In this document: positions 1-64,000 of the stretch, in pieces
Position numbering within the stretch: position 1 is the stretch's first letter
Layout: each line of letters begins with the position of its first letter
Assembly: GCA_001005265.1 (NCBI GenBank)
Contig: CP011392.1
Coordinates: forward strand, 1,237,902 to 1,301,901
Direction: 5' to 3'
DNA from: Dehalogenimonas sp. WBC-2
GTDB taxonomy: Bacteria; Chloroflexota; Dehalococcoidia; Dehalococcoidales; Dehalococcoidaceae
Length of the DNA stretch: 64,000 nucleotides
Made by a program: the position numbers and the translations under genes
Notes under the pieces: generated by a model
Told to the model about the DNA's origin: nothing
The model's database searches: none
What the model saw: the letters and a program-made list of their open reading frames with translations, nothing else

Positions 1-1683
1 CTGTCTGAGTTCCTGGGGCGATCTGATATCCAGTACAACTCCGCCAAAATCGGTCTTATGGATAATAGTGGCTGAGTCCAACTTCAGTACTACCGGATAA
101 CCAAGCGCTTGAGCTGCATTCAAGGCCTCATCAACACTTGTAACAAGTGTAGGCGCCAATGACCTTATGCCATAGGCATCAAGAATGGCATATACATCCT
201 TAGCCAATAACCAGCCTGGTAGCGCATTATCAAGAATTTTCTGTACCCGCTCCCGGTCAATATCTTTCAATTCAGGAATCATTCCACAGGGTTTTTGGCG
301 ATACAAGTTATAATCCCTTGCCCGCGCCAGGGCATAAACGGCAGACTCCGGAAATGCAAATGAAGGAACACTGCTCCCGCCCGCAGGGATGGGGCTCCCA
401 GATAAGCAACCGCGCTGACCCATAAATGAAGACAGCAAGGTCTTGCCACGGCGGTAAAACTCGGTTGACAGATCCATGATAACTGCCGCAACATCCTCGG
501 AACGGGCAAAAACAGGAGGGATGAAGATGACGATGACCGCGTCAACGTTATCATCATCGGCTAGCAGCATCAGGGCGCCGCGGTATTCCTCAGCACCAGC
601 ATCGGTAATATCAACCGGGTTTGTGCGTGAGGCCCGACTGGGCAGCAGCATCTTTAAACCTTCAAGGGTGGCATCACTCAACGCCGGTAATTCTAATCCG
701 TGCGCCGTACAGGCATCGGCAGCCATGGCGCCCGGCCCTCCGCCATTGGTCAGAATAGCAACCCGCGAACCGCGGGGCAAAGGCTGGTGCGCCAGCACAT
801 TAGACACATCAAAAAGCTGTTCCAGAGTATCTACCCGGATAATGCCGGTTTGGGCAAAAAGGGCATCGGCAGCTATATCGACAGTGGCCAAAGCGCCGGT
901 ATGGGAAGCCGCCGCACGGGAACCGGCAGCTGACCGACCGCTTTTCACTGCCACAATCGGTTTATTAGCTGAAATGGCTCTGGCCAAGCGCGCAAATTTC
1001 TTGGGGTTACCGAACGATTCCAGATAAAGCATAATGACTCCGGTGGCTGGGTCTTGGCACCAGTACTCCAGGAGATCATTCGATGACACATCAGCGCGGT
1101 TGCCGACACTAACAAAGGTAGACAACCCGATGCCCAGGTTTTTAGCGTATTCCAGAATCACCAGACCCAGGGCACCGCTCTGGGTCGCCATAGCGATGTT
1201 GCCGTGAGGTGGAAAAACATGGCTGAAAGTGGCGTTCATACTCACTATAGGATCTGTATTGAGCACCCCCATGCAGTTAGGACCAATCAACCTGATGCCG
1301 TAGCGGCGGCACACAGCCACCAGTTTTCTTTGGAGTTCAGCGCCTTTATTGCCTGCCTCTGCGAACCCGGCGGAAATAACGATTATCGCCTTCACCCCTT
1401 TAACGCCGCATTCTTCGGCAGCGTCCAGTATATAATCTGCGGGGATAACCATAACCGCCAGGTCAACTGATTCAGGGATATGGCTAACTGAAGGGTATAC
1501 CTTAATTCCTGAAATGACATCAGCCTTGGGATTAACCGGAAAGACCCTCCCTTTAAACGATTGACTCAGCAGATTCTGGAATATTTTATGCCCGATGCTA
1601 TCTTCGCGGCGGGAAACACCTATGACCGCTATGGAATTCGGCCTGAGTAAAGCTTCAATAGCTCCATTTATGTCTTGAATCAT
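1..1683 (-). CDS. Acetyl-CoA synthetase (ADP-forming)-like protein, fused alpha/beta, C-terminus cut by window edge
   Basis: NDP-forming acyl-CoA synthetases make ATP from an acyl-CoA, ADP and phosphate, yielding the free acid. The frame is open from an ATG at 1683, preceded by GAGGTAAC, to the left edge (561 codons, no stop). The N-terminus has a CoA-binding Rossmann part (NSIAVIGVSRRED). A central part carries SGRSAAGSRAAASHTGALA, where the family's phosphorylated histidine sits in SHTG. The visible end (YPVVLKLDSATIIHKTDFGG) starts the ATP-grasp beta part. That order fits a fused alpha-beta enzyme, as in AcdAB fusions or the non-GNAT part of protein acyltransferases. It lies 49 bp behind the mannosidase gene, so probably shares its transcript. 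The substrate cannot be read from the sequence. Confidence 0.85.
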   Translation of the reverse strand, partial: MIQDINGAIEALLRPNSIAVIGVSRREDSIGHKIFQNLLSQSFKGRVFPVNPKADVISGIKVYPSVSHIPESVDLAVMVIPADYILDAAEECGVKGVKAIIVISAGFAEAGNKGAELQRKLVAVCRRYGIRLIGPNCMGVLNTDPIVSMNATFSHVFPPHGNIAMATQSGALGLVILEYAKNLGIGLSTFVSVGNRADVSSNDLLEYWCQDPATGVIMLYLESFGNPKKFARLARAISANKPIVAVKSGRSAAGSRAAASHTGALATVDIAADALFAQTGIIRVDTLEQLFDVSNVLAHQPLPRGSRVAILTNGGGPGAMAADACTAHGLELPALSDATLEGLKMLLPSRASRTNPVDITDAGAEEYRGALMLLADDDNVDAVIVIFIPPVFARSEDVAAVIMDLSTEFYRRGKTLLSSFMGQRGCLSGSPIPAGGSSVPSFAFPESAVYALARARDYNLYRQKPCGMIPELKDIDRERVQKILDNALPGWLLAKDVYAILDAYGIRSLAPTLVTSVDEALNAAQALGYPVVLKLDSATIIHKTDFGGVVLDIRSPQELRQ

Positions 1684-1732
1684 GTTACCTCAGTGCCACC
1701 GATTAACTATTTTTTTTCCACAAAAACAGCCA

Positions 1733-4330
1733 TTAAAAACTGACCTTAAGACTGATGATCTCAAACGGCTTGAAGCTGATCTCAATGCCGTCATCGCAAA
1801 GAACCATCTCATCCTCTTCTTCCTCCAGTAGATTTACCCAGCGGATTGCCGTAGGGCGGCGGATGAGGCTATCATCTGCGGCAACAAGATCAGGGTTTTG
1901 CACTTTCGATTGAAAGAAACGGAGAGCGGCCTGAGTCGCTGTCCCGCTCGCCTCATAAAGTCGAAGTATGACCCCGCTGCCATCTTCTGCTTTTTTGCAG
2001 GCGGTTAAAATGACATTGCATGGCTCGACTTCTACAAAAGAAAAAACGTCCGGTAGGACTTTGCGCCGGTTGGCAGCCGGACTGATCTGGAAGGCCATAA
2101 GGCCACTGTTGACCTCATAACCGTGCTTATATGATTGTGCTTCCTGCCAGCCGCCGTGATGTGGATATAATGAATACTCATAGGTGTATTTTTTAAACTC
2201 CTGAGCATCCGGAGTAGGTACCGCTGGCCCGGTGACCCCATCCGAAGCCAGCATCAGGATACTCCTCAAGAGCGTATTGTAAATAGCGCCGTCACGGACT
2301 TCATGTGAAGGCAGTCCTTTATTTATCAATGTTAGGCCGCGGTTGGCATCGGAATAATCCACCCAATTCTGGGCCGGGAAAATCCCTGAAGGTTTCTCCA
2401 CCCATTCCCCTTCCACAGGGGTAACCGACTGATTTACAGCCCGGCTGACCGCTCCAAACTGGATCTCGGAGGTGTATTCCGGACTTTCAATATCGGTGGC
2501 GAACTTAACCCTGAGTTGCATTTGGGGATGACGGTTATCGACCCTGGTTATACAGTCAATACGGGGAATATCATGATATACAATGATTGTTTTGGAAACA
2601 GACAAGAAACTGTGACGCCATAGTACCGGGCGCAGTTTTTCTTGCAACCTGTACGGCCAAATGAGCGAAAAATAATCGCTTTCTAGCTTGATAACTCTTC
2701 TCAGCGCAGTCTTTTGAATCTCAAAGTGCTTCATGCGGAATTTACCAAAAGTGACACCTGCTTCACTTTCAGTTCTGATATCACCAACCAGGTTTTGCCG
2801 GTGATAATAAAGGTCGCCGGTTTCTTCTTCGATGATGAGTTCATTGCCGTGTACCAGATGTTTACCATCCATGAAAACATCTATCAGTCCTGTTCCCGGA
2901 TCTACCTCAAGACGGAAGAATTGGTTCTGAATACTGTTGCCCCGGGTTTTAAGCCGGAATGACGTGCCGGTCTTGGGTTTGGTTTTTAGTAACTTATAAG
3001 TACGGAATCCAAAGGCTGGCACCGACGCTACAAAGCCGAACTTAACGGTATGGAAAGAGTCATCTGAATAGCGGGTGGCTTCAAGTACTTCGACCTCAAC
3101 TTCAATTTCATCCCCGTCGCTTTTAAGCCCCCCGATTCGCTTGACCACGCCCCGGTCAAAACCTAACTCAACCTCAACCCAATTCCTGACCGGCCATGAT
3201 AGCGGGTTAAAGACGATGGCATCAGCCGGCGACACAAGATTATCCTGGATAAGTTCCAAAAAACTGTTTAATATCTGTGACAGATGATTCTCAAGATACT
3301 CAAAATTATGGTGGGCTTCTTCATATGCATCATCCATCCCTGTGCCCGGTGCCACATCGTGGAATGCCCCCCATAATATCTTTCTCCAGTTATCCCGGAA
3401 CTCATCAGCAGGATAAGGCACACCTAGAAGCCAGCCTATTGTGACCCATTTCTCGCAAGACAGTATCATTTGCTCATAGTGACGTAATTTTTGTTTGAGC
3501 CACATCCGGCTGGATGAACAATGCGGGAAAACACGAGAAAAGTGTCCCGAATATTGTTCCCCCTGCCTGGTTTCTAATTCTATTGCGGTTTTTTCCACGG
3601 CACGAAAAAAATCCACTGTCCGGGCGACAGCCATGTGCGCATCCTTATGGCTGCGATTCCATTTTTTTACGGCGGCGGCAGTTTCTGGTTGAGGCGGTAT
3701 TGAACCGCTACCGGAAGGCATTAAAATATGCTCCGTAGCCGCCGCTGGCTTGAGTGTTTGAAAGCTATTTTCAAGTTCATCCAGGAACAATCCGGCGCGA
3801 TAACCCAGCGGCATCCAGTGTGTCAGAATGCGGCTCCCATCCAACCCCTGCCACCAGAACTCCGTTGGTGCTGCCTTATCCGCTCCCCGGCGAAAAGCAA
3901 AATAGCGATAGCCTGATTTCAGATATATTTGCGGCATCTGGGCGTTATAACCAAAGGCATCCGCACCCCACATCACCGGGGTTTCAACCCCGATCTTCTC
4001 ACTGATATATTTTTTCCCCATAAAAATCTGGCGCACCAGTGTTTCACCGCCAGGCAGCATCGTATCCGACATCAGATGTTCGCCGCCGGCAATTTCTATC
4101 TGACCCGCTTGAGCATAGCGCTTGATATCATCGAACAGACTGGGGTTCCGGCGTTCAATTTCTTCAATAAGGGCTGTTTGTTCAATGAGAAAACGATAAC
4201 CAGGGTCAGCCATCATCTCTATTGCCGGTTTCAGTATCTTTTCAATATTAATATAAAAATAGTCTTCTTTGGTAAACGCCCAGACAGCATCATAGTGACT
4301 ATGTGGTACCAGATAAATCTTATTACTCAC
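1733..4330 (-). CDS. Glycoside hydrolase family 38 alpha-mannosidase
   Basis: Family 38 enzymes release alpha-linked mannose by a zinc-dependent retaining mechanism. Near the N-terminus PHSHYDAVW holds the His and Asp zinc ligands. WGADAFGYNAQMPQI contains the presumed nucleophile Asp, and WGAFHDVAPGTGMDDAYEEA matches the conserved third metal-ligand region. The C-terminal half is the usual beta-sandwich. There is no signal peptide, so it is probably cytoplasmic. I chose the GTG at 4330 because GAAGGAG lies 8 nt upstream. An in-frame ATG at 4375 overlaps the -10 box of the likely promoter and should not be on that transcript. Length 865 aa is normal for bacterial GH38. Substrate is unknown; recycling of a mannosyl compound or glycolipid is possible. 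Confidence 0.9.
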   Translation of the reverse strand: MSNKIYLVPHSHYDAVWAFTKEDYFYINIEKILKPAIEMMADPGYRFLIEQTALIEEIERRNPSLFDDIKRYAQAGQIEIAGGEHLMSDTMLPGGETLVRQIFMGKKYISEKIGVETPVMWGADAFGYNAQMPQIYLKSGYRYFAFRRGADKAAPTEFWWQGLDGSRILTHWMPLGYRAGLFLDELENSFQTLKPAAATEHILMPSGSGSIPPQPETAAAVKKWNRSHKDAHMAVARTVDFFRAVEKTAIELETRQGEQYSGHFSRVFPHCSSSRMWLKQKLRHYEQMILSCEKWVTIGWLLGVPYPADEFRDNWRKILWGAFHDVAPGTGMDDAYEEAHHNFEYLENHLSQILNSFLELIQDNLVSPADAIVFNPLSWPVRNWVEVELGFDRGVVKRIGGLKSDGDEIEVEVEVLEATRYSDDSFHTVKFGFVASVPAFGFRTYKLLKTKPKTGTSFRLKTRGNSIQNQFFRLEVDPGTGLIDVFMDGKHLVHGNELIIEEETGDLYYHRQNLVGDIRTESEAGVTFGKFRMKHFEIQKTALRRVIKLESDYFSLIWPYRLQEKLRPVLWRHSFLSVSKTIIVYHDIPRIDCITRVDNRHPQMQLRVKFATDIESPEYTSEIQFGAVSRAVNQSVTPVEGEWVEKPSGIFPAQNWVDYSDANRGLTLINKGLPSHEVRDGAIYNTLLRSILMLASDGVTGPAVPTPDAQEFKKYTYEYSLYPHHGGWQEAQSYKHGYEVNSGLMAFQISPAANRRKVLPDVFSFVEVEPCNVILTACKKAEDGSGVILRLYEASGTATQAALRFFQSKVQNPDLVAADDSLIRRPTAIRWVNLLEEEEDEMVLCDDGIEISFKPFEIISLKVSF

Positions 4331-4373
4331 AAGCCATTCTCCTTCAAATGCTAGTCTGTAAAACCTGTACCTC

Positions 4374-4401
4374 ATTATACAACCCCGCAGAAGTTTGCCA
4401 A
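4374..4401 (-). promoter_or_regulatory. Sigma-70-type promoter for the mannosidase gene
   Basis: TTGGCA (4401-4396), a 16-nt spacer and TATAAT (4379-4374). The predicted transcript starts about 4367, between the ATG at 4375 and the GTG at 4330. This supports the GTG as the real start. Confidence 0.65.
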
Positions 4402-4542
4402 GATAATTCCGAAAAGAGAAGGCGTTACCAATAATTTTAAGCCATTAGCAATGGTTTACTTTGCACGTACCCGAATCAGAATTGCGTACCGCCAACGGTA
4501 TAACCGCGTATATTTACGGATTTATTTCAATAACAAAAAGGC

Positions 4543-4548
4543 TATAAT
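4543..4548 (+). promoter_or_regulatory. Candidate -10 box for the receiver-domain gene
   Basis: A perfect TATAAT lies 30 bp before the start codon. The best -35 at 16 nt (TTTATT, 4521-4526) is poor, so only the -10 element is firm. Confidence 0.4.
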
Positions 4549-4578
4549 AGGCCGATTAAATTTTTCGGTACAGGTGGG

Positions 4579-4986
4579 ATGATTAAAATAATTCTCGCGG
4601 ATGATCATAAAATTGTTAGACAGGGTGTGCGGGCATTATTGGAATATGAACCTGATTTTAACGTCGTCGGTGAAGCCGGTAACGGCGCCGAAGCATTGCT
4701 GCTGTTAGAAACTTCCCTGCCGGATGTACTGGTGACAGACCTCTCTATGCCGTTTTATACCGGCATAGAATTAGCCCAGGAAATCAGAAAAAGAAAATGG
4801 CCGATTAAAGTCATTGTTCTATCCATGCACAACGATACAACTTATGTACACCATGCCATGTTAGCCGGAGCCAGCGGTTATGTCCTCAAAGAATCAGGCG
4901 TTGAATACACCGTGATAGCTATCCGTAAAGCACTGGCTGGCGAAAAATACGTCAGTCCGCCCCTGGTTTTACCGTCAATAAATTAA
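4579..4986 (+). CDS. Stand-alone NarL-type response regulator receiver domain
   Basis: A phosphoryl-accepting receiver domain of 135 aa. The acidic pair D8/D9, phospho-acceptor D54 (in VTDLSMP), switch S82 and K104 are all present, so it should be active. It most resembles NarL/FixJ receivers but stops after the fifth helix. No helix-turn-helix follows in any frame before cysK, so it is either a natural single-domain regulator or an old truncation. No histidine kinase is adjacent. The Shine-Dalgarno-like AGGTGGG abuts the ATG at unusually short spacing. Its partner and output cannot be told from here. Confidence 0.85.
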   Translation: MIKIILADDHKIVRQGVRALLEYEPDFNVVGEAGNGAEALLLLETSLPDVLVTDLSMPFYTGIELAQEIRKRKWPIKVIVLSMHNDTTYVHHAMLAGASGYVLKESGVEYTVIAIRKALAGEKYVSPPLVLPSIN

Positions 4987-5102
4987 GGCTTTCAATAGTT
5001 GCCATCGCTGCAAATGAACCATCCTGGTTTTTCGTTACCGCAGACATTATTATTAGATGGCATCAGCCGACCTAACGATACCGTAAACCAAAGGAGAATG
5101 AT

Positions 5103-6080
5103 ATGGCGGCCAAGCAAAAAATCAAAGGGATATTTTCACGCACTCAGAAATTACCACATTTCCGTGGCATAGCCGCCGATATTACAGAAACCATTGGCAA
5201 TACCCCTCTGGTGCGCTTGAACCGGATCACTGAGGGTGCTGTTGCCGAGATAGCAGCTAAAATAGAATCCTTCAATCCACTGCATAGTGTGAAAGACCGT
5301 GTCGGCGTAGCCATGATCAACGCCGCCGAGGCTACAGGAAGATTGAAGCCCGGAGGTACTATTATTGAAGCGACTTCCGGCAATACCGGGGTTGCCCTGG
5401 CCTTTACCGCCGCCGCCCGGGGTTACCATCTTATCTTGACCATGCCGGAAACCTTCTCCATAGAACGGCGTCAACTCCTGGCTATCCTGGGGGCAACGAT
5501 TGAGCTTACCCCTGGCGCGGAAGGTATGAGCGGGGCTGTCAGGCGCGCCCAGAAAATCCGTGATGCCAACCCCGGATATTTCATGCCTCAGCAGTTCGAT
5601 AACCCTGCCAACCCTGAAATACACCGGCTAACTACGGCTGAAGAAATTTGGCGTGACACCGAAGGGCGGGCAGATGTGCTGGTGGCTGGTGTGGGCACCG
5701 GCGGTACAATCAGCGGTATCGCTGAAGTTCTCAAAAGCCGCAAGGCTTCTTTCAAGACCATCGCTGTAGAACCTGCCGCCTCACCTGTACTCTCCGGCGG
5801 CAAGGCAGGTCCTCATAGAATCCAGGGTATAGGTGCCGGCTTTGTACCCCAGATTTTAAGGACAGATCTGATCGATGAAATAATCCAGGTCACAAATGAA
5901 AATGCCAGCGCCACTGCCCTCAGACTAGCCCGGGAAGAGGGTATCCTGGCTGGTATTTCATCGGGTGCGGCTGTGTGGGCGGCGGTGGAAGTAGCCAAAC
6001 GGCCGGATATGAAGGGCAAACTGATCGTAGTTGTGTTGCCGGACACCGGTGAACGCTACTTATCCACTGGTCTTCAGTAA
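5103..6080 (+). CDS. cysK: Cysteine synthase (O-acetylserine sulfhydrylase)
   Basis: A PLP enzyme that forms cysteine from O-acetylserine and sulfide. The fold-type II signature is clear: the Schiff-base lysine K64 in NPLHSVKDR, substrate loop TSGNTG (91-96) and glycine-rich phosphate loop [10 protein letters not shown]. It has 325 aa and an N-terminal extension of about 25 residues before the usual start ([13 protein letters not shown]). The ATG is backed by AGGAGAATGAT. It stands alone, with no serine acetyltransferase nearby. A cystathionine beta-synthase-like or CysM-type role cannot be excluded, but motif spacing favours CysK. Confidence 0.92.
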
Positions 6081-6368
6081 AACCTGGGCATAAAAACCTG
6101 CTCTGAAAACGCCATCTCAAGGCAGGTTGCTTATATGCGGTCGGTCCCAATAATACAGCCATGTTGCCCCACAACTTAACACATAGACTACTTGCGATCA
6201 TGTGAACCGGGAAACACTCCGGCAGATTATTGCCGTAATAGCCAGCCTCTGAACCGTCGTTAATTATCAGGTTCCAAGGGGTTATCCTCTCAAAATCTTC
6301 GATTTTTCACTATGACCCTGAATTTTTATATCACCTCATTTAACGATAGGGGCAAAGGTAATGAGAAT

Positions 6369-6384
6369 TAGGTATTTTTACCTA
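6369..6384. promoter_or_regulatory. Perfect palindrome upstream of proV
   Basis: Arms TAGGTA and TACCTA around TTTT. The right side extends to TACCTATTG, whose complement CAATAGGTA recurs at 6496. A possible operator about 160 bp before the -35 box. Confidence 0.4.
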
Positions 6385-6467
6385 TTGTCTATTAACACAT
6401 CCTGTTCGATAATTGGTTTAAATTAGGGAGACTATAGAGTCATCAAACATCTTTTTTATTTACAGTC

Positions 6468-6507
6468 ATTGGCAGGCATTAGTATCGATTGGCAGCAATA
6501 GGTATTG
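6468..6507. repeat. Two tandem 20-bp imperfect direct repeats upstream of proV
   Basis: Units 6468-6487 and 6488-6507 agree at 15 of 20 positions; both begin ATTGGCAG and end GTATYG. A spacing of exactly 20 bp puts both units on the same face of the helix. They lie 34 bp before the proV -35 element, consistent with a pair of activator or repressor sites. Confidence 0.5.
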
Positions 6508-6540
6508 CTATTACTTCTTTAATTTACCTACATATGTTGT

Positions 6541-6569
6541 TTGCAATTTGTTTTGCCATGACCTATAAT
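6541..6569 (+). promoter_or_regulatory. Sigma-70-type promoter of proVWX
   Basis: TTGCAA (6541-6546), 17-nt spacer, TATAAT (6564-6569). The predicted start near 6576 leaves a leader of about 20 nt. Confidence 0.7.
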
Positions 6570-6595
6570 ACCGCTAGTCTATATGGGTATAGGGG

Positions 6596-7885
6596 ATGAC
6601 TATTATTTCATCTCCAGGTCAATCTGAATCCAATCTGCAAACAAATGAGGTAATCATAGCTAATACAAAACTGAGGGTGGAAAATCTTTATAAGATTTTT
6701 GGTCCTTCTCCCGAATCAATTATCAAACAACTTAAAAAAGGCGTCAGCCGGGCCGATATTATGAAGGGGTCAAAGAATGTCCCCGCCGTAATTGATGCGT
6801 CGTTCTCAGTAGCTGAAGGTGAAACCTTCATGGTTATGGGGCTTTCAGGTTCCGGAAAATCAACACTTATTCGCTGCCTCAATCGGCTTCACGATCCCAG
6901 TTCCGGCAGTATTTATATTGATGACGAAGATATCACCGGTGTTACTGACCGGCGTCTCAGGGAAATACGGCGCACCAAGATTGCTATGGTATTCCAGCAC
7001 TTCGCCCTGCTACCTCATAAAACCGTACTTGAAAATGTAGAATTCGGCCTCAAAATAAGCGGGCGTCCAAGTGATGAGACACGCCGAAAGGCCCTTGAAA
7101 CGCTGGAACTCGTCGGTCTCAAGGGCTGGGAAGACCGCTCCAGTTCAGAACTTTCCGGCGGCATGCAGCAACGTGTCGGTCTGGCTCGGGCTTTAGCCAC
7201 TGACCCGGACATCTTGCTTATGGACGAACCGTTTTCCGCTCTTGACCCGCTCATCCGCCGCGATATGCAGGACGAACTGCTAAATCTGCAGCAAACCGTT
7301 AAAAAGACCATTATTTTCATCACCCATGACTTAAATGAAGCCCTGAAAATGGGCGACCATATCGCGGTAATGAAGGATGGAAGGATCGTCCAGATCGGTA
7401 CGGCGGAGGAGATTGTCAGCAGTCCCGCCGATGACTATGTAGCCGCATTTACCTCTGATGTTAATCGCGGTCTGGTGTTTACCGCCTCATCAATTATGAA
7501 ACCGGCCGATACCCTTTATTTGGTTCATGATACAGTCAAGACCGCCTCGGTGCGGCTCCGCCAGACCAAAAGCGACGCCATGTATGTTGTAAATAAACAA
7601 CGGCAGCCGGTTGGCTTGGTAAGTGATCAGGAGTTGGCCCGCGCTATCAGGAAGGGCGTAACCAAATTAGCGGATGTGATGCAAACTGAGTTCCCCAAGA
7701 CTTTAGAGACGACTCCTTTAGCCGAAGTGCTAACCCTTTGCGGTGATAGTCTGCCCATTGCCGTTGTTTCAGAGAAGGGAACTTTCCGCGGCATTTTGGA
7801 GCCGCTAGATGTACTCACCAGTGTTTCCGGTACCGGAGAAGTTAATATACCCCAGAATGACGTAGACGATAAAGGAGCCCAATAG
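6596..7885 (+). CDS. proV: Glycine betaine/proline ABC importer, ATPase subunit with CBS domains
   Basis: The ATP-hydrolysing subunit of an osmoprotectant importer of the ProU/OpuA type. Walker A GLSGSGKST is at residues 82-90, followed by the signature LSGGMQQR and Walker B ILLMDEPFSALD. The C-terminal third carries the paired CBS region that in this family senses ionic strength. Its 429 aa is usual, and the N-terminal helix before Walker A (about residues 40-65, SIIKQLKKG) is typical of ProV. It is followed 1 nt later by proW. AGGGG sits directly against the ATG, closer than ideal, but no better in-frame start exists. Confidence 0.95.
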   Translation: MTIISSPGQSESNLQTNEVIIANTKLRVENLYKIFGPSPESIIKQLKKGVSRADIMKGSKNVPAVIDASFSVAEGETFMVMGLSGSGKSTLIRCLNRLHDPSSGSIYIDDEDITGVTDRRLREIRRTKIAMVFQHFALLPHKTVLENVEFGLKISGRPSDETRRKALETLELVGLKGWEDRSSSELSGGMQQRVGLARALATDPDILLMDEPFSALDPLIRRDMQDELLNLQQTVKKTIIFITHDLNEALKMGDHIAVMKDGRIVQIGTAEEIVSSPADDYVAAFTSDVNRGLVFTASSIMKPADTLYLVHDTVKTASVRLRQTKSDAMYVVNKQRQPVGLVSDQELARAIRKGVTKLADVMQTEFPKTLETTPLAEVLTLCGDSLPIAVVSEKGTFRGILEPLDVLTSVSGTGEVNIPQNDVDDKGAQ

Positions 7886-7886
7886 T

Positions 7887-8804
7887 ATGTGGCCCTTTGA
7901 TCTGTATACCATACCTTTGTCTCAATGGATTCAAGATGCTGTCAAGTGGCTTGGGGCAAACCTGAGGGATTTTTTCCAGGCGCTCAAAGTACCCTTGGAT
8001 TTCACCCTTGACCACGTACAAAGTCTGCTTGAATTCACCCCACCGCTGATTATGCTTGCAATCGTCTTCTTTATAGCCTGGCGCACAAAAGGCTGGTTGT
8101 TCGCCCTAATAAGTGTGGTGGCTCTTACCTTTGTTGGTTTCTTGGGAATGTGGCAACCCACCATGGTCACTCTCGCCCTCATTATTACTTCTGTTGTATT
8201 TTGCGCCATTATCGGTATTCCTTTGGGGATTGTGGCGGCAAGCTCCCGCGCCGCCCAAAGTATAATGCGACCTTTGTTAGACGCCATGCAAACAACACCA
8301 GCCTTCGTATACCTGGTACCTATTGTTGTTCTGTTCGGCATCGGACTGGTACCCGGCCTTATCGCTATCATTATTTTCGCCTTGCCGCCTATCATCCGTT
8401 TGACAGATCTGGGTATCCGCCAGGTACCCAAAGAGATTGTTGAAGCGGGTTTTTCATTCGGTGCCACTGGCCGACAGGTGCTCTTTAGTATTCAAATCCC
8501 ACTGGCAATGCCGACTATTCTAGCCGGTCTCAACCAGACCTTAATGCTAGCTTTATCCATGGCTGTCCTGGTCGCACTGATAGGTGCCAGTGGCTTAGGT
8601 GAAGTGGTCTGGGTCGGTATGGGCCGTAACAACGCTGGACAAGCTGCCCTTGGCGGTATAGGTATCGTGGTCATGGCTATAATTTTAGACCGCATTACCC
8701 AGGCTCTCGGTGAATCCCGCAAAACAGGCCGAACTTCCTGGTTTGGGCAGCTAAAGAGATTTATCAATGCCAAGTTTGCTAAAAAGACCAAACCCACTCC
8801 TTAA
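7887..8804 (+). CDS. proW: Glycine betaine/proline ABC importer, permease subunit
   Basis: The membrane subunit that forms the betaine channel. It has a cytoplasmic or amphipathic N-terminus, then about six hydrophobic helices and the binding-protein-dependent transport signature around EAGFSFGATGRQVLFSIQIP, where the ATPase docks. The start has AAAGGAG 10 nt upstream, overlapping the end of proV. Size (305 aa) and gene order match ProVWX systems. Confidence 0.95.
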   Translation: MWPFDLYTIPLSQWIQDAVKWLGANLRDFFQALKVPLDFTLDHVQSLLEFTPPLIMLAIVFFIAWRTKGWLFALISVVALTFVGFLGMWQPTMVTLALIITSVVFCAIIGIPLGIVAASSRAAQSIMRPLLDAMQTTPAFVYLVPIVVLFGIGLVPGLIAIIIFALPPIIRLTDLGIRQVPKEIVEAGFSFGATGRQVLFSIQIPLAMPTILAGLNQTLMLALSMAVLVALIGASGLGEVVWVGMGRNNAGQAALGGIGIVVMAIILDRITQALGESRKTGRTSWFGQLKRFINAKFAKKTKPTP

Positions 8805-8857
8805 AGCGGTTCAAGACGCCATTTATTTTGCGTCAAAAAATAAGAAACGGAGGAAAC

Positions 8858-9934
8858 ATGAATAAATATTTACGAAAGGCGACTCTGATAGGTTCAGCAC
8901 TAATGCTGAGTCTGGCGATCTTGATTGGCGGGTGCTCCAACGATGATACCACATCGCCAACCACTACAGACGCTGCGCTCCCCGGTCAAGGTGTAACCGT
9001 AGACCCCGCCCGTCCCACATGGGATACCGGCTATTTTCAGACCGAGATCATGATTCAGGCATTAGAGAAACTGGGCTACAATGTTACAAGCCCGGTATCC
9101 CTCGGTAATTCACCTTTCTATGAAGCAGTTGCCAACGGCGATGTTGATTTCTGGGCTGACGGCTGGTTCCCGCAGCACGTTATCTACATGGAAGGCAAAG
9201 AAAGCAAGGAACAAATTGTCGGTAACCTTATCGAAAGTGGTGCCCTGCAAGGCTTCATGATAGATAAAGCCACCGCCGACCTATACAATATCACCAGTGT
9301 CGCCCAGTTCACCGACCCGGACATTGCCGCTTTATTCGATATTGACGGTGACGGCAAGGCTGAAATGGTCGCTTGCCCGCCAGGCTGGGGTTGTGAACTT
9401 ATGATTGATCATATGTTTGAGGCCTATGGCCTGAACGATACGGTTGATCTTATCAAGGCCGACTATACCCTTTCGATGGTCGACGCTCTTGCCCGCTATC
9501 AAAACGGCGAGTCAATCTTCTACTATGGCTGGACGCCCAACTGGACTGCCAATAGCCTGATAGCAGGAGAAGATATTGTCTGGCTTGAAGTTCCTTTCAC
9601 ATCGCTGCCCGAAGAGCAGCAGCAGTTCATGGACGCCACTTATGTAGCTAACCTTGTTGGCAAAGCCGGTACCGATGAACCTTACAATATGGGCTGGCCG
9701 GCCAACAGTATCCAAGTTGTTGCCAATACAGCCTTCCTCAACGCCAATCCTGCGGCAAAATATCTATTCGAAGTTGCCAAGATACCTTTGGATGATGTTC
9801 TGGCCCAGAATGCCCTGATGTTTGACGGTGAAAACACTAATGCTGACATCATCAAACATGCAAAGGCCTGGATTGTTGCTAATCAAACCCTCTTCGATTC
9901 CTGGATCGATGGTGCCATAGCCGCCGCAAAATAA
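8858..9934 (+). CDS. proX: Glycine betaine ABC importer, substrate-binding lipoprotein
   Basis: The extracytoplasmic binding protein that captures betaine or proline and delivers it to ProW. The start is the ATG at 8858 with GGAGGAAAC directly upstream; a TTG at 8828 is in frame but lacks support. A lipoprotein signal ends in AILIGGC, with lipidated cysteine C26. A Thr/Asp-rich linker and an OpuAC-type binding domain follow. Aromatic residues such as the tryptophans in DFWADGWFPQ and YGWTPNW suit an aromatic box for quaternary amines. Last gene of the operon, closed by a strong terminator. Confidence 0.95.
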   Translation: MNKYLRKATLIGSALMLSLAILIGGCSNDDTTSPTTTDAALPGQGVTVDPARPTWDTGYFQTEIMIQALEKLGYNVTSPVSLGNSPFYEAVANGDVDFWADGWFPQHVIYMEGKESKEQIVGNLIESGALQGFMIDKATADLYNITSVAQFTDPDIAALFDIDGDGKAEMVACPPGWGCELMIDHMFEAYGLNDTVDLIKADYTLSMVDALARYQNGESIFYYGWTPNWTANSLIAGEDIVWLEVPFTSLPEEQQQFMDATYVANLVGKAGTDEPYNMGWPANSIQVVANTAFLNANPAAKYLFEVAKIPLDDVLAQNALMFDGENTNADIIKHAKAWIVANQTLFDSWIDGAIAAAK

Positions 9935-9948
9935 ATCCAGTCCTGTAG

Positions 9949-9989
9949 AAAAAGGCAGCAGGCGGGAAATCCCGCCTGCTGCCTTTTTT
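9949..9989. terminator. Strong bidirectional Rho-independent terminator
   Basis: Stem GGCAGCAGGCGGG (9954-9966) and its perfect complement (9971-9983) around AAAT, with A5 on the left and T6 on the right. It works in both directions, ending proVWX from the left and probably the rRNA/tRNA transcript from the right. Confidence 0.9.
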
Positions 9990-10234
9990 CTATTCTGGTC
10001 TTGTCCTCAAGGTATTTCTAGCACCTAAGTGAATCTTACCAGTGTTATTAAGTACAACAAGCTGAGACGCTACAAGAGCCTCATCTTACATCATCTATCT
10101 TTCTAATATTAGAAATTGACAAGATTCGTCTGAATTTAACTTTGCCAATGGGTACTTTCGTTAGGATTACTCAAGAAATATAAGTCAATGAGGGATGAGG
10201 CGCCGGGGGAATCAGTTCTGTCTAATAAAAGTCA
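9990..10234. other. Gene-free spacer between terminator and tRNA-Ile
   Basis: Nothing recognisable: no ORF, no terminator of its own for the tRNA and no clear repeat. Confidence 0.5.
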
Positions 10235-10311
10235 TGGTGGGCCATCTTGGTCTCGAACCAAGGACCTCGGTCTTATCAGGACCGCGCTCTAACCAACTGA
10301 GCTAATGGCCC
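10235..10311 (-). tRNA. tRNA-Ile (anticodon GAU)
   Basis: The minus strand folds as a complete 77-nt cloverleaf. The acceptor GGGCCAT pairs with ATGGCCC, the D stem is GCTC/GAGC, the anticodon stem is CGGTC/GACCG with loop CTGATAA (anticodon GAT), and the T stem is CTTGG/CCAAG with TTCGAGA. The discriminator is A, and CCA is encoded at 10235-10237. It lies about 190 bp downstream of 16S, where a bacterial rrn operon usually continues to 23S, but no 23S follows. Confidence 0.97.
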
Positions 10312-10402
10312 GGGGACGCAATGAACGAGGCTAATTTTAACCCAGGTGCCACGTAGAAATCAAGAACAGCTGACAGGAGATCACAGCCCCTGAAAACAGT
10401 TA

Positions 10403-10431
10403 CACCTTAACCGCTGGATAGCGGAAGGAAA
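10403..10431 (-). repeat. Downstream arm of the 16S processing stem
   Basis: This 29-nt segment is the reverse complement of 12047-12075 except for two adjacent bases. The two arms enclose the 16S gene and would form the double-stranded RNA cut by RNase III. The tRNA lies outside the stem. Confidence 0.85.
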
Positions 10432-10448
10432 TTTTTGACCAATCAATA

Positions 10449-10466
10449 CTTCGACTTGCGTCGAAG
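10449..10466 (-). other. Hairpin in the 16S 3' spacer
   Basis: Perfect 7-bp stem CTTCGAC/GTCGAAG with loop TTGC, inside the processing stem. A second, weaker GAGAG/CTCTC hairpin lies at 10481-10494. Neither is followed by a T-run, so these are not terminators. Confidence 0.5.
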
Positions 10467-10504
10467 ACCGACCTAGGATAGAGAGCGAGCTCTCAAAATC
10501 CTTA

Positions 10505-12006
<1,502 letters not shown>

Positions 12007-12046
12007 ATTTTAAAACGAATTTACGCTGCTATAAAATTGGCTTGTT

Positions 12047-12075
12047 TTTCCTTCCGCTATCCAGTTGTTAAGGTG
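12047..12075 (-). repeat. Upstream arm of the 16S processing stem
   Basis: Pairs with 10403-10431 over 27 of 29 bases. It lies in the rrn leader, about 40 nt before mature 16S. Confidence 0.85.
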
Positions 12076-12077
12076 CC

Positions 12078-12094
12078 TCGTCAATTGCTGACGA
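12078..12094 (-). other. Leader hairpin at the 5' end of the rrn transcript
   Basis: TCGTCA/TGACGA stem around ATTGC, at the predicted first nucleotides of the rRNA transcript. Confidence 0.5.
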
Positions 12095-12100
12095 AGTGAG

Positions 12101-12130
12101 ATAATATCATAGTCGCTAAGGCCATGTCAA
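12101..12130 (-). promoter_or_regulatory. rrn promoter for 16S-tRNA-Ile
   Basis: Consensus TTGACA (12130-12125), 18-nt spacer, TATTAT (12106-12101). The predicted start is near 12094, giving a leader of about 90 nt. Confidence 0.8.
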
Positions 12131-12282
12131 GGGTTGGGTCGCTGTCACACTGACGTTTAGCCAAACGTAAGGCGTAAATTCCAGTTACAGGATATTTTAA
12201 TGATTCTTTGTTTTTAATTAAACAGATAAATACAGCTCTGGGAAAGACCTACACAAATCGACGATGACCGAATAACGTTGGC

Positions 12283-12801
12283 CTATACCAGGCGCAGTAA
12301 CTCCATTTGGATAAACAGTTGCCCGTCAACCTCAATCGGTCCAATCTCTGTGAATCCAACTTTGGCAAAACACCGCTGTGCCCGTACGTTTTCTGGTAGA
12401 GTCCGTAGCTTTAATTTCTTGAGGTCGGTGTGGCGAAACGTATAATCCACAAGATCTTTAAGCGCCGCAACGCCATATCCCCGCCCCCAGTACTCCCTCC
12501 GCCCGATATTAATACCGATCTCAGCTTCTTTGGACGCCCGGTTTATATTATGGCAGGCACAGTCACCTATATGAACACCATCTTCAGTGTCTATGGCGAA
12601 CTGAATTCGTCCCGGCCACTGGTTTTTCAGAATAACGGCATATTCTACCATAAATTCAGCAAAGGTCATGGTAAGCAGAGGCTGTGCGTGCAACCGGGAA
12701 AACTCCAGATCAGTCTGCCACTGGTAGTCCAGAGCAGCGTCCTCAAGTCGTTTGTTGCGCAGGGCTACTTTTGGTACTTCATCCGGCAATGATTTCTTCA
12801 T
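12283..12801 (-). CDS. GNAT-family N-acetyltransferase (RimJ/RimL-like)
   Basis: An acetyl-CoA-dependent acetyltransferase. The acetyl-CoA pyrophosphate loop is RREYWGRGYGVAALK, and a typical C-terminal NVRAQRCFAKVGF motif follows. About 172 aa. The start overlaps the end of the HEAT-repeat gene (stop at 12779). The ATG at 12801 has GGAG 6 nt upstream and is preferred over the ATG at 12807. Last gene of the tldD-to-GNAT unit. The substrate may be a protein N-terminus or a small amine and cannot be read from sequence. Confidence 0.85.
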   Translation of the reverse strand: MKKSLPDEVPKVALRNKRLEDAALDYQWQTDLEFSRLHAQPLLTMTFAEFMVEYAVILKNQWPGRIQFAIDTEDGVHIGDCACHNINRASKEAEIGINIGRREYWGRGYGVAALKDLVDYTFRHTDLKKLKLRTLPENVRAQRCFAKVGFTEIGPIEVDGQLFIQMELLRLV

Positions 12802-13768
12802 CCGCATCTCCGGAAAAATCTAAAATATCGGCGCCAGCGGCCAATTCTTCCAACGCCTCCGCGGCTATTGCACTGGTAGCTTCATCAGCGTCCTCGGTCA
12901 GGTTTTTCAGGCAACATTTGGCTTCCGGTCCGCCGATCTTGCCAAGAGCAGTGATAGCCGCCATTTTTACTTCAACATCGGTATCCTCAGTCAAACGGAT
13001 AAGCTGCGGCACCGCGGCTTCATCCTCGTATTCACCGGCAGCCGTCGCCGCCTCATAGCGGTGTTCGGGGATTTCACTCACCATCTCATCAAGGATCATA
13101 TCCAACCATGACTGGTCAAGATTACGTCCAGCAGCAAATAAGGCGCTGCCCCGGAAAACCGGTTCACCGCTGTCATAGGCGGCGGTTATGGCACTGCGTA
13201 CTTCCGGGTGGGACAGATACGAAACAGCTTCGAGCGCCCGGCGGCGTACCTCCAACTCTTCGGTGGGATCGTTGAAAACGCCCACCAGCTTCTCTAAAAG
13301 CAGGCCACCGGTTTCATTGTTGAGTTTCCCGTGTTCAGCCAGCATCACAAATCTGCCCAGAGCTTGGGCCGCCACAGCACGCACCTCACCGTCAGTGTCA
13401 CTTTCCATCAAAGGTAGCAACTTGCGGATTAAGGATGGGTCTTCGGTCTCCCACAAGCCCCGTATAGCCCCCACCCTGACCACCGGCAGGCCATCTCCCA
13501 GCATCACCCGGTATAAGGCGCTGAAATCAAGCGTGGCGTCGTCTTCAGCCAATTCCTGCATCCGCCCCAGCGCCTGTGCCTTTCGTTCAGCCGTCATATC
13601 CGGCCAATGGGCTTTAAACAGCGTCACATCCTCCGGTGAAGCCAGGCTGAATGCGGCTATCTCCGCATTCGACAGGCGCTCATCTGAATCAGCAAGTTTT
13701 TTCAGTACTTCTTCAAAAGAAGGTTGGCGCGGATCAATTTTGTGAACCTGATTCATCTTCCTCATCAT
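12779..13768 (-). CDS. HEAT-repeat protein
   Basis: A 329-aa soluble protein made of tandem HEAT-like helix pairs, such as LPVVRVGAIRGL, DGEVRAVAAQALGR, ELEVRRRALEAVSYL and DVEVKMAAITALGKI. These form a curved surface for protein binding; no catalytic motif is visible. The N-terminal 60 residues are non-repeat and the end is very acidic. It overlaps the PAC2 gene by 35 bp and the GNAT gene by about 23 bp, so it is translated in the same unit. The partner is unknown; the PAC2 protein or TldD/TldE are reasonable guesses from position. Confidence 0.85.
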   Translation of the reverse strand: MMRKMNQVHKIDPRQPSFEEVLKKLADSDERLSNAEIAAFSLASPEDVTLFKAHWPDMTAERKAQALGRMQELAEDDATLDFSALYRVMLGDGLPVVRVGAIRGLWETEDPSLIRKLLPLMESDTDGEVRAVAAQALGRFVMLAEHGKLNNETGGLLLEKLVGVFNDPTEELEVRRRALEAVSYLSHPEVRSAITAAYDSGEPVFRGSALFAAGRNLDQSWLDMILDEMVSEIPEHRYEAATAAGEYEDEAAVPQLIRLTEDTDVEVKMAAITALGKIGGPEAKCCLKNLTEDADEATSAIAAEALEELAAGADILDFSGDADEEIIAG

Positions 13769-14552
13769 CCTCTTCTAATTCACCGCCGCGTTCCCAGATA
13801 GGCTCGGTAAAATAATCGATATAATCACCCATGGCCTCAGCAGCCATCTCCTTAAGACGGCCGCTGGCCTCTGCCGCCTGTTCCGCCAGTTCATCAAGTT
13901 CAATATCAATATCAAGCATCTCAAGCAGTACCTTGGCTATCGCCAAAGCGGCGGCAGGGTTCGGAAAGCGTGAAGCATAGTGCGGCACTTCCCCCAGCAG
14001 GCACATGGCGTCCAACCGACGGTCTTTGGCCACACCCAGCAGTAAACCATTCAAACCGGAGATTTGCAGATTGCCGCCCAGTACCAGGTTGTGAGCCTTT
14101 ATGTCTTCCATTAGTTCCGGCTTGGTGGCCGCACCCCATACTTTTGGTTGTTCTGAATGATGAATCCGGGTCAGCGCGGCGGCACAGGTATACAGCCGGC
14201 GTACCCCGAAGCGTTCCGCCACATCAATGATCGCGTGGGCCAGTTCATAGGTTTTACTTTGTGGCTGATCGTCACCGATAAAAAGAATCAGATCACGCTT
14301 GCCTGGCTTATTTTTCCAATAGAAAAAACGACTCTCCGGAAACTGTGGCGATTCCACCAGATTGTCCTGCACCAGTACGCCGATAGGATCGAAGAAGTAT
14401 GGTGCCACCACCTCAGCCAGCGGTTTAGGGCTGAGTTTATGAGCCAGGTAGGTAGCTACAATTAAGGCCACATTGGCAATGCCCGGCCAGGCGGCCAGCA
14501 TGTACGGCTCTTTCAATTTAGGCCGGGCGTGTATTTTAACTATATTGCTCAC
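13734..14552 (-). CDS. PAC2-family protein
   Basis: Related to archaeal and eukaryotic proteasome-assembly chaperone 2. Bacterial members are widespread but poorly understood. The fold signature is visible (MLAAWPGIANVALIVATYLA near the start, LILFIGDDQPQ, NLQISGLNGLLLGVAKDR, MCLLGEVPHYASRFPNPAAA). The C-terminus is a highly acidic tail. GTG start at 14552 with AGGAAG upstream. It sits 39 bp after tldE and overlaps the HEAT-repeat gene. No proteasome genes are in the window. Confidence 0.88.
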   Translation of the reverse strand: MSNIVKIHARPKLKEPYMLAAWPGIANVALIVATYLAHKLSPKPLAEVVAPYFFDPIGVLVQDNLVESPQFPESRFFYWKNKPGKRDLILFIGDDQPQSKTYELAHAIIDVAERFGVRRLYTCAAALTRIHHSEQPKVWGAATKPELMEDIKAHNLVLGGNLQISGLNGLLLGVAKDRRLDAMCLLGEVPHYASRFPNPAAALAIAKVLLEMLDIDIELDELAEQAAEASGRLKEMAAEAMGDYIDYFTEPIWERGGELEEDDEEDESGSQN

Positions 14553-14591
14553 TGGTACTTCCTTGTATGTTATGTCAGGTAATCTCGGCGG

Positions 14592-15899
14592 CTATTTGGC
14601 GGCAACCGACACCGCCGGGCAGAAGATAGAAGGCGCGTACAGATTGCCCTGCCAGCAGATGTCGGAGGCTACTGTGATGTTCTTGAGCAGTTTGTAGATG
14701 TTGCCCGCCACCACCGTATCTTTGACCCTGCCTGTGATTTTACCATTTTCCACCTTATAACCTAAGAGGACGTTGCCGGAAAAATCGCCTCCCAGCACAT
14801 TACCCTGTTCTGCTCCCATCAGGTATTCGACAACCAAGCCTTCTTTGATATCGGCCAGCAATGATTCAAAACTGGCTTCACCCGGCGTCAGCGTCAGGGC
14901 GTTTATAGAAGGCGCCGGTGCTCCGCCCCGCCCCCTGGCTCCGTTTCCGGTGCTGACCTTTCCGGCTCTGGCGGCTGTCTTCAGATCGTAATAGAAGTTC
15001 ATCACCCTGCCGTTTTCAACCAGAGGCGTCCGCCGCGTAGCCGTTCCTTCGTCGTCGCACGGCGCAGATGTCGGGCGCATCGGCAGCATGCCATCATCAT
15101 AAAGGGAGAATTTTTCGCTGAACACCGTTTCGCCGAGTTTGTTCACCAGGGGTGAAGCCCCTTCAAACACCAGCTTACCGTTAAGCGCCGATGCCAGTGC
15201 CGGGATGAAAGCGCTGGCCACGCCGGACGGGGTAAAGATCACCGGTAGTTCGCCAGACCGGATTGAGACGTTCTTGCTCGCCCGGTCAAGTTGAGTTAGG
15301 ACATTGGCGATGACGGTATCAGCGTTTTTGATGACACGGCAATCGTCTTCGCCGTCACCCACAAACAGCATGTCGGTACCCCGTATCCTTGTGCCCTGAA
15401 TGCCGATACCCATGACTGTCTTTTTGTAATGAGCCATACCGCCACGGGAATTGGCAACCGTCACCGACATCCTTGCGGTTTCCGCCCCACCATCACATCT
15501 GACCTCAGGATAGCGGCTGGTGATCTCGGTAATCATCTTTTCACCGATAGCGACCAGTTCATCGGTACTCACTTGAACAACAGCGTCGTCCCAGATTTCA
15601 ACCTTGGGATAACCTTGCGGTTCCGGCAGCTCGTAACTTACCGGCTGGCCGAACTGCGCCGTTTCCAGCGCCATCTCCAGTATCTTATCGCCGTCATCGG
15701 GTCGGGCGCTGACCCCCAGTCCCAGTCTACCGTTCTTGATGATACGCAGGGTGACGCTTGAACTCTGCTTCGCCTGGAGGCTCTTAAGGCGATTGCTTTC
15801 AAATTGTACCGGGGTCTCTTCGCTCTCAACAAAGAAAACATCGGCCTGCTCAGATACTGCGGCCGCTTTTTCAAGTAGCTTTTCGATCGAGGGGTTCAT
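14592..15899 (-). CDS. tldE: TldE/PmbA-family protein (metalloprotease partner subunit)
   Basis: TldD and TldE form a heterodimeric protease that trims unfolded peptides and matures modified peptides such as microcin B17. TldE lacks the metal site and shapes the substrate channel. The 435 aa show the family's hallmarks: an N-terminal ESEETPVQFESNRLKSLQ strand block and a C-terminal GGDFSGNVLLGYKVENGKI region. It starts 2 nt after tldD. An alternative name is PmbA. Confidence 0.92.
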   Translation of the reverse strand: MNPSIEKLLEKAAAVSEQADVFFVESEETPVQFESNRLKSLQAKQSSSVTLRIIKNGRLGLGVSARPDDGDKILEMALETAQFGQPVSYELPEPQGYPKVEIWDDAVVQVSTDELVAIGEKMITEITSRYPEVRCDGGAETARMSVTVANSRGGMAHYKKTVMGIGIQGTRIRGTDMLFVGDGEDDCRVIKNADTVIANVLTQLDRASKNVSIRSGELPVIFTPSGVASAFIPALASALNGKLVFEGASPLVNKLGETVFSEKFSLYDDGMLPMRPTSAPCDDEGTATRRTPLVENGRVMNFYYDLKTAARAGKVSTGNGARGRGGAPAPSINALTLTPGEASFESLLADIKEGLVVEYLMGAEQGNVLGGDFSGNVLLGYKVENGKITGRVKDTVVAGNIYKLLKNITVASDICWQGNLYAPSIFCPAVSVAAK

Positions 15900-15901
15900 G
15901 A

Positions 15902-17278
15902 TTAACGGCCTCCTATCAGGCAGCGCTGGATGCGGATGTGCGGTGAGCCGTTGGAGACCGCCAGTGGTGACTGACCGCCCTTGCCGCAGCCGCCGCCCTG
16001 GTTCATATCCAGATCGTCGCCGATAGCGTCAATCCGTTTGAGCGTATCAAAGACGTTGCCGGACAGTACTACTGGCCGGATCATTTCTTCAACCTTGCCA
16101 TTTCTTATCATAAAGGCCTCGCCGGCAGAGAAAGTGAACATCTCCATTGATGTCGTGCCGCCGTACCAGTTGCGGGCGTAGATACCTTCCTTTATGTCGC
16201 CTATCATCTGCTCAAAAGTGGTATCGCTAGGTTCGATATACGTATTGCTCATGCGCACTATCGGCGGATGACGGAAAGAAATGGCCCGGGCGTTGCCGGA
16301 CGCTGTTTCCTTCATCTCTGCCGCCGTCTCGCGGGAGTGCAGCCGTCCTGTGAGTTTACCCTCGCGTATAAGATGTATCCTCTGTGCCGGAGTGCCTTCA
16401 TCGTCAAAGGCATAACTGCCGCGCAGGTCTGGTAAAGTCGCATCATCGATAATATTTAAATGTTCGTCACCGAATTCCCGTCCCAGCACCATAACTTCTT
16501 TCAGCTGAGGATTCTCATAAATATGATCGGCCTCGGACAGATGCCCGAAGGCTTCATGGACAAAAACACCGGCTAGAACCGGATCGAGAACCACCGTATA
16601 TTCGCCGCCTTTTGCCTGCGGCGCTTTAAGTAGCGCCACCGCCATTTCTGCGCTTTCCTTCACTCGGTCATGCAGTCCTCTGATCGATTCGAACCTGCCG
16701 CGACTACCCATCGAAACCCCGGACTGCTGCACCTCCCCGTCCCCCGCTGCCACCGCGTTGGTTCTCAGGGTGATGTCGGCACGCTCCTGGTTGATAAAGC
16801 TGCCGTCGGAGTTTATCAGGATCGATCGCTTACGGCTGTCGCCGTAGCCGATAACGCTGGTCTGTAATCCTGGAACCGACCATAGCGCCTCGTTATACTC
16901 ATCCAGCAAGGCCTTTTTCTCTGCTAGGCTGACCAGTCGCGGGTCATGGTCTTCATCAATGGTGATTTCAGTTATCGATCTTGGCGCTGCGGCGAACTTA
17001 CTGCCCGCGCCGCCGACCAGTTTCGCCTGTTCAACTGCTCGTTCGATTCGTCGTTCTACATCTACCAGCGAATTGAAGCTGACAAAGCCCCATCCTCCGT
17101 TGACCAGCGCGCGCACGTTACCTCCCGCATCCCGGCTGCGGGTCGCCGTTTCCAGTTCCCGCCCCCGGTAGGAGATAGCGCTGGATTCCGTCTCTTCCAG
17201 GTGAATTTCTATATGATCGGCGTGATAACGCCCCAGTTTGTCGGCCAGAAAATGGGCGACATCGATGATTTCAGGCAT
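15902..17278 (-). CDS. tldD: TldD-family zinc metalloprotease
   Basis: The catalytic half of TldD/TldE. The zinc motif HEAFGH (residues 241-246) and a conserved cysteine-rich tail (QGGGCGKGGQSPLAVSNGSP) are present. Length 458 aa is standard. ATG with AAGGA upstream. First gene of a probable five-gene unit (tldD, tldE, PAC2, HEAT, GNAT) controlled from a promoter with a long dyad. No substrate peptide gene is recognisable nearby, so a housekeeping peptide-clearing role is more likely than natural-product maturation. Confidence 0.94.
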   Translation of the reverse strand: MPEIIDVAHFLADKLGRYHADHIEIHLEETESSAISYRGRELETATRSRDAGGNVRALVNGGWGFVSFNSLVDVERRIERAVEQAKLVGGAGSKFAAAPRSITEITIDEDHDPRLVSLAEKKALLDEYNEALWSVPGLQTSVIGYGDSRKRSILINSDGSFINQERADITLRTNAVAAGDGEVQQSGVSMGSRGRFESIRGLHDRVKESAEMAVALLKAPQAKGGEYTVVLDPVLAGVFVHEAFGHLSEADHIYENPQLKEVMVLGREFGDEHLNIIDDATLPDLRGSYAFDDEGTPAQRIHLIREGKLTGRLHSRETAAEMKETASGNARAISFRHPPIVRMSNTYIEPSDTTFEQMIGDIKEGIYARNWYGGTTSMEMFTFSAGEAFMIRNGKVEEMIRPVVLSGNVFDTLKRIDAIGDDLDMNQGGGCGKGGQSPLAVSNGSPHIRIQRCLIGGR

Positions 17279-17313
17279 ATTCAGTCCTTAATTAGGGATA
17301 ATTTAAGTTTAAC

Positions 17314-17340
17314 TACGTATTGATATAGTGTCAATACGTA
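17314..17340. promoter_or_regulatory. Long perfect dyad overlapping the tldD promoter
   Basis: Arms TACGTATTGA (17314-17323) and TCAATACGTA (17331-17340) around a 7-bp centre. On the minus strand TTGACA (17334-17329) lies inside it. With a 17-nt spacer the -10 is TAAACT (17311-17306). The position fits a repressor operator. Confidence 0.7.
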
Positions 17341-17433
17341 TGAATAACAAACCCGGTATTACTTCGAATCCAAGCCGTATCAGTGTTTGTTTAAAGTGGA
17401 AATCAATATCACTGAGTGGTTAGTAAATGCCTG

Positions 17434-17865
17434 TTACTCAGAACTTTTCTTGAGATGTACCACCGCGGTGCCGGATACTGTCTTTTCACCGCGCGGGTTT
17501 TCCGCCCAGATACTTACTGTTACCAGTCTATCGGCGGATTCGGATTTTTTCGTAACCACGCCGTGGCAGGTGAACGCCTCGCCGGGAAAAGTCATGCCCT
17601 TGTAACTTACTGAGAACTTCTTTATTAGACCGGATACCCCCAGCCAGTCGGTCAATAGCTGCATCAGGCAGGCGCTTACCAATTGGCCGTGGACGATGAT
17701 TCCTGGCAAACCGCGCGCCGTTGCAACATCCCTGTCGTAGTGGATGGGGTTGTAATCTCCAGAGGCACCGGCATACATTACCAGTTGCCTCGACGTCGGA
17801 TGCTTAATTAGCTCTGGAATCTGTTGACCGATGTCTATGCCGTCAAAAACAAGCCTATCACTCAT
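17434..17865 (-). CDS. MaoC-like hot-dog dehydratase, catalytic-type subunit
   Basis: An (R)-specific enoyl hydratase/3-hydroxyacyl dehydratase fold protein of 143 aa. The hydratase-2 motif is clear in YAGASGDYNPIHYDRDVATA, with Asp and His in the catalytic positions, followed by HGQLVSACLMQLL. It overlaps the upstream MaoC-like gene by 8 bp, matching two-protein dehydratases such as HadA/HadB. The likely role is dehydration of a 3-hydroxyacyl thioester in fatty-acid metabolism. Confidence 0.87.
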   Translation of the reverse strand: MSDRLVFDGIDIGQQIPELIKHPTSRQLVMYAGASGDYNPIHYDRDVATARGLPGIIVHGQLVSACLMQLLTDWLGVSGLIKKFSVSYKGMTFPGEAFTCHGVVTKKSESADRLVTVSIWAENPRGEKTVSGTAVVHLKKSSE

Positions 17866-18280
17866 TTTGTGTCACCAGCGCCGTCTGGCGGCAGTTTGCA
17901 ACCGGTTCGCCGCGCTGATTTGTATAGCAGATATCAAAATTAACGAAAACGGTAACCCCTGTAGCCGTCCGCCGTTCCCGGGCGGAAGCTATTTTGGCCT
18001 TCATAGTGACCGTATCCCCCATTTTTGCTGGCGAGTGGAATTCTACTTCCGTAGCGCCGTGGAGCACCGCCACTTTTTCTGACGATGCTAAAAGCTCGTA
18101 TACCTTGTCAAAGCCAAGGGCCGTGATCAATGAGGGCGGTGCTTCGGTCTGCCAACGCTGGCTGTCATCCCCCACTGCCTCGGTAAATTTACTGATCAAG
18201 CCTTTTTCAAGTTCAAACTCAAGCGGAGGAAGTTCATAACCTGCCCTGTCCTTAAGTTCGGAGATCAAAATAGTTTCCAT
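17858..18280 (-). CDS. MaoC-like hot-dog protein, partner subunit (FAS1-type dehydratase fold)
   Basis: A 140-aa single hot-dog domain with the N-terminal MaoC form: KFTEAVGDDSQRW, then the loop PPSLITAL and VEFHSPAKMGDTV. It lacks the D-x-N-x-x-H hydratase motif seen in the next gene, as in non-catalytic HadA-type subunits. ATG start at 18280. The overlap with the next gene points to a heterodimer. Confidence 0.85.
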   Translation of the reverse strand: METILISELKDRAGYELPPLEFELEKGLISKFTEAVGDDSQRWQTEAPPSLITALGFDKVYELLASSEKVAVLHGATEVEFHSPAKMGDTVTMKAKIASARERRTATGVTVFVNFDICYTNQRGEPVANCRQTALVTQNE

Positions 18281-18288
18281 ATACCGCT

Positions 18289-18318
18289 AGATTAGCCGAT
18301 ATTTTGCGGCGGTGTCAA
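18289..18318 (-). promoter_or_regulatory. Candidate promoter of the MaoC pair
   Basis: TTGACA (18318-18313), 18-nt spacer, TAATCT (18294-18289). The -35 is perfect but the -10 is weak. Confidence 0.5.
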
Positions 18319-18392
18319 AAAGATAAAAGATAGATCACTTGTCGATCTTACGGAGTGAGGTACATTACAATCAATAGATACTTCTTATCTTT

Positions 18393-18701
18393 TCAAGTAA
18401 GTTTTATGTCAATAGTATCGTGCATTGCTATAGATTTATTTTTAATTGTTCCTGATGGCAACTCAATGACCTTTTCATATATGGGATTCCATAAAAATAT
18501 TCTGTAGGGTTTTAAGCTTTTCTTAATTGAAACAACTTCATTTTTGTTATCCAAAATTAAAACGTCGATCGGAAATTTTAATCCAAAAGTATGAATTCCG
18601 AAATGAGTTTTTATCAATAAATTTTCGGGTTCCTTTTTCCCAATAAGTCCGACCACTTTTTCCTGTATGTTTTTGGTTTCTCTTGCAGAAAGTGTGATCA
18701 C
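18393..18701 (-). CDS. DUF192-family protein
   Basis: A short (102 aa) member of the DUF192/COG1430 family of unknown function. The hallmark segments are HTFGLKFPIDVLILD, LKPYRIFLW and VIELPSGTI. No signal peptide is seen. GTG start at 18701, with TATAAT only 6 bp upstream of the codon (18713-18708), so the mRNA may be leaderless. It is clearly more AT-rich than its neighbours, which may reflect transfer or relaxed selection. Confidence 0.8.
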   Translation of the reverse strand: MITLSARETKNIQEKVVGLIGKKEPENLLIKTHFGIHTFGLKFPIDVLILDNKNEVVSIKKSLKPYRIFLWNPIYEKVIELPSGTIKNKSIAMHDTIDIKLT

Positions 18702-18890
18702 TCAATCATTATATGATAATTCTTCCAAATTGATATAACCTTTCTAAATGGCTAGAGAATGAGCACCGTTTGGCAGATGAGGGTAACCAGTTTACGCCAT
18801 TGACCCCTCAACTGATCAGACTGGCCAGATCGATGCCGGGAATGGTGACCAGAAGTATCTCTCCCAACAAGTTGACCCGACGCAGAGCGG

Positions 18891-19394
18891 CTACATGAAT
18901 CGGCTGATGTGCAATTTGAGAAAGAGGGCTATTTCCGACTTGTCGAAAGGCCACGCATAGACAGTATTTATACTTGGATGGAGTTTCTGGAATTGATTAA
19001 CTAGTTCAGGGATTTCCGTCTCGGCATGCTCGCCGCCGCGGGTCATCATCGGCGTAACCACTATGATCCGTTCCACCCCCTGCGCCACCGCATTTTCAAG
19101 TGCCGTCTCGACATCGGGTGCGCAGAACTCATTGTAACCCACCACCACCGGAAAAGCTGTCTCTTTTGACAGTTCCGCAGCAAGATCTTCGGAAGCGGCG
19201 AAAAACGGATCGTTCTTAGCAGTACGTGGCCAATTCTTTATCTTACTTTCAAGGTATGAATAGCGCTCATTGACCGGAGCCCCGTGTCCTTCTCTCTTCT
19301 GCTTGCCGTAAAAGGCAAAGAATTCCCCGAGTTCGGCGCGCGGAAAATCGTTAGGCGGGGCACCATGCATGACCAGTGCGATAATCGTTTTCAT
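18891..19394 (-). CDS. CbiX-like sirohydrochlorin chelatase family protein
   Basis: Class II chelatases of this type insert cobalt or iron into sirohydrochlorin. Two family segments are visible: an N-terminal IIALVMHGAPPNDFPR with the conserved His, and a C-terminal IIVVTPMMTRGGEHAETEIPE with the second metal-site His. The ATG at 19394 fits the family start; a longer frame to 19484 adds about 30 unsupported residues. Being about 168 aa, it carries more than the shortest CbiXS form. It diverges from the MerR/radical SAM/TRAP block. Function beyond the fold is inferred. Confidence 0.7.
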   Translation of the reverse strand: MKTIIALVMHGAPPNDFPRAELGEFFAFYGKQKREGHGAPVNERYSYLESKIKNWPRTAKNDPFFAASEDLAAELSKETAFPVVVGYNEFCAPDVETALENAVAQGVERIIVVTPMMTRGGEHAETEIPELVNQFQKLHPSINTVYAWPFDKSEIALFLKLHISRFM

Positions 19395-19532
19395 AAATCT
19401 CATACTACCACAAAATCTGGAAAAATAATCCTGATTTTTAGATGATTCAGCTTTCCCCCGACCCACCCAAATCATTAAAACCATTAGTGTGGATCCTGAT
19501 AAAAATTACGTAGTTTTAGCAATTTGCTAAAA

Positions 19533-19561
19533 TTGACTTCACAGTTTATTATAGCTTTAAT
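19533..19561 (+). promoter_or_regulatory. Candidate promoter of the MerR/radical SAM/TRAP unit
   Basis: TTGACT (19533-19538), 17-nt spacer, TTTAAT (19556-19561), 25 bp before the TTG start codon. Confidence 0.45.
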
Positions 19562-19585
19562 GAGATTTTTACAGGTTTTACAACA

Positions 19586-20203
19586 TTGAGCGACGAGCCA
19601 CTGATCACAATCGGTGAAGCCAGCAAGATGCTTGGCGTCAGCGAACCGGCATTGCGCGCCTGGACGGATGAAGGTGAAGTTAAGGCTTTTGTCACCCCGG
19701 GAGGGCACCGGCGCTATCTGAAATCAGATCTGAAAAAGTTCATCGGTCAAATTCAGCAGCAGTCAAGCGTTAAACAGTTGACCGACCAGCTTGAGGGTAC
19801 CGCTCCAGTTCATCGGAAAATAGATGAAATGTTTTTCCAATCCAATTCAGGTCCGACCATTCATGATGATACATGGCAGGATCGTTTCGCATCTCTTGGC
19901 CGTCAGCTTTTAGCCCTTCTCACCCAGTGCGTAACCCGTCCCTCAAAACCGGAGGAGACAATCAGCACGGCTAAGGACATTGGCCGTCAGTTCGGAGAAC
20001 TGACCCTGGAATTGGGGGTTCCACTGATCGATTCCATGCGGGCTTTCGTTCAACATCGTGACCCCGTTCTCAAGGCGATTTTTGACCTGCGGAAAAATGG
20101 CGAAGCCTCAGAACGACAGATTGCCGATGCGGTTCCTCTGGTCAACAGGGCAATGGACGAAGCCTTGGTTGCCATGACGGCAGTCCGGATGTCGTCCAGG
20201 TAA
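19586..20203 (+). CDS. MerR-type helix-turn-helix regulator with C-terminal helical sensor domain
   Basis: A 205-aa putative regulator. The first 55 residues are a MerR/excisionase winged helix (LITIGEASKMLGVSEPALRAW, PGGHRRY). After a glutamine-rich linker, residues of about 95-200 form an all-helical domain reminiscent of RsbR-type N-terminal sensors, with the conserved helix FGELTLELGVPLIDSMRAFV. It starts at TTG with AGG upstream. Being first in the block, it probably controls the radical SAM and transporter genes. The ligand is unknown. Confidence 0.75.
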   Translation: MSDEPLITIGEASKMLGVSEPALRAWTDEGEVKAFVTPGGHRRYLKSDLKKFIGQIQQQSSVKQLTDQLEGTAPVHRKIDEMFFQSNSGPTIHDDTWQDRFASLGRQLLALLTQCVTRPSKPEETISTAKDIGRQFGELTLELGVPLIDSMRAFVQHRDPVLKAIFDLRKNGEASERQIADAVPLVNRAMDEALVAMTAVRMSSR

Positions 20204-20259
20204 CTTCCCTAATATAGACCCGGGCGCCATTTTGTTATTGAACTTCTAGGAGACAGAAC

Positions 20260-21366
20260 ATGTTATCAGCCACGTACCATGCCTCCGATGTTATCGCTCC
20301 CCGTTTGCAATTAGTGGCCTGGGAGATAACTCGCAGTTGTAACCTCAGTTGCGCCCACTGCCGCGCTTCGGCCCATAGAGATAGCTATGAGGGTGAACTC
20401 TCGACCGAAGAATGCTTTAAGCTGGTCGATCAAATCGCTGAAGTCGCCAAACCGATCCTGATCTTGACCGGAGGCGAACCGCTGTTGCGGCAGGACGCCT
20501 TTGAAGTTGGCAGGTACGCCTCAGAAAAAGGCTTTCGGGTTGTCATGGGTACCAACGGAACTCTGGTCACTGAGGCGATTGCTGCGCGGATGAAAGCAGT
20601 ACCTTTATCAAGGATAAGTATCAGTCTCGATTTCCCAACGGCGGCTCTCCAGGATAAATTCCGGGGTTCCAGCGGTGCCTTCCAGGCTGCCCTGACCGGT
20701 ATCAGAAATGCTCAGCGCGCTGGCGTCGAAGTCCAGATCAACATGACCGTGACCCGGCAAAACGTACAATACCTGCCAGAATTAGTGGATCTGGCGCTGT
20801 CACTAAAGGTGGCAGCATTTCATCCGTTCATGCTCGTACCAACAGGCCGCGGCAAGGGGTTGGCGCAGGAGGAACTCTCTCCGGAGGACTACGAAACGAC
20901 TTTGAAATGGATCTTTCATAAACAGAAAGAACTCGGCGACCGGCTTTCATTCAAACCCACTGATGCTCCTCACTACTACAGGATTGCCCAACAATGCGGC
21001 GGCTTGGATAGCGGATACGGACATCACGGCCACGGCGGCCTGAACGCTCATACACGGGGTTGTTTGGCGGGCACTGGTTTCTGCTTTATTTCCCACATCG
21101 GACAGGTCCAGGGTTGCGGCTATCTCGATATTGAAGCCGGAAATATCCGCGAAAATACCTTCGCTGAAGTTTGGAACAACTCTCCCCTTTTCTGTGAGAT
21201 CCGTGATCTTTCCAATCTTAAGGGAAAATGCGGTTTCTGCGAATTCAAAACGGTCTGCGGCGGATGCCGGGCTCGGGCGTATGAAGTGACCGGGGATTAC
21301 ATGGCTGCCGAACCGTATTGTTCATATAAGCCTTCTGGGCCTCATGCGGGCGCTATCCAAGAATGA
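20260..21366 (+). CDS. Radical SAM/SPASM enzyme of the AhbD/NirJ (haem biosynthesis) type
   Basis: Binds S-adenosylmethionine on a 4Fe-4S cluster held by C27, C31 and C34 (SCNLSCAHC). The C-terminal SPASM part has the pattern GCLAGTGFCF, CGYLDIEAGNIRE and KCGFCEFKTVCGGCRARAY, ending in AEPYC. This arrangement is typical of AhbC/AhbD and NirJ, which alter tetrapyrrole side chains (decarboxylation or propionate loss). GGAG lies upstream of the ATG. An insert GHHGHGGLNAH is His/Gly-rich. No full haem pathway is visible here, so the substrate is open; PqqE-like peptide chemistry is the alternative. Confidence 0.85.
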   Translation: MLSATYHASDVIAPRLQLVAWEITRSCNLSCAHCRASAHRDSYEGELSTEECFKLVDQIAEVAKPILILTGGEPLLRQDAFEVGRYASEKGFRVVMGTNGTLVTEAIAARMKAVPLSRISISLDFPTAALQDKFRGSSGAFQAALTGIRNAQRAGVEVQINMTVTRQNVQYLPELVDLALSLKVAAFHPFMLVPTGRGKGLAQEELSPEDYETTLKWIFHKQKELGDRLSFKPTDAPHYYRIAQQCGGLDSGYGHHGHGGLNAHTRGCLAGTGFCFISHIGQVQGCGYLDIEAGNIRENTFAEVWNNSPLFCEIRDLSNLKGKCGFCEFKTVCGGCRARAYEVTGDYMAAEPYCSYKPSGPHAGAIQE

Positions 21367-21420
21367 ATCACACTGATTGTTGTGACCAAAACTCCGAACC
21401 TTATTAGCTAACGATGTATT

Positions 21421-23526
21421 ATGTCTAGCGATATTAGATTGAGAGCGACAAGTGAGCCGGACCGGGGCGGCGGCCTTTCACGATACTACTACATGCCGTT
21501 GCCGGTTAAAGTTATATTCCTCCTGGCGCCGGTGGTCGCAGTGGTGCTTTTCATTTTTCACTGGTTTTCAATCCCTATTTTCGGTAAGGTTATGGCGGGA
21601 ACCGTTTACTATTACCTGCTCTACGCTATATTAGGCTTCAATATCTTTATGGGGCTGGGAGCCAGCCGGAAGCTCAACCGCCAGGCACCGCCGTGGTACG
21701 ATTACATTTTGGCCTTCATCCTCTGGGGTGTAATCGTCTTCTTCCTATTCAACGCCGATGAGATCGCCTACCGGAATTGGGATTCTCCGCCAAACAATTG
21801 GGTCTTCGCTTCTGCTCTGGTGATCGGTGCGTTGGCCATTGAAGCCAGCCGCCGGGTGGGTGGCTGGGCTCTGGCAATTCTACTTCTGTTCTCCATTATC
21901 TATCCGCTATTTGCTTCAAATCCGTTCCTTACTCACAATTTCGGCGGCGTTTTCTACGGGGTATCATTCCCGTTCAAGGAAATCATCAGCTCCTTTGCTT
22001 TTGGAGAGGATGGCATGCTCGGCGTGCCCGCCCGTATGCTCGGTGAATTGGTGCTGGGCTTTTTCCTTTTCGCCGGACTTGTGATGGGCATGGGCGGAGG
22101 TGAATTCTTCATGAAGCTGGCCAATTCCATCCTCGGCCGTGTCCGCGGCGGCCAGGCCAAGGTGGCTATCTTGGTCAGCGGTTTCTTCGGCAGCATCACC
22201 GGCAGCCCGATCGCCAATATTGCCGGAACCGGAGCTTTTACTATCCCCGCCATGAAACAGGCCGGTTTTCAGCCTGAATATGCCGCCGCGGTTGAAGCCA
22301 CTGCTTCCACCGGCAGCGACACCATGCCCCCGGTCCTCGGCGGCCTGGTATTCTTGATGGTCATCTTCTTCGGCGTTGATTATGCTGATGTAGTTGTGGC
22401 AGCTTTCATCCCTTCTATCCTGTTTTTTCTTGGTCTACTGGTTCAGGTAGACGGTTATGCAGCCAGGAAGAAACTCCGCGGCCAGGTCAGGGGAACCACA
22501 GGTGTCTGGTGGCGGGTGCTGGCTGAAGGTTGGGTGTACATAGTGGCATTAGGCATCCTCGTCTTCGGTCTGGTATACATGCGGTGGGGTGCGATAACGC
22601 CGCTTTATGCCGTCGCCGCGGTTCTCGTTCTTCAGCTTATCCAATGGGCTCTTATACGGGGATTGAGGCGGAAAAACGGTGCAAACACTTCTCCCATTTC
22701 ATCCGACCTCAAGAGAACCTGGAAACACGTTGAAACCGGCCTGGTTCAAACTTCAGGGCTGATCAATTACACCGTAGCCGTTTTTTTAGGCATGGGCTTC
22801 ATACTAGTAGGTCTGCTCAAGACCGGTATGGCGGCAGGGCTCGCCAACTGGATCGTTTCTTCCGGCGGCGATAACCTCTATGCTGTCCTTGCGGTTTGCG
22901 CCGTATTTTGTATCGTCATGGGTATGGTTGGATTGCAGCGAACCGCATATATATTTCTGGCAGTGATCGCGGTTCCTGCGGTTATCGCCATCAGCAAATT
23001 AGCTCCTGAATTTCAGGCTGCAGGCGGTCTTTCGGTTATCGGGCTTAATTTATTCCTGATCTTTTATTCATCCCTGGGTGGTATCACTCCGCCGGTCGCT
23101 ATTCATTCCTTCATCGCTGCCAACATCGCGGGGGCCCATCCTATGCGCACCGCATGGCTGTCATACCGCCTTGGAGCGGTACTTATTTTCCTTCCTTTTT
23201 TCTTCATCCTTCAGCCGTCGCTGCTAATTATCAATTCTGTGTGGTGGCAGATAATGATCCACTTTGCCGCTGCAGCAACCGGTATCTGGCTGCTTTCTTC
23301 AGGACTTGCCGCTTATCTCATCGGAATCGGCAGCCTGAACCGATGGCAGAGGATACTTCTAATATTCGGCGGTTTCTCGCTGGCTTTTCCTCAGCCGGTC
23401 GTATTCGGTCTTGGCCTTTTCCTAAGCATTGCGACTATCGCTGTTTCCGTTAATCAAAACCGCCAGAAGTCCAGGGTCGTTTCAGATACGGTCAACGGAC
23501 ACATAGAATTATTGGAGGATGTGTAG
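21421..23526 (+). CDS. TRAP transporter fused permease (4TM/12TM, TAXI type)
   Basis: A secondary-transport permease of 701 aa in which the small DctQ-like and large DctM-like subunits are fused. About 16 or more hydrophobic segments run through the protein. The conserved loop GSITGSPIANIAGTGAFTIP and the segment EATASTGSDTMPPVLGGLVF mark the DctM/TRAP fused family. Uptake is driven by a Na+ or H+ gradient and needs the TAXI binding protein, encoded directly downstream. The stop codon abuts the next ATG. Confidence 0.93.
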   Translation: MSSDIRLRATSEPDRGGGLSRYYYMPLPVKVIFLLAPVVAVVLFIFHWFSIPIFGKVMAGTVYYYLLYAILGFNIFMGLGASRKLNRQAPPWYDYILAFILWGVIVFFLFNADEIAYRNWDSPPNNWVFASALVIGALAIEASRRVGGWALAILLLFSIIYPLFASNPFLTHNFGGVFYGVSFPFKEIISSFAFGEDGMLGVPARMLGELVLGFFLFAGLVMGMGGGEFFMKLANSILGRVRGGQAKVAILVSGFFGSITGSPIANIAGTGAFTIPAMKQAGFQPEYAAAVEATASTGSDTMPPVLGGLVFLMVIFFGVDYADVVVAAFIPSILFFLGLLVQVDGYAARKKLRGQVRGTTGVWWRVLAEGWVYIVALGILVFGLVYMRWGAITPLYAVAAVLVLQLIQWALIRGLRRKNGANTSPISSDLKRTWKHVETGLVQTSGLINYTVAVFLGMGFILVGLLKTGMAAGLANWIVSSGGDNLYAVLAVCAVFCIVMGMVGLQRTAYIFLAVIAVPAVIAISKLAPEFQAAGGLSVIGLNLFLIFYSSLGGITPPVAIHSFIAANIAGAHPMRTAWLSYRLGAVLIFLPFFFILQPSLLIINSVWWQIMIHFAAAATGIWLLSSGLAAYLIGIGSLNRWQRILLIFGGFSLAFPQPVVFGLGLFLSIATIAVSVNQNRQKSRVVSDTVNGHIELLEDV

Positions 23527-24792
23527 ATGAAAACGGTTTTCAAAAAATGGATTCAGGTCTTAATGGCAGTCAGTCTGTCTGCGATGTTACTGTGGGGATG
23601 TGGCGGCCACCCGGCTTCGGATGATCAAGACACCGACGACGCTTTTACGTGGCCTGCGGCGCTTCACTTCGCCGCCACCGGTTCATCTGGCGAAGCTAAG
23701 ATGGTTAGTTGGGCATCAGTGATGCAGAACGGCCTGGATGGACCGATCATCCGCGTCGTAAACGAGGCAGCTTGGACAAACACATACCAGGACATGAAAG
23801 CTAACCAGATGGTACTGTCCCAGATCGACAAATCAACTCTCAAAGACAGTATCGAAGCCCTGAACGAGTACGCCTCTGCGGACGGAGGCCCCTGGATGGC
23901 GGGCATGGTTTGGGTAGATTCGTTAGCTTCAACAGGTTTTATGGTCCGTGGCAATTCAACTATTTTCAAACCTGAGGACATCAAACCCGGTACCAGGATA
24001 GCCATCTGGAACGACAAGTCGGCGACATTATCTCCTTTCCTTTCGTTATTGGCATGGGCCGGAGTTTCGGAGCAAGATATTGTCTGGGTCAACACCGGCT
24101 CTTACGATGCCTGTCCCCGCGCGGTCGTTGAAGGTCGTGCCGATATCGCCATGGCGGCGCCTGTCGCTCCGTCTGTCATGGAAGCCTCTGCTGCCCCATC
24201 AGGTATCAGGTATATCTCCCTCAAACCCGCTGATAACCCTCAGGGCGCTGCCGCTTTCCTGCAAAACAGTCCGCTTTACGATTTTGGACCGATAACTGCA
24301 GGCCCTGATAGCGCCATAGGCACATGGACTATCTCAAGCTACAAATATCTGGGTGCCAATATGGACACAGATCCTGAACTGATCTACAACCTGGTAAAAT
24401 GGCTTGATGAAAACTACGACCTTTACAAGGATAGTTATACTTCAAACACCAATATGACCTTACAAGATGTTTTATTGACGCTTCAAACTACCTTTATGCC
24501 GGTTCATCCCGGCCTCGTTAAGTACCTGAAGGAAAAAGGCATCTGGAATGCTGACTATGAAAAGCGCAACGAGACAAATATCGCGCTCTTTCAGAAATAT
24601 GTGGATGGTTATAAAGAAGCGATGACCCTGGCGACTGCGCAAAACATAGATATCAAACCTAACAATTTAGCATGGATAGAATTTTGGGAAAACTACAAAA
24701 AAGATAAAGGCATACCGCTGATCAGAATGCACCTAAGCCTTAGTCAGAATGCAGCAATTGTACTTCCCTCCGGTTACATAGACCCGGCGTAA
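23527..24792 (+). CDS. TAXI-family TRAP transporter solute-binding lipoprotein
   Basis: The extracytoplasmic receptor for the fused TRAP permease. A lipoprotein signal ends in AMLLWGC (lipidated C25). The body has the TAXI layout: FAATGSSGEAKMVSWASVM near the start, KPGTRIAIWNDKSATLSPF, then DACPRAVVEGRADIAMAAP. Substrates of TAXI systems are mostly dicarboxylates or amino acids, but most are unassigned. Here the receptor gene follows the permease. At 421 aa it is longer than many TAXI proteins (about 320 aa). Confidence 0.9.
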   Translation: MKTVFKKWIQVLMAVSLSAMLLWGCGGHPASDDQDTDDAFTWPAALHFAATGSSGEAKMVSWASVMQNGLDGPIIRVVNEAAWTNTYQDMKANQMVLSQIDKSTLKDSIEALNEYASADGGPWMAGMVWVDSLASTGFMVRGNSTIFKPEDIKPGTRIAIWNDKSATLSPFLSLLAWAGVSEQDIVWVNTGSYDACPRAVVEGRADIAMAAPVAPSVMEASAAPSGIRYISLKPADNPQGAAAFLQNSPLYDFGPITAGPDSAIGTWTISSYKYLGANMDTDPELIYNLVKWLDENYDLYKDSYTSNTNMTLQDVLLTLQTTFMPVHPGLVKYLKEKGIWNADYEKRNETNIALFQKYVDGYKEAMTLATAQNIDIKPNNLAWIEFWENYKKDKGIPLIRMHLSLSQNAAIVLPSGYIDPA

Positions 24793-24860
24793 CGATGTAA
24801 CCCCCTGGCGGTCAAACAGAGCATCTAATAAACCTAAATCACTGAACATACTCCCGTTGT

Positions 24861-25064
24861 TTGTTCATAGTTGAGGGAGAAGTTGGCCAACTCAAGGACG
24901 AGCATGGTGTGGTACAGGGCAAGCGCTCCTTCGCTCATGCAGCAGCCGTCGTCGGTGATACAGTGGGCGGCCCTTTGAAACCCACTGCGGGACCATCTTT
25001 ACATGTACTAATCAAGCTACTCTCCACCATCACTTTGATGTTGCTACCTCTGTTCATCTAAAAA
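24861..25064 (+). pseudogene. hppA: Remnant of hppA (membrane pyrophosphatase), C-terminal end only
   Basis: The reading frame gives [20 protein letters not shown] followed by [14 protein letters not shown]. This is the unmistakable last cytoplasmic loop and final membrane helix of H+-translocating pyrophosphatases (family form [24 protein letters not shown]). Only about 55 residues are recognisable of an enzyme of about 700. Conserved DPFKD is changed to GPLKP, so this is a decayed fragment. A hairpin terminator still follows at 25081. It may be left from deletion or recombination at a former hppA locus. Confidence 0.75.
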
Positions 25065-25080
25065 AGCGTCTTTATCTTAA

Positions 25081-25118
25081 AAGAGGAAGCGGCAAACTAT
25101 TTAACCGCTTCCCTCTTT
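25081..25118 (+). terminator. Hairpin terminator behind the hppA remnant
   Basis: AAGAGGAAGCGG pairs with CCGCTTCCCTCTT with one bulged C, around a 12-nt loop. Probably the terminator of the former gene. Confidence 0.6.
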
Positions 25119-25238
25119 ATCAAATATTCCTCAAAAACAGGCATCCACTGCATCCAATGTGTATTGTCTTTTGTTATCTTGAGATCACTCTCGGCTTCAC
25201 CAGCTTCAGGTCAAAAAACAAACTTTCTCCTCGCTTCC

Positions 25239-25267
25239 TTGACAATCTCCTAATTAAAAGATAGCAT
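25239..25267 (+). promoter_or_regulatory. Promoter of the small lipoprotein gene
   Basis: TTGACA (25239-25244), 17-nt spacer, TAGCAT (25262-25267). The ATG follows 14 bp later, leaving a leader of about 8 nt without a Shine-Dalgarno. Confidence 0.6.
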
Positions 25268-25281
25268 CGTAGCCAAAATCT

Positions 25282-25698
25282 ATGAGAATAATTCGCTTGT
25301 TCGTGGCAGCGGGTGTTTCATTTATTTTGTTGTTCTCCTCCGGGTGTTCGGATATCGGGAATATTTTCAAATCGGATAACCAAGACAGTTCCATACCCAC
25401 CACAACTCCTCCACCAAACACCGTCATTACCAAGCCTAAACCACTTATCAAATCTGTAGAAGCAACTACTAGCGGAATGGGTGATAAATATTTCGCCATT
25501 TTGGAAATAACCATTGAAAATCAAGGTACCGATGGTACTATAATTGTTAAAGCTACCTTAACTCAAGCAGGACAGACTCAGACAAACGAGATGGTAACTA
25601 GCATGAGTAAGGGTAAGATACAGGTACTCCGGTTAGTTTTCCCTCTTAAATGGTTGGGAGGGGAATGGACACAGTCAGTTGAAACAACCGTGCCGTGA
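25282..25698 (+). CDS. Small putative lipoprotein of unknown function
   Basis: 138 aa. The signal peptide ends in a lipobox FSSGC (C22). A low-complexity Thr/Pro linker (PTTTPPPNT) follows, then a compact beta-rich domain of about 80 residues (YFAILEITIENQGTDGTIIVKATL), which looks like a small Ig-like or CARDB-like fold. I do not recognise the family. AT-rich compared with neighbours. It stands alone between the hppA remnant and a 1-kb gene-free stretch. Confidence 0.7.
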   Translation: MRIIRLFVAAGVSFILLFSSGCSDIGNIFKSDNQDSSIPTTTPPPNTVITKPKPLIKSVEATTSGMGDKYFAILEITIENQGTDGTIIVKATLTQAGQTQTNEMVTSMSKGKIQVLRLVFPLKWLGGEWTQSVETTVP

Positions 25699-26137
25699 TA
25701 AAAAAGCAAAGATCAAATTCGATTAGGTATTAAGATAGGTCTGGGTGGCATCACATATACGCATTTATACGACATGATGGCGAGTTAACCTTAGTCTATC
25801 TTGGTCGCTCTGACAGAGTTAAGCACCCCCTGAAACGGTATTGAGTTTCCCTCATTTCTGTACAGACATCCCTCGTTGGGTAACAAACATGTATGACCTT
25901 AATTATGGGATGCATTAGATTTCTGAATGTATGATGAAATATTCCATCGAGGCTGAACACAAACCGAAGGTTCTGTCTAATGATTGCGGGCGGTCACCAA
26001 CGGTCTCGAATCAAATGATTCTATTTAGACGAAGTTGAAGGAATAACCGATTTCTGGAACGTAGGTATATCTACAGCGGAACAGTGATCCCGATGTTTGT
26101 TCAGCAGTACTCGCAAACCCTAACCCATTCCCTCCCA
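25699..26137. other. Gene-free stretch
   Basis: About 440 bp without a supportable ORF, rRNA, tRNA or strong terminator on either strand. Confidence 0.5.
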
Positions 26138-26324
26138 AAATAAACCCTCAAATAGTTCAAAAACCCCATTGACAATCCTGCTACCGGTGATATATCATAT
26201 GTTCTCTATTCTTCTGGTGGTTATAAAGAGTATATGAATTATTTGTTTCTTCAGAAAACAACCGGTTGTTTTCATCGGTTTTAATCGTAAAAAGGGAGGT
26301 TGTTTTGGTTGTTTTTGCTTTTTT
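26138..26324 (+). repeat. Dispersed promoter/palindrome element, copy 1
   Basis: Matches 40537-40357 (other strand) over about 185 bp. Shared parts in order are AACCCTCAAA, a TTGACA promoter, GTTCTCTAT, TATTTGTTTCTTC, a 20-bp palindrome centred on ACAACCGGTTGT, TTTTAATCGTAAAAA, GAGGTTGTTTT and a further GTTGTTTTT. The promoter here is TTGACA (26169-26174), 18 nt, TATCAT (26193-26198). The palindrome is 26254-26273. GGTTGTTTT recurs at 26298 and 26307, followed by C-T6 (26318-26324). It may encode a small RNA or be a mobile promoter module. Confidence 0.75.
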
Positions 26325-26732
26325 GAGGAAAAACAATTAACACTCCTCAGCACAGCCGCCTGCGCGCCAAAAGTCGCACCTTGAAAACTGAAGAATTGAA
26401 CCCCGCAAATAGCCAAATTGTTGCTTTGAATCAAAACTCCAGGTCTCAAAAAACCGGTATTTGTGTCAAAACAATTCCTCTCAGATTTTTGGGCTTTGGA
26501 AGATCCCTTTCAATGATATATTCGTGGATGTTACCATAGGGGCAAGGCATACCTCGCCGCCCGTGATATCAACATAATTTGCCTGTTCGACCTTGGAGGG
26601 TTGAGATTTGAAATTTTTTCATAATTTAGCTCTTGTGATTTGGAATCGACTGTCCAGATATATATGGACGATTACATTTTTTTGTGCTTATGGTATCATT
26701 ACGTTTAATATCTGAGGTGGATCGTAGCTAAT
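26325..26732. other. Gene-free stretch after repeat copy 1
   Basis: About 400 bp with no supportable coding frame. The minus-strand ORF crossing it depends on the repeat and is interrupted by a stop at the equivalent place in copy 2. Confidence 0.45.
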
Positions 26733-27059
26733 ATGAAAATTGGACCTGGTGAACTTCTCTTAGTAGTAGCTGTTATCCTGATACTGGTCGGCGCCAGCCG
26801 CATGAAGAAAGTGTCTCAGGATGTTAAAAAACAGAATGATGCTGCCCGTCCGGTACGCCGCGCCGGTAGCGCCCCTGTCAAACCATCAATTAAATATCCC
26901 CAGCTTCAACTCTTGGGCGTGCTGGTGTTACTAGCCGGCGGTGCCATGGTTGGCATAGGTTATCTGCTGTCCCAACCGGGCATCACCTTGCTTTCAATCG
27001 CTGGTATCGCCGTTTTCGCCCTTGGCATCGCCTTTATCATCCTCGCCCGTCGCCGTTAA
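26733..27059 (+). CDS. Small membrane protein with TatA-like N-terminus
   Basis: 108 aa with three hydrophobic segments. The N-terminus IGPGELLLVVAVILILVGAS followed by RMKKVSQDVKK resembles TatA/TatB (short helix beginning GPxEL, then an amphipathic basic stretch). A typical TatA then has a charged tail, whereas here two further membrane helices follow (about residues 55-78 and 83-105). It could be a Tat-like translocase component or only a convergent membrane protein. A GAGGTGG lies 12 nt before the ATG. I do not recognise a named family. Confidence 0.65.
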   Translation: MKIGPGELLLVVAVILILVGASRMKKVSQDVKKQNDAARPVRRAGSAPVKPSIKYPQLQLLGVLVLLAGGAMVGIGYLLSQPGITLLSIAGIAVFALGIAFIILARRR

Positions 27060-27065
27060 ACGGCT

Positions 27066-27094
27066 TTGACACCCCCATATACGGGTGTTACACT
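27066..27094 (+). promoter_or_regulatory. Promoter of the nadK unit with a dyad in its spacer
   Basis: TTGACA (27066-27071), 17-nt spacer, TACACT (27089-27094). Arms ACACCC (27069-27074) and GGGTGT (27083-27088) form a 20-bp dyad across the spacer, a likely repressor site. Confidence 0.6.
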
Positions 27095-27115
27095 CATTTC
27101 AATCGGTGAGTATTC

Positions 27116-27964
27116 ATGATTTTTAAACGTATCGGTATAATTTATCATCCGCTCAATAAAGCGGCTCTGGACCTTGGCAGAGAGATAGCCGACTATCTGG
27201 AAACAGCTGGTTACGACTATTGGATGGTGTCTGCCTGGGACGGTGACAGTATCAACCTTCAGATGGGCGGCACCGATCTCATCATCACCACCGGCGGTGA
27301 CGGTACAATTCTGCGGGCAGCCCAGGCGGTATTACCGCTGGATATACCTATTATCAGTGTCAACCTGGGTAAACTGGGCTTCATGACCGAATTGCCATCC
27401 GCAGAAGCTCTTGGTCTGTTGCCTAAAATCCTCGCTGGTGAAGGTTGGAGTGATTACCGCACCGTATTGGAAACAGATTTGCTGCCCGGCGGCAATGATG
27501 AACCGGGCGGACATAGTATCTTTGCGGTAAACGATGTTGTTACCGCCCGCGGCGGTATTGCCCGCATTATCAGTGTGGATTGCCATATTGACAGCGCCCA
27601 TTACGCCATCTTTAAAGGCGACGGCGCCATCATCGCCACCGCCACCGGCTCAACCGGTTATAACTTCGCTGCCGGCGGCCCCGTCCTGCACCCTCAGTCT
27701 GAAGACATGCTGCTAACCCCCATCCTGCCTCACCTGGGACGCAGCTACACCATGGTGGTTCCGGGGCAGAAGACGATCTCATTGAAAATAAGCACCCATC
27801 ATCAAGCCACATTGTGCATTGACGGGCATATCAACCGCTCGCTGGTTACCGGCGATATCATCCGGGTTAGAACCAGCCGTCACCGCTTGCATTTCCTCCG
27901 TCTGCGCCCTCCGGACTCTTTTTACACCGATACCGACCATAAACTGAAAGGCAACCGCATATAG
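27116..27964 (+). CDS. nadK: NAD kinase
   Basis: Phosphorylates NAD to NADP using ATP or polyphosphate. The signature GGDGT is at residues 60-64 in IITTGGDGTILRAAQ; D62 is the catalytic Asp. The downstream block GDGAIIATATGSTGYNFAAGGPVLHP is the second conserved family motif. 282 aa is normal. Cytoplasmic. It leads a tight unit with an ArgA-like acetyltransferase (1-bp gap) and a Nudix hydrolase (8-bp overlap). The grouping suggests nucleotide-cofactor housekeeping. Confidence 0.95.
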   Translation: MIFKRIGIIYHPLNKAALDLGREIADYLETAGYDYWMVSAWDGDSINLQMGGTDLIITTGGDGTILRAAQAVLPLDIPIISVNLGKLGFMTELPSAEALGLLPKILAGEGWSDYRTVLETDLLPGGNDEPGGHSIFAVNDVVTARGGIARIISVDCHIDSAHYAIFKGDGAIIATATGSTGYNFAAGGPVLHPQSEDMLLTPILPHLGRSYTMVVPGQKTISLKISTHHQATLCIDGHINRSLVTGDIIRVRTSRHRLHFLRLRPPDSFYTDTDHKLKGNRI

Positions 27965-27965
27965 G

Positions 27966-28436
27966 ATGAACATCGAAAAAGCCACCATAAAAGACGTTAT
28001 ACAGATACAAAAACTGGTCAATTCCTTTGCCGAAAGAGGACAGATGCTTGCACGGCCTCTTTCCGAGATATATGAAAATATCCGTGACTTCTTCGTAATT
28101 CGTGAGAACAACGCGGTAGTGGCCTGCGCCGCGTTGCACATCAGTTGGTCTGACTTGGCCGAGGTCAAGTCCCTGGCGGTGGAAGCTGAACACCGGCGCC
28201 GAAAATTGGGCACCACCCTTGTGAAAGCATGCCTCGCCGAAGCCACAGCCCTGGGTATAAGCACCGTTTTTTGTCTGACTTATCAACCGGAGTTCTTCGG
28301 AACCTGCGGCTTTAAGGAAGTTGAAAAGAAGGAACTGCCCCATAAGGTATGGGGTGAATGCTACCGCTGTCCCAAGTTCCCAGATTGTGATGAGTCTGCC
28401 ATGACCCTCACCATCCCGGTGGCCGCCGGTGTCTGA
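27966..28436 (+). CDS. ArgA-type short N-acetyltransferase (probable N-acetylglutamate synthase)
   Basis: A GNAT protein of 156 aa close to short ArgA proteins. It has LARPLSEIYENIRDFFV, then ACAALHISWSDLAEVKSLAVEAEHRR, both typical of stand-alone N-acetylglutamate synthases that start arginine synthesis. The acetyl-CoA loop is EHRRRKLGTTLVKACL, with R-R-x-K-L-G in place of the usual Q/R-x-x-G-x-G/A. The C-terminus has a CYRCPKFPDCDE cysteine pattern. It overlaps the Nudix gene by 8 bp. Confidence 0.75.
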   Translation: MNIEKATIKDVIQIQKLVNSFAERGQMLARPLSEIYENIRDFFVIRENNAVVACAALHISWSDLAEVKSLAVEAEHRRRKLGTTLVKACLAEATALGISTVFCLTYQPEFFGTCGFKEVEKKELPHKVWGECYRCPKFPDCDESAMTLTIPVAAGV

Positions 28437-28953
28437 AGAAACCATTGAGCGGGTCGTGGTCTTTACCGGCAAGGTCATAACCGTGCGCCAGGACACCATT
28501 ACTTCACCCGATGGCAAAATAAAGACGCGCGAAGTGGTGGAGTATCCGGGAGCGGTTGCCATGGTCGCTGTTGATAATAACGGTGACTTTTTACTGGTTC
28601 GCCAGTACCGCCACGCCCCTGCCCTGGAACTCCTGGAAATACCGGCTGGCGGCATCGATGCTGGAGAAACCCCGGAAGACGCCGTCCGCCGTGAGATGCA
28701 GGAAGAGACCGGTTATTTCCCTGGTCATATCGAACATCTTACAAGTCTGTACTCCGCACCAGGTTATTCCACCGAATTGCTTCATATTTATCTGACGACT
28801 GAACTTAAACCGGCACGATTGGTAGCCGAGGATACCTATGAGATTACCCTTTTGAGAGCATCGAAATCCGACATATTGAAGATGATAAACGATAGAACCA
28901 TCTGCGACGGCAAAAGCGTCGCCGCTCTGCTCTTTTACATTAATATGAGATAG
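28429..28953 (+). CDS. Nudix hydrolase, ADP-ribose pyrophosphatase type
   Basis: Hydrolyses a nucleoside-diphosphate derivative, most likely ADP-ribose to AMP and ribose-5-phosphate. The Nudix box occupies residues 74-96 (start GGIDAGETPEDAVRREMQEE), with all metal-binding glutamates. The upstream LLVRQYRHAPALELLEIPAG is typical of ADP-ribose pyrophosphatases. GTG start at 28429, inside the previous gene. Its position beside nadK fits turnover of NAD-derived ADP-ribose. Confidence 0.9.
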   Translation: MSEETIERVVVFTGKVITVRQDTITSPDGKIKTREVVEYPGAVAMVAVDNNGDFLLVRQYRHAPALELLEIPAGGIDAGETPEDAVRREMQEETGYFPGHIEHLTSLYSAPGYSTELLHIYLTTELKPARLVAEDTYEITLLRASKSDILKMINDRTICDGKSVAALLFYINMR

Positions 28954-29039
28954 ATCATTGAGCCAATGGTAAACCGCCACACAAACCACTGCCAAACTGT
29001 CGTCACCGGAGTTAACGATTCAGCGCGCTGCGTTATAAG

Positions 29040-29357
29040 CTATATCGTTAATCCCAGCACCCAATATACCGCCATGCCCAATACCACCGCTCCCCATAGG
29101 TTACGCACTTTGTACGAAAAGAGAAACACCGCAGCGGCAGACAGGAGCAAATGCGGTTCCAGCCCTATCCCGCCCCCCTCGGCAGCGAATATAGACGGAA
29201 AAACCAGGGCGGAGAGCACCGCCACTGGAACGTAATCCAGGAATACCTTGACTCTGGCAGGTATGCTCAGGCGACTGACCAAAGCCATCGGCAAAAAGCG
29301 CGGTATGAATGTCACAACAGCCATACCCAGAAACAGGAGTAACATTTCCATTCGCAT
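29040..29357 (-). CDS. azlD: AzlD-family branched-chain amino acid exporter small subunit
   Basis: About 105 aa with four hydrophobic helices, conserved RFLP near the start (FIPRFLPMAL) and LFSYKVRNLWGAVVLGM. AzlC and AzlD together export branched-chain amino acids. The ATG at 29357 overlaps the TGA of azlC in TGATG and has GGAG 9 nt upstream, so it is translationally coupled. A longer frame to 29420 has no such support. Confidence 0.9.
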   Translation of the reverse strand: MRMEMLLLFLGMAVVTFIPRFLPMALVSRLSIPARVKVFLDYVPVAVLSALVFPSIFAAEGGGIGLEPHLLLSAAAVFLFSYKVRNLWGAVVLGMAVYWVLGLTI

Positions 29358-30070
29358 CAGTTGTTTTCTCCAACTGTCTCTATGGTTTTTACGGGTTTTC
29401 CTCTCGCCTGAGTCAGCCACAAGCCAACCAGCGCCGCCGCCACCGCAGCCACGATGATATAAAGGTTATTTGGCAGCATTTCCTTAAAAATAAGCGCCAC
29501 TGCTCCCGCCACAATTGCAACCACTAAGTGTGACCGGCTTCTAATCTGTGGTACCAGGAGGCAGATGAAGAGAGCCGTCATGGCAAAGGGTATGCCGTAG
29601 GAGGCGCTGTCGACCAGTGACCCGAAGAATGCACCGGCCACTGACCCGCCGACCCAGGCGGAGTATGCTGTCATCTGTAGAGCGATCTGAAAACGCGGCT
29701 TTCCGGCCATGCGGGAGGTATCTGCCATCGCCAGGGCAAATGATTCGTCGGTCAATTGGGCCGAAAGCGGGATAAGGGTTCGGAGTGGCTGTCCTTTGAA
29801 ATAGGTTGCCATGACTGAGCTCATCAGAACATGTCTCACGTTAACCACAAATGTGGTCAACACAATGGGAATGATGGCAGCGCTGGCACCGATCAGGCCA
29901 ACGGCGATGAACTGGCTGGCACCGGCAAAAACCATCAGGCTCATTGCACCGGTTTCCCATATAGATAAGCCCGCTGCCCGGGCCAGCACGCCATAGGCCA
30001 TACCCACCGGTAAGTATCCAAGAACGACGGGTAACGCGGCCCTGACCCCTGCTCGGATCTCGCTAGTCAA
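29357..30070 (-). CDS. azlC: AzlC-family branched-chain amino acid exporter large subunit
   Basis: A 237-aa membrane protein with about seven hydrophobic helices. Family motifs are LGYLPVGMAYGVLA and SLMVFAGASQFIAVGLI, then LTTFVVNVRHVLMSS. Partner of AzlD directly downstream. It overlaps the upstream GNAT gene by 8 bp, so all three form one unit. Confidence 0.92.
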   Translation of the reverse strand: MTSEIRAGVRAALPVVLGYLPVGMAYGVLARAAGLSIWETGAMSLMVFAGASQFIAVGLIGASAAIIPIVLTTFVVNVRHVLMSSVMATYFKGQPLRTLIPLSAQLTDESFALAMADTSRMAGKPRFQIALQMTAYSAWVGGSVAGAFFGSLVDSASYGIPFAMTALFICLLVPQIRSRSHLVVAIVAGAVALIFKEMLPNNLYIIVAAVAAALVGLWLTQARGKPVKTIETVGENN

Positions 30071-30557
30071 GTGTAAGTTCCAGGATGAGCCCGTGTTCGG
30101 GGATATCTATCGTACTGTCGGCAGTATATTTGAAACCTGCCGACTCATACAGGCTCCGCGCCCGTTCGAGATGTTCCATCGTCCATAGCCAGGCAGTCGT
30201 GAATCCTTGTGCCCGGCAGAAGTCTATGGCTCTGGCAAGTAATTCCCGCCCTATACCCTGGCCCCGATACCGCTCATCGATTAAGAACCAGCGCAGCCGG
30301 GCACCGGTACGCTCTTGCTGAGAGCCGACAACTGCAATATAACCTACAATCATATCACCAGCGTGGGCGGTCAAAACGACATCTCGGCCATCTATATACT
30401 GTTCATGGAAATCACACATCTGCCGCGCCATCATCACTTCAAAGTTCAGGCCGGGAACCTGGTGGACGACATCGTAATACTCTCCCTGCATCTGGGTCAT
30501 GCGACCCAGAAAACCAGGTTGGAAACCTTCTTTATAAACGATATTGTCAGTTGACAT
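30063..30557 (-). CDS. GNAT-family acetyltransferase
   Basis: 164 aa. The acetyl-CoA binding loop is DERYRGQGIGRELLARAIDFC, and a typical ending YESAGFKYT follows. The N-terminal part (GRMTQMQGEYYDVVHQVPG) resembles the GNAT domain found fused to MarR regulators, but no MarR domain is encoded here. It sits between HIT and azlC. The substrate is unknown. Confidence 0.85.
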   Translation of the reverse strand: MSTDNIVYKEGFQPGFLGRMTQMQGEYYDVVHQVPGLNFEVMMARQMCDFHEQYIDGRDVVLTAHAGDMIVGYIAVVGSQQERTGARLRWFLIDERYRGQGIGRELLARAIDFCRAQGFTTAWLWTMEHLERARSLYESAGFKYTADSTIDIPEHGLILELTLD

Positions 30558-30565
30558 GAACTTCT

Positions 30566-30910
30566 CTACCCTAATTCTCCTGAAAGCTGCCGTCCGCCAA
30601 GGAGATGGAAATGCAGATGGCCTACCACTTGCCCACCTTCTTTGCCGGAATTGACCGCGATACGGTATCCCCGTTCAGCAATACCTTCATTACAGGCCAG
30701 CGTATTCGCCACCTCAAAGACATGGGCAACGGTGTTAAAGCCATCGCCTGTTTCAAGCTGTGTCAGATTTGCGATATGCTTCACCGGCACGATGAGGATA
30801 TGGGTTGGTGCTTGCGGGTGAATATCGCGGAAGGCTATGACCTTATCATCTTTATGTAATATATCTGAGGGTATCTGACCAGCGGCTATCTGACAAAATA
30901 TACAACCCAT
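30566..30910 (-). CDS. HIT-family (histidine triad, HINT-like) protein
   Basis: A nucleotide-binding hydrolase of 114 aa. The start GCIFCQIAAGQIPSDILH and the triad VGHLHFHLLGGRQLSG match HINT-type phosphoramidases that hydrolyse AMP-lysine-like bonds. AAGGAAGG lies before the ATG. It follows fumB by 42 bp. Confidence 0.93.
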   Translation of the reverse strand: MGCIFCQIAAGQIPSDILHKDDKVIAFRDIHPQAPTHILIVPVKHIANLTQLETGDGFNTVAHVFEVANTLACNEGIAERGYRIAVNSGKEGGQVVGHLHFHLLGGRQLSGELG

Positions 30911-30952
30911 TTCAATCCTTCCTTATAGACCTCTGAAGCGCAATGATCGGAA

Positions 30953-31516
30953 TCATTTACCCCTTGTGCGATACTGGGCAGGACCGGTTTGGCATACATC
31001 ATTGCCCTGAGAGTCAATGGCCACCACTGCCGGGAAACGCTCTACTTCCAGTTTGAGTACTGCCTCAGCGCCAAGGTCATCATAGGCCACAACTTCACAA
31101 TTCTTCACTTTGGTCGACAGCAGGGCACCGGCGCCGCCGATAGTAATCAGATAGACGGCATCATGCTGTTTTATGGCATCTAAAATGTCTGGTGAGCGAT
31201 TGCCCTTGCCTATCATCACCTTCAAACCCTGCTCCAGCAGGCGCGGGGTATATTTATCCATACGGGCGCTGGTTGTCGGACCGCAAGAACCGATAATGTC
31301 ACCCGGACGGGTCGGCGACGGGCCCATATAATAGATTGCCGCTGTTTCAAGGTCAATAGGCAAACATTCACCGCGGTCCAGCGCGGCAATGAAGCGCTTA
31401 TGAGCTGCGTCACGGGCGGCAAATATGGTACCGGACAACATCACCTTATCGCCGGCCTTGAGTCCGGCGATTGTATCCGCCGACAGAGGTAATTGAAGCT
31501 GCCGCCACTCTATCAT
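30953..31516 (-). CDS. fumB: Fumarate hydratase class I, beta (C-terminal) subunit
   Basis: Half of a two-subunit, iron-sulfur fumarase that interconverts fumarate and malate. The ATG at 31516 has AGGAGG 7 nt upstream and overlaps the alpha-subunit stop in ATGA. The 187 aa match class I C-terminal domains: GDKVMLSG near the start, then YMGPSPTRPGDIIGSCGPTTSARMD. The longer frame to 31588 is not supported. Class I fumarases are oxygen-sensitive, fitting an anaerobe. The L(+)-tartrate dehydratase subunit is the closest alternative. Confidence 0.92.
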   Translation of the reverse strand: MIEWRQLQLPLSADTIAGLKAGDKVMLSGTIFAARDAAHKRFIAALDRGECLPIDLETAAIYYMGPSPTRPGDIIGSCGPTTSARMDKYTPRLLEQGLKVMIGKGNRSPDILDAIKQHDAVYLITIGGAGALLSTKVKNCEVVAYDDLGAEAVLKLEVERFPAVVAIDSQGNDVCQTGPAQYRTRGK

Positions 31517-32358
31517 ATAACGGCCTCCTTGTGGCGGGCGCTGTGACACTGTAAATTGACAGCCACGGGCAGACTGGCAATATGGCAAGGCACACTTTCA
31601 ACATGAACTGCCAGGGCGGTAACCGTGCCGCCTAAGCCCAATGTTCCGATGCCAAGATTGTTGACCCGTAAAAGGATATCACCTTCCAGGGACTCAGTTT
31701 CGGCGTCAGACCCAGTCTCCCCGACCCGGCGCAAAAGGGAACGCTTGGCCAGGATCATAGCCATCTCCGCTGTGCCCCCGACACCGATACCCACAATCAA
31801 CGGCGGACATGGTTTGCCGCCTGCGTCCTCCACCGTCTTCACAACCGCATCGATGATACCGGAACGGCCATCAGCAGGTTTGAGCATGAATAGTCGGCTC
31901 ATATTTTCCGCACCGGAACCTTTAGCCATGAGGCTAATCTTAATCTGGTCGCCGGGGACAACTCTATAGTGAATGACCGGCGGGGTGTTGTCTCCGGTGT
32001 TTTCACGTTCGCTAAACGGGTGCGCCACCATTGATTTTCTTAAATACCCTTTGGCGTAACCCTGCCTGACACCATCAGTGATTGCTGCGTTCAAACTGTC
32101 GCCGATAAGGTGTACATCCTGTCCGATGTCAATAAAGACCACTACCACACCGCAGTCCTGGCACAACGGTTTGCGGAGTTCCGGCGCACGGTGGGCATTT
32201 TCTATGATGCTATCCAGCATCTCACGACCCAGCGGCGAGCGCTCATCGTCTTTAGCTCTGGATAACGCCTGTAGCACGTCCGGTGCCAGCTCATAGTTGG
32301 CTTCCTGCGCCAATTGGGCAATAGTGTTTGTTATAACTGAGGTTTGGATTTCACGCAT
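31513..32358 (-). CDS. fumA: Fumarate hydratase class I, alpha (N-terminal) subunit
   Basis: Carries the 4Fe-4S site. Conserved cysteines are seen in KPLCQDCGVVVVFIDIG, in GKPCPPLIVGIGVGGTAEMA and near the C-terminus. 281 aa. The ATG at 32358 (MREIQTSVITNTIAQLAQ) fits the family; the frame extends to 32442 without support. A TATAAT ends 6 bp before this ATG, so transcription should begin at or next to the A of the start codon (leaderless mRNA). Confidence 0.93.
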   Translation of the reverse strand: MREIQTSVITNTIAQLAQEANYELAPDVLQALSRAKDDERSPLGREMLDSIIENAHRAPELRKPLCQDCGVVVVFIDIGQDVHLIGDSLNAAITDGVRQGYAKGYLRKSMVAHPFSERENTGDNTPPVIHYRVVPGDQIKISLMAKGSGAENMSRLFMLKPADGRSGIIDAVVKTVEDAGGKPCPPLIVGIGVGGTAEMAMILAKRSLLRRVGETGSDAETESLEGDILLRVNNLGIGTLGLGGTVTALAVHVESVPCHIASLPVAVNLQCHSARHKEAVI

Positions 32359-32364
32359 GGAGCT

Positions 32365-32394
32365 ATTATAGGACAGGCGGAGCAAGGCTGTCAT
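32365..32394 (-). promoter_or_regulatory. Promoter giving a leaderless fumA transcript
   Basis: ATGACA (32394-32389), 18-nt spacer, TATAAT (32370-32365). The start codon begins 7 bp after the -10 box, where RNA synthesis would start. Confidence 0.6.
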
Positions 32395-32492
32395 TGACAG
32401 TAATATAATCCTGCATCCTTCGACAGGTTTCCCTGATTTCATCCACGATTACATCGGGACAAGCAGGATAAGCCTGCAAGCCGAGACAGTCT

Positions 32493-33413
32493 CTACAGAT
32501 TCAAGGCCGAGATCGTTTTTCTGACCGTCTCCGCAGAAGTCTCAAGGGCTGATTTTTCCCCGGCATTAAGCGGCAATTCGATTATTTTTATGATGCCGGT
32601 ACGTCCTAATCGCACCGGGACACCGATAACCACGTCATGAAGGCCGTATTCTCCGTCAAGATAAGCAGCGCAGTTCATCTGAGCGCCGGAATCCGATGCC
32701 ACCGCATTAACCATATAAGACACTGAAGCTGACGGAGCATAGAACGCCGAACTCGTTTTCATGATGCTAACAATCTCGGCGCCACCATTGACGGTACGGT
32801 CAGCCAGGGCTTTCTGTTTGACCTCATCAACAAGTCCCGAAAGAGGCTTTCCGTTAACCATGGTGAAACGGGGATAGACCACCATACTGCCGCCGTGTTC
32901 ACCCATGACGCAGGGCATGACATCGGAGGCGTGGACTTTCAGTTCTTCTGCGATGAAAGCGGCTAACCGGCCGCCGTCAAGAACTCCTGAGAGGCCAAAA
33001 ATACGATTACGCGGCAGACCGCTAACCTTCAAAGTGAGGTAGGTCATGGTGTCCACCGGATTGGTGACAATGATGAATATAGCTTCGGGTGACAGCGCTA
33101 ACGATTTCTCCACCACCTCACGGACAATTTTGGCATTGATGCCGATAAGTTCATCGCGGGTCATGCCCGGTTTACGGGCAATACCGGCGGTGATAACCAC
33201 AATATCGGAGCCAGCCGTTATATCATAGGTGTTTGAGCCTACTATGCTGTGCGTAAAACCCAAGACATTTGCCGACTGCCGCATATCCAGTGTCTTGCCC
33301 TGAGGAATACCCTCAACGACATCAACAAGCGCGATATCAGCAAAGTCTTTTTCAATCAAGCGCTGAGCTAAAGTAGCGCCGACATTACCGGCACCAACTA
33401 CAGTGATTTTCAT
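32493..33413 (-). CDS. mdh: Malate dehydrogenase
   Basis: NAD-dependent interconversion of malate and oxaloacetate. The Rossmann start VVGAGNVGATLAQRL, the catalytic proton-relay region MPCVMGEHGGSMV, and substrate arginines in ITAGIARKPGMTRDEL are present. Its 306 aa is the LDH-like MDH size. It starts 9 bp after the isocitrate dehydrogenase stop. In this context it should link oxaloacetate from the carboxyltransferase to fumarase. Confidence 0.94.
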   Translation of the reverse strand: MKITVVGAGNVGATLAQRLIEKDFADIALVDVVEGIPQGKTLDMRQSANVLGFTHSIVGSNTYDITAGSDIVVITAGIARKPGMTRDELIGINAKIVREVVEKSLALSPEAIFIIVTNPVDTMTYLTLKVSGLPRNRIFGLSGVLDGGRLAAFIAEELKVHASDVMPCVMGEHGGSMVVYPRFTMVNGKPLSGLVDEVKQKALADRTVNGGAEIVSIMKTSSAFYAPSASVSYMVNAVASDSGAQMNCAAYLDGEYGLHDVVIGVPVRLGRTGIIKIIELPLNAGEKSALETSAETVRKTISALNL

Positions 33414-33422
33414 TCTAAAATC

Positions 33423-34496
33423 CTAGCTAAGTTTTTCAATTATGGCATCTGCCACTTCAGCCGTGCCCACAGCCGTAACGCCTTGTGCGGCAATATCATA
33501 GGTCACGCTCGTTCCCTCAGCTATGACCTTGGCGATAGCCGCTTCCAAGCGGTTAGCCGCATCTACCTCATTAAGATGACGCAGCATCAGCACACCGGAA
33601 AGCATCATCGCCATGGGATTGACCTTGTTTAAGCCTTTGTATTTGGGGGCGCTGCCATGAGTCGGTTCAAAAACAGCGTAATCGTCACCAATATTACCAC
33701 CCGGCGCCACACCCAGGCCGCCTACCAATCCGGCGCAAAGGTCGGACAGAATATCGCCATACAGGTTTGGACAAACGATAACGTCAAACTGCAGCGGGTT
33801 CTTCACCAGTTGCATCGTCATGTTATCCACAATACGGTCTTCAAATTCAATTTCGGGATAATTCTTGGCAACATCACGGGCAACCGACAGGAACAGGCCA
33901 TCAGAAAACTTCAGGATGTTAGCCTTATGCACTGCGGTGACTTTCTTGCGGCCGTAACGGGTGGCATATTCAAAAGCGTATTTTACGATGCGCCTTGTCC
34001 CCGTCTCCGAGATCATTTTTATAGAAAAACCAGCGTCCTCGCGTATCTGCTTCTCACCCTTATCCTTAAGCATTTGTTTAAGTTTTTCCGCCCAGTCTGT
34101 ACCGCGCTCAAACTCAATCCCTGCGTAGAGGTCTTCCATGTTCTCCCTTACGATGACCAGGTCTATGTTTTCATAGCGCGACGGTACCCCCGTGTAGCTC
34201 TTGCATGGCCGCAGACAGGTATAGAGGTCCAGTGCTTTTCGGATAGCCACATTGACGCTCCTGAACCCGGAGCCAACCGGCGTAGTGATCGGACCTTTGA
34301 TGGCAGTTTTATTCTTCCTGATAGAGTCTAAAACATGGTCCGGCAGCGGTGTGCCATAATCAGCAATGACATCGGTTCCGGCATGTACAATATCCCAATT
34401 AAACTTGACACCGGTGGCTTCCAGAACACGACGGGTGGCATCTGATATTTCAGGACCGATACCGTCGCCGGGAATTAAAGTTACATTATGAATCAT
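33423..34496 (-). CDS. NAD-type isocitrate dehydrogenase (isocitrate/isopropylmalate dehydrogenase family)
   Basis: A 357-aa beta-decarboxylating dehydrogenase. The N-terminus [13 protein letters not shown] and the metal/substrate sequence [18 protein letters not shown] favour isocitrate over isopropylmalate: the phospho-isocitrate-type serine is followed by N and R. Later motifs are [19 protein letters not shown] and [19 protein letters not shown]. The short form without the bacterial NADP-IDH insert resembles mitochondrial IDH3. GGGAGAAAT precedes the ATG. It sits directly behind the aconitase-family pair, supporting citrate-to-2-oxoglutarate conversion. A homoisocitrate role is an alternative. 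Confidence 0.88.
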
Positions 34497-34549
34497 ATTT
34501 CTCCCTGCTATTGATCATCATGGCAATGGCATATCATGCCGCAAATGTC

Positions 34550-35044
34550 TTATATCTTGAAATCGCCGTACTTTTTAATATACGGCATCAGGCCGCCTTC
34601 ATTGAGAATAGCCAGCATGGCATCAGGAATCTTACCGAAAGTGAGTGTCTCACCATTGGTTTTGTCATGGATCACCCCCGTCGCCAGGTCTACTTCCAGT
34701 TCATCACCCTCGTTTATCCTGTCAGTGTCACAAACAAGCACCGGCAGACCCACGTTGATAGCATTGCGGAAAAAGATACGTGCCACTGACTTAGCTAGCA
34801 CCGCACTCACTCCGGCCATCTTTATAATAACCGGTGCGTGTTCCCTGCTGGAACCCAAACCAAAATTTGAGCCGCCAACCACAAAGTCTCCCGGTTTCAC
34901 CCGGGCAGCAAATGCCGGGTCAGCGTCTTCCAACACATGTTTGGCCAGCTCCGGCAGATTGCTCCGCAAGTGCACCAAACGGCCGGGTGCGATCAGGTCG
35001 GTGGAAATATTATCACCAAATTTAAAAGCTTTGCCTTTAAGCAT
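34550..35044 (-). CDS. Aconitase/isopropylmalate dehydratase family, small (swivel) subunit
   Basis: 164 aa with the swivel-domain signature: KFGDNISTDLIAPGR, then GDFVVGGSNFGLGSSREHAPV, in which the loop SREHAP carries the substrate-binding residues. Its ATG shares one base with the stop of the large-subunit gene. The type is LeuD/homoaconitase-like. Given the next genes (isocitrate and malate dehydrogenases), it probably acts as aconitase rather than in leucine synthesis. Confidence 0.9.
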   Translation of the reverse strand: MLKGKAFKFGDNISTDLIAPGRLVHLRSNLPELAKHVLEDADPAFAARVKPGDFVVGGSNFGLGSSREHAPVIIKMAGVSAVLAKSVARIFFRNAINVGLPVLVCDTDRINEGDELEVDLATGVIHDKTNGETLTFGKIPDAMLAILNEGGLMPYIKKYGDFKI

Positions 35045-36297
35045 TATGCCACCTCTCGAGGATCGGTAATTACACCGGTAATGGCCGATGCCGCCGCCGT
35101 CGGCGTGCTGGACAGATATATCATACCTTCCGGGTTACCCATGCGCCCCAGAAAGTTGCGGTTAGCCGTAGACAGGCAAACTTCGCCGTCACCCAGCACC
35201 CCCTGATGTACCCCCAAACAAGCGGCACAACCCGGCGGCAGAATAACCGCTCCAGCCTCAATGAGTGTCTGGATATAGCCCAGCTTCATTCCGGCCAGCA
35301 AAATTTGCGGTGAGGCAGGCGCGACGAGTAACCGGGTACCCGGATGCCGCCGCTTACCCTTAAGAATGTCGGCAGCTTGCTTCAAATCATCCAGGCGCCC
35401 GTTGGTACAAGTTCCGATAAAGACCTGGTCAACTTTGGTTCCTTTGATTTCGGTTACGGTAGAAGTATTATCAACGGTATGGGGTTTGGCGATCGTTGGT
35501 TCGAGAGTTGTAAGGTTGATTTCAATGATACGTTCATAAACAGCATCAACATCGGCGGAAATAGCTCGGTAATCACCGCCACGGCCCTGCTGGGTCAGGT
35601 ACTCTAGTGTTAAATCGTCCGAGGGGAATATTCCGGCCTTGGCGCCAGCTTCCACCGCCATGTTGGCAATAGTAAGACGGTCTGTAACCGTTAACGCCTT
35701 GACACCCGCGCCGCCGAATTCAAGTGACTTATAAGTCGCCCCGTCCGCGCCTATCTCACCGATTAAATGCAGGATAATATCTTTGGCGGTGACGTTATTT
35801 TGAAGTTGGCCGTTCAGCCGGATGAAAAAGGTTTCCGGCACCCGGAACCAGGTTTTGCCCAGGCCGAAAGCTGCGGCCACATCTGACGAGCCCATACCGG
35901 TGGCAAAAGCGCCCAAACCTCCGGCGGTAACGGTATGAGAATCGGCACCGACGATAACATCGCCGGGTCTGGCATATTTTTCAGCCATGATCTGATGGCA
36001 AACTCCTTCACCGACATCAGACAGCACCGCACCGTAGTCCCTGGCAAACTTGCGCAAAAAAGCATGGTCACATGAAAGCTGTCTCTGCGGTGATGGGGCA
36101 GCGTGATCCAGGAAAAGAATGGTATGCGATGGACTGGCCAGTTTCGGCAGCCCCAGTCCCAGAAATTCCCGCACGGTCAGCGGGCCGGTCGTATCCTGCA
36201 CCAGCGCCCAATCAACCGGTGACACAACGATATCACCCGGCTTAACAGCACCGCCTGATTTTTCTGAAAGAATTTTCTCGGTTAGTGTTTTTCCCAT
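35044..36297 (-). CDS. Aconitase/isopropylmalate dehydratase family, large subunit
   Basis: Iron-sulfur dehydratase subunit of about 417 aa. Cluster cysteines lie in FIGTCTNGRLDDLKQAA and in LPPGCAACLGVHQG. GADSHTVTAGGLGAFATGMGS is the family substrate-binding segment. The ATG at 36297 (MGKTLTEKIL) is the family start; the frame runs to a TTG at 36321. No full-length AcnA is in the window, so this two-subunit enzyme likely provides the aconitase step, as I recall for Dehalococcoides. LeuC activity cannot be excluded. Confidence 0.9.
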   Translation of the reverse strand: MGKTLTEKILSEKSGGAVKPGDIVVSPVDWALVQDTTGPLTVREFLGLGLPKLASPSHTILFLDHAAPSPQRQLSCDHAFLRKFARDYGAVLSDVGEGVCHQIMAEKYARPGDVIVGADSHTVTAGGLGAFATGMGSSDVAAAFGLGKTWFRVPETFFIRLNGQLQNNVTAKDIILHLIGEIGADGATYKSLEFGGAGVKALTVTDRLTIANMAVEAGAKAGIFPSDDLTLEYLTQQGRGGDYRAISADVDAVYERIIEINLTTLEPTIAKPHTVDNTSTVTEIKGTKVDQVFIGTCTNGRLDDLKQAADILKGKRRHPGTRLLVAPASPQILLAGMKLGYIQTLIEAGAVILPPGCAACLGVHQGVLGDGEVCLSTANRNFLGRMGNPEGMIYLSSTPTAAASAITGVITDPREVA

Positions 36298-36380
36298 AGA
36301 AATAAATCTTGACCTCAGCAATAAAATATTAAGGGTTAAAGTCCATCGTCAGACGTCCTTGGAACCCGATGATGATTGTT

Positions 36381-38348
36381 CTAAGTAGCTATTATCGCCA
36401 GCACATCATCGCGGGCAACACGTTCGCCCACGTTAAATTTGACCGACGCAACCGTTCCATTCACCGGTGACGGCAGATCAATAGCCATTTTCATTGCCTC
36501 CAGAACAACTACCGTGTCCCCGGCTTTGACGACTGCGCCAACCTCAACTTCATACCGGACCACTACCCCCGGCATAGGGGCAAGTACCGCCTCACCACCA
36601 AGTTCAAGACCTGCTGCCGGTTTGGATTCCGGTTTGACCACCGGTGGCTCAATCGCCTGTGGCACTTCAACCGGTTTGACTGTAACTGCTGCGGCCGGAG
36701 GGGGGGCAACAGGGGTCGCCGGGACAACTACAGGCACTGCCGGAGTTATCTGTGAAATCCGAGTGCCGTCGCTTCCAGCCGGTTCCACACCCACATTATA
36801 TACCCGCCCATCGAGATGAATATTAAAATGGCGTAAGCCTCCGATAGCAGTTGGGGCAGTAACGGCTTTTTCCGAGCTTTTTTCAACAAGTTTGCCGGCT
36901 TTAGCTCTGGCAATAATATCGTCTTCACGCTTGATATCTTCTAACGTCCTGGGTTTGGTATCAGCAGGCGGTGTTTCCAAACCATATTTCCATTTTAAAA
37001 ACTTCAGACCTACTTGAGGATACAGCGCATAGGTCAGTATATCGCCAATATCTTTTGTGATATCTTTAGTCGCCTCGCGGGCAGCTTCCATTTCCGGTGC
37101 CAATACGTCGGCTGGACGCACAGTGATCGGTTTTTCACCGCGTTCATAACCCTTGAGTGCCAGTTTCTGGATTTCCGGATCAACCGGCATCGGCGGCCGG
37201 CCGTAAAGACCGTAAAAATAGTCCTTTACCTGAGATGAAATGACCTTATACCGGCCAAGCAGGACGTTTTGTACCGCTTGAATGCCAACGATCTGACTGG
37301 TAGGTGTGACCAGCGGAGGGTAACCCATCTCGGCCCGGACGCGGGGAATCTCAGCATATACTTCATCAATGCGGTCAAGAGCCCCTGCTTCACGGAGCTG
37401 GCTAACCAGATTGGAGATCATGCCGCCCGGCACCTGATGCTCCAGCACGGCAGTGTCAATGACCGACATTTTGGTCGTATCTATAAAATCACGGTATTTA
37501 GGAGTGATTTTTTCAAAGTAATCGCCTAATGTCAGCAGTTCATGTAAATTCAGGCCGGTATCCCGCGGCGTACCGGCGAAGGCCGCCACCATCGGTTCCA
37601 CCGCCGGGTGGGAGGTACGTAAGGCAAACGGAGCCAGACATGTATCAATAATATCGACACCCGCTTCAATCGCTTTCAGCATGCTCATTGAGGCCATACC
37701 GCTGGTGTAGTGTGTGTGAAATTGAATCGGAATCTTGATTGCTTTCTTGAGCGCCTTAACCAGTGTATAGGCATCAGCCGGTGCAATCAGTCCGGCCATA
37801 TCCTTGATACACAGGCTATCCGCACCCATGGCTTCAAAGATTTTGGCTTTTTCAATATAATATTCCAGAGTATAGACCGGGCCACCCATGACGCGTTCGG
37901 TCAGTGAATAGCTGATGGACAACTGGGCATGTTTGCCCTTGGATTTGATGGCTTTAAGCGCCGTTTCAAAATTACGCTCATCATTTACCGCATCGAAAAC
38001 TCTGAAAATATCCACGCCGCAATCCGCAGCGTGCTCCACGAATGCCGTAACGACATCGTCGGCATAATTCCGGTAGCCCACCAGATTCTGACCTCGGAGC
38101 AGCATTTGCAGCGGTGTCTTGGGAGCAAGTTTTTTAATCTCCCGCAGCCGATGCCACGGGTCTTCGTTCAGAAAACGGATAGGCACATCAAAAGTCGCGC
38201 CGCCCCAGACCTCTAAAGAATGAAATCCGGCGTTATCCATCCCCGCCGCAATCCCCAGAATATCATCAGTACGCATCCGGGTGGCCAGCAGCGACTGGTG
38301 ACCGTCACGGAGCGTCAAGTCGGTAATCTTAAGTGGTTGAGCCGGCAT
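36381..38348 (-). CDS. Pyruvate/oxaloacetate carboxyltransferase with biotin-carrier domain (PycB/OadA type)
   Basis: 655 aa. The N-terminal HMGL-like TIM barrel starts ITDLTLRDGHQSLLATRMRT and continues with the conserved carboxyltransferase helices. A PYC/OADA domain follows (DYFYGLYGRPPMPVDPE), then a Pro/Val-rich linker and a C-terminal biotinyl domain with VVLEAMKM, where lysine carries biotin. It moves CO2 between biotin and pyruvate/oxaloacetate. AAGGGGGGAAT precedes the ATG. No biotin carboxylase gene is adjacent. With the 12S-like gene upstream it could form a transcarboxylase; pyruvate carboxylase subunit B is the other reading. Confidence 0.93.
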   Translation of the reverse strand: MPAQPLKITDLTLRDGHQSLLATRMRTDDILGIAAGMDNAGFHSLEVWGGATFDVPIRFLNEDPWHRLREIKKLAPKTPLQMLLRGQNLVGYRNYADDVVTAFVEHAADCGVDIFRVFDAVNDERNFETALKAIKSKGKHAQLSISYSLTERVMGGPVYTLEYYIEKAKIFEAMGADSLCIKDMAGLIAPADAYTLVKALKKAIKIPIQFHTHYTSGMASMSMLKAIEAGVDIIDTCLAPFALRTSHPAVEPMVAAFAGTPRDTGLNLHELLTLGDYFEKITPKYRDFIDTTKMSVIDTAVLEHQVPGGMISNLVSQLREAGALDRIDEVYAEIPRVRAEMGYPPLVTPTSQIVGIQAVQNVLLGRYKVISSQVKDYFYGLYGRPPMPVDPEIQKLALKGYERGEKPITVRPADVLAPEMEAAREATKDITKDIGDILTYALYPQVGLKFLKWKYGLETPPADTKPRTLEDIKREDDIIARAKAGKLVEKSSEKAVTAPTAIGGLRHFNIHLDGRVYNVGVEPAGSDGTRISQITPAVPVVVPATPVAPPPAAAVTVKPVEVPQAIEPPVVKPESKPAAGLELGGEAVLAPMPGVVVRYEVEVGAVVKAGDTVVVLEAMKMAIDLPSPVNGTVASVKFNVGERVARDDVLAIIAT

Positions 38349-38357
38349 ATTCCCCCC

Positions 38358-38516
38358 TTAAACGGCGGTTGTTTCCATACCTGTATAGGCTGTCACCGCA
38401 GCGGCAATGAGTATACTAAGCGTTACTCCATTTTCCGCCGGTGCCATGGTACCTTCGGATTCAATGTAAGCTTGTACAGCCGCGCTTATTATAGCGATTT
38501 CAGGATAATTCATCAT
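38358..38516 (-). CDS. 52-aa small protein between the two carboxyltransferases
   Basis: A minus-strand ORF: MMNYPEIAIISAAVQAY at the N-terminus and LSILIAAAVTAYTGMETTAV at the end. It contains the same helix motif twice (IISAAVQAY and LIAAAVTAY). This helix is reminiscent of the small gamma/delta/epsilon subunits of biotin-dependent decarboxylases (OadG, MmdD, MmdE), where it helps assemble the complex; MmdE is about the same size. That similarity is from memory. It ends 9 bp before the biotinylated carboxyltransferase gene and follows the 12S-like gene by 109 bp. Real-gene support: position, tight spacing and AAGAG before the start. Confidence 0.65.
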   Translation of the reverse strand: MMNYPEIAIISAAVQAYIESEGTMAPAENGVTLSILIAAAVTAYTGMETTAV

Positions 38517-38625
38517 CTCTTAATAAAGGCTATCGGTCTTTGCCGATCACTATTCTACCTGAAATATCATTACGTCTATAGTAGCTAACAGAAGACTTTA
38601 TCCAAAACAGGCAGTTATGAGCCGT

Positions 38626-40173
38626 CTAAAGAGGAATATTGCCGTGTTTCTTGGCCGGATTCCTGTCTGTTTTGCCAGCCAGCATCCGCAGCGCCTGCAT
38701 CAGGCGTGAACGGGTCTCAGCAGGGACGATAACGTCATCAATATAACCAAGTGCCGCGGCCTGATAGGGATTATTAAACTTCTCACGGTAGGCGGCGACA
38801 CACCTGTCTCGCTCCGCCGCCGGGTCTGCCGCCTCAGCAATGTTTTTCCGGTGGATCACGGCTACCGCCCCTTCAGCACCCATTACCGCGATTTCAGCGC
38901 ACGGCCATGCCAGGTTAACATCACCCCTAAGATGGCGGGAACTCATGACTATATAAGCTCCACCGTAAGCCTTGCGGGTAATGACCGTGATCTTGGGCAC
39001 CGTGGCTTCGGCATAGGCAAAAATAAGCTTTGCTCCATGCCTGATAATACCACCGTGCTCCTGATCAACGCCCGGTAAAAACCCCGGGACGTCTACAAAG
39101 CTAACCAGAGGAATGTTGAAGGCATCACAAAAGCGTACAAAGCGCGCTGCCTTGACTGAGGCATTGATATCAATGACCCCGGCCAAAATATTTGGTTGCT
39201 GAGCAACTATACCAACGCTTTGCCCATCCAGCCGGGCAAAGCCTACCAATATATTCGGGGCAAATCCGGCATGTACCTCCATAAAATCCCCGTTATCGAA
39301 CACACTGGAAATGACTTTTTTCATGTCATAAGCCTTGCGCGGGTCATCCGGCACAATGTTGTTCAGAGAATCGTTAATACTATGGTCAGGACCTTTTTTC
39401 ACCTCAAACCGAGGCGCAGACCCTCTGAAACTTGAAGGCAGAAAAGCCAGCAATCGCCTTACCGAGGCATAGCATTCCATCTCAGTATTACACGTAAAAT
39501 GGGCCACACCGCTTTTTTTAGCATGAACATCAGCCCCACCCAGCGCCTCATGAGTCACTTCTTCACCGGTGACCGCCTTGATCACGTCCGGTCCGGTGAT
39601 ATACATCTGCCCCATGCCTTTGACCATGAATACAAAATCGGTCAGCGCCGGGCCGTAAACCGCCCCTCCGGCGGAGGGACCGACGATGATAGATATTTGC
39701 GGGATTGCACCGGAGGCTAACGCGTTTAGAAGAAGTATATCGCCCACGCCACACAAACTGGCCACACCTTCCTGGATACGGGCGCCGCCGGAATCATTGA
39801 TGGCAATAAGCGGCGCCCCGGTATCGATAGCCATGTCAATGATGCGCCGCACTTTTTGACCCACCACCTCAGAAATCGAGCCGCCAAGAACGGTGAAATC
39901 CTGGGAATAGATGAAAACTTTGCGCCCTTCAATAGTGCCGCAACCGGTGACCACGGCATCTCCGGGGTGCTGCTGTTCGGCTAAACCAAAGTCAGCGGCA
40001 CGATGGCTGCAAAAGGCGGAAAGTTCGGTGAATGAACCAGCGTCCAGTAATTTTTCAATTCGCTCACGGGCGGTTAGTTTGCCCCGAGCGTGCTGGGCTT
40101 TAACCCGCACCTCACCGCCGCCGCTAGCAATCTGCTGTTTTTTAGATTCAAGTTCCTTCAGTTTATCTTTCAT
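38626..40173 (-). CDS. Acyl-CoA carboxyltransferase (methylmalonyl-CoA/propionyl-CoA type, 12S-like)
   Basis: A crotonase-fold carboxyltransferase of about 515 aa that moves a carboxyl group between biotin and an acyl-CoA. Motifs: GGSISEVVGQKVRRIIDMA, SGGARIQEGVASLCGVG, GPSAGGAVYGPALTDF and FVDVPGFLPGVDQEHGGIIRHGAK. It groups with PccB, MmdA and the Propionibacterium 12S subunit. I start it at the ATG at 40173 (MKDKLKELESKK); the frame runs to 40233. Its own promoter is at 40205-40233. Together with the downstream genes it gives both carboxyltransferase halves and a biotin carrier. Confidence 0.93.
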   Translation of the reverse strand: MKDKLKELESKKQQIASGGGEVRVKAQHARGKLTARERIEKLLDAGSFTELSAFCSHRAADFGLAEQQHPGDAVVTGCGTIEGRKVFIYSQDFTVLGGSISEVVGQKVRRIIDMAIDTGAPLIAINDSGGARIQEGVASLCGVGDILLLNALASGAIPQISIIVGPSAGGAVYGPALTDFVFMVKGMGQMYITGPDVIKAVTGEEVTHEALGGADVHAKKSGVAHFTCNTEMECYASVRRLLAFLPSSFRGSAPRFEVKKGPDHSINDSLNNIVPDDPRKAYDMKKVISSVFDNGDFMEVHAGFAPNILVGFARLDGQSVGIVAQQPNILAGVIDINASVKAARFVRFCDAFNIPLVSFVDVPGFLPGVDQEHGGIIRHGAKLIFAYAEATVPKITVITRKAYGGAYIVMSSRHLRGDVNLAWPCAEIAVMGAEGAVAVIHRKNIAEAADPAAERDRCVAAYREKFNNPYQAAALGYIDDVIVPAETRSRLMQALRMLAGKTDRNPAKKHGNIPL

Positions 40174-40204
40174 TGAACGATCATTCACCTCGTGTACTGA
40201 GGTT

Positions 40205-40233
40205 ATATTAGCACAAGGTGGGAGGTGGGGCAA
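40205..40233 (-). promoter_or_regulatory. Promoter of the carboxyltransferase unit
   Basis: TTGCCC (40233-40228), 17-nt spacer, TAATAT (40210-40205), about 30 bp before the start codon. Confidence 0.5.
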
Positions 40234-40356
40234 TAGACTACAGGTACCTTCGCCTTGACTCTTCGAGTACTAACTCTCTGACTCGCCGGGACTGGCAGAA
40301 CAAGCCAAAGTCCAGCCTGCAGGCCAGATGAGTAGCGGATTTGTATTTGTTTTACA

Positions 40357-40537
40357 GAAAGCGAAAAAACAACTAAAACAACCTCATTTTTACGATTAAA
40401 ACTGGCAAAAACAACCGGTTGTTTTTAGAAGAAACAAATACTTACTCTTCTTAAGAATCCAATATATAGAGAACACATGTTAGCATAGAGTAATGGGAGT
40501 GTCAATAGCATTTTGGAACTTTTTGAGGGTTAATTTT
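40357..40537 (-). repeat. Dispersed promoter/palindrome element, copy 2
   Basis: Reverse-strand copy of the element at 26138-26324. Promoter TTGACA (40505-40500), 17 nt, TAACAT (40482-40477). The 20-bp palindrome lies at 40426-40407 with outermost A-T where copy 1 has G-C, a change that keeps pairing. GAGGTTGTTTT (40385-40375) and AGTTGTTTTTT (40374-40364) follow. It points toward the carboxyltransferase operon but ends about 125 bp before that operon's own promoter. Confidence 0.75.
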
Positions 40538-40629
40538 CTGCCATTGAGAATCAGAACCTTTGCATATACACCTCCATGGCCGCTGCCACCTCTTTTTTAA
40601 TAATCGGAACATCGCAGCCACTAAGATAG

Positions 40630-40662
40630 AAAAAGCGGCGGATAAAAGAATCTCCGCCGCTT
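40630..40662 (-). terminator. Terminator of the 56-aa cysteine-rich gene
   Basis: On the minus strand AAGCGGCGGA (40662-40653) pairs with TCCGCCGCTT (40642-40633), followed by a short T-run (40634-40630). Confidence 0.75.
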
Positions 40663-40689
40663 ACTTTGCGTTATTGAGACGTATCGGTG

Positions 40690-40860
40690 CTAGGCTACTA
40701 TTTCAACTTCCTGGGCTTGAGCACTTCCCTTTTTTATCTCTTTAACATTTTGAACATAAGGGCACACCCCATCATCAAAAAAAGTGCATCGGTTGGAATA
40801 GCCGGAGTAGTGACATAGACCGCAATGTGAAGTAGCTACGTGAAAACTTGACTGCTTCAT
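40690..40860 (-). CDS. 56-aa four-cysteine protein, probable metal-binding small protein
   Basis: An ORF below common length cut-offs but well supported. It has AGAGG 7 nt before the ATG, a consensus promoter upstream and a hairpin terminator 28 bp downstream. The sequence includes HCGLCHYSGYSNRCTFFDD and GVCPYVQNVKEIKK. The four cysteines (C13, C16, C25, C33, spaced C-x2-C-x8-C-x7-C) suggest a zinc or iron site. The C-terminal 20 residues are charged and lack cysteines. I do not recognise the family. It is monocistronic and its tight signals suggest strong regulated expression. Confidence 0.75.
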   Translation of the reverse strand: MKQSSFHVATSHCGLCHYSGYSNRCTFFDDGVCPYVQNVKEIKKGSAQAQEVEIVA

Positions 40861-41004
40861 CGTTGTTCCTCTCTCTATGTTTGCTTCATTTCCCTTTGGA
40901 CTAGACCGGATCGTTCTTTCAGGTTAGAGTAGGTGTCTTGTGGGAGTCAGGTGTCATCCTTTGCCCTCCTCACTCACAGCAATTGTACCTTAGGACTAGT
41001 ACCG

Positions 41005-41034
41005 ATTATACGAGGATACGATTATGGTTGTCAA
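41005..41034 (-). promoter_or_regulatory. Consensus sigma-70 promoter of the four-cysteine gene
   Basis: TTGACA (41034-41029), 18-nt spacer, TATAAT (41010-41005): both hexamers perfect. The transcript should begin near 40998, giving an unusually long leader of about 138 nt. Confidence 0.85.
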
Positions 41035-41051
41035 TAGGTATTAGTACTAAT
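41032..41051. promoter_or_regulatory. Palindrome and CAATAGGTA motif at the -35 of the four-cysteine promoter
   Basis: Perfect 12-bp palindrome ATTAGTACTAAT (41040-41051), preceded by CAATAGGTA (41032-41040), which also occurs twice upstream of proV. It overlaps the -35 region, fitting a regulator site. A related ACTAGT palindrome lies at about 40996. Confidence 0.5.
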
Positions 41052-41150
41052 CTCTTTTGCAACTTACAGTGTCAGGGGTTCAGAGTGCCTACCTATGAAG
41101 GTTTTACGGTATAATCCTCCCAAGCAAACTACGTTTGGGGGACGACCGGA

Positions 41151-42134
41151 ATGGGTAAACGCAGTAAAAAGTTCCAGGCACAAAAAAGAGCCTTGCGCCA
41201 AGCCACGCGTAAAGTCATAAATCAGCCTTCCGTCGAACCTTCTGTCAACAAAACTGACGTTAGTCGTAAGCCAAAAGTATTTTTTGTGGTCACCTCAGTT
41301 TTGTTATTCATCGCTCAGAATTTTTGGGGTGGAAGCGTGTTAGCCAGTTTATCCTTCAAAACTGGGTATGCCTTGTTTCTACTGTCCAATACTTTCATTT
41401 TGGGCTGGTGGGCATGGTTGCTTGCCGGCATGTTTTACAGAAGCATAAATTACGCAAAGAGATTAAAAGCTCTCGTTGTTATTTTAATTGTCGTTGTTGT
41501 ATTTTTTACTTCTCCACATTACGTTGGGTTTTTTGTCAAAGCACAAAGCACAATACAATTTCCGCCATACACACTGGATTCTACGCAAGTTCTTGTGAGT
41601 TATGGCAACCGCCATGATTCTGAGGGATTCCAAACTGGCGATGCTATTACGACCATAGGAGAACTTAAATATAACCCCTTTGTTTCATTAAAAATAAATG
41701 GGCAGAGTATTTTTGAAATCAATGTTACAGAACAGAGAGAGATAGCAATTGATACCAAACTGTTTACCGGTTTTTATGATCAGTCAAAACATATTTTCAA
41801 TAGGCCAATAATAGTGACTGGCAATGAGCCTGACTACTTACCTGATGGATGGTACCTCTATCGCAACGCTGATAGCATCGAAATTGTCAATCGCGATGGA
41901 ATACCTGTATTAGTAATGGAATATAAGAAACCTAATAGAGTTATTATATCCGGGCTATTCGTTACCCCAATGGGCATATGCAAAGTAGACAATGAACAGA
42001 AACAACTCTATATCTTGGGCGATAATATGGAGCAACTAGGAACATTCTACAAGGTTGACATAGTGACCATACATTCACCTTTTGATTTATTTAGGTCTGA
42101 ACGTACATATGATTTATCAAAATGGAGGGATTAG
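41151..42134 (+). CDS. Unknown membrane protein
   Basis: 327 aa. The very basic N-terminus (MGKRSKKFQAQKRALRQATR) is followed by three hydrophobic helices at about residues 42-58, 72-92 and 104-122. An extracytoplasmic beta-rich domain of about 200 residues completes it. There are no catalytic motifs I recognise and no signal peptide. It is AT-rich relative to adjacent housekeeping genes, and a broken small gene follows immediately, so this may be an acquired or accessory patch. A TATAAT at 41110-41115 is the likely -10. Confidence 0.7.
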   Translation: MGKRSKKFQAQKRALRQATRKVINQPSVEPSVNKTDVSRKPKVFFVVTSVLLFIAQNFWGGSVLASLSFKTGYALFLLSNTFILGWWAWLLAGMFYRSINYAKRLKALVVILIVVVVFFTSPHYVGFFVKAQSTIQFPPYTLDSTQVLVSYGNRHDSEGFQTGDAITTIGELKYNPFVSLKINGQSIFEINVTEQREIAIDTKLFTGFYDQSKHIFNRPIIVTGNEPDYLPDGWYLYRNADSIEIVNRDGIPVLVMEYKKPNRVIISGLFVTPMGICKVDNEQKQLYILGDNMEQLGTFYKVDIVTIHSPFDLFRSERTYDLSKWRD

Positions 42135-42138
42135 ATTA

Positions 42139-42397
42139 TGAGTTTTATACGCGCGAAAGAGATACCGCCACGTTCGGGTAGCTGGAACGACTAGGAAGTA
42201 GAAACTCTCCACAAAGGCATAAAGTCATTCAAAAGCACATTAAATATATCGGCAGATGTGCAATTCAAAAATTTAATAGGCATCCCATTCTAAAAGAGCC
42301 GTTTCAGGAAAATTATCCCCGACTATACTGGAAGCGTCCAGACGCACAAAACCAACAAGACGGGATTGATGCAGATAAACGCTTAGACCATCAGTGA
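42139..42397 (+). pseudogene. Broken small gene (stop codon and frameshift)
   Basis: Begins MSFIRAKEIPPRSGSWND, then a TAG, then EVETLHKG in the same frame. A shift of frame continues as HKVIQKHIKYIGRCAIQKF and runs to a TGA at 42395. Joined, the order (KEIPPRSG-W-YEVET-HKG-KVIQK-IKYIGR) resembles a short family of the 'VRQKVIxYLG' type seen at transposase N-termini and in stand-alone proteins. The match is from memory. An in-frame stop plus a frameshift indicate a decayed gene. Confidence 0.5.
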
Positions 42398-42401
42398 ATT
42401 A

Positions 42402-43763
42402 TTATTCGACCGTTTTTTGTTCGGGGCTGTCGTTTTCGCCGTCTCCAAACCAATGCTTCAGGCGCTCGGCAATAAGTTTTTCCTGCCCCTGGTCAGACGG
42501 GATATAGAAGTGTTTGTCCTTTAACGAATCAGGCAGATTTTGCTGTTTTACAAAATGTTCCGGGTAATTGTGAGCGTATTTATAACCCTTGCCATAGCCT
42601 AGATCTTTCATCAATCCCGTCGGCGCGTTACGCAGGTGCAGCGGCACCGGTTCGATGGGATTTTTGGCAATTGATTCCTGCACCCTTTTATAGGCGACAT
42701 AGAGTGAGTTGCTCTTTGGCGCCGTCGCCAGATATACCGTTGCCTGAGCTATTGCCACGTTGGCTTCCGGCATACCGATAAAATGGACTGCCTGCTGCGC
42801 CGCCATAGCCACCACCAGCGCTTGCGGGTCGGCCATACCAACATCTTCCGATGCAAACCGAACCAGCCGCCGCACCACATATAACGGGTCTTCCCCGGCT
42901 TCCAGCATCCGCCCCAGCCAATAGAGCGCGGCATCGGGATCGGAGCCGCGCATTGACTTATGCAAGGCTGAAATGATGTCGTAATGCTGCTCTCCGGCGC
43001 GGTCATAGAGCAGCGTTTTGGCTTGCGCCGCATCTTCAACAGCCTCAATGTTGATCTGCCGTCTTCCTGTTTCGTCCGGCGGCGTAGTACGGGCAGCCAG
43101 TTCCAAGATATTCAGGGCAATTCTGGCATCGCCGCTTGCCAGGCTCACTATATGACCGGCAGCCTCGTCCGATAGCACGACGTTAGAATCACCTATGCCT
43201 CGTGTTTTATCAGTGACTGCCCGATCAAGGATAATCTTTATCTGCTCAGCAGTAAGCCCCTTAAGCACATAGGTGCGCGCCCGTGACAGGAGTGGTGAAA
43301 TAACCTCAAACGAAGGGTTTTCAGTCGTCGCGCCGATGAGAGTCACTGTACCGTCCTCAACATAGGGTAAAATCGTGTCCTGCTGGCCTTTATTAAAACG
43401 GTGGATTTCGTCGATAAAAAGAATTGTCCTTTGATTTTGCGATAGCCGCCGCTGTTTGGCCTCTTCAATTATCTTCCGCAGGTCCGCCACTCCGGCACTG
43501 ACCGCGCTCACCTGGGCAAAATAGGCGACAGTAGTGTTCGCTATCAATTGTGCCAGCGTTGTCTTGCCTGAGCCCGGCGGCCCCCATAGAATGATGGATG
43601 GCAATTCACCAGCGTCTATGGCCCGTCTGAGCGCCCGTCCCTCACCCACCAAATGCTCTTGTCCCACATACTCATCGAGTATTTGCGGCCGCATCCTGGC
43701 CGCCAGCGGCGCTGTTTCATTCCTCAATTTTTCAAAATGAGTCTCGAACATGTCCCGTGGCAT
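42402..43763 (-). CDS. rarA: RarA/MgsA-type replication-associated AAA ATPase
   Basis: A clamp-loader-like ATPase that acts at stalled replication forks. Walker A ILWGPPGSGKTTLAQLIA, Walker B ILFIDEIHRFNKGQQD, and sensor 1 IGATTENPSFEVISPLLSRA are present. A C-terminal MgsA domain of about 160 residues (ALYWLGRMLEAGEDPLYVVR) follows. 453 aa is usual. AAAGG precedes the ATG. It lies 64 bp behind the fused Memo/AMMECR1 gene. Confidence 0.95.
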   Translation of the reverse strand: MPRDMFETHFEKLRNETAPLAARMRPQILDEYVGQEHLVGEGRALRRAIDAGELPSIILWGPPGSGKTTLAQLIANTTVAYFAQVSAVSAGVADLRKIIEEAKQRRLSQNQRTILFIDEIHRFNKGQQDTILPYVEDGTVTLIGATTENPSFEVISPLLSRARTYVLKGLTAEQIKIILDRAVTDKTRGIGDSNVVLSDEAAGHIVSLASGDARIALNILELAARTTPPDETGRRQINIEAVEDAAQAKTLLYDRAGEQHYDIISALHKSMRGSDPDAALYWLGRMLEAGEDPLYVVRRLVRFASEDVGMADPQALVVAMAAQQAVHFIGMPEANVAIAQATVYLATAPKSNSLYVAYKRVQESIAKNPIEPVPLHLRNAPTGLMKDLGYGKGYKYAHNYPEHFVKQQNLPDSLKDKHFYIPSDQGQEKLIAERLKHWFGDGENDSPEQKTVE

Positions 43764-43827
43764 CTTTCAGCCTTTCACGGATTACTTTCCGTTCATCATC
43801 AATACTGGAATTTCAAAACTTCAAATA

Positions 43828-45150
43828 TCACCGGTACCTCTTCACCTGGAACCGGGACAACTTCACCTCTTCATCAGGCGCTATACCCGCTTTCTGGCGA
43901 GAGATATCTACTTGTTCCTGTGCAGTTTCAACACCCTCCAGGTCAGGCAGCAGCAAGCCGCGCCGCCAGCCGCGCTCTACGATAACGCCATATTTTTTAG
44001 GATCAAGTTCTGCAAACTCAGCCGGTTCCGGTTCAGTCAACACATCCACGCTGTATGACAGGTGCTCCAGTTCATCCGGTGAAATGGGCAGGAAGCGGGG
44101 GTCCCTGGTAGCGGCGGAGATAGCATTGCCGATGATTTCCCCGGCTACGTCGGAACGTGAAGGTTCAAAGGTGCCGATACAACCTCTTAATTGGCCTTCC
44201 TTCTTTATTGACACAAACACACCGGCACGCTCTTTCATTTCAGCAGTAAGGTCTTGCGGAGTATCCATGACCCGGTGTTCTTTGACGTAGAGCTCAACCG
44301 TTTCTTTGGCAAGCTTCACCAGCGACGACATCTCGTGACGGTGAATGATCACCCCGGCATAGCCTACTACCGATGAGTAATCTCCAGAGGCGTCGCCGGA
44401 GGTTTGATAGCGCACCAGTTCGGCGCTTTTTGCCCCCAGTGCCTTTGCCGCCGCCAGCATGGTAACCGCCGGAGCATAGCCGCACATAGTGATACGCTCT
44501 TTGATAACGCGTTCCAGCAATTCCGTCTCGTCCATCTTAAGAATCGCTTCAAGCGCCCGCTTGTCTTTTTGGGCCGCCGCTTCCTGAGCTTCATAGTGGG
44601 TCATATCAGATGAAGCCACAATAACTATCTTTTTCCCCGGTGATTCCTTTATCGCCTGGGCAATACTTTGCGCAATCTCATGATAAACCTCCAGAGTAGC
44701 CACCGCCAGGATAATAGGCACAAATTTCATATCGGGCTTAAAATACTGCAACAATGGCAACTGCACTTCAATGGCATGCTCTCCCTGATGTGCCGTACGG
44801 TCTTCCTGAAGATATTTGGAATTGGTGAGGATATTCTGGGCCAGTTCTGAATCTATCGGTACCTCGCCCAGCGGCGTCTGCCAGGCGCCAACGGTCATAA
44901 TGCTGAACGGTTTGCCCATGCCGGTGTGATTGGGGCCGATGATGACATAGGTGTCGGCCGGTTCAATACGAGCCATGACCGCCGCCGCCACCGAACCGGA
45001 ATATATATACCCGGCATGAGGCACCACAACACCTATCGCATCAAGTTTATCCTCTGTTTTTTCAACAAAAGACCCTATTAACGCTCTCAGCTGTTCAGCG
45101 GTGCCGGGATAAAATTTACCGGACGCTATTGGGTGCCGTATCATAGCCAT
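43828..45150 (-). CDS. AmmeMemoRadiSam system fusion: Memo (AmrB) plus AMMECR1 (AmrA) domains
   Basis: A 440-aa fusion. Residues of about 1-265 are the Memo domain, related to extradiol dioxygenases: [47 protein letters not shown], and [15 protein letters not shown], with conserved metal-type histidines. Residues of about 270-440 are AMMECR1, with the hallmark LRGCIG in [20 protein letters not shown]. With the radical SAM gene just upstream this completes the AmmeMemoRadiSam set, whose reaction is still poorly defined. Confidence 0.95.
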
Positions 45151-45193
45151 AGATGCACTCCTTAACAGATGCTCGAAATATCTATATTAATCT

Positions 45194-46225
45194 TTAAACA
45201 CGAAAATTTAAATCTGCGCCGCAATGCCCGCATTTTGTCCCATCCAGCGCTTTAATCTTGGCATTGAAACCTGAGCGTTCCACTATCTGCTGGCCGCAGG
45301 AGTAGCACGTAGTGTTTGCATGGGCATCACCTGGAATGTTGCCCAGATAGACGAATCTCAAGCCCGCTGCCTTGCCCAGTTGATAAGCATGTTCCAGCGT
45401 CTCGATAGGTGTCGCTGGATAATCCCTCATACGGTAATGAGGGTGAAAGCGAGTAATATGCCAGGGAGTTTCCTTCCCCAGTTTCCTGGAAATCCAGTCT
45501 GCGATGCCGCTGAGCTGGGCATCATCATCGTTTAGTCCCGGCGTAACATTAGTCACCACCTCGACATGCATCCCCCACTTCTCCTTGGCCCGCTCGGCCA
45601 CAGCCAGGATACCTTCAAAGTGCTGAATCCGGGCGATTTTACGGTAGGTATCGTCTCTGAAGCCTTTAACATCAACCCGCCACGCATCAAGGTATGGACC
45701 TATAGTATCGATTTGCTCAAAGGAGGCATATCCGTTGGTGACATATACCGTATACAATCCCTTTTCCTTTGCCAGTTTTGCTGATTCAAAGGTGTATTCC
45801 AGCCAGATCGAAGGCTCATTATATGTCCAGGCGATACCTGCGCAACCTGAACTCATAGCCATCTCCACCGCCTGTGCCGGCAGCATCTGGCGCGCTCGGC
45901 CAAATCCTTCATCATCAGCCGGACAGGCTATCTCCCAATTCTGGCAACCCTCACAATGAAAATTACACCCCCAGCTGCCAAGAGACAAAACCGAAGTGCC
46001 GGGATAAAAATGGTAAAGAGGCTTTTTCTCAATCGGATCGACTGCCATTGAAGAGATTTTGGCATAGGTCAAATTGAATAGACGGCCGCCATTGTTTTGA
46101 TACATGCGGCAAACACCCATCCTGCCGTCATTAATCTGACAATACCACTGGCAGGTGAGGCATTTAACCTGGTCTGCCGGTAATTGCTGCCATAATAAGG
46201 CCGGATACGATATATCCTGTATCAT
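45194..46225 (-). CDS. amrS: AmmeMemoRadiSam system radical SAM enzyme (AmrS)
   Basis: Radical SAM protein of 343 aa similar to pyruvate formate-lyase activators. Cluster cysteines lie in LGSWGCNFHCEGCQNWEIA (C-x3-C-x2-C). An upstream CLTCQWYCQINDGRMGVC block and a C-terminal zinc-ribbon-like CYSCGQQI-CGHCG pair bracket the barrel. Its TATAAT (46239-46234) lies 8 bp before the ATG with no Shine-Dalgarno, another possibly leaderless start. It leads the unit amrS, amrBA, rarA. Confidence 0.93.
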   Translation of the reverse strand: MIQDISYPALLWQQLPADQVKCLTCQWYCQINDGRMGVCRMYQNNGGRLFNLTYAKISSMAVDPIEKKPLYHFYPGTSVLSLGSWGCNFHCEGCQNWEIACPADDEGFGRARQMLPAQAVEMAMSSGCAGIAWTYNEPSIWLEYTFESAKLAKEKGLYTVYVTNGYASFEQIDTIGPYLDAWRVDVKGFRDDTYRKIARIQHFEGILAVAERAKEKWGMHVEVVTNVTPGLNDDDAQLSGIADWISRKLGKETPWHITRFHPHYRMRDYPATPIETLEHAYQLGKAAGLRFVYLGNIPGDAHANTTCYSCGQQIVERSGFNAKIKALDGTKCGHCGADLNFRV

Positions 46226-46393
46226 TGAATATAATTATAACACCCCGACACCTCATCCGATTACGGTCTTCAATCACCTCTGATACCAAAAAGCCAAAAT
46301 AATTCAGCCATCGCGCCTTATATATCGGACTCAACCGTATCGCATCCCCATATTTCGCGCTATACTTGATTTGATTCTGTTTGGGAGGCCAAC

Positions 46394-47284
46394 ATGATTC
46401 TTTTAACCGGCGCCAGCGGCTTCGTTGCCAGCCACCTCATCCCCAGGTTGCAAAAAGATGGCCGCAAATTGCGTTGTTTAGTCACCAATGAGGCAGAAGG
46501 TGCTCGTGTTAAAGCCCCCGGCGCTGAACTTGTCTTTGGCAATGTCACCGATCCCGGCAGTCTGCACGACGCTATGGCCGGTATAGATACCGTGATTCAC
46601 CTGGTGGCTATCATCCGGGAAAACCGTCAGAGCACTTTTCAGCGGGTTAACGTCGCCGGCACCCAAAATATGGTCAACGCCGCCCATGATGCCAGTGTCA
46701 AACGCTTCATCCATATGGGCATTCTCGGTGCCTCCCCCGACCCCCGCTACACCTATCTCCATTCCAAGTGGCTGGGTATGGAAGCAGTCAGGCACTCCGG
46801 CCTGGACTACTCCATCCTTCAACCGTCAGTGATGTTCGGTCAGAGAGCCGGGTTTATAGCCTCTCTGTTGCGTTCAATCCATATGCTGCCTTTTATCGTC
46901 CCGCTGGCTGGCGACGGCAAGAGTCGGCTGCAACCTATATGGGTGGGTGACGTGGTCAGTTGTATCATGAAAATGGTATCGGGAGAAAAAAGCGGTGAAA
47001 GCTGCACCGTCGGCGGACCGGAGATAATGACTTATGAAACCATGTTAGACCAAATCCTGGCGGCTCTGGGTGAAAAACGCATCAAGATCCACGTCCCGCG
47101 GCCCCTGATGCTGCCCGCCGTTGCCGTTATGGGTAAGCTATTCTCCAACCCGCCCATCAGTATGGCGGAGTTCAAATCAATGGAGATTGAAAATACCACC
47201 GACGCTGATGCCGTTCAAAAACAGTTTGGCTTTAGGCCTATGGCTCTGAGAGACGGTCTGGGATATCTGAAGCTTAAGTCTTAA
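46394..47284 (+). CDS. NAD(P)-binding epimerase/dehydratase-like protein (NDUFA9-like atypical SDR)
   Basis: 296 aa. The N-terminal Rossmann motif is LLTGASGFVASHLIPRL (G-x2-G-x2-A). There is a central VIHLVAIIRENRQSTFQRVN and a YLHSKWLGMEAVRHSG segment where a classical SDR would have Tyr-x3-Lys; here Y-L-H-S-K is seen. This fits complex I-NDUFA9/YbjT-like atypical SDRs, which bind NAD(P) but often lack sugar epimerase activity. GGGAGGCC precedes the ATG. Its 3' end overlaps coaE tail-to-tail by 11 bp. Confidence 0.87.
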   Translation: MILLTGASGFVASHLIPRLQKDGRKLRCLVTNEAEGARVKAPGAELVFGNVTDPGSLHDAMAGIDTVIHLVAIIRENRQSTFQRVNVAGTQNMVNAAHDASVKRFIHMGILGASPDPRYTYLHSKWLGMEAVRHSGLDYSILQPSVMFGQRAGFIASLLRSIHMLPFIVPLAGDGKSRLQPIWVGDVVSCIMKMVSGEKSGESCTVGGPEIMTYETMLDQILAALGEKRIKIHVPRPLMLPAVAVMGKLFSNPPISMAEFKSMEIENTTDADAVQKQFGFRPMALRDGLGYLKLKS

Positions 47285-47867
47285 GATTTAACCACATTGC
47301 TCTGACCTTCGCTCTCAGCTCTTCGAGGCTGGTATCAGTGTCGATAACCGCGTTGGCAAAGCGTATTCGCTCCTCGTTAGATGTTTGGGAATGGATACGC
47401 GCCTTGGCTTCAGTTTCAGTGTATCCCATTTTCTCAACCAGGCGTTTCAGCACTACTTCCGGCGGAGCGATGGTCAGCCAGATAGTATCAGTCTGTTTTG
47501 TCCATCCGGCTTCGACCAAAAGCGGCGCTTCCACCACCGCTACTCCATATCCCTGTGCTCTCAGAGTTCTTATTTCCACACCCACCGCCTCGCTAATTGC
47601 GGGATGAGATATAGTATTTAATTTGGAAAGTGCGGCAGAGTCATTAAAAACGACTGTGGCCAGCCGCCGCCGTTCTATATTGCCGTCAGCGGACAGTATT
47701 TGGTTGCCAAAGAGTTGCAAAATCGCTTGTTTAAGCTGCGTGTCCTCGCGTAACAGACGATGACCGACTTTGTCAGCGTCGATGAAAGCCGCGCCGAGTT
47801 CCTTGAGCATAGCCCCAACAGTACTCTTGCCGCTGCCGATCCCGCCGGTAATGCCAATAGTTATCAT
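47274..47867 (-). CDS. coaE: Dephospho-CoA kinase
   Basis: Last step of coenzyme A synthesis: ATP-dependent phosphorylation of dephospho-CoA. P-loop ITGGIGSGKSTVG at the N-terminus, then AAFIDADKVGHRLL and the lid region TEAKARIHSQTSNEERIRFA. The ATG at 47867 (MITIGITGG) fits the family start; the frame reaches 47891. About 197 aa. Confidence 0.93.
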   Translation of the reverse strand: MITIGITGGIGSGKSTVGAMLKELGAAFIDADKVGHRLLREDTQLKQAILQLFGNQILSADGNIERRRLATVVFNDSAALSKLNTISHPAISEAVGVEIRTLRAQGYGVAVVEAPLLVEAGWTKQTDTIWLTIAPPEVVLKRLVEKMGYTETEAKARIHSQTSNEERIRFANAVIDTDTSLEELRAKVRAMWLNLKT

Positions 47868-48047
47868 AATAGTGTTAAAGTCTAGCATCACATTAAATGC
47901 GTTTCAAACCCCCGACGCAATCTGAGGCCTCAAAGCCTTAATCTATAGGCCGCCGTGAAACAGTGAACTGCCGCTCTTGGTCGTTCGTCAAAGCTAATTT
48001 CCGTAATTACGCACACTGCAATTCCAAGTCTTGAAGAACGCTTTCCA

Positions 48048-48077
48048 TTGCTCCCCCATTTGGCATTATGCTATACT
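48048..48077 (+). promoter_or_regulatory. Candidate promoter of rpsB operon
   Basis: TTGCTC (48048-48053), 18-nt spacer, TATACT (48072-48077). A second TATACT at 48085-48090 could pair with TTGGCA at 48060-48065 (19 nt). Either could serve. Confidence 0.4.
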
Positions 48078-48134
48078 GCTATGTTATACTTTCAACTTGG
48101 CTAAATACGTGTGCTTTACTTAGGAGGAGATCAC

Positions 48135-48914
48135 TTGCCGACTACAACCACTAATATCAAAGAGCTACTGGAGTCCGGGGCCCATTTCGGTCACCAGACC
48201 AGCCGCTGGCACCCTAAAATGAAGAAATATATCTTCACCAAGCGCAATGATATCCATATAATCGACCTTGATAAGACCGTCGTGATGCTGGATAAGGCGC
48301 TTGATTTTATTGAGAACACCGCCGCTGAAGGCGGCAAATTATTGGTTGTCGGCACCAAGAAGCAGGCGCAGGAGATAGTCGCTGAGGAATCCAAACGCGG
48401 CGGGATGTACTTCATCAACCAGCGCTGGATCGGCGGTATTCTTACCAACTTCGCCGCCATTCAAACCCGAATTGACTACCTGGTGCGGCTGGAAGATCAG
48501 CACGCCCGTGGTGAATTAGCTCGTCTGCCCAAAAAGGAACAGCTTAAACTGGCTGAAGAGATGCTGCGCCTTAACAAGATGATGGGCGGCTTCAAGGAAA
48601 TGACCGCTTTACCGGAAGTTATTTTCATCATTGATCCCACTAAGGAAAAAATTGCCCTGGCTGAAGCCCAGCGCATGGGTATTCCCGTTGTGGCCATAGT
48701 GGACACCAATTGCAGTCCTGAGGGTATAGACTACCCCATCCCCGCTAATGATGATGCCATGCGCGCCATCAAGCTGATTTTGGGGAAAGTAGCTGACACT
48801 ATGCTGGTAGCCCGCGCGGGTGTGGATAAGATTGAGGTTGAGCAGGTGGACACCTCCGCTGCTGACGCCGAACAGGTGAAAAAACACACCGAAGACATTG
48901 AACTGGCGGCCTAA
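48135..48914 (+). CDS. rpsB: 30S ribosomal protein S2
   Basis: Small-subunit protein S2, bound near the anti-Shine-Dalgarno. Family motifs: [20 protein letters not shown] near the start, [19 protein letters not shown], and a [19 protein letters not shown] block. It starts at TTG 48135, preceded by AGGAGG 8 nt upstream; the frame runs 24 bp further upstream without support. About 259 aa. First gene of the classic rpsB-tsf-pyrH-frr order. Confidence 0.97.
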
Positions 48915-48943
48915 GACTCCCTTTTTTAATACTGACGAGGTTT

Positions 48944-49453
48944 ATGACATTGCAAATATCTACTGAAGCGATTAAAACTCTGCGTGAGAAATGCGGCGCT
49001 GGCGTTATGGAGTGCCGTAATGCCCTGGCTGAAACCGAGGGCAACATTGATAAGGCTTTTGAGACCCTCCAGGCCAAAGGTTTCCTTAAGGCTGCGAAGA
49101 AGGCCGAGCGCGTCACCGGTCAGGGACTGGTTGAGGCCTATGTGCACACCGGCGGCCGGGTCGGTGCCCTGATTGAACTCAACTGTGAAACTGATTTTGT
49201 CGCCCGCACCGATGAATTCAAGAGCCTGGCTCACGATGTGGCTATGCAAGTCGCGGCCATGTGTCCGCTATACCTGGCTGAAAGCGATCGGCCGGCTGAC
49301 TGTGAAATAGATGCTGCAAGCGCCTGCCTGCTGTTGCAACCATTTATCAAAGATCCCTCCAAATCAATTAATGATCTCATTACCGCCGTTATCGCCCGCA
49401 CCGGTGAGAATATCCGTCTTAAAAGATTCGTCCGCTTTGAACTTGGCGGTTAA
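48944..49453 (+). CDS. tsf: Elongation factor Ts (short form)
   Basis: Nucleotide-exchange factor for EF-Tu. The N-terminal UBA-like domain and TDF-type signature are present: IKTLREKCGAGVMECRNALAETEG and VGALIELNCETDFVART. At 169 aa it is about half the E. coli length, a short form common outside Proteobacteria. It follows rpsB by 29 bp. Confidence 0.96.
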   Translation: MTLQISTEAIKTLREKCGAGVMECRNALAETEGNIDKAFETLQAKGFLKAAKKAERVTGQGLVEAYVHTGGRVGALIELNCETDFVARTDEFKSLAHDVAMQVAAMCPLYLAESDRPADCEIDAASACLLLQPFIKDPSKSINDLITAVIARTGENIRLKRFVRFELGG

Positions 49454-49542
49454 CGGTTAAGCAGGTAAAAGCGTTTTCAACCGGGCAACCGGCGAGGAAT
49501 AATAAAGCTGGTACTGTCAATAAGAGGAGGCTGCAGACCTAA

Positions 49543-50352
<810 letters not shown>

Positions 50353-50354
50353 TT

Positions 50355-50915
50355 ATGACTGTAACTGAGATCATGCAACAGGCTGAAAAAAAGATGACTG
50401 TCTCAATAGAGGTATTGCACCGTGAACTGAGTGCCATTCGCACCGGCCGCGCCTCCACTGCCATCATTGAGCACGTCCGAGTGGACTATGCTGGCACCCC
50501 CACCCCAATTCACCACATGGCTAACGTCTCGGTACCGGATGCCCGACTGTTGCTCATTCAACCCTGGGATCGTTCCATGATGGGGCAGATAGAAAAAGCC
50601 CTTATGAAGTCTGATCTCGGCCTAACCCCTTCAAATGACGGTCAGGTTATCCGGCTGTCCATTCCGCCCCTGTCCCAGGAACGCCGGGTCGAGTTGACTA
50701 AAATGGTGCACAAACGCGTAGAAGAGGACAAGATCGCTATCCGCAACCTGCGCCGGGACGCCCAAGAACATATTAAAAAACTGGAAAAAGATAAGGAACT
50801 CTCGCAGGATGAGAGTAAACGCGCTCAGGACCAGTTGCAAAAACTCACCGACTCCTACACCCAGAAAGCTGAAATGTTAGGCAAGGACAAGGAACAGGAA
50901 CTTCTAAGCGGTTAG
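50355..50915 (+). CDS. frr: Ribosome recycling factor
   Basis: Splits post-termination ribosomes together with EF-G. About 186 aa, with REL-SAIRTGRAS, DARLLLIQPWDRSMMGQIEKA and RRDAQEHIKKLEKDKELSQD, all diagnostic. The ATG at 50355 begins 2 bp after the pyrH stop. It ends the translation operon before a strong terminator. Confidence 0.96.
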   Translation: MTVTEIMQQAEKKMTVSIEVLHRELSAIRTGRASTAIIEHVRVDYAGTPTPIHHMANVSVPDARLLLIQPWDRSMMGQIEKALMKSDLGLTPSNDGQVIRLSIPPLSQERRVELTKMVHKRVEEDKIAIRNLRRDAQEHIKKLEKDKELSQDESKRAQDQLQKLTDSYTQKAEMLGKDKEQELLSG

Positions 50916-50938
50916 AACACATTAGTGCAGTACCAGGA

Positions 50939-50962
50939 GAGGCGTCTGAGACGCCTCTTTTT
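50939..50962 (+). terminator. Rho-independent terminator of rpsB-tsf-pyrH-frr
   Basis: Stem GAGGCGTC/GACGCCTC with loop TGA, followed by T5 (50958-50962). Confidence 0.92.
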
Positions 50963-51197
50963 CATGTTGATGGATAGCAACGGTCAGACCATCGCGTTTC
51001 CGGGGCTACAATTCGATAAATATATCACTTAATTTGCGCTAAATTCAGCAGAATCCGCTAGCTGCCAATCTCCATAATTCCTTCACATTTTTTATTTATA
51101 ATACGGAATGTTATCTTTCATTTGTTACCGGATGTCCTTAGGGATATTATTTAAGAAGCAGATATTAATCCCAGACCCATAAGGAGATACTACCACT

Positions 51198-52049
51198 ATG
51201 AAAACATGGCTGTTATCGGTAATCTTAGCCCTTTTACTGGTCGGCACCGCTGTCAACGGAGGTTTGCTCTTGCAGACCAACGCCGACCTCAACAACACCG
51301 CCACTGATCTATCGGCTTTGGAAAACGCCAATACTGCCTTACAGGCTACTTTTGACCAACAACAGGCTCAGACAGCCGCCCTGCAGACCAGCATAATAGC
51401 CCTGCAGGCAGCCGTTTCAGAACCAGGATCCGCGTCAGTTGGGACAGATTTCACAAAACTGGTACAGAAAATAGAGCCTTCCGTAGTTTACATTGAGGTG
51501 TCTGACCGTTTCGGCCCCGCGGGTTCTGGTTCCGGCACCATCATCCGCAGCGATGGTTTTATCCTGACTAATCAGCATGTAATTGACGGGGCAACGGCAA
51601 TCACTGTGAGACTCATGACCGGTGAAACGTTCAGCGCCACTGTGGTTGTCAGCAGTGCTGATCTTGACCTGGCGATTCTGAAACCAACTTCTTCTAAAAC
51701 CAATCTGCCGGCTGTCACCATCGGTTCCTCTGCCGCCGTGGTTGTCGGCGGGGAGATAATAACTTGTGGCTTTCCACTTGGGGATGAACTGCCGGGGCCA
51801 GCCACATTTAACACCGGTATCGTTTCAGCTATCAGGAATATGATTTCACAAAACACTCTTAATCCCAGCATAAAATTAGACTATATCCAGATGGATGCTG
51901 ATATTAACCCGGGCAATAGTGGCGGCGGCATGTTCAACCAGAAGGGAGAACTGATCGGTGTGCCAGCTTATGGCTATGACCCGGGCATCAATTTCGCCAT
52001 CCCTATCGACGCCGCCCTGAATTTGATCCAGAGCGCCTACGCCAAATAA
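51198..52049 (+). CDS. HtrA/DegP-like trypsin-type serine protease, membrane-anchored
   Basis: 283 aa. An N-terminal signal anchor (WLLSVILALLLVGTAVNGG) is followed by a coiled-coil-like Ala/Leu/Gln stretch (about residues 28-75), then a trypsin-like domain. The triad is intact: His in ILTNQHVIDGA, Asp in SSADLDLAILKP, Ser in INPGNSGGGMF. There is no PDZ domain. It probably acts outside the membrane on misfolded or surface proteins. AAGGAG lies 12 nt before the ATG. A diverged paralogue follows directly. Confidence 0.9.
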   Translation: MKTWLLSVILALLLVGTAVNGGLLLQTNADLNNTATDLSALENANTALQATFDQQQAQTAALQTSIIALQAAVSEPGSASVGTDFTKLVQKIEPSVVYIEVSDRFGPAGSGSGTIIRSDGFILTNQHVIDGATAITVRLMTGETFSATVVVSSADLDLAILKPTSSKTNLPAVTIGSSAAVVVGGEIITCGFPLGDELPGPATFNTGIVSAIRNMISQNTLNPSIKLDYIQMDADINPGNSGGGMFNQKGELIGVPAYGYDPGINFAIPIDAALNLIQSAYAK

Positions 52050-52071
52050 CCGGAGTGATTGAGAACATTAT

Positions 52072-52899
52072 ATGAAAAATTCGATTGCTATCGTTTTGGT
52101 AGCTCTAATCATACTGGCTAATGGTGCCGTTGCCGCCCTGCGCGTTGACGCCGTCAACGGTGTGGACGACCAGCAGACCAGCATAACCGCTTTGGAATCA
52201 GCCAATAGCTCTCTGCAAAACGCTATTGCCGCTTTGCAGACGGAACAGAATCAAGCCGCCCTGGACGTAGCCGCTTTGGAAGCTCTAATCAATGAAGGTT
52301 CCTCCGGTGCCGTTACCACTGTCCCCAAATACGGCGCATTGATCGCACAGATTGATCCGGTCGTGGTCAAGTTCACCGCCACTGGCGGTTTAAGAGGTTT
52401 CGGTTCTGGCGTTATTGTCACGTCAAATGGTTATGTGCTCACCGTCCTGCACTCAGTCACTGGCGCACGTAACATCAAAGTTACTCTTAATACTGGCGAA
52501 CAGTTTGACGCAACTATCTTTGCCACCTCCGATGTTGCGACAAATCTGGCTCTGCTTAAAATCAATACCACTCGCACCGACCTGCCCTTTGTTAACCTGG
52601 GTTCAATGGCGGATCTTTCAACCGGTCAGACTGTGATGGCTGCCGGGTATCCTCAGAGCGCTGACCTTCCCGGCCCCGCCACTTTCACCATAGGCATCGT
52701 TTCCGCCTTGCGTACCGCTACAGATTTTAATTACATCCAAAGTGATGCTCCTATCGCCCCCGGCAGCGGCGGCGGCGGTCTGTTTACCTTGGATGGCAAA
52801 GTAGTCGGTATTGCTGCCAACGCAGAACCGGACACAAACGGTATCTTTGAATTTATCCCCATTGATCTGGCCGCCAGTCTGCTTGAAAACGCCACTTGA
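52072..52899 (+). CDS. HtrA-like paralogue with altered catalytic residues (probable pseudoprotease)
   Basis: 275 aa with the same layout as the preceding gene: signal anchor, coiled-coil-like spacer (ITALESANSSLQNAIAALQT) and trypsin fold. The His remains (YVLTVLHSVTG). The Asp position reads SDVATNLALLKI, so D is replaced by N. The active-site loop reads IAPGSGGGGLF against NPGNSGGGMF in the neighbour, so the aligned nucleophile is Gly with a Ser one residue earlier. Activity is therefore doubtful. It may bind rather than cut substrates, or regulate its neighbour. Confidence 0.87.
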   Translation: MKNSIAIVLVALIILANGAVAALRVDAVNGVDDQQTSITALESANSSLQNAIAALQTEQNQAALDVAALEALINEGSSGAVTTVPKYGALIAQIDPVVVKFTATGGLRGFGSGVIVTSNGYVLTVLHSVTGARNIKVTLNTGEQFDATIFATSDVATNLALLKINTTRTDLPFVNLGSMADLSTGQTVMAAGYPQSADLPGPATFTIGIVSALRTATDFNYIQSDAPIAPGSGGGGLFTLDGKVVGIAANAEPDTNGIFEFIPIDLAASLLENAT

Positions 52900-52916
52900 A
52901 ACATACCACAAACAAA

Positions 52917-52957
52917 AAATCAGACTCGAGGCTGTTTGACAGCCTCGAGTCTGATTT
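52917..52957. terminator. Bidirectional terminator between convergent units
   Basis: Perfect 19-bp stem (left arm 52917-52935, right arm 52939-52957) around TTG, A-rich on the left and T-rich on the right. It ends the protease pair and, from the other side, the ABC-2 permease unit. Confidence 0.88.
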
Positions 52958-52977
52958 AAATATTGACTAATCCCGGA

Positions 52978-53823
52978 TCATGCCTTACGCATATAAGTCC
53001 GCACCGTAATAGGGACAAATACTGCCAGCACCACCAGCGCTCCCAGTATCGAGAGCCCGAAATCATGACTGATAACACCCTGGTTGACAATTTCCCGAAC
53101 GGCGGTGATCAGGTGGGAAACGGGGTTCACATTGACAAACCATCGGAGAAAGCCGGGCAGAGTATCCACCGGCACGAAGGCGTTGGACAAAAAGGTCAGC
53201 GGGAACATCACCAGTAGAGAAATGCCCTGCACCGCTGCGGCATTACGGGAGATAACGCCCAGGAAGGCGAATATCCAGCTGATGCACCAGGCAAAGGCGA
53301 TGACAAACACGCTGGCCCCCAGCACACTGCCGAAACCGGCTTCTGGCCGGAAGCCAATCAGATAACCCATGGCGAAGGTCAGCACCGTTACGATAGCATA
53401 GCGGATCATATCCGCCACCAGCGGCCCAGCCAGCGGCGCAATGCGCGCGATCGGTAGCGACTTGAAACGGTCGAATACGCCCTTGTCCATATCCTCGCGA
53501 AGTTGCACCCCGGTGGCCACAGAACCGGTCAGTATGCCCTGCGCCAGGATACCGGGGATAATGATCGGCAGATAAGCATGCACATTACCGGCAACCGCCC
53601 CACCGAAGAGGTAGGTAAACATCAGGGTGAACAGGATCGGCTGAAAGATAACGTCGGCCAGCTGTTCCGGCGAATGGCGGACTTTCAGCAATCCCCGGTA
53701 AGCCATGGTCAGCACGTTGCTGAGCGCTTGCATAAAACCGCTATGGTTACTGTACCGGCGCTCAGATCCCGGAACGATAGGAGTCTTTATAGGGATTTGG
53801 TGTTCGATAATATTAGTGGCCAT
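52978..53823 (-). CDS. ABC-2 type exporter permease (DrrB-like)
   Basis: 281 aa with six hydrophobic helices. The ABC-2 signature is seen in LFTLMFTYLFGGAVAG and MFPLTFLSNAFVPVDTLPGFLRWF. The start is the ATG at 53823 with GGAAGG upstream; it lies inside the end of the ATPase gene (11-bp overlap). With DrrA-like ATPase it would export a lipophilic drug or lipid. Confidence 0.9.
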   Translation of the reverse strand: MATNIIEHQIPIKTPIVPGSERRYSNHSGFMQALSNVLTMAYRGLLKVRHSPEQLADVIFQPILFTLMFTYLFGGAVAGNVHAYLPIIIPGILAQGILTGSVATGVQLREDMDKGVFDRFKSLPIARIAPLAGPLVADMIRYAIVTVLTFAMGYLIGFRPEAGFGSVLGASVFVIAFAWCISWIFAFLGVISRNAAAVQGISLLVMFPLTFLSNAFVPVDTLPGFLRWFVNVNPVSHLITAVREIVNQGVISHDFGLSILGALVVLAVFVPITVRTYMRKA

Positions 53824-54808
53824 TGTTGCTTCCTTCCGATTTCTGTGCGTCTGTGGTACTGGTATGGCCGGTGATAGCCAGGAAAACCTCGTCAAGCGTC
53901 GGCGTCTTGACGCTCACCTCAGCAAGATGGATATCGGCATTCCGCAAGGCGAACAGCACATCGGTTATGCGGTCGGGGTTCGACATCGGCGCAGTTATGA
54001 GTCCTTGGACTGAAAGATAACTCTCCACGTCAAGGACTGTGCTGATGATGCTCCTGGCCTCCAAGTCTTTACCTTTATCGCTGAGTTTTAATTCCAGCGA
54101 CGCGAGACCGACCGAAGCCTTGAGTTCCCGGGGCGTACCTTCAGCAATGACCTGGCCGCGGTCTATTACCGCTATCCTGTCTGCCAATTGATCGGCCTCA
54201 TCAAGATACTGTGTCGTTAATAGCACCGTTGAACCATTGGCCACCAGTTGGCGGATAGTGCTCCACATCTGGTTGCGCGTCCGCGGGTCCAGTCCGGTTG
54301 TTGGTTCGTCCAGAAAGATAAGAGGCGGCTGAGAGATCAGACTGGCCGCCAGATCAAGTTTACGGCGCATACCGCCGGAATACTTGGATAACGGCCGGTT
54401 GGCCGCTTCGGTAAGACCGAACTCTTCCAGCAGCTCAGCGGCCTTTTTACGGGCCTCTTTACCACTCAAACCGAGCAGCCGTGAAAAAACGACCAGATTC
54501 TCTGTTGCCGACAGCGCCTCGTCGACTGATGCGTACTGACCGGTTACCCCGATCAATTGACGTACAATATGCGCTTCCTTTTGCACGTCGTGACCAAATA
54601 TTGTTGCTGAACCGGCATCGGGTTTCAACAATGTCGCCAGCATCCTGATGGTAGTCGTCTTCCCTGCGCCGTTAGGTCCCAGCACCCCGTAGATGCTGCC
54701 GGTAGGTACCCTTAAATCAATACCGTCGACAGCGCGGTTGTCGCCGAAGATTTTTACTAATCCTTGGGCTTCGATTGCCAAACTCGGGTTATTATCCTGC
54801 CCTGCCAT
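53813..54808 (-). CDS. Daunorubicin-resistance-type ABC exporter ATPase (DrrA-like)
   Basis: 331 aa. Walker A YGVLGPNGAGKTTTIRML, signature KYSGGMRRKLDLA, Walker B LIFLDEPTTGLDPRTRNQMW. A C-terminal DrrA-type extension (LTEDTD-free, ending DEVFLAITG) is present. Partner of the overlapping permease gene. Its promoter (54841-54869) mirrors that of the upstream padR gene, suggesting joint PadR control. Confidence 0.93.
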   Translation of the reverse strand: MAGQDNNPSLAIEAQGLVKIFGDNRAVDGIDLRVPTGSIYGVLGPNGAGKTTTIRMLATLLKPDAGSATIFGHDVQKEAHIVRQLIGVTGQYASVDEALSATENLVVFSRLLGLSGKEARKKAAELLEEFGLTEAANRPLSKYSGGMRRKLDLAASLISQPPLIFLDEPTTGLDPRTRNQMWSTIRQLVANGSTVLLTTQYLDEADQLADRIAVIDRGQVIAEGTPRELKASVGLASLELKLSDKGKDLEARSIISTVLDVESYLSVQGLITAPMSNPDRITDVLFALRNADIHLAEVSVKTPTLDEVFLAITGHTSTTDAQKSEGSNNGH

Positions 54809-54840
54809 GCTTCTCCTTCTATACTCAATTATTTGCAGTT

Positions 54841-54871
54841 ATTGTAAGCCTTTTTATTGATATTGTCAATA
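54841..54871 (-). promoter_or_regulatory. Promoter of the ABC-2 exporter, with inverted repeat on the -35
   Basis: TTGACA (54869-54864), 17-nt spacer, TACAAT (54846-54841). An inverted repeat TATTGA/TCAATA (54855-54871) covers the -35 box. Confidence 0.75.
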
Positions 54872-54918
54872 GTTATTTTAATTATATTGATTTATTGGCG
54901 GTATGGCATAAATTAACT

Positions 54919-55446
54919 CTAAATTTGTTCCAGCTCTTTAAGCGTTTTAGACAGGATCTCGTTGACCCGGGCGATCTTGGTCGGGTCCTTGCGTGAGGCT
55001 ATCCGCCCTATCACATGGTGCAGTTCATGGAATGAACTCATCGCTTCACGGAAATCGTGCAGGTGCTCCTTGTCCGCGGAACCCCACCAACCCCGTAGCC
55101 GCTCACCGATTTTTTCAATAGTCTCTTTCTGCTCTTCGAGGAATTTCCGGCCGGTATCGGTAATGGTGTAAACCTTTTTGCCATCCTCGGCATTTGAGGT
55201 GACGTACCCCATATCCTCCAGCAACTGGAGCACAGGGTAAACACTTCCAGCACTGGGCGAGTACAGGCCGTGAAAACGGTCTTCCAACTCCGTTGTGAGT
55301 TCGTAGCCGTGAGATGACTTGTCCTTCAACAGTTCCAGGATGACGTATTTCATATCCCCTTTCTTGAATAATCGCGTACGCCTTTCAAAAGGATTACCGT
55401 GCCTTTCGAAACCAGCATCTAATCCACCGAAACGTGGGTCAAACAT
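54919..55446 (-). CDS. PadR-family transcriptional regulator
   Basis: 175 aa. The winged helix is KKGDMKYVILELLKDKSSHG, followed by SAGSVYPVLQLLEDMGYV, the recognition helix region of PadR. A helical C-terminal dimerisation part follows. The ATG at 55446 has GGAGG 6 nt upstream. The N-terminal 30 residues are Phe/Gly/Arg-rich (MFDPRFGGLDAGFERHG). It likely represses itself and the exporter until an effector drug binds. Confidence 0.9.
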   Translation of the reverse strand: MFDPRFGGLDAGFERHGNPFERRTRLFKKGDMKYVILELLKDKSSHGYELTTELEDRFHGLYSPSAGSVYPVLQLLEDMGYVTSNAEDGKKVYTITDTGRKFLEEQKETIEKIGERLRGWWGSADKEHLHDFREAMSSFHELHHVIGRIASRKDPTKIARVNEILSKTLKELEQI

Positions 55447-55476
55447 AGTGGACCTCCATAACAATTTATTACGATA

Positions 55477-55506
55477 TATTGTAATGCAATACAATACTAT
55501 TGTCAA
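55477..55506 (-). promoter_or_regulatory. padR promoter with operator palindrome
   Basis: TTGACA (55506-55501), 17-nt spacer, TACAAT (55483-55478). TATTGTA/TACAATA (55477-55496) forms a 20-bp inverted repeat over the -10 box, a likely PadR autoregulatory site. Confidence 0.8.
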
Positions 55507-55701
55507 CAGTCGTATCAAATGATGTTCGCGGAGAACTGCCCTCTTCAAATACTCGGAAAAGCCCGAAGAGGCTTATACAATAAGCCCGGTCACTTCACTC
55601 ACTATACTGGTCGAAAGAATAATGAGTTTGTTGAAGCTTTCCCCATTACCATCTTGTCAAAATTCGGTTTAAAATGAATCAAGAGGTCAGGAGGATTTAA
55701 T

Positions 55702-55953
55702 ATGGCTGATAACACCCGGCTTTACGGCACCACATGGTGCCCCCACACCCGCCGTTCTCGGGCAATCATGGACCGCCAGAAGGTCGTATATACCTGGTTC
55801 GACATCGAAGAGGACAGAGAGGCCTGCGCCTTCGTGGAACAGGTTAACAGGGGGGACCGTAGCGTACCCACCATCGTCTTTCCTGACGGCACAGTCTTAG
55901 TAGAACCTGATGATAACGCATTAGTTGAAAAATGCCAGGGATTGAGGCCTTAA
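55702..55953 (+). CDS. Glutaredoxin-like protein, single-cysteine active site
   Basis: 83-aa thioredoxin-fold protein. The active site reads TTWCPHTRRSR, so only the first cysteine of the usual C-x-x-C is present (CPHT). Other motifs include VNRGDRSVPTIVFPDGTVLVEP with the cis-proline. This resembles mycoredoxin-like/monothiol glutaredoxins, but the second cysteine is Thr. Probably reduces mixed disulfides. AGGAGG precedes the ATG. Confidence 0.85.
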   Translation: MADNTRLYGTTWCPHTRRSRAIMDRQKVVYTWFDIEEDREACAFVEQVNRGDRSVPTIVFPDGTVLVEPDDNALVEKCQGLRP

Positions 55954-56177
55954 AGCTAATCGGAGAGTATCATAAGAATAATTGCCACGCAACCACATTC
56001 AGAATAAGTTAAAGGCCTTCATGGGAGCGTATTGCCTGCCTGATTTCCCTGTATTACCACAAGTCACTGCGAATCTATGACGAAGCGATCCCTGTATCCC
56101 CACGCTCCACCCTGCTTAAGCTGGACCAGAAGTAAGTGAACGGAGTCAAAGAACCTTCTTTTTCCCATTAGCCCCGG

Positions 56178-56501
56178 CTAAACGTCCGCGCCGGCCGGTT
56201 TACCGCCCTCAACCCCCGTCACCGGCTTGCTTTTCTCAGTTTCTTTTGAGTCGCTTTTCACTTCCGCCGGTTTCTCCGCCGCCTCTTTTTCTTTTTTGCG
56301 GTGTTCTATCTCGGGATCCACTTCCGTCCTGCTGTCGGTCACGTAGAACCCCGGACCCTTAAACACCAGATGCGGTGCGTGGTACACCCTTTGACCCTTG
56401 TCGCCACATTTTGGGCAATTATTACCACCCGTCTCAGAAAACTTGCGCGTCACTTCAAATCGTGACTTACAATTTAAACAATCATATTCGTAGGTCGGCA
56501 T
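56178..56501 (-). CDS. FmdB-family zinc-ribbon protein
   Basis: 107 aa. The start MPTYEYDCLNCKSRFEV and the second pair NNCPKCGDKG form the four-Cys zinc ribbon of the FmdB regulatory family. The rest is a charged, disordered Lys/Glu tail. The ATG at 56501 has GGGAG 8 nt upstream. Function is unknown; FmdB-type proteins are often annotated as regulators. Confidence 0.9.
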   Translation of the reverse strand: MPTYEYDCLNCKSRFEVTRKFSETGGNNCPKCGDKGQRVYHAPHLVFKGPGFYVTDSRTEVDPEIEHRKKEKEAAEKPAEVKSDSKETEKSKPVTGVEGGKPAGADV

Positions 56502-56565
56502 GCACATTTCTCCCTTTGTTTAACAATGTTCTCGTCAATTACAATCTATAATGAAATACGAACTA

Positions 56566-56946
56566 TCAGCCTAACACCGCCACAACCTCAATCTCCACCA
56601 GGGCATTCTTAGCCAGCCCTGAAATCTCCACGGTGCTTCTGGCTGGCGGCTTAACCGGAAAATACTCGGCATAGACCTCGTTCATGGCAACAAATCCGGA
56701 CAGGTCGGTAATAAACACCGTGGCTTTGACTACATCTGCCATGGTCCCACCCGCGGCTTCAACGACGGCCTTCAGATTATCAAGTACCTGCCTGGTCTGA
56801 ACGCCGATGTCTCCGCTGACCTCACCGGTGGCCGGGTTAATCGGCAGTTGCCCGGAAGTAAATAGCATGCTTCCTGCTTTAACTGCTTGGGAGTATGGAC
56901 CGATAGCTTTTGGAGCCAGTTCGGTGTGGATGACCTCTTTTACCAA
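56566..56946 (-). CDS. ridA: RidA-family reactive intermediate deaminase
   Basis: Hydrolyses 2-aminoacrylate and other imines released by PLP enzymes. 126 aa; family motifs [38 protein letters not shown] and the substrate arginine in [11 protein letters not shown]. Forms trimers in the family. It stands 64 bp upstream of the FmdB gene on the same strand. Confidence 0.95.
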
Positions 56947-57338
56947 ATTACAACCCTCATCTAATATATAAACGATTTGATTTTATCCGACATGGGCACT
57001 TTTCGCAATTCACGTTGTGTTCCTACCGGTACCTGCCAGTCCATCATCCACTCTGAAACACTTGCATCAAGGTACAATGATCCAAATATTGCGATGTCTT
57101 AAGATTTATGAAAATGCAATATCACATTGCAGCCAGTGAATTGAAAATGCTCAAGCGGGAAGCTGAAACCTTAATGACCTATGATTTACTTGAACCTGAG
57201 AAGAGTGTGGACATCTGTTAATCCATTTGGATAAATGTTAGGAACTTCAAACTCACTCCGGTGTCAATTTCATATTTATCCTTAGACAAAGCCTTAGAGA
57301 AGGTGGTATTTATTGTCGTTTGGCAATCATTGAGATGC
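56947..57338. other. Gene-free stretch
   Basis: About 390 bp. The only frame of note is a 37-codon plus-strand ORF at 57108-57221, which has no Shine-Dalgarno. No other signal is seen. Confidence 0.45.
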
Positions 57339-57369
57339 AAAATCAGGGGGGCGTTAGCGCCCCCCTGAT
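57339..57369 (-). terminator. Terminator of the surface-protein genes
   Basis: Perfect 12-bp stem ATCAGGGGGGCG/CGCCCCCCTGAT with a 4-nt loop. On the minus strand it runs into TTTT. Confidence 0.85.
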
Positions 57370-57388
57370 CTACACCTATTTCTTGCTA

Positions 57389-59080
57389 TTAAATCCGTCT
57401 GCGAGCAAAGAAGACCCAACCCAGAGCAGCCAGCACGGCGATGCCCAGTACGATCCACACCCACGGAGGGATAGTAGTGCTTGGAGGCGGGGGCGTCGTG
57501 GTCGTGGTTGCAATCACCGCGAAGTTAGCGGTAACGCTCTTGTTGCCATCCATGGTCACAGTGGTGGAAGCAGAAGTTGTGCTAGCCACCGGGCCGGTCC
57601 AGCTTGAAAACTGATAACCGCTGGCCGGTGTCGCTACCAGATTGACCACCGTGCCGGCGTCGTAAGTAAAACCGCCTTCACCCGGCGTAGTTACTGAACC
57701 CCCAGCGCCGCTGGAAACAGTCAGCGTATAGGTTGTGGTTGATATCACCGTGAAGTTGGCGGTAACGCTCTTGTTGCCATTCATGGTAACAGTGGTGGAA
57801 GCGGATGCTGAATTAGCCACCGCGCCGGTCCAGCTTGAGAACTGATAGCCGCTGGCTGGTGTCGCTACCAGATTGACCACCGTGCCGGCGTCGTAAGTAA
57901 AACCGCCTTCACCCGGAGCAGTTACCGAACCCCCAGCGCCGCTGGAAACAGTCAGCGTATAGGTTGTGGTTGATATCACCGTGAAGTTAGCGGTAACGCT
58001 CTTGTTGCCATTCATGGTCACGGTAGTGGAAGCGGATGTTGAATTAGCCACCGTGCCGGTCCAGCTTGAAAACTGATAGCCGCTGGCCGGTGTAGCTACC
58101 AGATTGACCACCGTGCCGGCGTTGTAAGTAAAACTGCCTTCACCCGGCGTGGTCACCAAGCCCCCAGCGCCGCTGGAGACAGTCAGCGTATAGGTCGTGG
58201 TTCCAGACGGTATCACCGTGAAGTTAGCGGTAACGCTCTTGTTGCCATCCATGGTCACGGTAGTGGAAGCGGATGTTGAATTAGCCACCGGGCCGGTCCA
58301 GCTTGAAAACTGATAGCCGCTGGCCGGTGTCGCCACCAGATTGACCACTGTGCCGGCGTCGTAAGTAAAACCGCCTTCACCCGGAGCAGTTACCGAGCCT
58401 CCAGCACTGCTGGAGACAGTCAGCGTATAGGTTGTGGTTGATATCACCGTGAAGTTAGCGGTAACGCTCTTGTTGCCATCCATGGTCACGGTGGTGGAAG
58501 CGGATGCTGAATTAGCCACCGAACCCGTCCAGCTTGAGAACTGATAGCCGCTGGCCGGTGTAGCTACCAGATTGACCACCGTGCCGGCGTCGTAAGTAAA
58601 GCCGCCTTCACCCGGCGTGGTCACCGAGCCCCCAGCGCCGCTGGAGACAGTCAGCGTATATTCAATGGTCACTGACAAGTCCAGTGTATCCACGCTGCCG
58701 GATGAAAAGGTTGTTGATCCTGCGGGGATACCATCAACATAAAGATTGATTGTATCCCCGTTAGTCCCGCCTTCCACGGCCGGAGTGACAGGGTCATCCG
58801 CGGAGACTCTGAAAGCAGAACTTATCCCGTATTCACCCTGCGCGTCTGTGGTGCCGCTGGCGTATTCCACACCATTTATTGATGCAGACACAGAGAGACC
58901 CGCAGGCGCAGGACTTCCGTTTACTGTCACTTGTCCCCCCAGTTGATGAGGCATTTGGGGAACCGCCATCACTACTGTTGCGCTCATAGCTATGAGAACA
59001 ATGGCGGTGGTTAGCCGGAGCCCAAAGGCTCCGGCTAACCCTATTATTTTGCTTTTTGTTGGAATACCAAGCTTAATCAT
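57389..59080 (-). CDS. Exported repeat protein with five InlB-like B-repeats and a membrane tail
   Basis: 563 aa. A signal-anchor-like N-terminus (LTTAIVLIAMSATVVMA) is followed by a short carboxypeptidase-like beta domain (about residues 45-140). Five near-identical repeats of 77 residues follow, each starting TYTLTVSSGAGGSVT and ending GNKSVTANFTVI. This is the bacterial 'divergent InlB B-repeat' type. A Thr/Pro linker and a C-terminal helix WVWIVLGIAVLAALGWVFFA with ARRRI close the protein, anchoring it in the membrane. AAGGAG precedes the ATG. Likely a cell-surface stalk or adhesin. Confidence 0.88.
   Translation of the reverse strand: MIKLGIPTKSKIIGLAGAFGLRLTTAIVLIAMSATVVMAVPQMPHQLGGQVTVNGSPAPAGLSVSASINGVEYASGTTDAQGEYGISSAFRVSADDPVTPAVEGGTNGDTINLYVDGIPAGSTTFSSGSVDTLDLSVTIEYTLTVSSGAGGSVTTPGEGGFTYDAGTVVNLVATPASGYQFSSWTGSVANSASASTTVTMDGNKSVTANFTVISTTTYTLTVSSSAGGSVTAPGEGGFTYDAGTVVNLVATPASGYQFSSWTGPVANSTSASTTVTMDGNKSVTANFTVIPSGTTTYTLTVSSGAGGLVTTPGEGSFTYNAGTVVNLVATPASGYQFSSWTGTVANSTSASTTVTMNGNKSVTANFTVISTTTYTLTVSSGAGGSVTAPGEGGFTYDAGTVVNLVATPASGYQFSSWTGAVANSASASTTVTMNGNKSVTANFTVISTTTYTLTVSSGAGGSVTTPGEGGFTYDAGTVVNLVATPASGYQFSSWTGPVASTTSASTTVTMDGNKSVTANFAVIATTTTTPPPPSTTIPPWVWIVLGIAVLAALGWVFFARRRI
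57521..58675 (-). repeat. Five tandem near-identical repeats (231 bp; one 237 bp)
   Basis: Repeat starts at 57521, 57752, 57983, 58220 and 58451. Copies differ mostly by single bases, so copy number can change by recombination. One copy carries a 6-bp insertion that adds two residues. Confidence 0.92.
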
Positions 59081-59117
59081 TGTCGATTCTCCTTATAAAA
59101 CCGTCATTCTATTACTA

Positions 59118-62100
59118 CTAAGCAGGATGACTATCAGACGGTGTTACAGTATTATCGGCATTGAAGTACACCCAGTAACCAAGGCCTGGCTGGAAGTGAG
59201 CGCTGGTTGTAACCAGTGAGTAGTATGTGTTCAAACCGTACCAATAGATCGGTAACCGGTAATCGGTGCCGGTCAGGTAGGCCAGAACAGTATTCGGCAT
59301 GGCTGACTTGAAGCCGATTAGGTTCCAGCCTTCAAACACCGGATAGCTCGGCGGCAGATCAATTCCGCCGGTAGGCATTGATGAGCCGGTGAATGAAATG
59401 GTGGCTTCTGCGTTCATGTTGATCCAGTAGCCCTTGCCGTCTACCATCGTCGTCAGATCACTAAACCCGTAAGGGCTCCAGCTTGTCCATGTTTCGGTAG
59501 CGGCATTATAGCTCCAGGCGCTGATTACGTTGTCCAGTGCTCCATCGAGCACTGCGGTTATGGATGAATCGACCGGTATCAGCGGCAAGGATATTAAGTT
59601 CCAGCCTGGGTTCAGCAACAAGGAAACAGTGTCTAGTTCCTCAGACGCTATAACACTGAACGAATTGCTTTCACCAGATTCCAACTCCGTGCTGGTAGCC
59701 ACCAACACATAAGTCCATGCATAGTCAAGGTTCAATCCAGCGAAAGTAGCCTCGCCGCTTACGGCACTAACGGTTAGCGTGCCGTCAAGTGTGGCGCCCG
59801 GTGCGCCGGTGCCGGGTTTGATCGCGATGGTCACGCTAGCGGCGGAGTCCACAGTATTGCCGTAGAGGTCCTGAATGGTGACCACCGGTTGCGTGGTAAA
59901 GGCTGAGCCTGCCACGGCTCCGGCGGGTTGGGTGGTGAAGACTACCTGGGCTGCGAGAGCGGGGTTCACCGTGAAGTCAGCTCCAGCATAGGTGATGTTG
60001 TAGTTCGGGTTGTTGGCGTTGGTCACAGTACCCTGCTGAATCGCAAAAGCACCCGCGGTATTGCCGCCTGCGTCTACTCGGGTTAAGACACCAGCGAGTT
60101 CTTCACTACCAACAAGCGTGCCAGGGGTAGTTGTGAAGGTCAGCGCCGGATCAACAACACCGGCAATCTTGTTGGCGGCAACGGCAGTTACCGTGACGGC
60201 AAAGGTGGTGATATTGCCGGACAGCGTCGGCTGGGCCAGTGTATAGTTGCCTGCGGCATCGCCACCCAGGGTGTAACCGGTGGTGGTGATTACTATACCC
60301 GTGTCGACATTCTCGTCAACAAAGGTAAATACCGGTGTGCCTACCAGAGTTACGTCCTGGGAGAGGATTACTCCGCTAAGTACCGCGGTGCCGCTGGCGG
60401 TGGCCGTGGCATTTCCGTCATAAACCTTGTTGTCACCGGTCAGGCCGGTTACCGTCAGTTCTATAGCGGTGATGTCAGCGGACAGCGTCGGATGGATCAG
60501 TGTATAGTTGCCGGCATCCGTGCCAGCCAGGCTGTAACCGGTGGTGGTGATTACGATACCCGTGCCGACATTCGCTTCATCAAAGGTAAATACCGGTGTG
60601 CCGTCCAGTGTCACAATCTCATCAGTCACAACGCCGCTAAGTATTGCTATGCCACTGGCAGCAGCGTCAGTGTTTCCATTATAAACCCTGTTGTCACCGG
60701 TCAGGCCGGTTACCGTTAGTTCTTTGGCGGTGATGTCAGCGGACAGCGTCGGCTGAGTCAGTGTATAGTTGCCCGTGGCATCGCCACCCAGGGTGTAACC
60801 GGTGGTGGTGATTACTATACCCGTGTCGACATTCTCGTCAACAAAGGTAAATACCGGTGTGCCTACCAGAGTTACGTCCTGGGAGAGGATTACTCCGTTA
60901 AGTGCCGCGGTGCCGCTGGCGGTGGCCGTGGCGTTTCCGTCATAAACCTTATTGTCACCGGTCAGGCCGGTTACCGTCAGTTCTATAGCGGTGATGTTAG
61001 CGGACAGTGTCGGCTGAGTCAGCGTATAGTTGCCTGTGGCGTCGCCACCCAGGGTGTAACCGGTGGTGGTGATTGCGATACCCGTGGCGGCATTTGCGTT
61101 AACAAAGGTAAATACCGGTGTGCCGTTCAGAGTTACATTCTCGGAGTCGATTACGCCGCTGAGCGCCGGGGCGCCGGTGGCACCAGCGTCAGTGTTTCCG
61201 TCATAAACCTTGTTGTCACCGGTCAGGCCGGTTACTGTTAGTTCTTTGGCGGTGATGCTGCCGGTGGTGTTGTTGGCAAAGGTTATATTGTAGTTGTCGC
61301 CGCCGTTACCGTCAGCTACCGTACCAGCCGGGGTGAGTATCTTTCCGGTTGCCACGTTTTGATCGTTAAAGGTCTGTATCCATGTGACCGTGTCACCTGA
61401 TGCCAGGCTGCCGGTGGTGATTGTAGGTACACCAACTGATGTGTTATCACCATCGTAAACCTTGGTGTCGGTCACCGCCGTTACCGTGATGTCGCGAACG
61501 GTGATGTCGGCAGTCGTCGTCGGCTGAGTCAGCGTGTAGTTGCCAACGTCAGCTCCGGTGAGGGTTAATCCGCTTACCGTTACTGTCTTGCCAGTGCCGA
61601 CGTTCTCTGTATCAAAGGCGCCTGCCGCGTCGGTTTCGACCAGAGTGACGTCATGTCCGGACTCAACTCCAACAAGGACAGCTGTACCGGTAAGAGTGGC
61701 ATCAGTGGTTCCGTCATACACCTTGTTGTCAGCGGTTATGCCGGTCACCGTCAGTTCTTTCGGATCTACTGTGATATTGTCACTGATATCGGTGATAGTG
61801 CCGGTAACAGTATCAGTGGCCGTTATGGTTTGAGTTCCGACGGTCTTAAAGGCTACGCCGTCGGTGAATGTCTTTACACCAGCGTCACCTGCGAGGAATA
61901 TATAGTTTCCGGGCAGTATTGCTGCCGCATCCGTTGAAGTGAAGTGGACGGTTCCCAGGTAGCCGGTGGCAGTGTTGCCATAGACGTCCAGGGCCGTCAC
62001 TATTATATTCGAGCCGGTTCCAACCACTGATGGGCTGGTTATGCCGGTAACAGCCAGTATGACGGCATTTATAGGCTCTATCTCAATATTGGCACTGATG

Positions 62101-63461
62101 CCATCATTAGCTTCAGTATCTGATACCGCGACCTTCTGCGTGGTTCCGGCAGTCTTCAATGTCAGTCCGTTGGTAAAGGTATGGACGCCATTATCACCCA
62201 AAACGAAGGTGTAAGGTGCCGGCAGTATTGCCTGCGGGTCTGTTGAGGTGAAGGTTATGGTACCCACGTAATTCGTCTTGACTTCGCCGTTCTCCATCAC
62301 GGTTACAGTCACATTACCGGGTGTCCCGGCAGTTGTCGGACTGGTGATTCCAGTTATATTAAAGGATATCGGCGTCGGTGCGGTAACGGCATTGGCAATC
62401 AATGTGACCGCAGTCTGTGATAACGCCCTGCCGTTCAGCGATGCGTCGGTATTGATGGCGATTGCCTTAAGAGCCAGTATATTTCCCTCAACATGAGCAG
62501 TCGTTCCGATCGCCACACTGATACCTTCATTATCACCTGAAACCTGCCAGAAGATGTTCGAGGCCTGCGCGTTGCCTGCCAGGACAACATTTGCGCCGGA
62601 ACCGAACGTCAAATCTCCCCCTATCTGGAAGATCCAGACAGCACTCGGGTCGCCTTGGGCGTCAAGGGTAACATCACTATTTACCAAAACTCCCGTGCCC
62701 CACTTGTAGAGACCCGGGTAGAGTGTCCATCCGCTAAGATTCCCGGAGTATAACTCGGTAGCGTTCGGGTTGGTGCGTCCTGCGGCGGTGGTATAGGCTG
62801 TTTCCATATTACCTACAGCCGTGGTTAGAGCAACAGGAGTTATTCCGGCAGATCCCGTATAGTCAGGTGCGTATACTTTTCCTACCACCAGGGATGACGT
62901 CGAAAAGGTCTCCGAGGCATCCAGTATCAACCCGAATCCAGTTATGGCCGTCGAAGTGATTGGACTAACTCCAATATTTCCCGTAACCAGTGTGGTGCCG
63001 GTGGTGGTGACTCCTGTTTTTGCCAGAATGGCATAATTGGCCGCCGTTCCCAGGTCTATCGTTTCCTGCACCGTAATGAAAGACCAGGTGATTGTTGCGT
63101 TGGGGTCCTCAGCGTTCGTCACGGCGCCCGCCGGGATGGTGACAGTGTATGCTGTGCCATAGTCGAAGTCGGTATGAGTGATGGTTAGTGTGCGATTGTC
63201 CTCACCCAGCGTTGCCACCACACCGCCCGGGTCTGGCGCAATACCCACCCCAGCTAGGTTGACACCAATTACATCGACGTCAAACACGGCTGTTACGGTG
63301 GCATCCAGAGCCACATTTGCGGCTCCGTCTAGCGGCGCCAGCGTTGTCGCTGTCGGGACGGCCGCCATTACCGGCGCCACCGTCATAATGGTTAAACTCA
63401 ATCCCAACAGCATGGTGATGGCTAGTCCCCATATTGAACGAATTTTAGCTTTTGCCTTCAT
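59118..63461 (-). CDS. Giant exported surface protein with ice-binding-like, YDG/MBG repeat and C-terminal domains
   Basis: 1,447 aa. Sec signal peptide (MLLGLSLTIMTVAPVMA). Domains in order: Ig-like Big_5 (about 35-130); DUF3494 ice-binding-like beta solenoid (about 135-340; ILAKTGVTTTGTTLVTGNIG, AVWIFQIGGDLTFGSG); two Ig-like repeats (about 345-560); YDG repeats with NKVYDGNTDA (about 570-1110); MBG-like (about 1115-1195); an Ig-like domain; and a C-terminal module with paired GWNLISLPL and GYWINM segments (about 1305-1447). No LPXTG or final helix is seen. DUF3494 in non-polar bacteria often mediates adhesion. Companion to the neighbouring repeat protein. Confidence 0.88.
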   Translation of the reverse strand: MKAKAKIRSIWGLAITMLLGLSLTIMTVAPVMAAVPTATTLAPLDGAANVALDATVTAVFDVDVIGVNLAGVGIAPDPGGVVATLGEDNRTLTITHTDFDYGTAYTVTIPAGAVTNAEDPNATITWSFITVQETIDLGTAANYAILAKTGVTTTGTTLVTGNIGVSPITSTAITGFGLILDASETFSTSSLVVGKVYAPDYTGSAGITPVALTTAVGNMETAYTTAAGRTNPNATELYSGNLSGWTLYPGLYKWGTGVLVNSDVTLDAQGDPSAVWIFQIGGDLTFGSGANVVLAGNAQASNIFWQVSGDNEGISVAIGTTAHVEGNILALKAIAINTDASLNGRALSQTAVTLIANAVTAPTPISFNITGITSPTTAGTPGNVTVTVMENGEVKTNYVGTITFTSTDPQAILPAPYTFVLGDNGVHTFTNGLTLKTAGTTQKVAVSDTEANDGISANIEIEPINAVILAVTGITSPSVVGTGSNIIVTALDVYGNTATGYLGTVHFTSTDAAAILPGNYIFLAGDAGVKTFTDGVAFKTVGTQTITATDTVTGTITDISDNITVDPKELTVTGITADNKVYDGTTDATLTGTAVLVGVESGHDVTLVETDAAGAFDTENVGTGKTVTVSGLTLTGADVGNYTLTQPTTTADITVRDITVTAVTDTKVYDGDNTSVGVPTITTGSLASGDTVTWIQTFNDQNVATGKILTPAGTVADGNGGDNYNITFANNTTGSITAKELTVTGLTGDNKVYDGNTDAGATGAPALSGVIDSENVTLNGTPVFTFVNANAATGIAITTTGYTLGGDATGNYTLTQPTLSANITAIELTVTGLTGDNKVYDGNATATASGTAALNGVILSQDVTLVGTPVFTFVDENVDTGIVITTTGYTLGGDATGNYTLTQPTLSADITAKELTVTGLTGDNRVYNGNTDAAASGIAILSGVVTDEIVTLDGTPVFTFDEANVGTGIVITTTGYSLAGTDAGNYTLIHPTLSADITAIELTVTGLTGDNKVYDGNATATASGTAVLSGVILSQDVTLVGTPVFTFVDENVDTGIVITTTGYTLGGDAAGNYTLAQPTLSGNITTFAVTVTAVAANKIAGVVDPALTFTTTPGTLVGSEELAGVLTRVDAGGNTAGAFAIQQGTVTNANNPNYNITYAGADFTVNPALAAQVVFTTQPAGAVAGSAFTTQPVVTIQDLYGNTVDSAASVTIAIKPGTGAPGATLDGTLTVSAVSGEATFAGLNLDYAWTYVLVATSTELESGESNSFSVIASEELDTVSLLLNPGWNLISLPLIPVDSSITAVLDGALDNVISAWSYNAATETWTSWSPYGFSDLTTMVDGKGYWINMNAEATISFTGSSMPTGGIDLPPSYPVFEGWNLIGFKSAMPNTVLAYLTGTDYRLPIYWYGLNTYYSLVTTSAHFQPGLGYWVYFNADNTVTPSDSHPA
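60200..61250 (-). repeat. YDG-domain tandem repeats of 261 bp
   Basis: The same GTCACCGGTCAGGCCGGTTA word recurs at about 60432, 60693, 60954 and 61214, a period of 261 bp (87 aa). Units around 60230-60480 and 60755-61000 are nearly identical. More diverged units extend on both sides. Confidence 0.85.
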
Positions 63462-63660
63462 GTTAACTCTTCTTTCTTGCTAATGTTTTGTTCTCTTTAT
63501 AATCAACCGCTACAAGCCCCGGTTGCGGTGCCTGATCTAATTTGGCATTGGTTTCTTGCTAATATGCCATTCTTTCCCTCCTCGCGCTAAGTGCGCTCTT
63601 CTCCTGCGGTCCAGCCGCAATTTCTCATCTCGACAAGAATATACTAATAAATATTATTAT
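63462..63660 (-). promoter_or_regulatory. Structured leader of the giant surface-protein gene with a mini-ORF
   Basis: On the minus strand: hairpins TGCGG/CCGCA and GCGC/GCGC, then GAGGAGG and an ATG-GCA-TAT-TAG mini-ORF (63570-63559). A GGCAT/ATGCC hairpin and a CAACCG/CGGTTG hairpin follow. TTAGCAAGAAA occurs twice. This looks like a regulated leader, but it matches no riboswitch class I know. Confidence 0.45.
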
Positions 63661-63868
63661 TATGGGGCTGCACGACCCTTACCGATATGCGTAAAAATAC
63701 GTAAAAAATGATTTTGAAGTACCTGTTTTTCAACGGTCATATATCTATAATCCATTGATCAAGCCCGTGTTTTACAACAGCAGCGGCATCCAATGTAACC
63801 GCAGTTGCGATGCCTGGACCTGTTTATAATTTACAGGTTATAACTCATCTCTATGGGTATTACAGCCT
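63661..63868. other. Gene-free stretch upstream of the surface-protein gene
   Basis: AT-rich. It includes a CGTAAAAAT/CGTAAAAAAT direct repeat (about 63690-63708). No clear promoter pair or ORF. Confidence 0.4.
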
Positions 63869-64000
63869 TCATTTAAGAAATGATGCCCGTAAACTCACAA
63901 AAGGCCCCGCAGCCATTTTACGGAGTAAACCTTCCACAATACCTTCCCAACGTTCACTCTGCTTGTCACGCCTGTCCCGAGTGAATACTCGGGGAGCCTG
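63869..64000 (-). CDS. Possible C-terminus of a protein entering from the right edge
   Basis: A minus-strand frame open from the edge for 43 codons, including DKQSERWEGIVEGLLRKMA and ending SLRASFLK. The composition looks protein-like, but a second frame is also open for 34 codons and a perfect hairpin (CCCGAGT/ACTCGGG, 63977-63994) overlaps. Only the sequence beyond the window can settle it. Confidence 0.25.
   Translation of the reverse strand, partial: QAPRVFTRDRRDKQSERWEGIVEGLLRKMAAGPFVSLRASFLK

Follow-up and report, generated by a model that had tools for sequence, protein, structure and literature searches.

Dispersed promoter-bearing repeats of Dehalogenimonas sp. WBC-2 share their promoter block with phage-derived terminase and capsid genes

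BOX elements of Streptococcus pneumoniae and Correia elements of Neisseria are short, modular, structured intergenic repeats present in many copies, and Correia elements also carry promoters. In multicopy small RNAs, a strong promoter is followed by a potentially folded RNA. In the gene transfer agents RcGTA and CcGTA, structural and terminase genes of phage type are conserved, passed on vertically and placed under common control (PMC11841831, PMC11150451). Here we describe a repeat family of Dehalogenimonas sp. WBC-2 that falls in the known kind of structured, promoter-bearing intergenic repeats. Its units are short, modular, structured, intergenic and multicopy like BOX and Correia elements, and have promoters as Correia elements do, but they share their promoter with a phage-derived gene set, their gene-bearing relatives encode a small terminase instead of a transposase, and no typical terminal inverted repeat with target duplication is apparent in them. 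Like multicopy small RNAs, the element consists of a strong promoter followed by a potentially folded, predicted RNA of about 120-150 nt, but its transcript is a prediction and none of the families in the Rfam covariance models matches it. The phage-derived set of Dehalococcoidales resembles RcGTA and CcGTA in comprising apparently inherited structural and terminase genes with apparently shared control. It differs from known gene transfer agents in that its promoter is present at dozens of non-coding sites; we know of no gene transfer agent with a promoter copied in this way.

The stretch of WBC-2 DNA that we analysed, hereafter the window, is 64 kb long and holds two copies of the element on opposite strands (Table 1). 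A preliminary description had placed two related copies here, each with a TTGACA/TA(A/T)CAT promoter at a nearly fixed position and GTTCTC at the expected RNA start, and reading and alignment bear out all three points. The length of about 185 bp given there does not hold, the unit being about 200 bp and longer where a second module, block B, is present. The limits of copy 1 and its second module are as listed in Table 1, and copy 2 keeps its start, its end being moved from 40357 to about 40345. Two occurrences of the palindrome core ACAACCGGTTGT are present in the window, where 0 are expected (none in 100 shuffles). Copy 1 lies upstream of a TatA-like ORF, recognized by eye and without a Pfam match, and copy 2 lies upstream of a carboxyl transferase gene. 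The boxA-like GCACCTTGAAAACTGAA downstream of copy 1 is found within many long copies and is similar to the boxA region of the rRNA leader (16S leader near window position 12070), and it is possible that it acts as an antitermination signal in long copies. An origin of the element from the rRNA leader was rejected, since the likeness to the 16S leader is limited to this stretch.

Table 1. Positions of element features in the window and of the capsid operon (prefixed positions refer to other coordinate systems)
Feature	Position	Strand	Remarks
Copy 1, left end, promoter, leader and folded tail	26137..26338	+	
Copy 1 block A, species-specific left-end block	26137..26174	+	Ends in -35 TTGACA; common to terS, terL and capsid promoters
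Copy 1 -35 TTGACA	26169-26174	+	Spacer to -10 = 18
Copy 1 -10 TATCAT	26193..26198	+	
Copy 1 GTTCTC at expected RNA start	26201..26206	+	Possible half of a LexA-like box
Copy 1 arm 1 ATTTGTTT	26241..26248	+	5' side of outer stem
Copy 1 arm 2 AAACAACC	26256..26263	+	5' side of inner stem; first palindrome half
Copy 1 arm 3 GGTTGTTT	26264..26271	+	Second palindrome half; absent from some copies
Copy 1 apical motif TTTTAATCGTAA (TTTYAATCGTAA)	26279..26290	+	Also in relatives G001, G002
Copy 1 arm 4 GGTTGTTT	26298..26305	+	3' side of inner stem
Copy 1 arm 5 AAACAATT	26331..26338	+	3' side of outer stem; short-form end
boxA-like GCACCTTGAAAACTGAA	26376..26392	+	Resembles 16S leader GCACCTTAACAACTGGATA by eye
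Block B, 62-bp module	26416..26477	+	A right end of the long form
Copy 2, short form	40345..40537	-	
Copy 2 -35 TTGACA	40500..40505	-	Spacer to -10 = 17
Copy 2 -10 TAACAT	40477..40482	-	
Copy 2 GTTCTC	40474-40469	-	
Copy 2 arm 1 ATTTGTTT	40432..40439	-	
Copy 2 arms 2 and 3 (palindrome)	40409..40424	-	
Copy 2 arm 4 GGTTGTTT	40376..40383	-	
Copy 2 arm 5 AAACAAAT	40345..40352	-	
Capsid operon (HTH, portal, scaffold-like, capsid, adaptor)	G000:C1:303613-309800 (L126:5614-11800)		
Major capsid gene (MCP)	L126:8013-8933		

Several genome-wide searches combined give about 45 units of the dispersed non-coding family in the WBC-2 chromosome, so that the absence of further copies, one outcome that the preliminary description had allowed for, can be set aside. 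A single search of the 1,725,728-bp genome yielded at least 42 matches at no fewer than about 39 places (E <= 2.5e-11; three tandem pairs), and the extra places came from searches with the left end and with block B. Pairwise identity among copies is 70-91%. The left end of the copies is sharp, at AAAATAAACC (left end AAAATAAA), and the right ends lie at hairpin bases. The short form is about 200 bp long; the long form, 340-480 bp, is the short form followed by a spacer and the 62-bp block B, which ends GAATTGTT/AACAATTC (GAATTGTT...AACAATTC) and has 37 strong matches genome-wide. Block B is also found without block A, alone in intergenic regions. Another block, C (TTGAAATTTTTTTACT...), was rejected as a right end: copies do not end there consistently, and relatives have other dispersed repeats that look like it. 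Completeness varies between copies, the inner stem being absent from several, so that part of the family is decaying. The copy number of about 45 in WBC-2 compares with a few in relatives. Copies of the apical motif behind matching promoters are also present in relatives G001 and G002, and related tails in relative G006; the family is therefore older than the WBC-2 strain and was amplified there. No flanking genes are common to different species among the handful of copies examined for this. A phage origin by direct match was rejected, the promoter block and core motif having 0 matches in the viral contigs searched. In the literature, of which open-access coverage is partial, neither repeats of this type nor gene transfer agents turned up for Dehalococcoidia.

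Downstream of the left end, each unit has about 30 bp of block A before TTGACA; a spacer of 17-18 bp then leads to TATCAT or TAACAT, with GTTCT behind it. Nearly all of the compared copies that have a promoter keep its hexamers and GTTCT. Between GTTCT and the first of five arms lies a leader of about 35-45 nt. Arm 1 reads ATTTGTTT or GGTTGTTT across the family and is followed by arm 2 (AAACAACC), the optional arm 3 (GGTTGTTT), the motif TTTYAATCGTAA, arm 4 (GGTTGTTT) and arm 5, which reads AAACAAWT or AAACAACC. In many copies these arms make up a conserved nested fold in which the outer stem (arms 1 and 5) surrounds the inner stem (arms 2 and 4) with TTTYAATCGTAA in the loop. The outer stem co-varies, GG occurring with CC versus AT with WT (19 doubly changed cells, 0 of 500 shuffles), and this covariation is confined to two pairs and perhaps reflects one or two events. 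In six copies arm 1 has T-to-A changes without compensation. Because the inner stem is hardly variable, it is silent for or against pairing. Single-strand folding gives z of -2.1 to -2.6; copy 2 alone folds into the nested form, and copy 1 favours the inner stem plus a 3' hairpin. The family thus combines a conserved promoter with a fold that co-varies in two pairs, as is expected of a structured small RNA family. Of the proposal that the element is a multicopy small RNA or a mobile promoter module, what stands is that it is multicopy, with a conserved promoter and fold, and has multiplied in the lineage.

The preliminary description had also read a change from G-C to A-T in the outermost palindrome pair as compensatory. 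This fails in the family: among 17 copies the pair is GC in 6, GT in 5, AC in 4, TC in 1 and AT in 1, so that 5 of the 17 mispair, and the apparent compensation is an accident of looking at two copies. The same counts led us to reject the palindrome as a co-varying hairpin. Its halves are able to pair with other arms, and the stem that does co-vary is the outer one, which the preliminary description lacks. A two-hairpin alternative (arms 1 and 2, arms 4 and 5) was rejected with zero compensatory changes, and a leader peptide after GGGAGG was rejected because by eye the reading frame differs between copies.

Block A through TTGACA is nearly alike in the non-coding copies of WBC-2, its terS-terL promoter, its solitary terS promoters and its capsid operon. 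Relatives G001, G002 and G006 each have a version of block A of their own that is common across these roles (in G002, no capsid promoter was found); in G003 and G005 an own version is seen for capsid and terminase only. When the 38-bp stretch that closes with the -35 is compared, promoters of the four roles (non-coding, terS, terS-terL and capsid) share on average 84% identity within species and 54% between species. As the capsid and terS-terL genes are inherited and themselves undispersed, such parallel drift is suggestive of a DNA-binding activator that co-evolves with the block; the likeness within species could alternatively stem from gene conversion. Four of the left-end matches lead into a small ORF with a GxxxGNxNAxxHGFYS motif, related to the phage small terminase (terS; PHROG 509, E 1e-5). 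One leads into an operon of an HTH protein, an SPP1-like portal, a possible scaffold, an HK97-like capsid (phrog_212, E 8e-70) and an SU10-like adaptor. The HTH protein, of 101 aa, is encoded first in this operon and is the leading candidate for the putative activator. Gene-bearing versions of the left-end unit thus encode phage terminase and capsid proteins, and the promoter's apparent origin in a phage-derived, gene-transfer-agent-like gene set goes beyond what the preliminary description had in view. A terS copy adjoins the large terminase gene (terL) in several Dehalogenimonas genomes, and the terS-terL pair and the capsid operon lie at separate sites among host genes. Behind solitary terS genes there is often a tail that repeats the arm plan of the non-coding units; the terS-terL pair itself has no such tail. 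Two solitary terS units (L091:1420-2020 and L097:1420-2020) with ends AAAAATAAATG / CATTTATTTTTT share 98% identity over 601 bp, beyond which their flanks are unrelated; this is indicative of recent movement without a visible transposase. One solitary terS match (L092, G006:C8:45337-45669) carries an in-frame TAA.

An intact major capsid gene, mostly in single copy, is present in 52 of the 84 genera of Dehalococcoidales sampled; it is absent from the Dehalococcoides-like sister genus. Capsid identity is 65-84% in most full-length matches across the order and 57-65% for relatives elsewhere in the class, and the next matches, in Gammaproteobacteria, are at 35-38%. The capsid matches returned from viral contigs are on short contigs of about 4-15 kb, consistent with host fragments. 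Conservation and copy number, together with the absence of lysogeny genes as judged from the regions read, fit the pattern of a domesticated, gene-transfer-agent-like capsid and terminase set, and the capsid operon, conserved across the order, is a candidate for an undescribed gene-transfer-agent-like system of Dehalococcoidales.

Among the places listed, the next gene is co-directional with the element in about 31 of 39 under a mechanical ORF rule, the gene calls behind these orientation counts being rough. Of the eight exceptions, four prove on reading to have a gene on the same strand after all (leuS, a selenocysteine tRNA and two ORFs). The raw split in tandem gene contexts is 15 same-way versus 4. 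Many downstream genes seem by eye to own a further promoter after the element.

Many similar dispersed copies with precise ends are as expected of a MITE or other non-autonomous transposon, and the family could be a selfish mobile repeat, MITE-like or hairpin-ended, in which the promoter is left over from the parent unit and an enzyme acting in trans uses the hairpins for transposition. The amplification in WBC-2, the near-identical terS units in unrelated flanks, the sharp left ends, the right ends at hairpin bases and, for the few copies compared, the lack of shared flanking genes across species would all agree with this. However, no clear target site duplication is visible by eye at the copies, the hexamers and GTTCT are retained in nearly all of them, and their orientation is biased toward downstream genes. 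Moreover, no transposase was seen behind the common left end in the genome regions read, where left ends lead to non-coding copies, terS or the portal-capsid operon; this also speaks against the notion, raised in the preliminary description, that all copies are decayed transposon ends. We regard a purely selfish repeat as rather doubtful. That the elements are dispersed pac-like recognition sites of the small terminase, at which phage-derived particles would start packaging DNA, is highly improbable: the arm sequences are repeated, the tails resemble those beside solitary terS genes, and the common left end is linked to terS more often than to any other gene, but the terS-terL pair lacks the element tail, and a packaging site requires neither a promoter nor an RNA fold.

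An SOS module regulated by LexA, in which the GTTCT after the -10 would be half of a LexA box, is compatible with our preferred reading of the elements as copies of the capsid-regulon promoter. The lexA promoter of this genome has GAACAATTGTTC at its start site, where the elements have (A/T)(A/T)CATNTGTTC, and AGAACATATGTGCTA-like boxes occur in capsid promoters across the order. However, in the 38 copies compared the element promoter has one perfect half-site, GTTC, the left half (TATC or TAAC) being degenerate because it overlaps the -10, and several terS promoters are without the box. LexA control of the elements is thus possible but weak. In distant families of the order (L151-L164), the region ahead of the portal operon has LexA-like boxes (AGAACATATGTGCTA) that overlap the capsid-operon -10.

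These comparisons favor, with some confidence, the explanation that the element is a multiplied capsid-regulon promoter with a structured leader or small RNA. Most units precede a host gene read in the same direction, so that copying seems to have placed a phage-like control signal before dozens of ordinary genes. Promoter sharing, family size and fold conservation are read from the sequence, and from them we infer that the copies are activated together, are transcribed from GTTCT into a leader or small RNA, and have spread by copying. The promoter would belong to the regulon of the vertically inherited phage-derived set, the terS-terL pair and the portal-scaffold-capsid operon, and a DNA-binding activator of that regulon would switch on all copies together. 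The RNA would start at or near GTTCT and run toward the downstream host gene as a leader or a short structured RNA. Copies may have arisen from a terS-bearing unit by copying, with loss of terS, and those retained would be chiefly the ones whose promoter is co-directional with the following gene. A more far-reaching version, which we consider unlikely, is a native gene-transfer-agent-like system of Dehalococcoidales with a regulon-wide structured RNA or DNA-packaging signal at about 45 sites of one species, tying host genes or packaging starts to capsid production.

Organohalide-respiring bacteria are of interest for bioremediation, and in them the repeat family described here is linked to a conserved phage-derived gene set. 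Species by species, block A has drifted in concert in the non-coding copies and at the capsid and terminase genes, a pattern pointing to one activator that co-evolves with them all.
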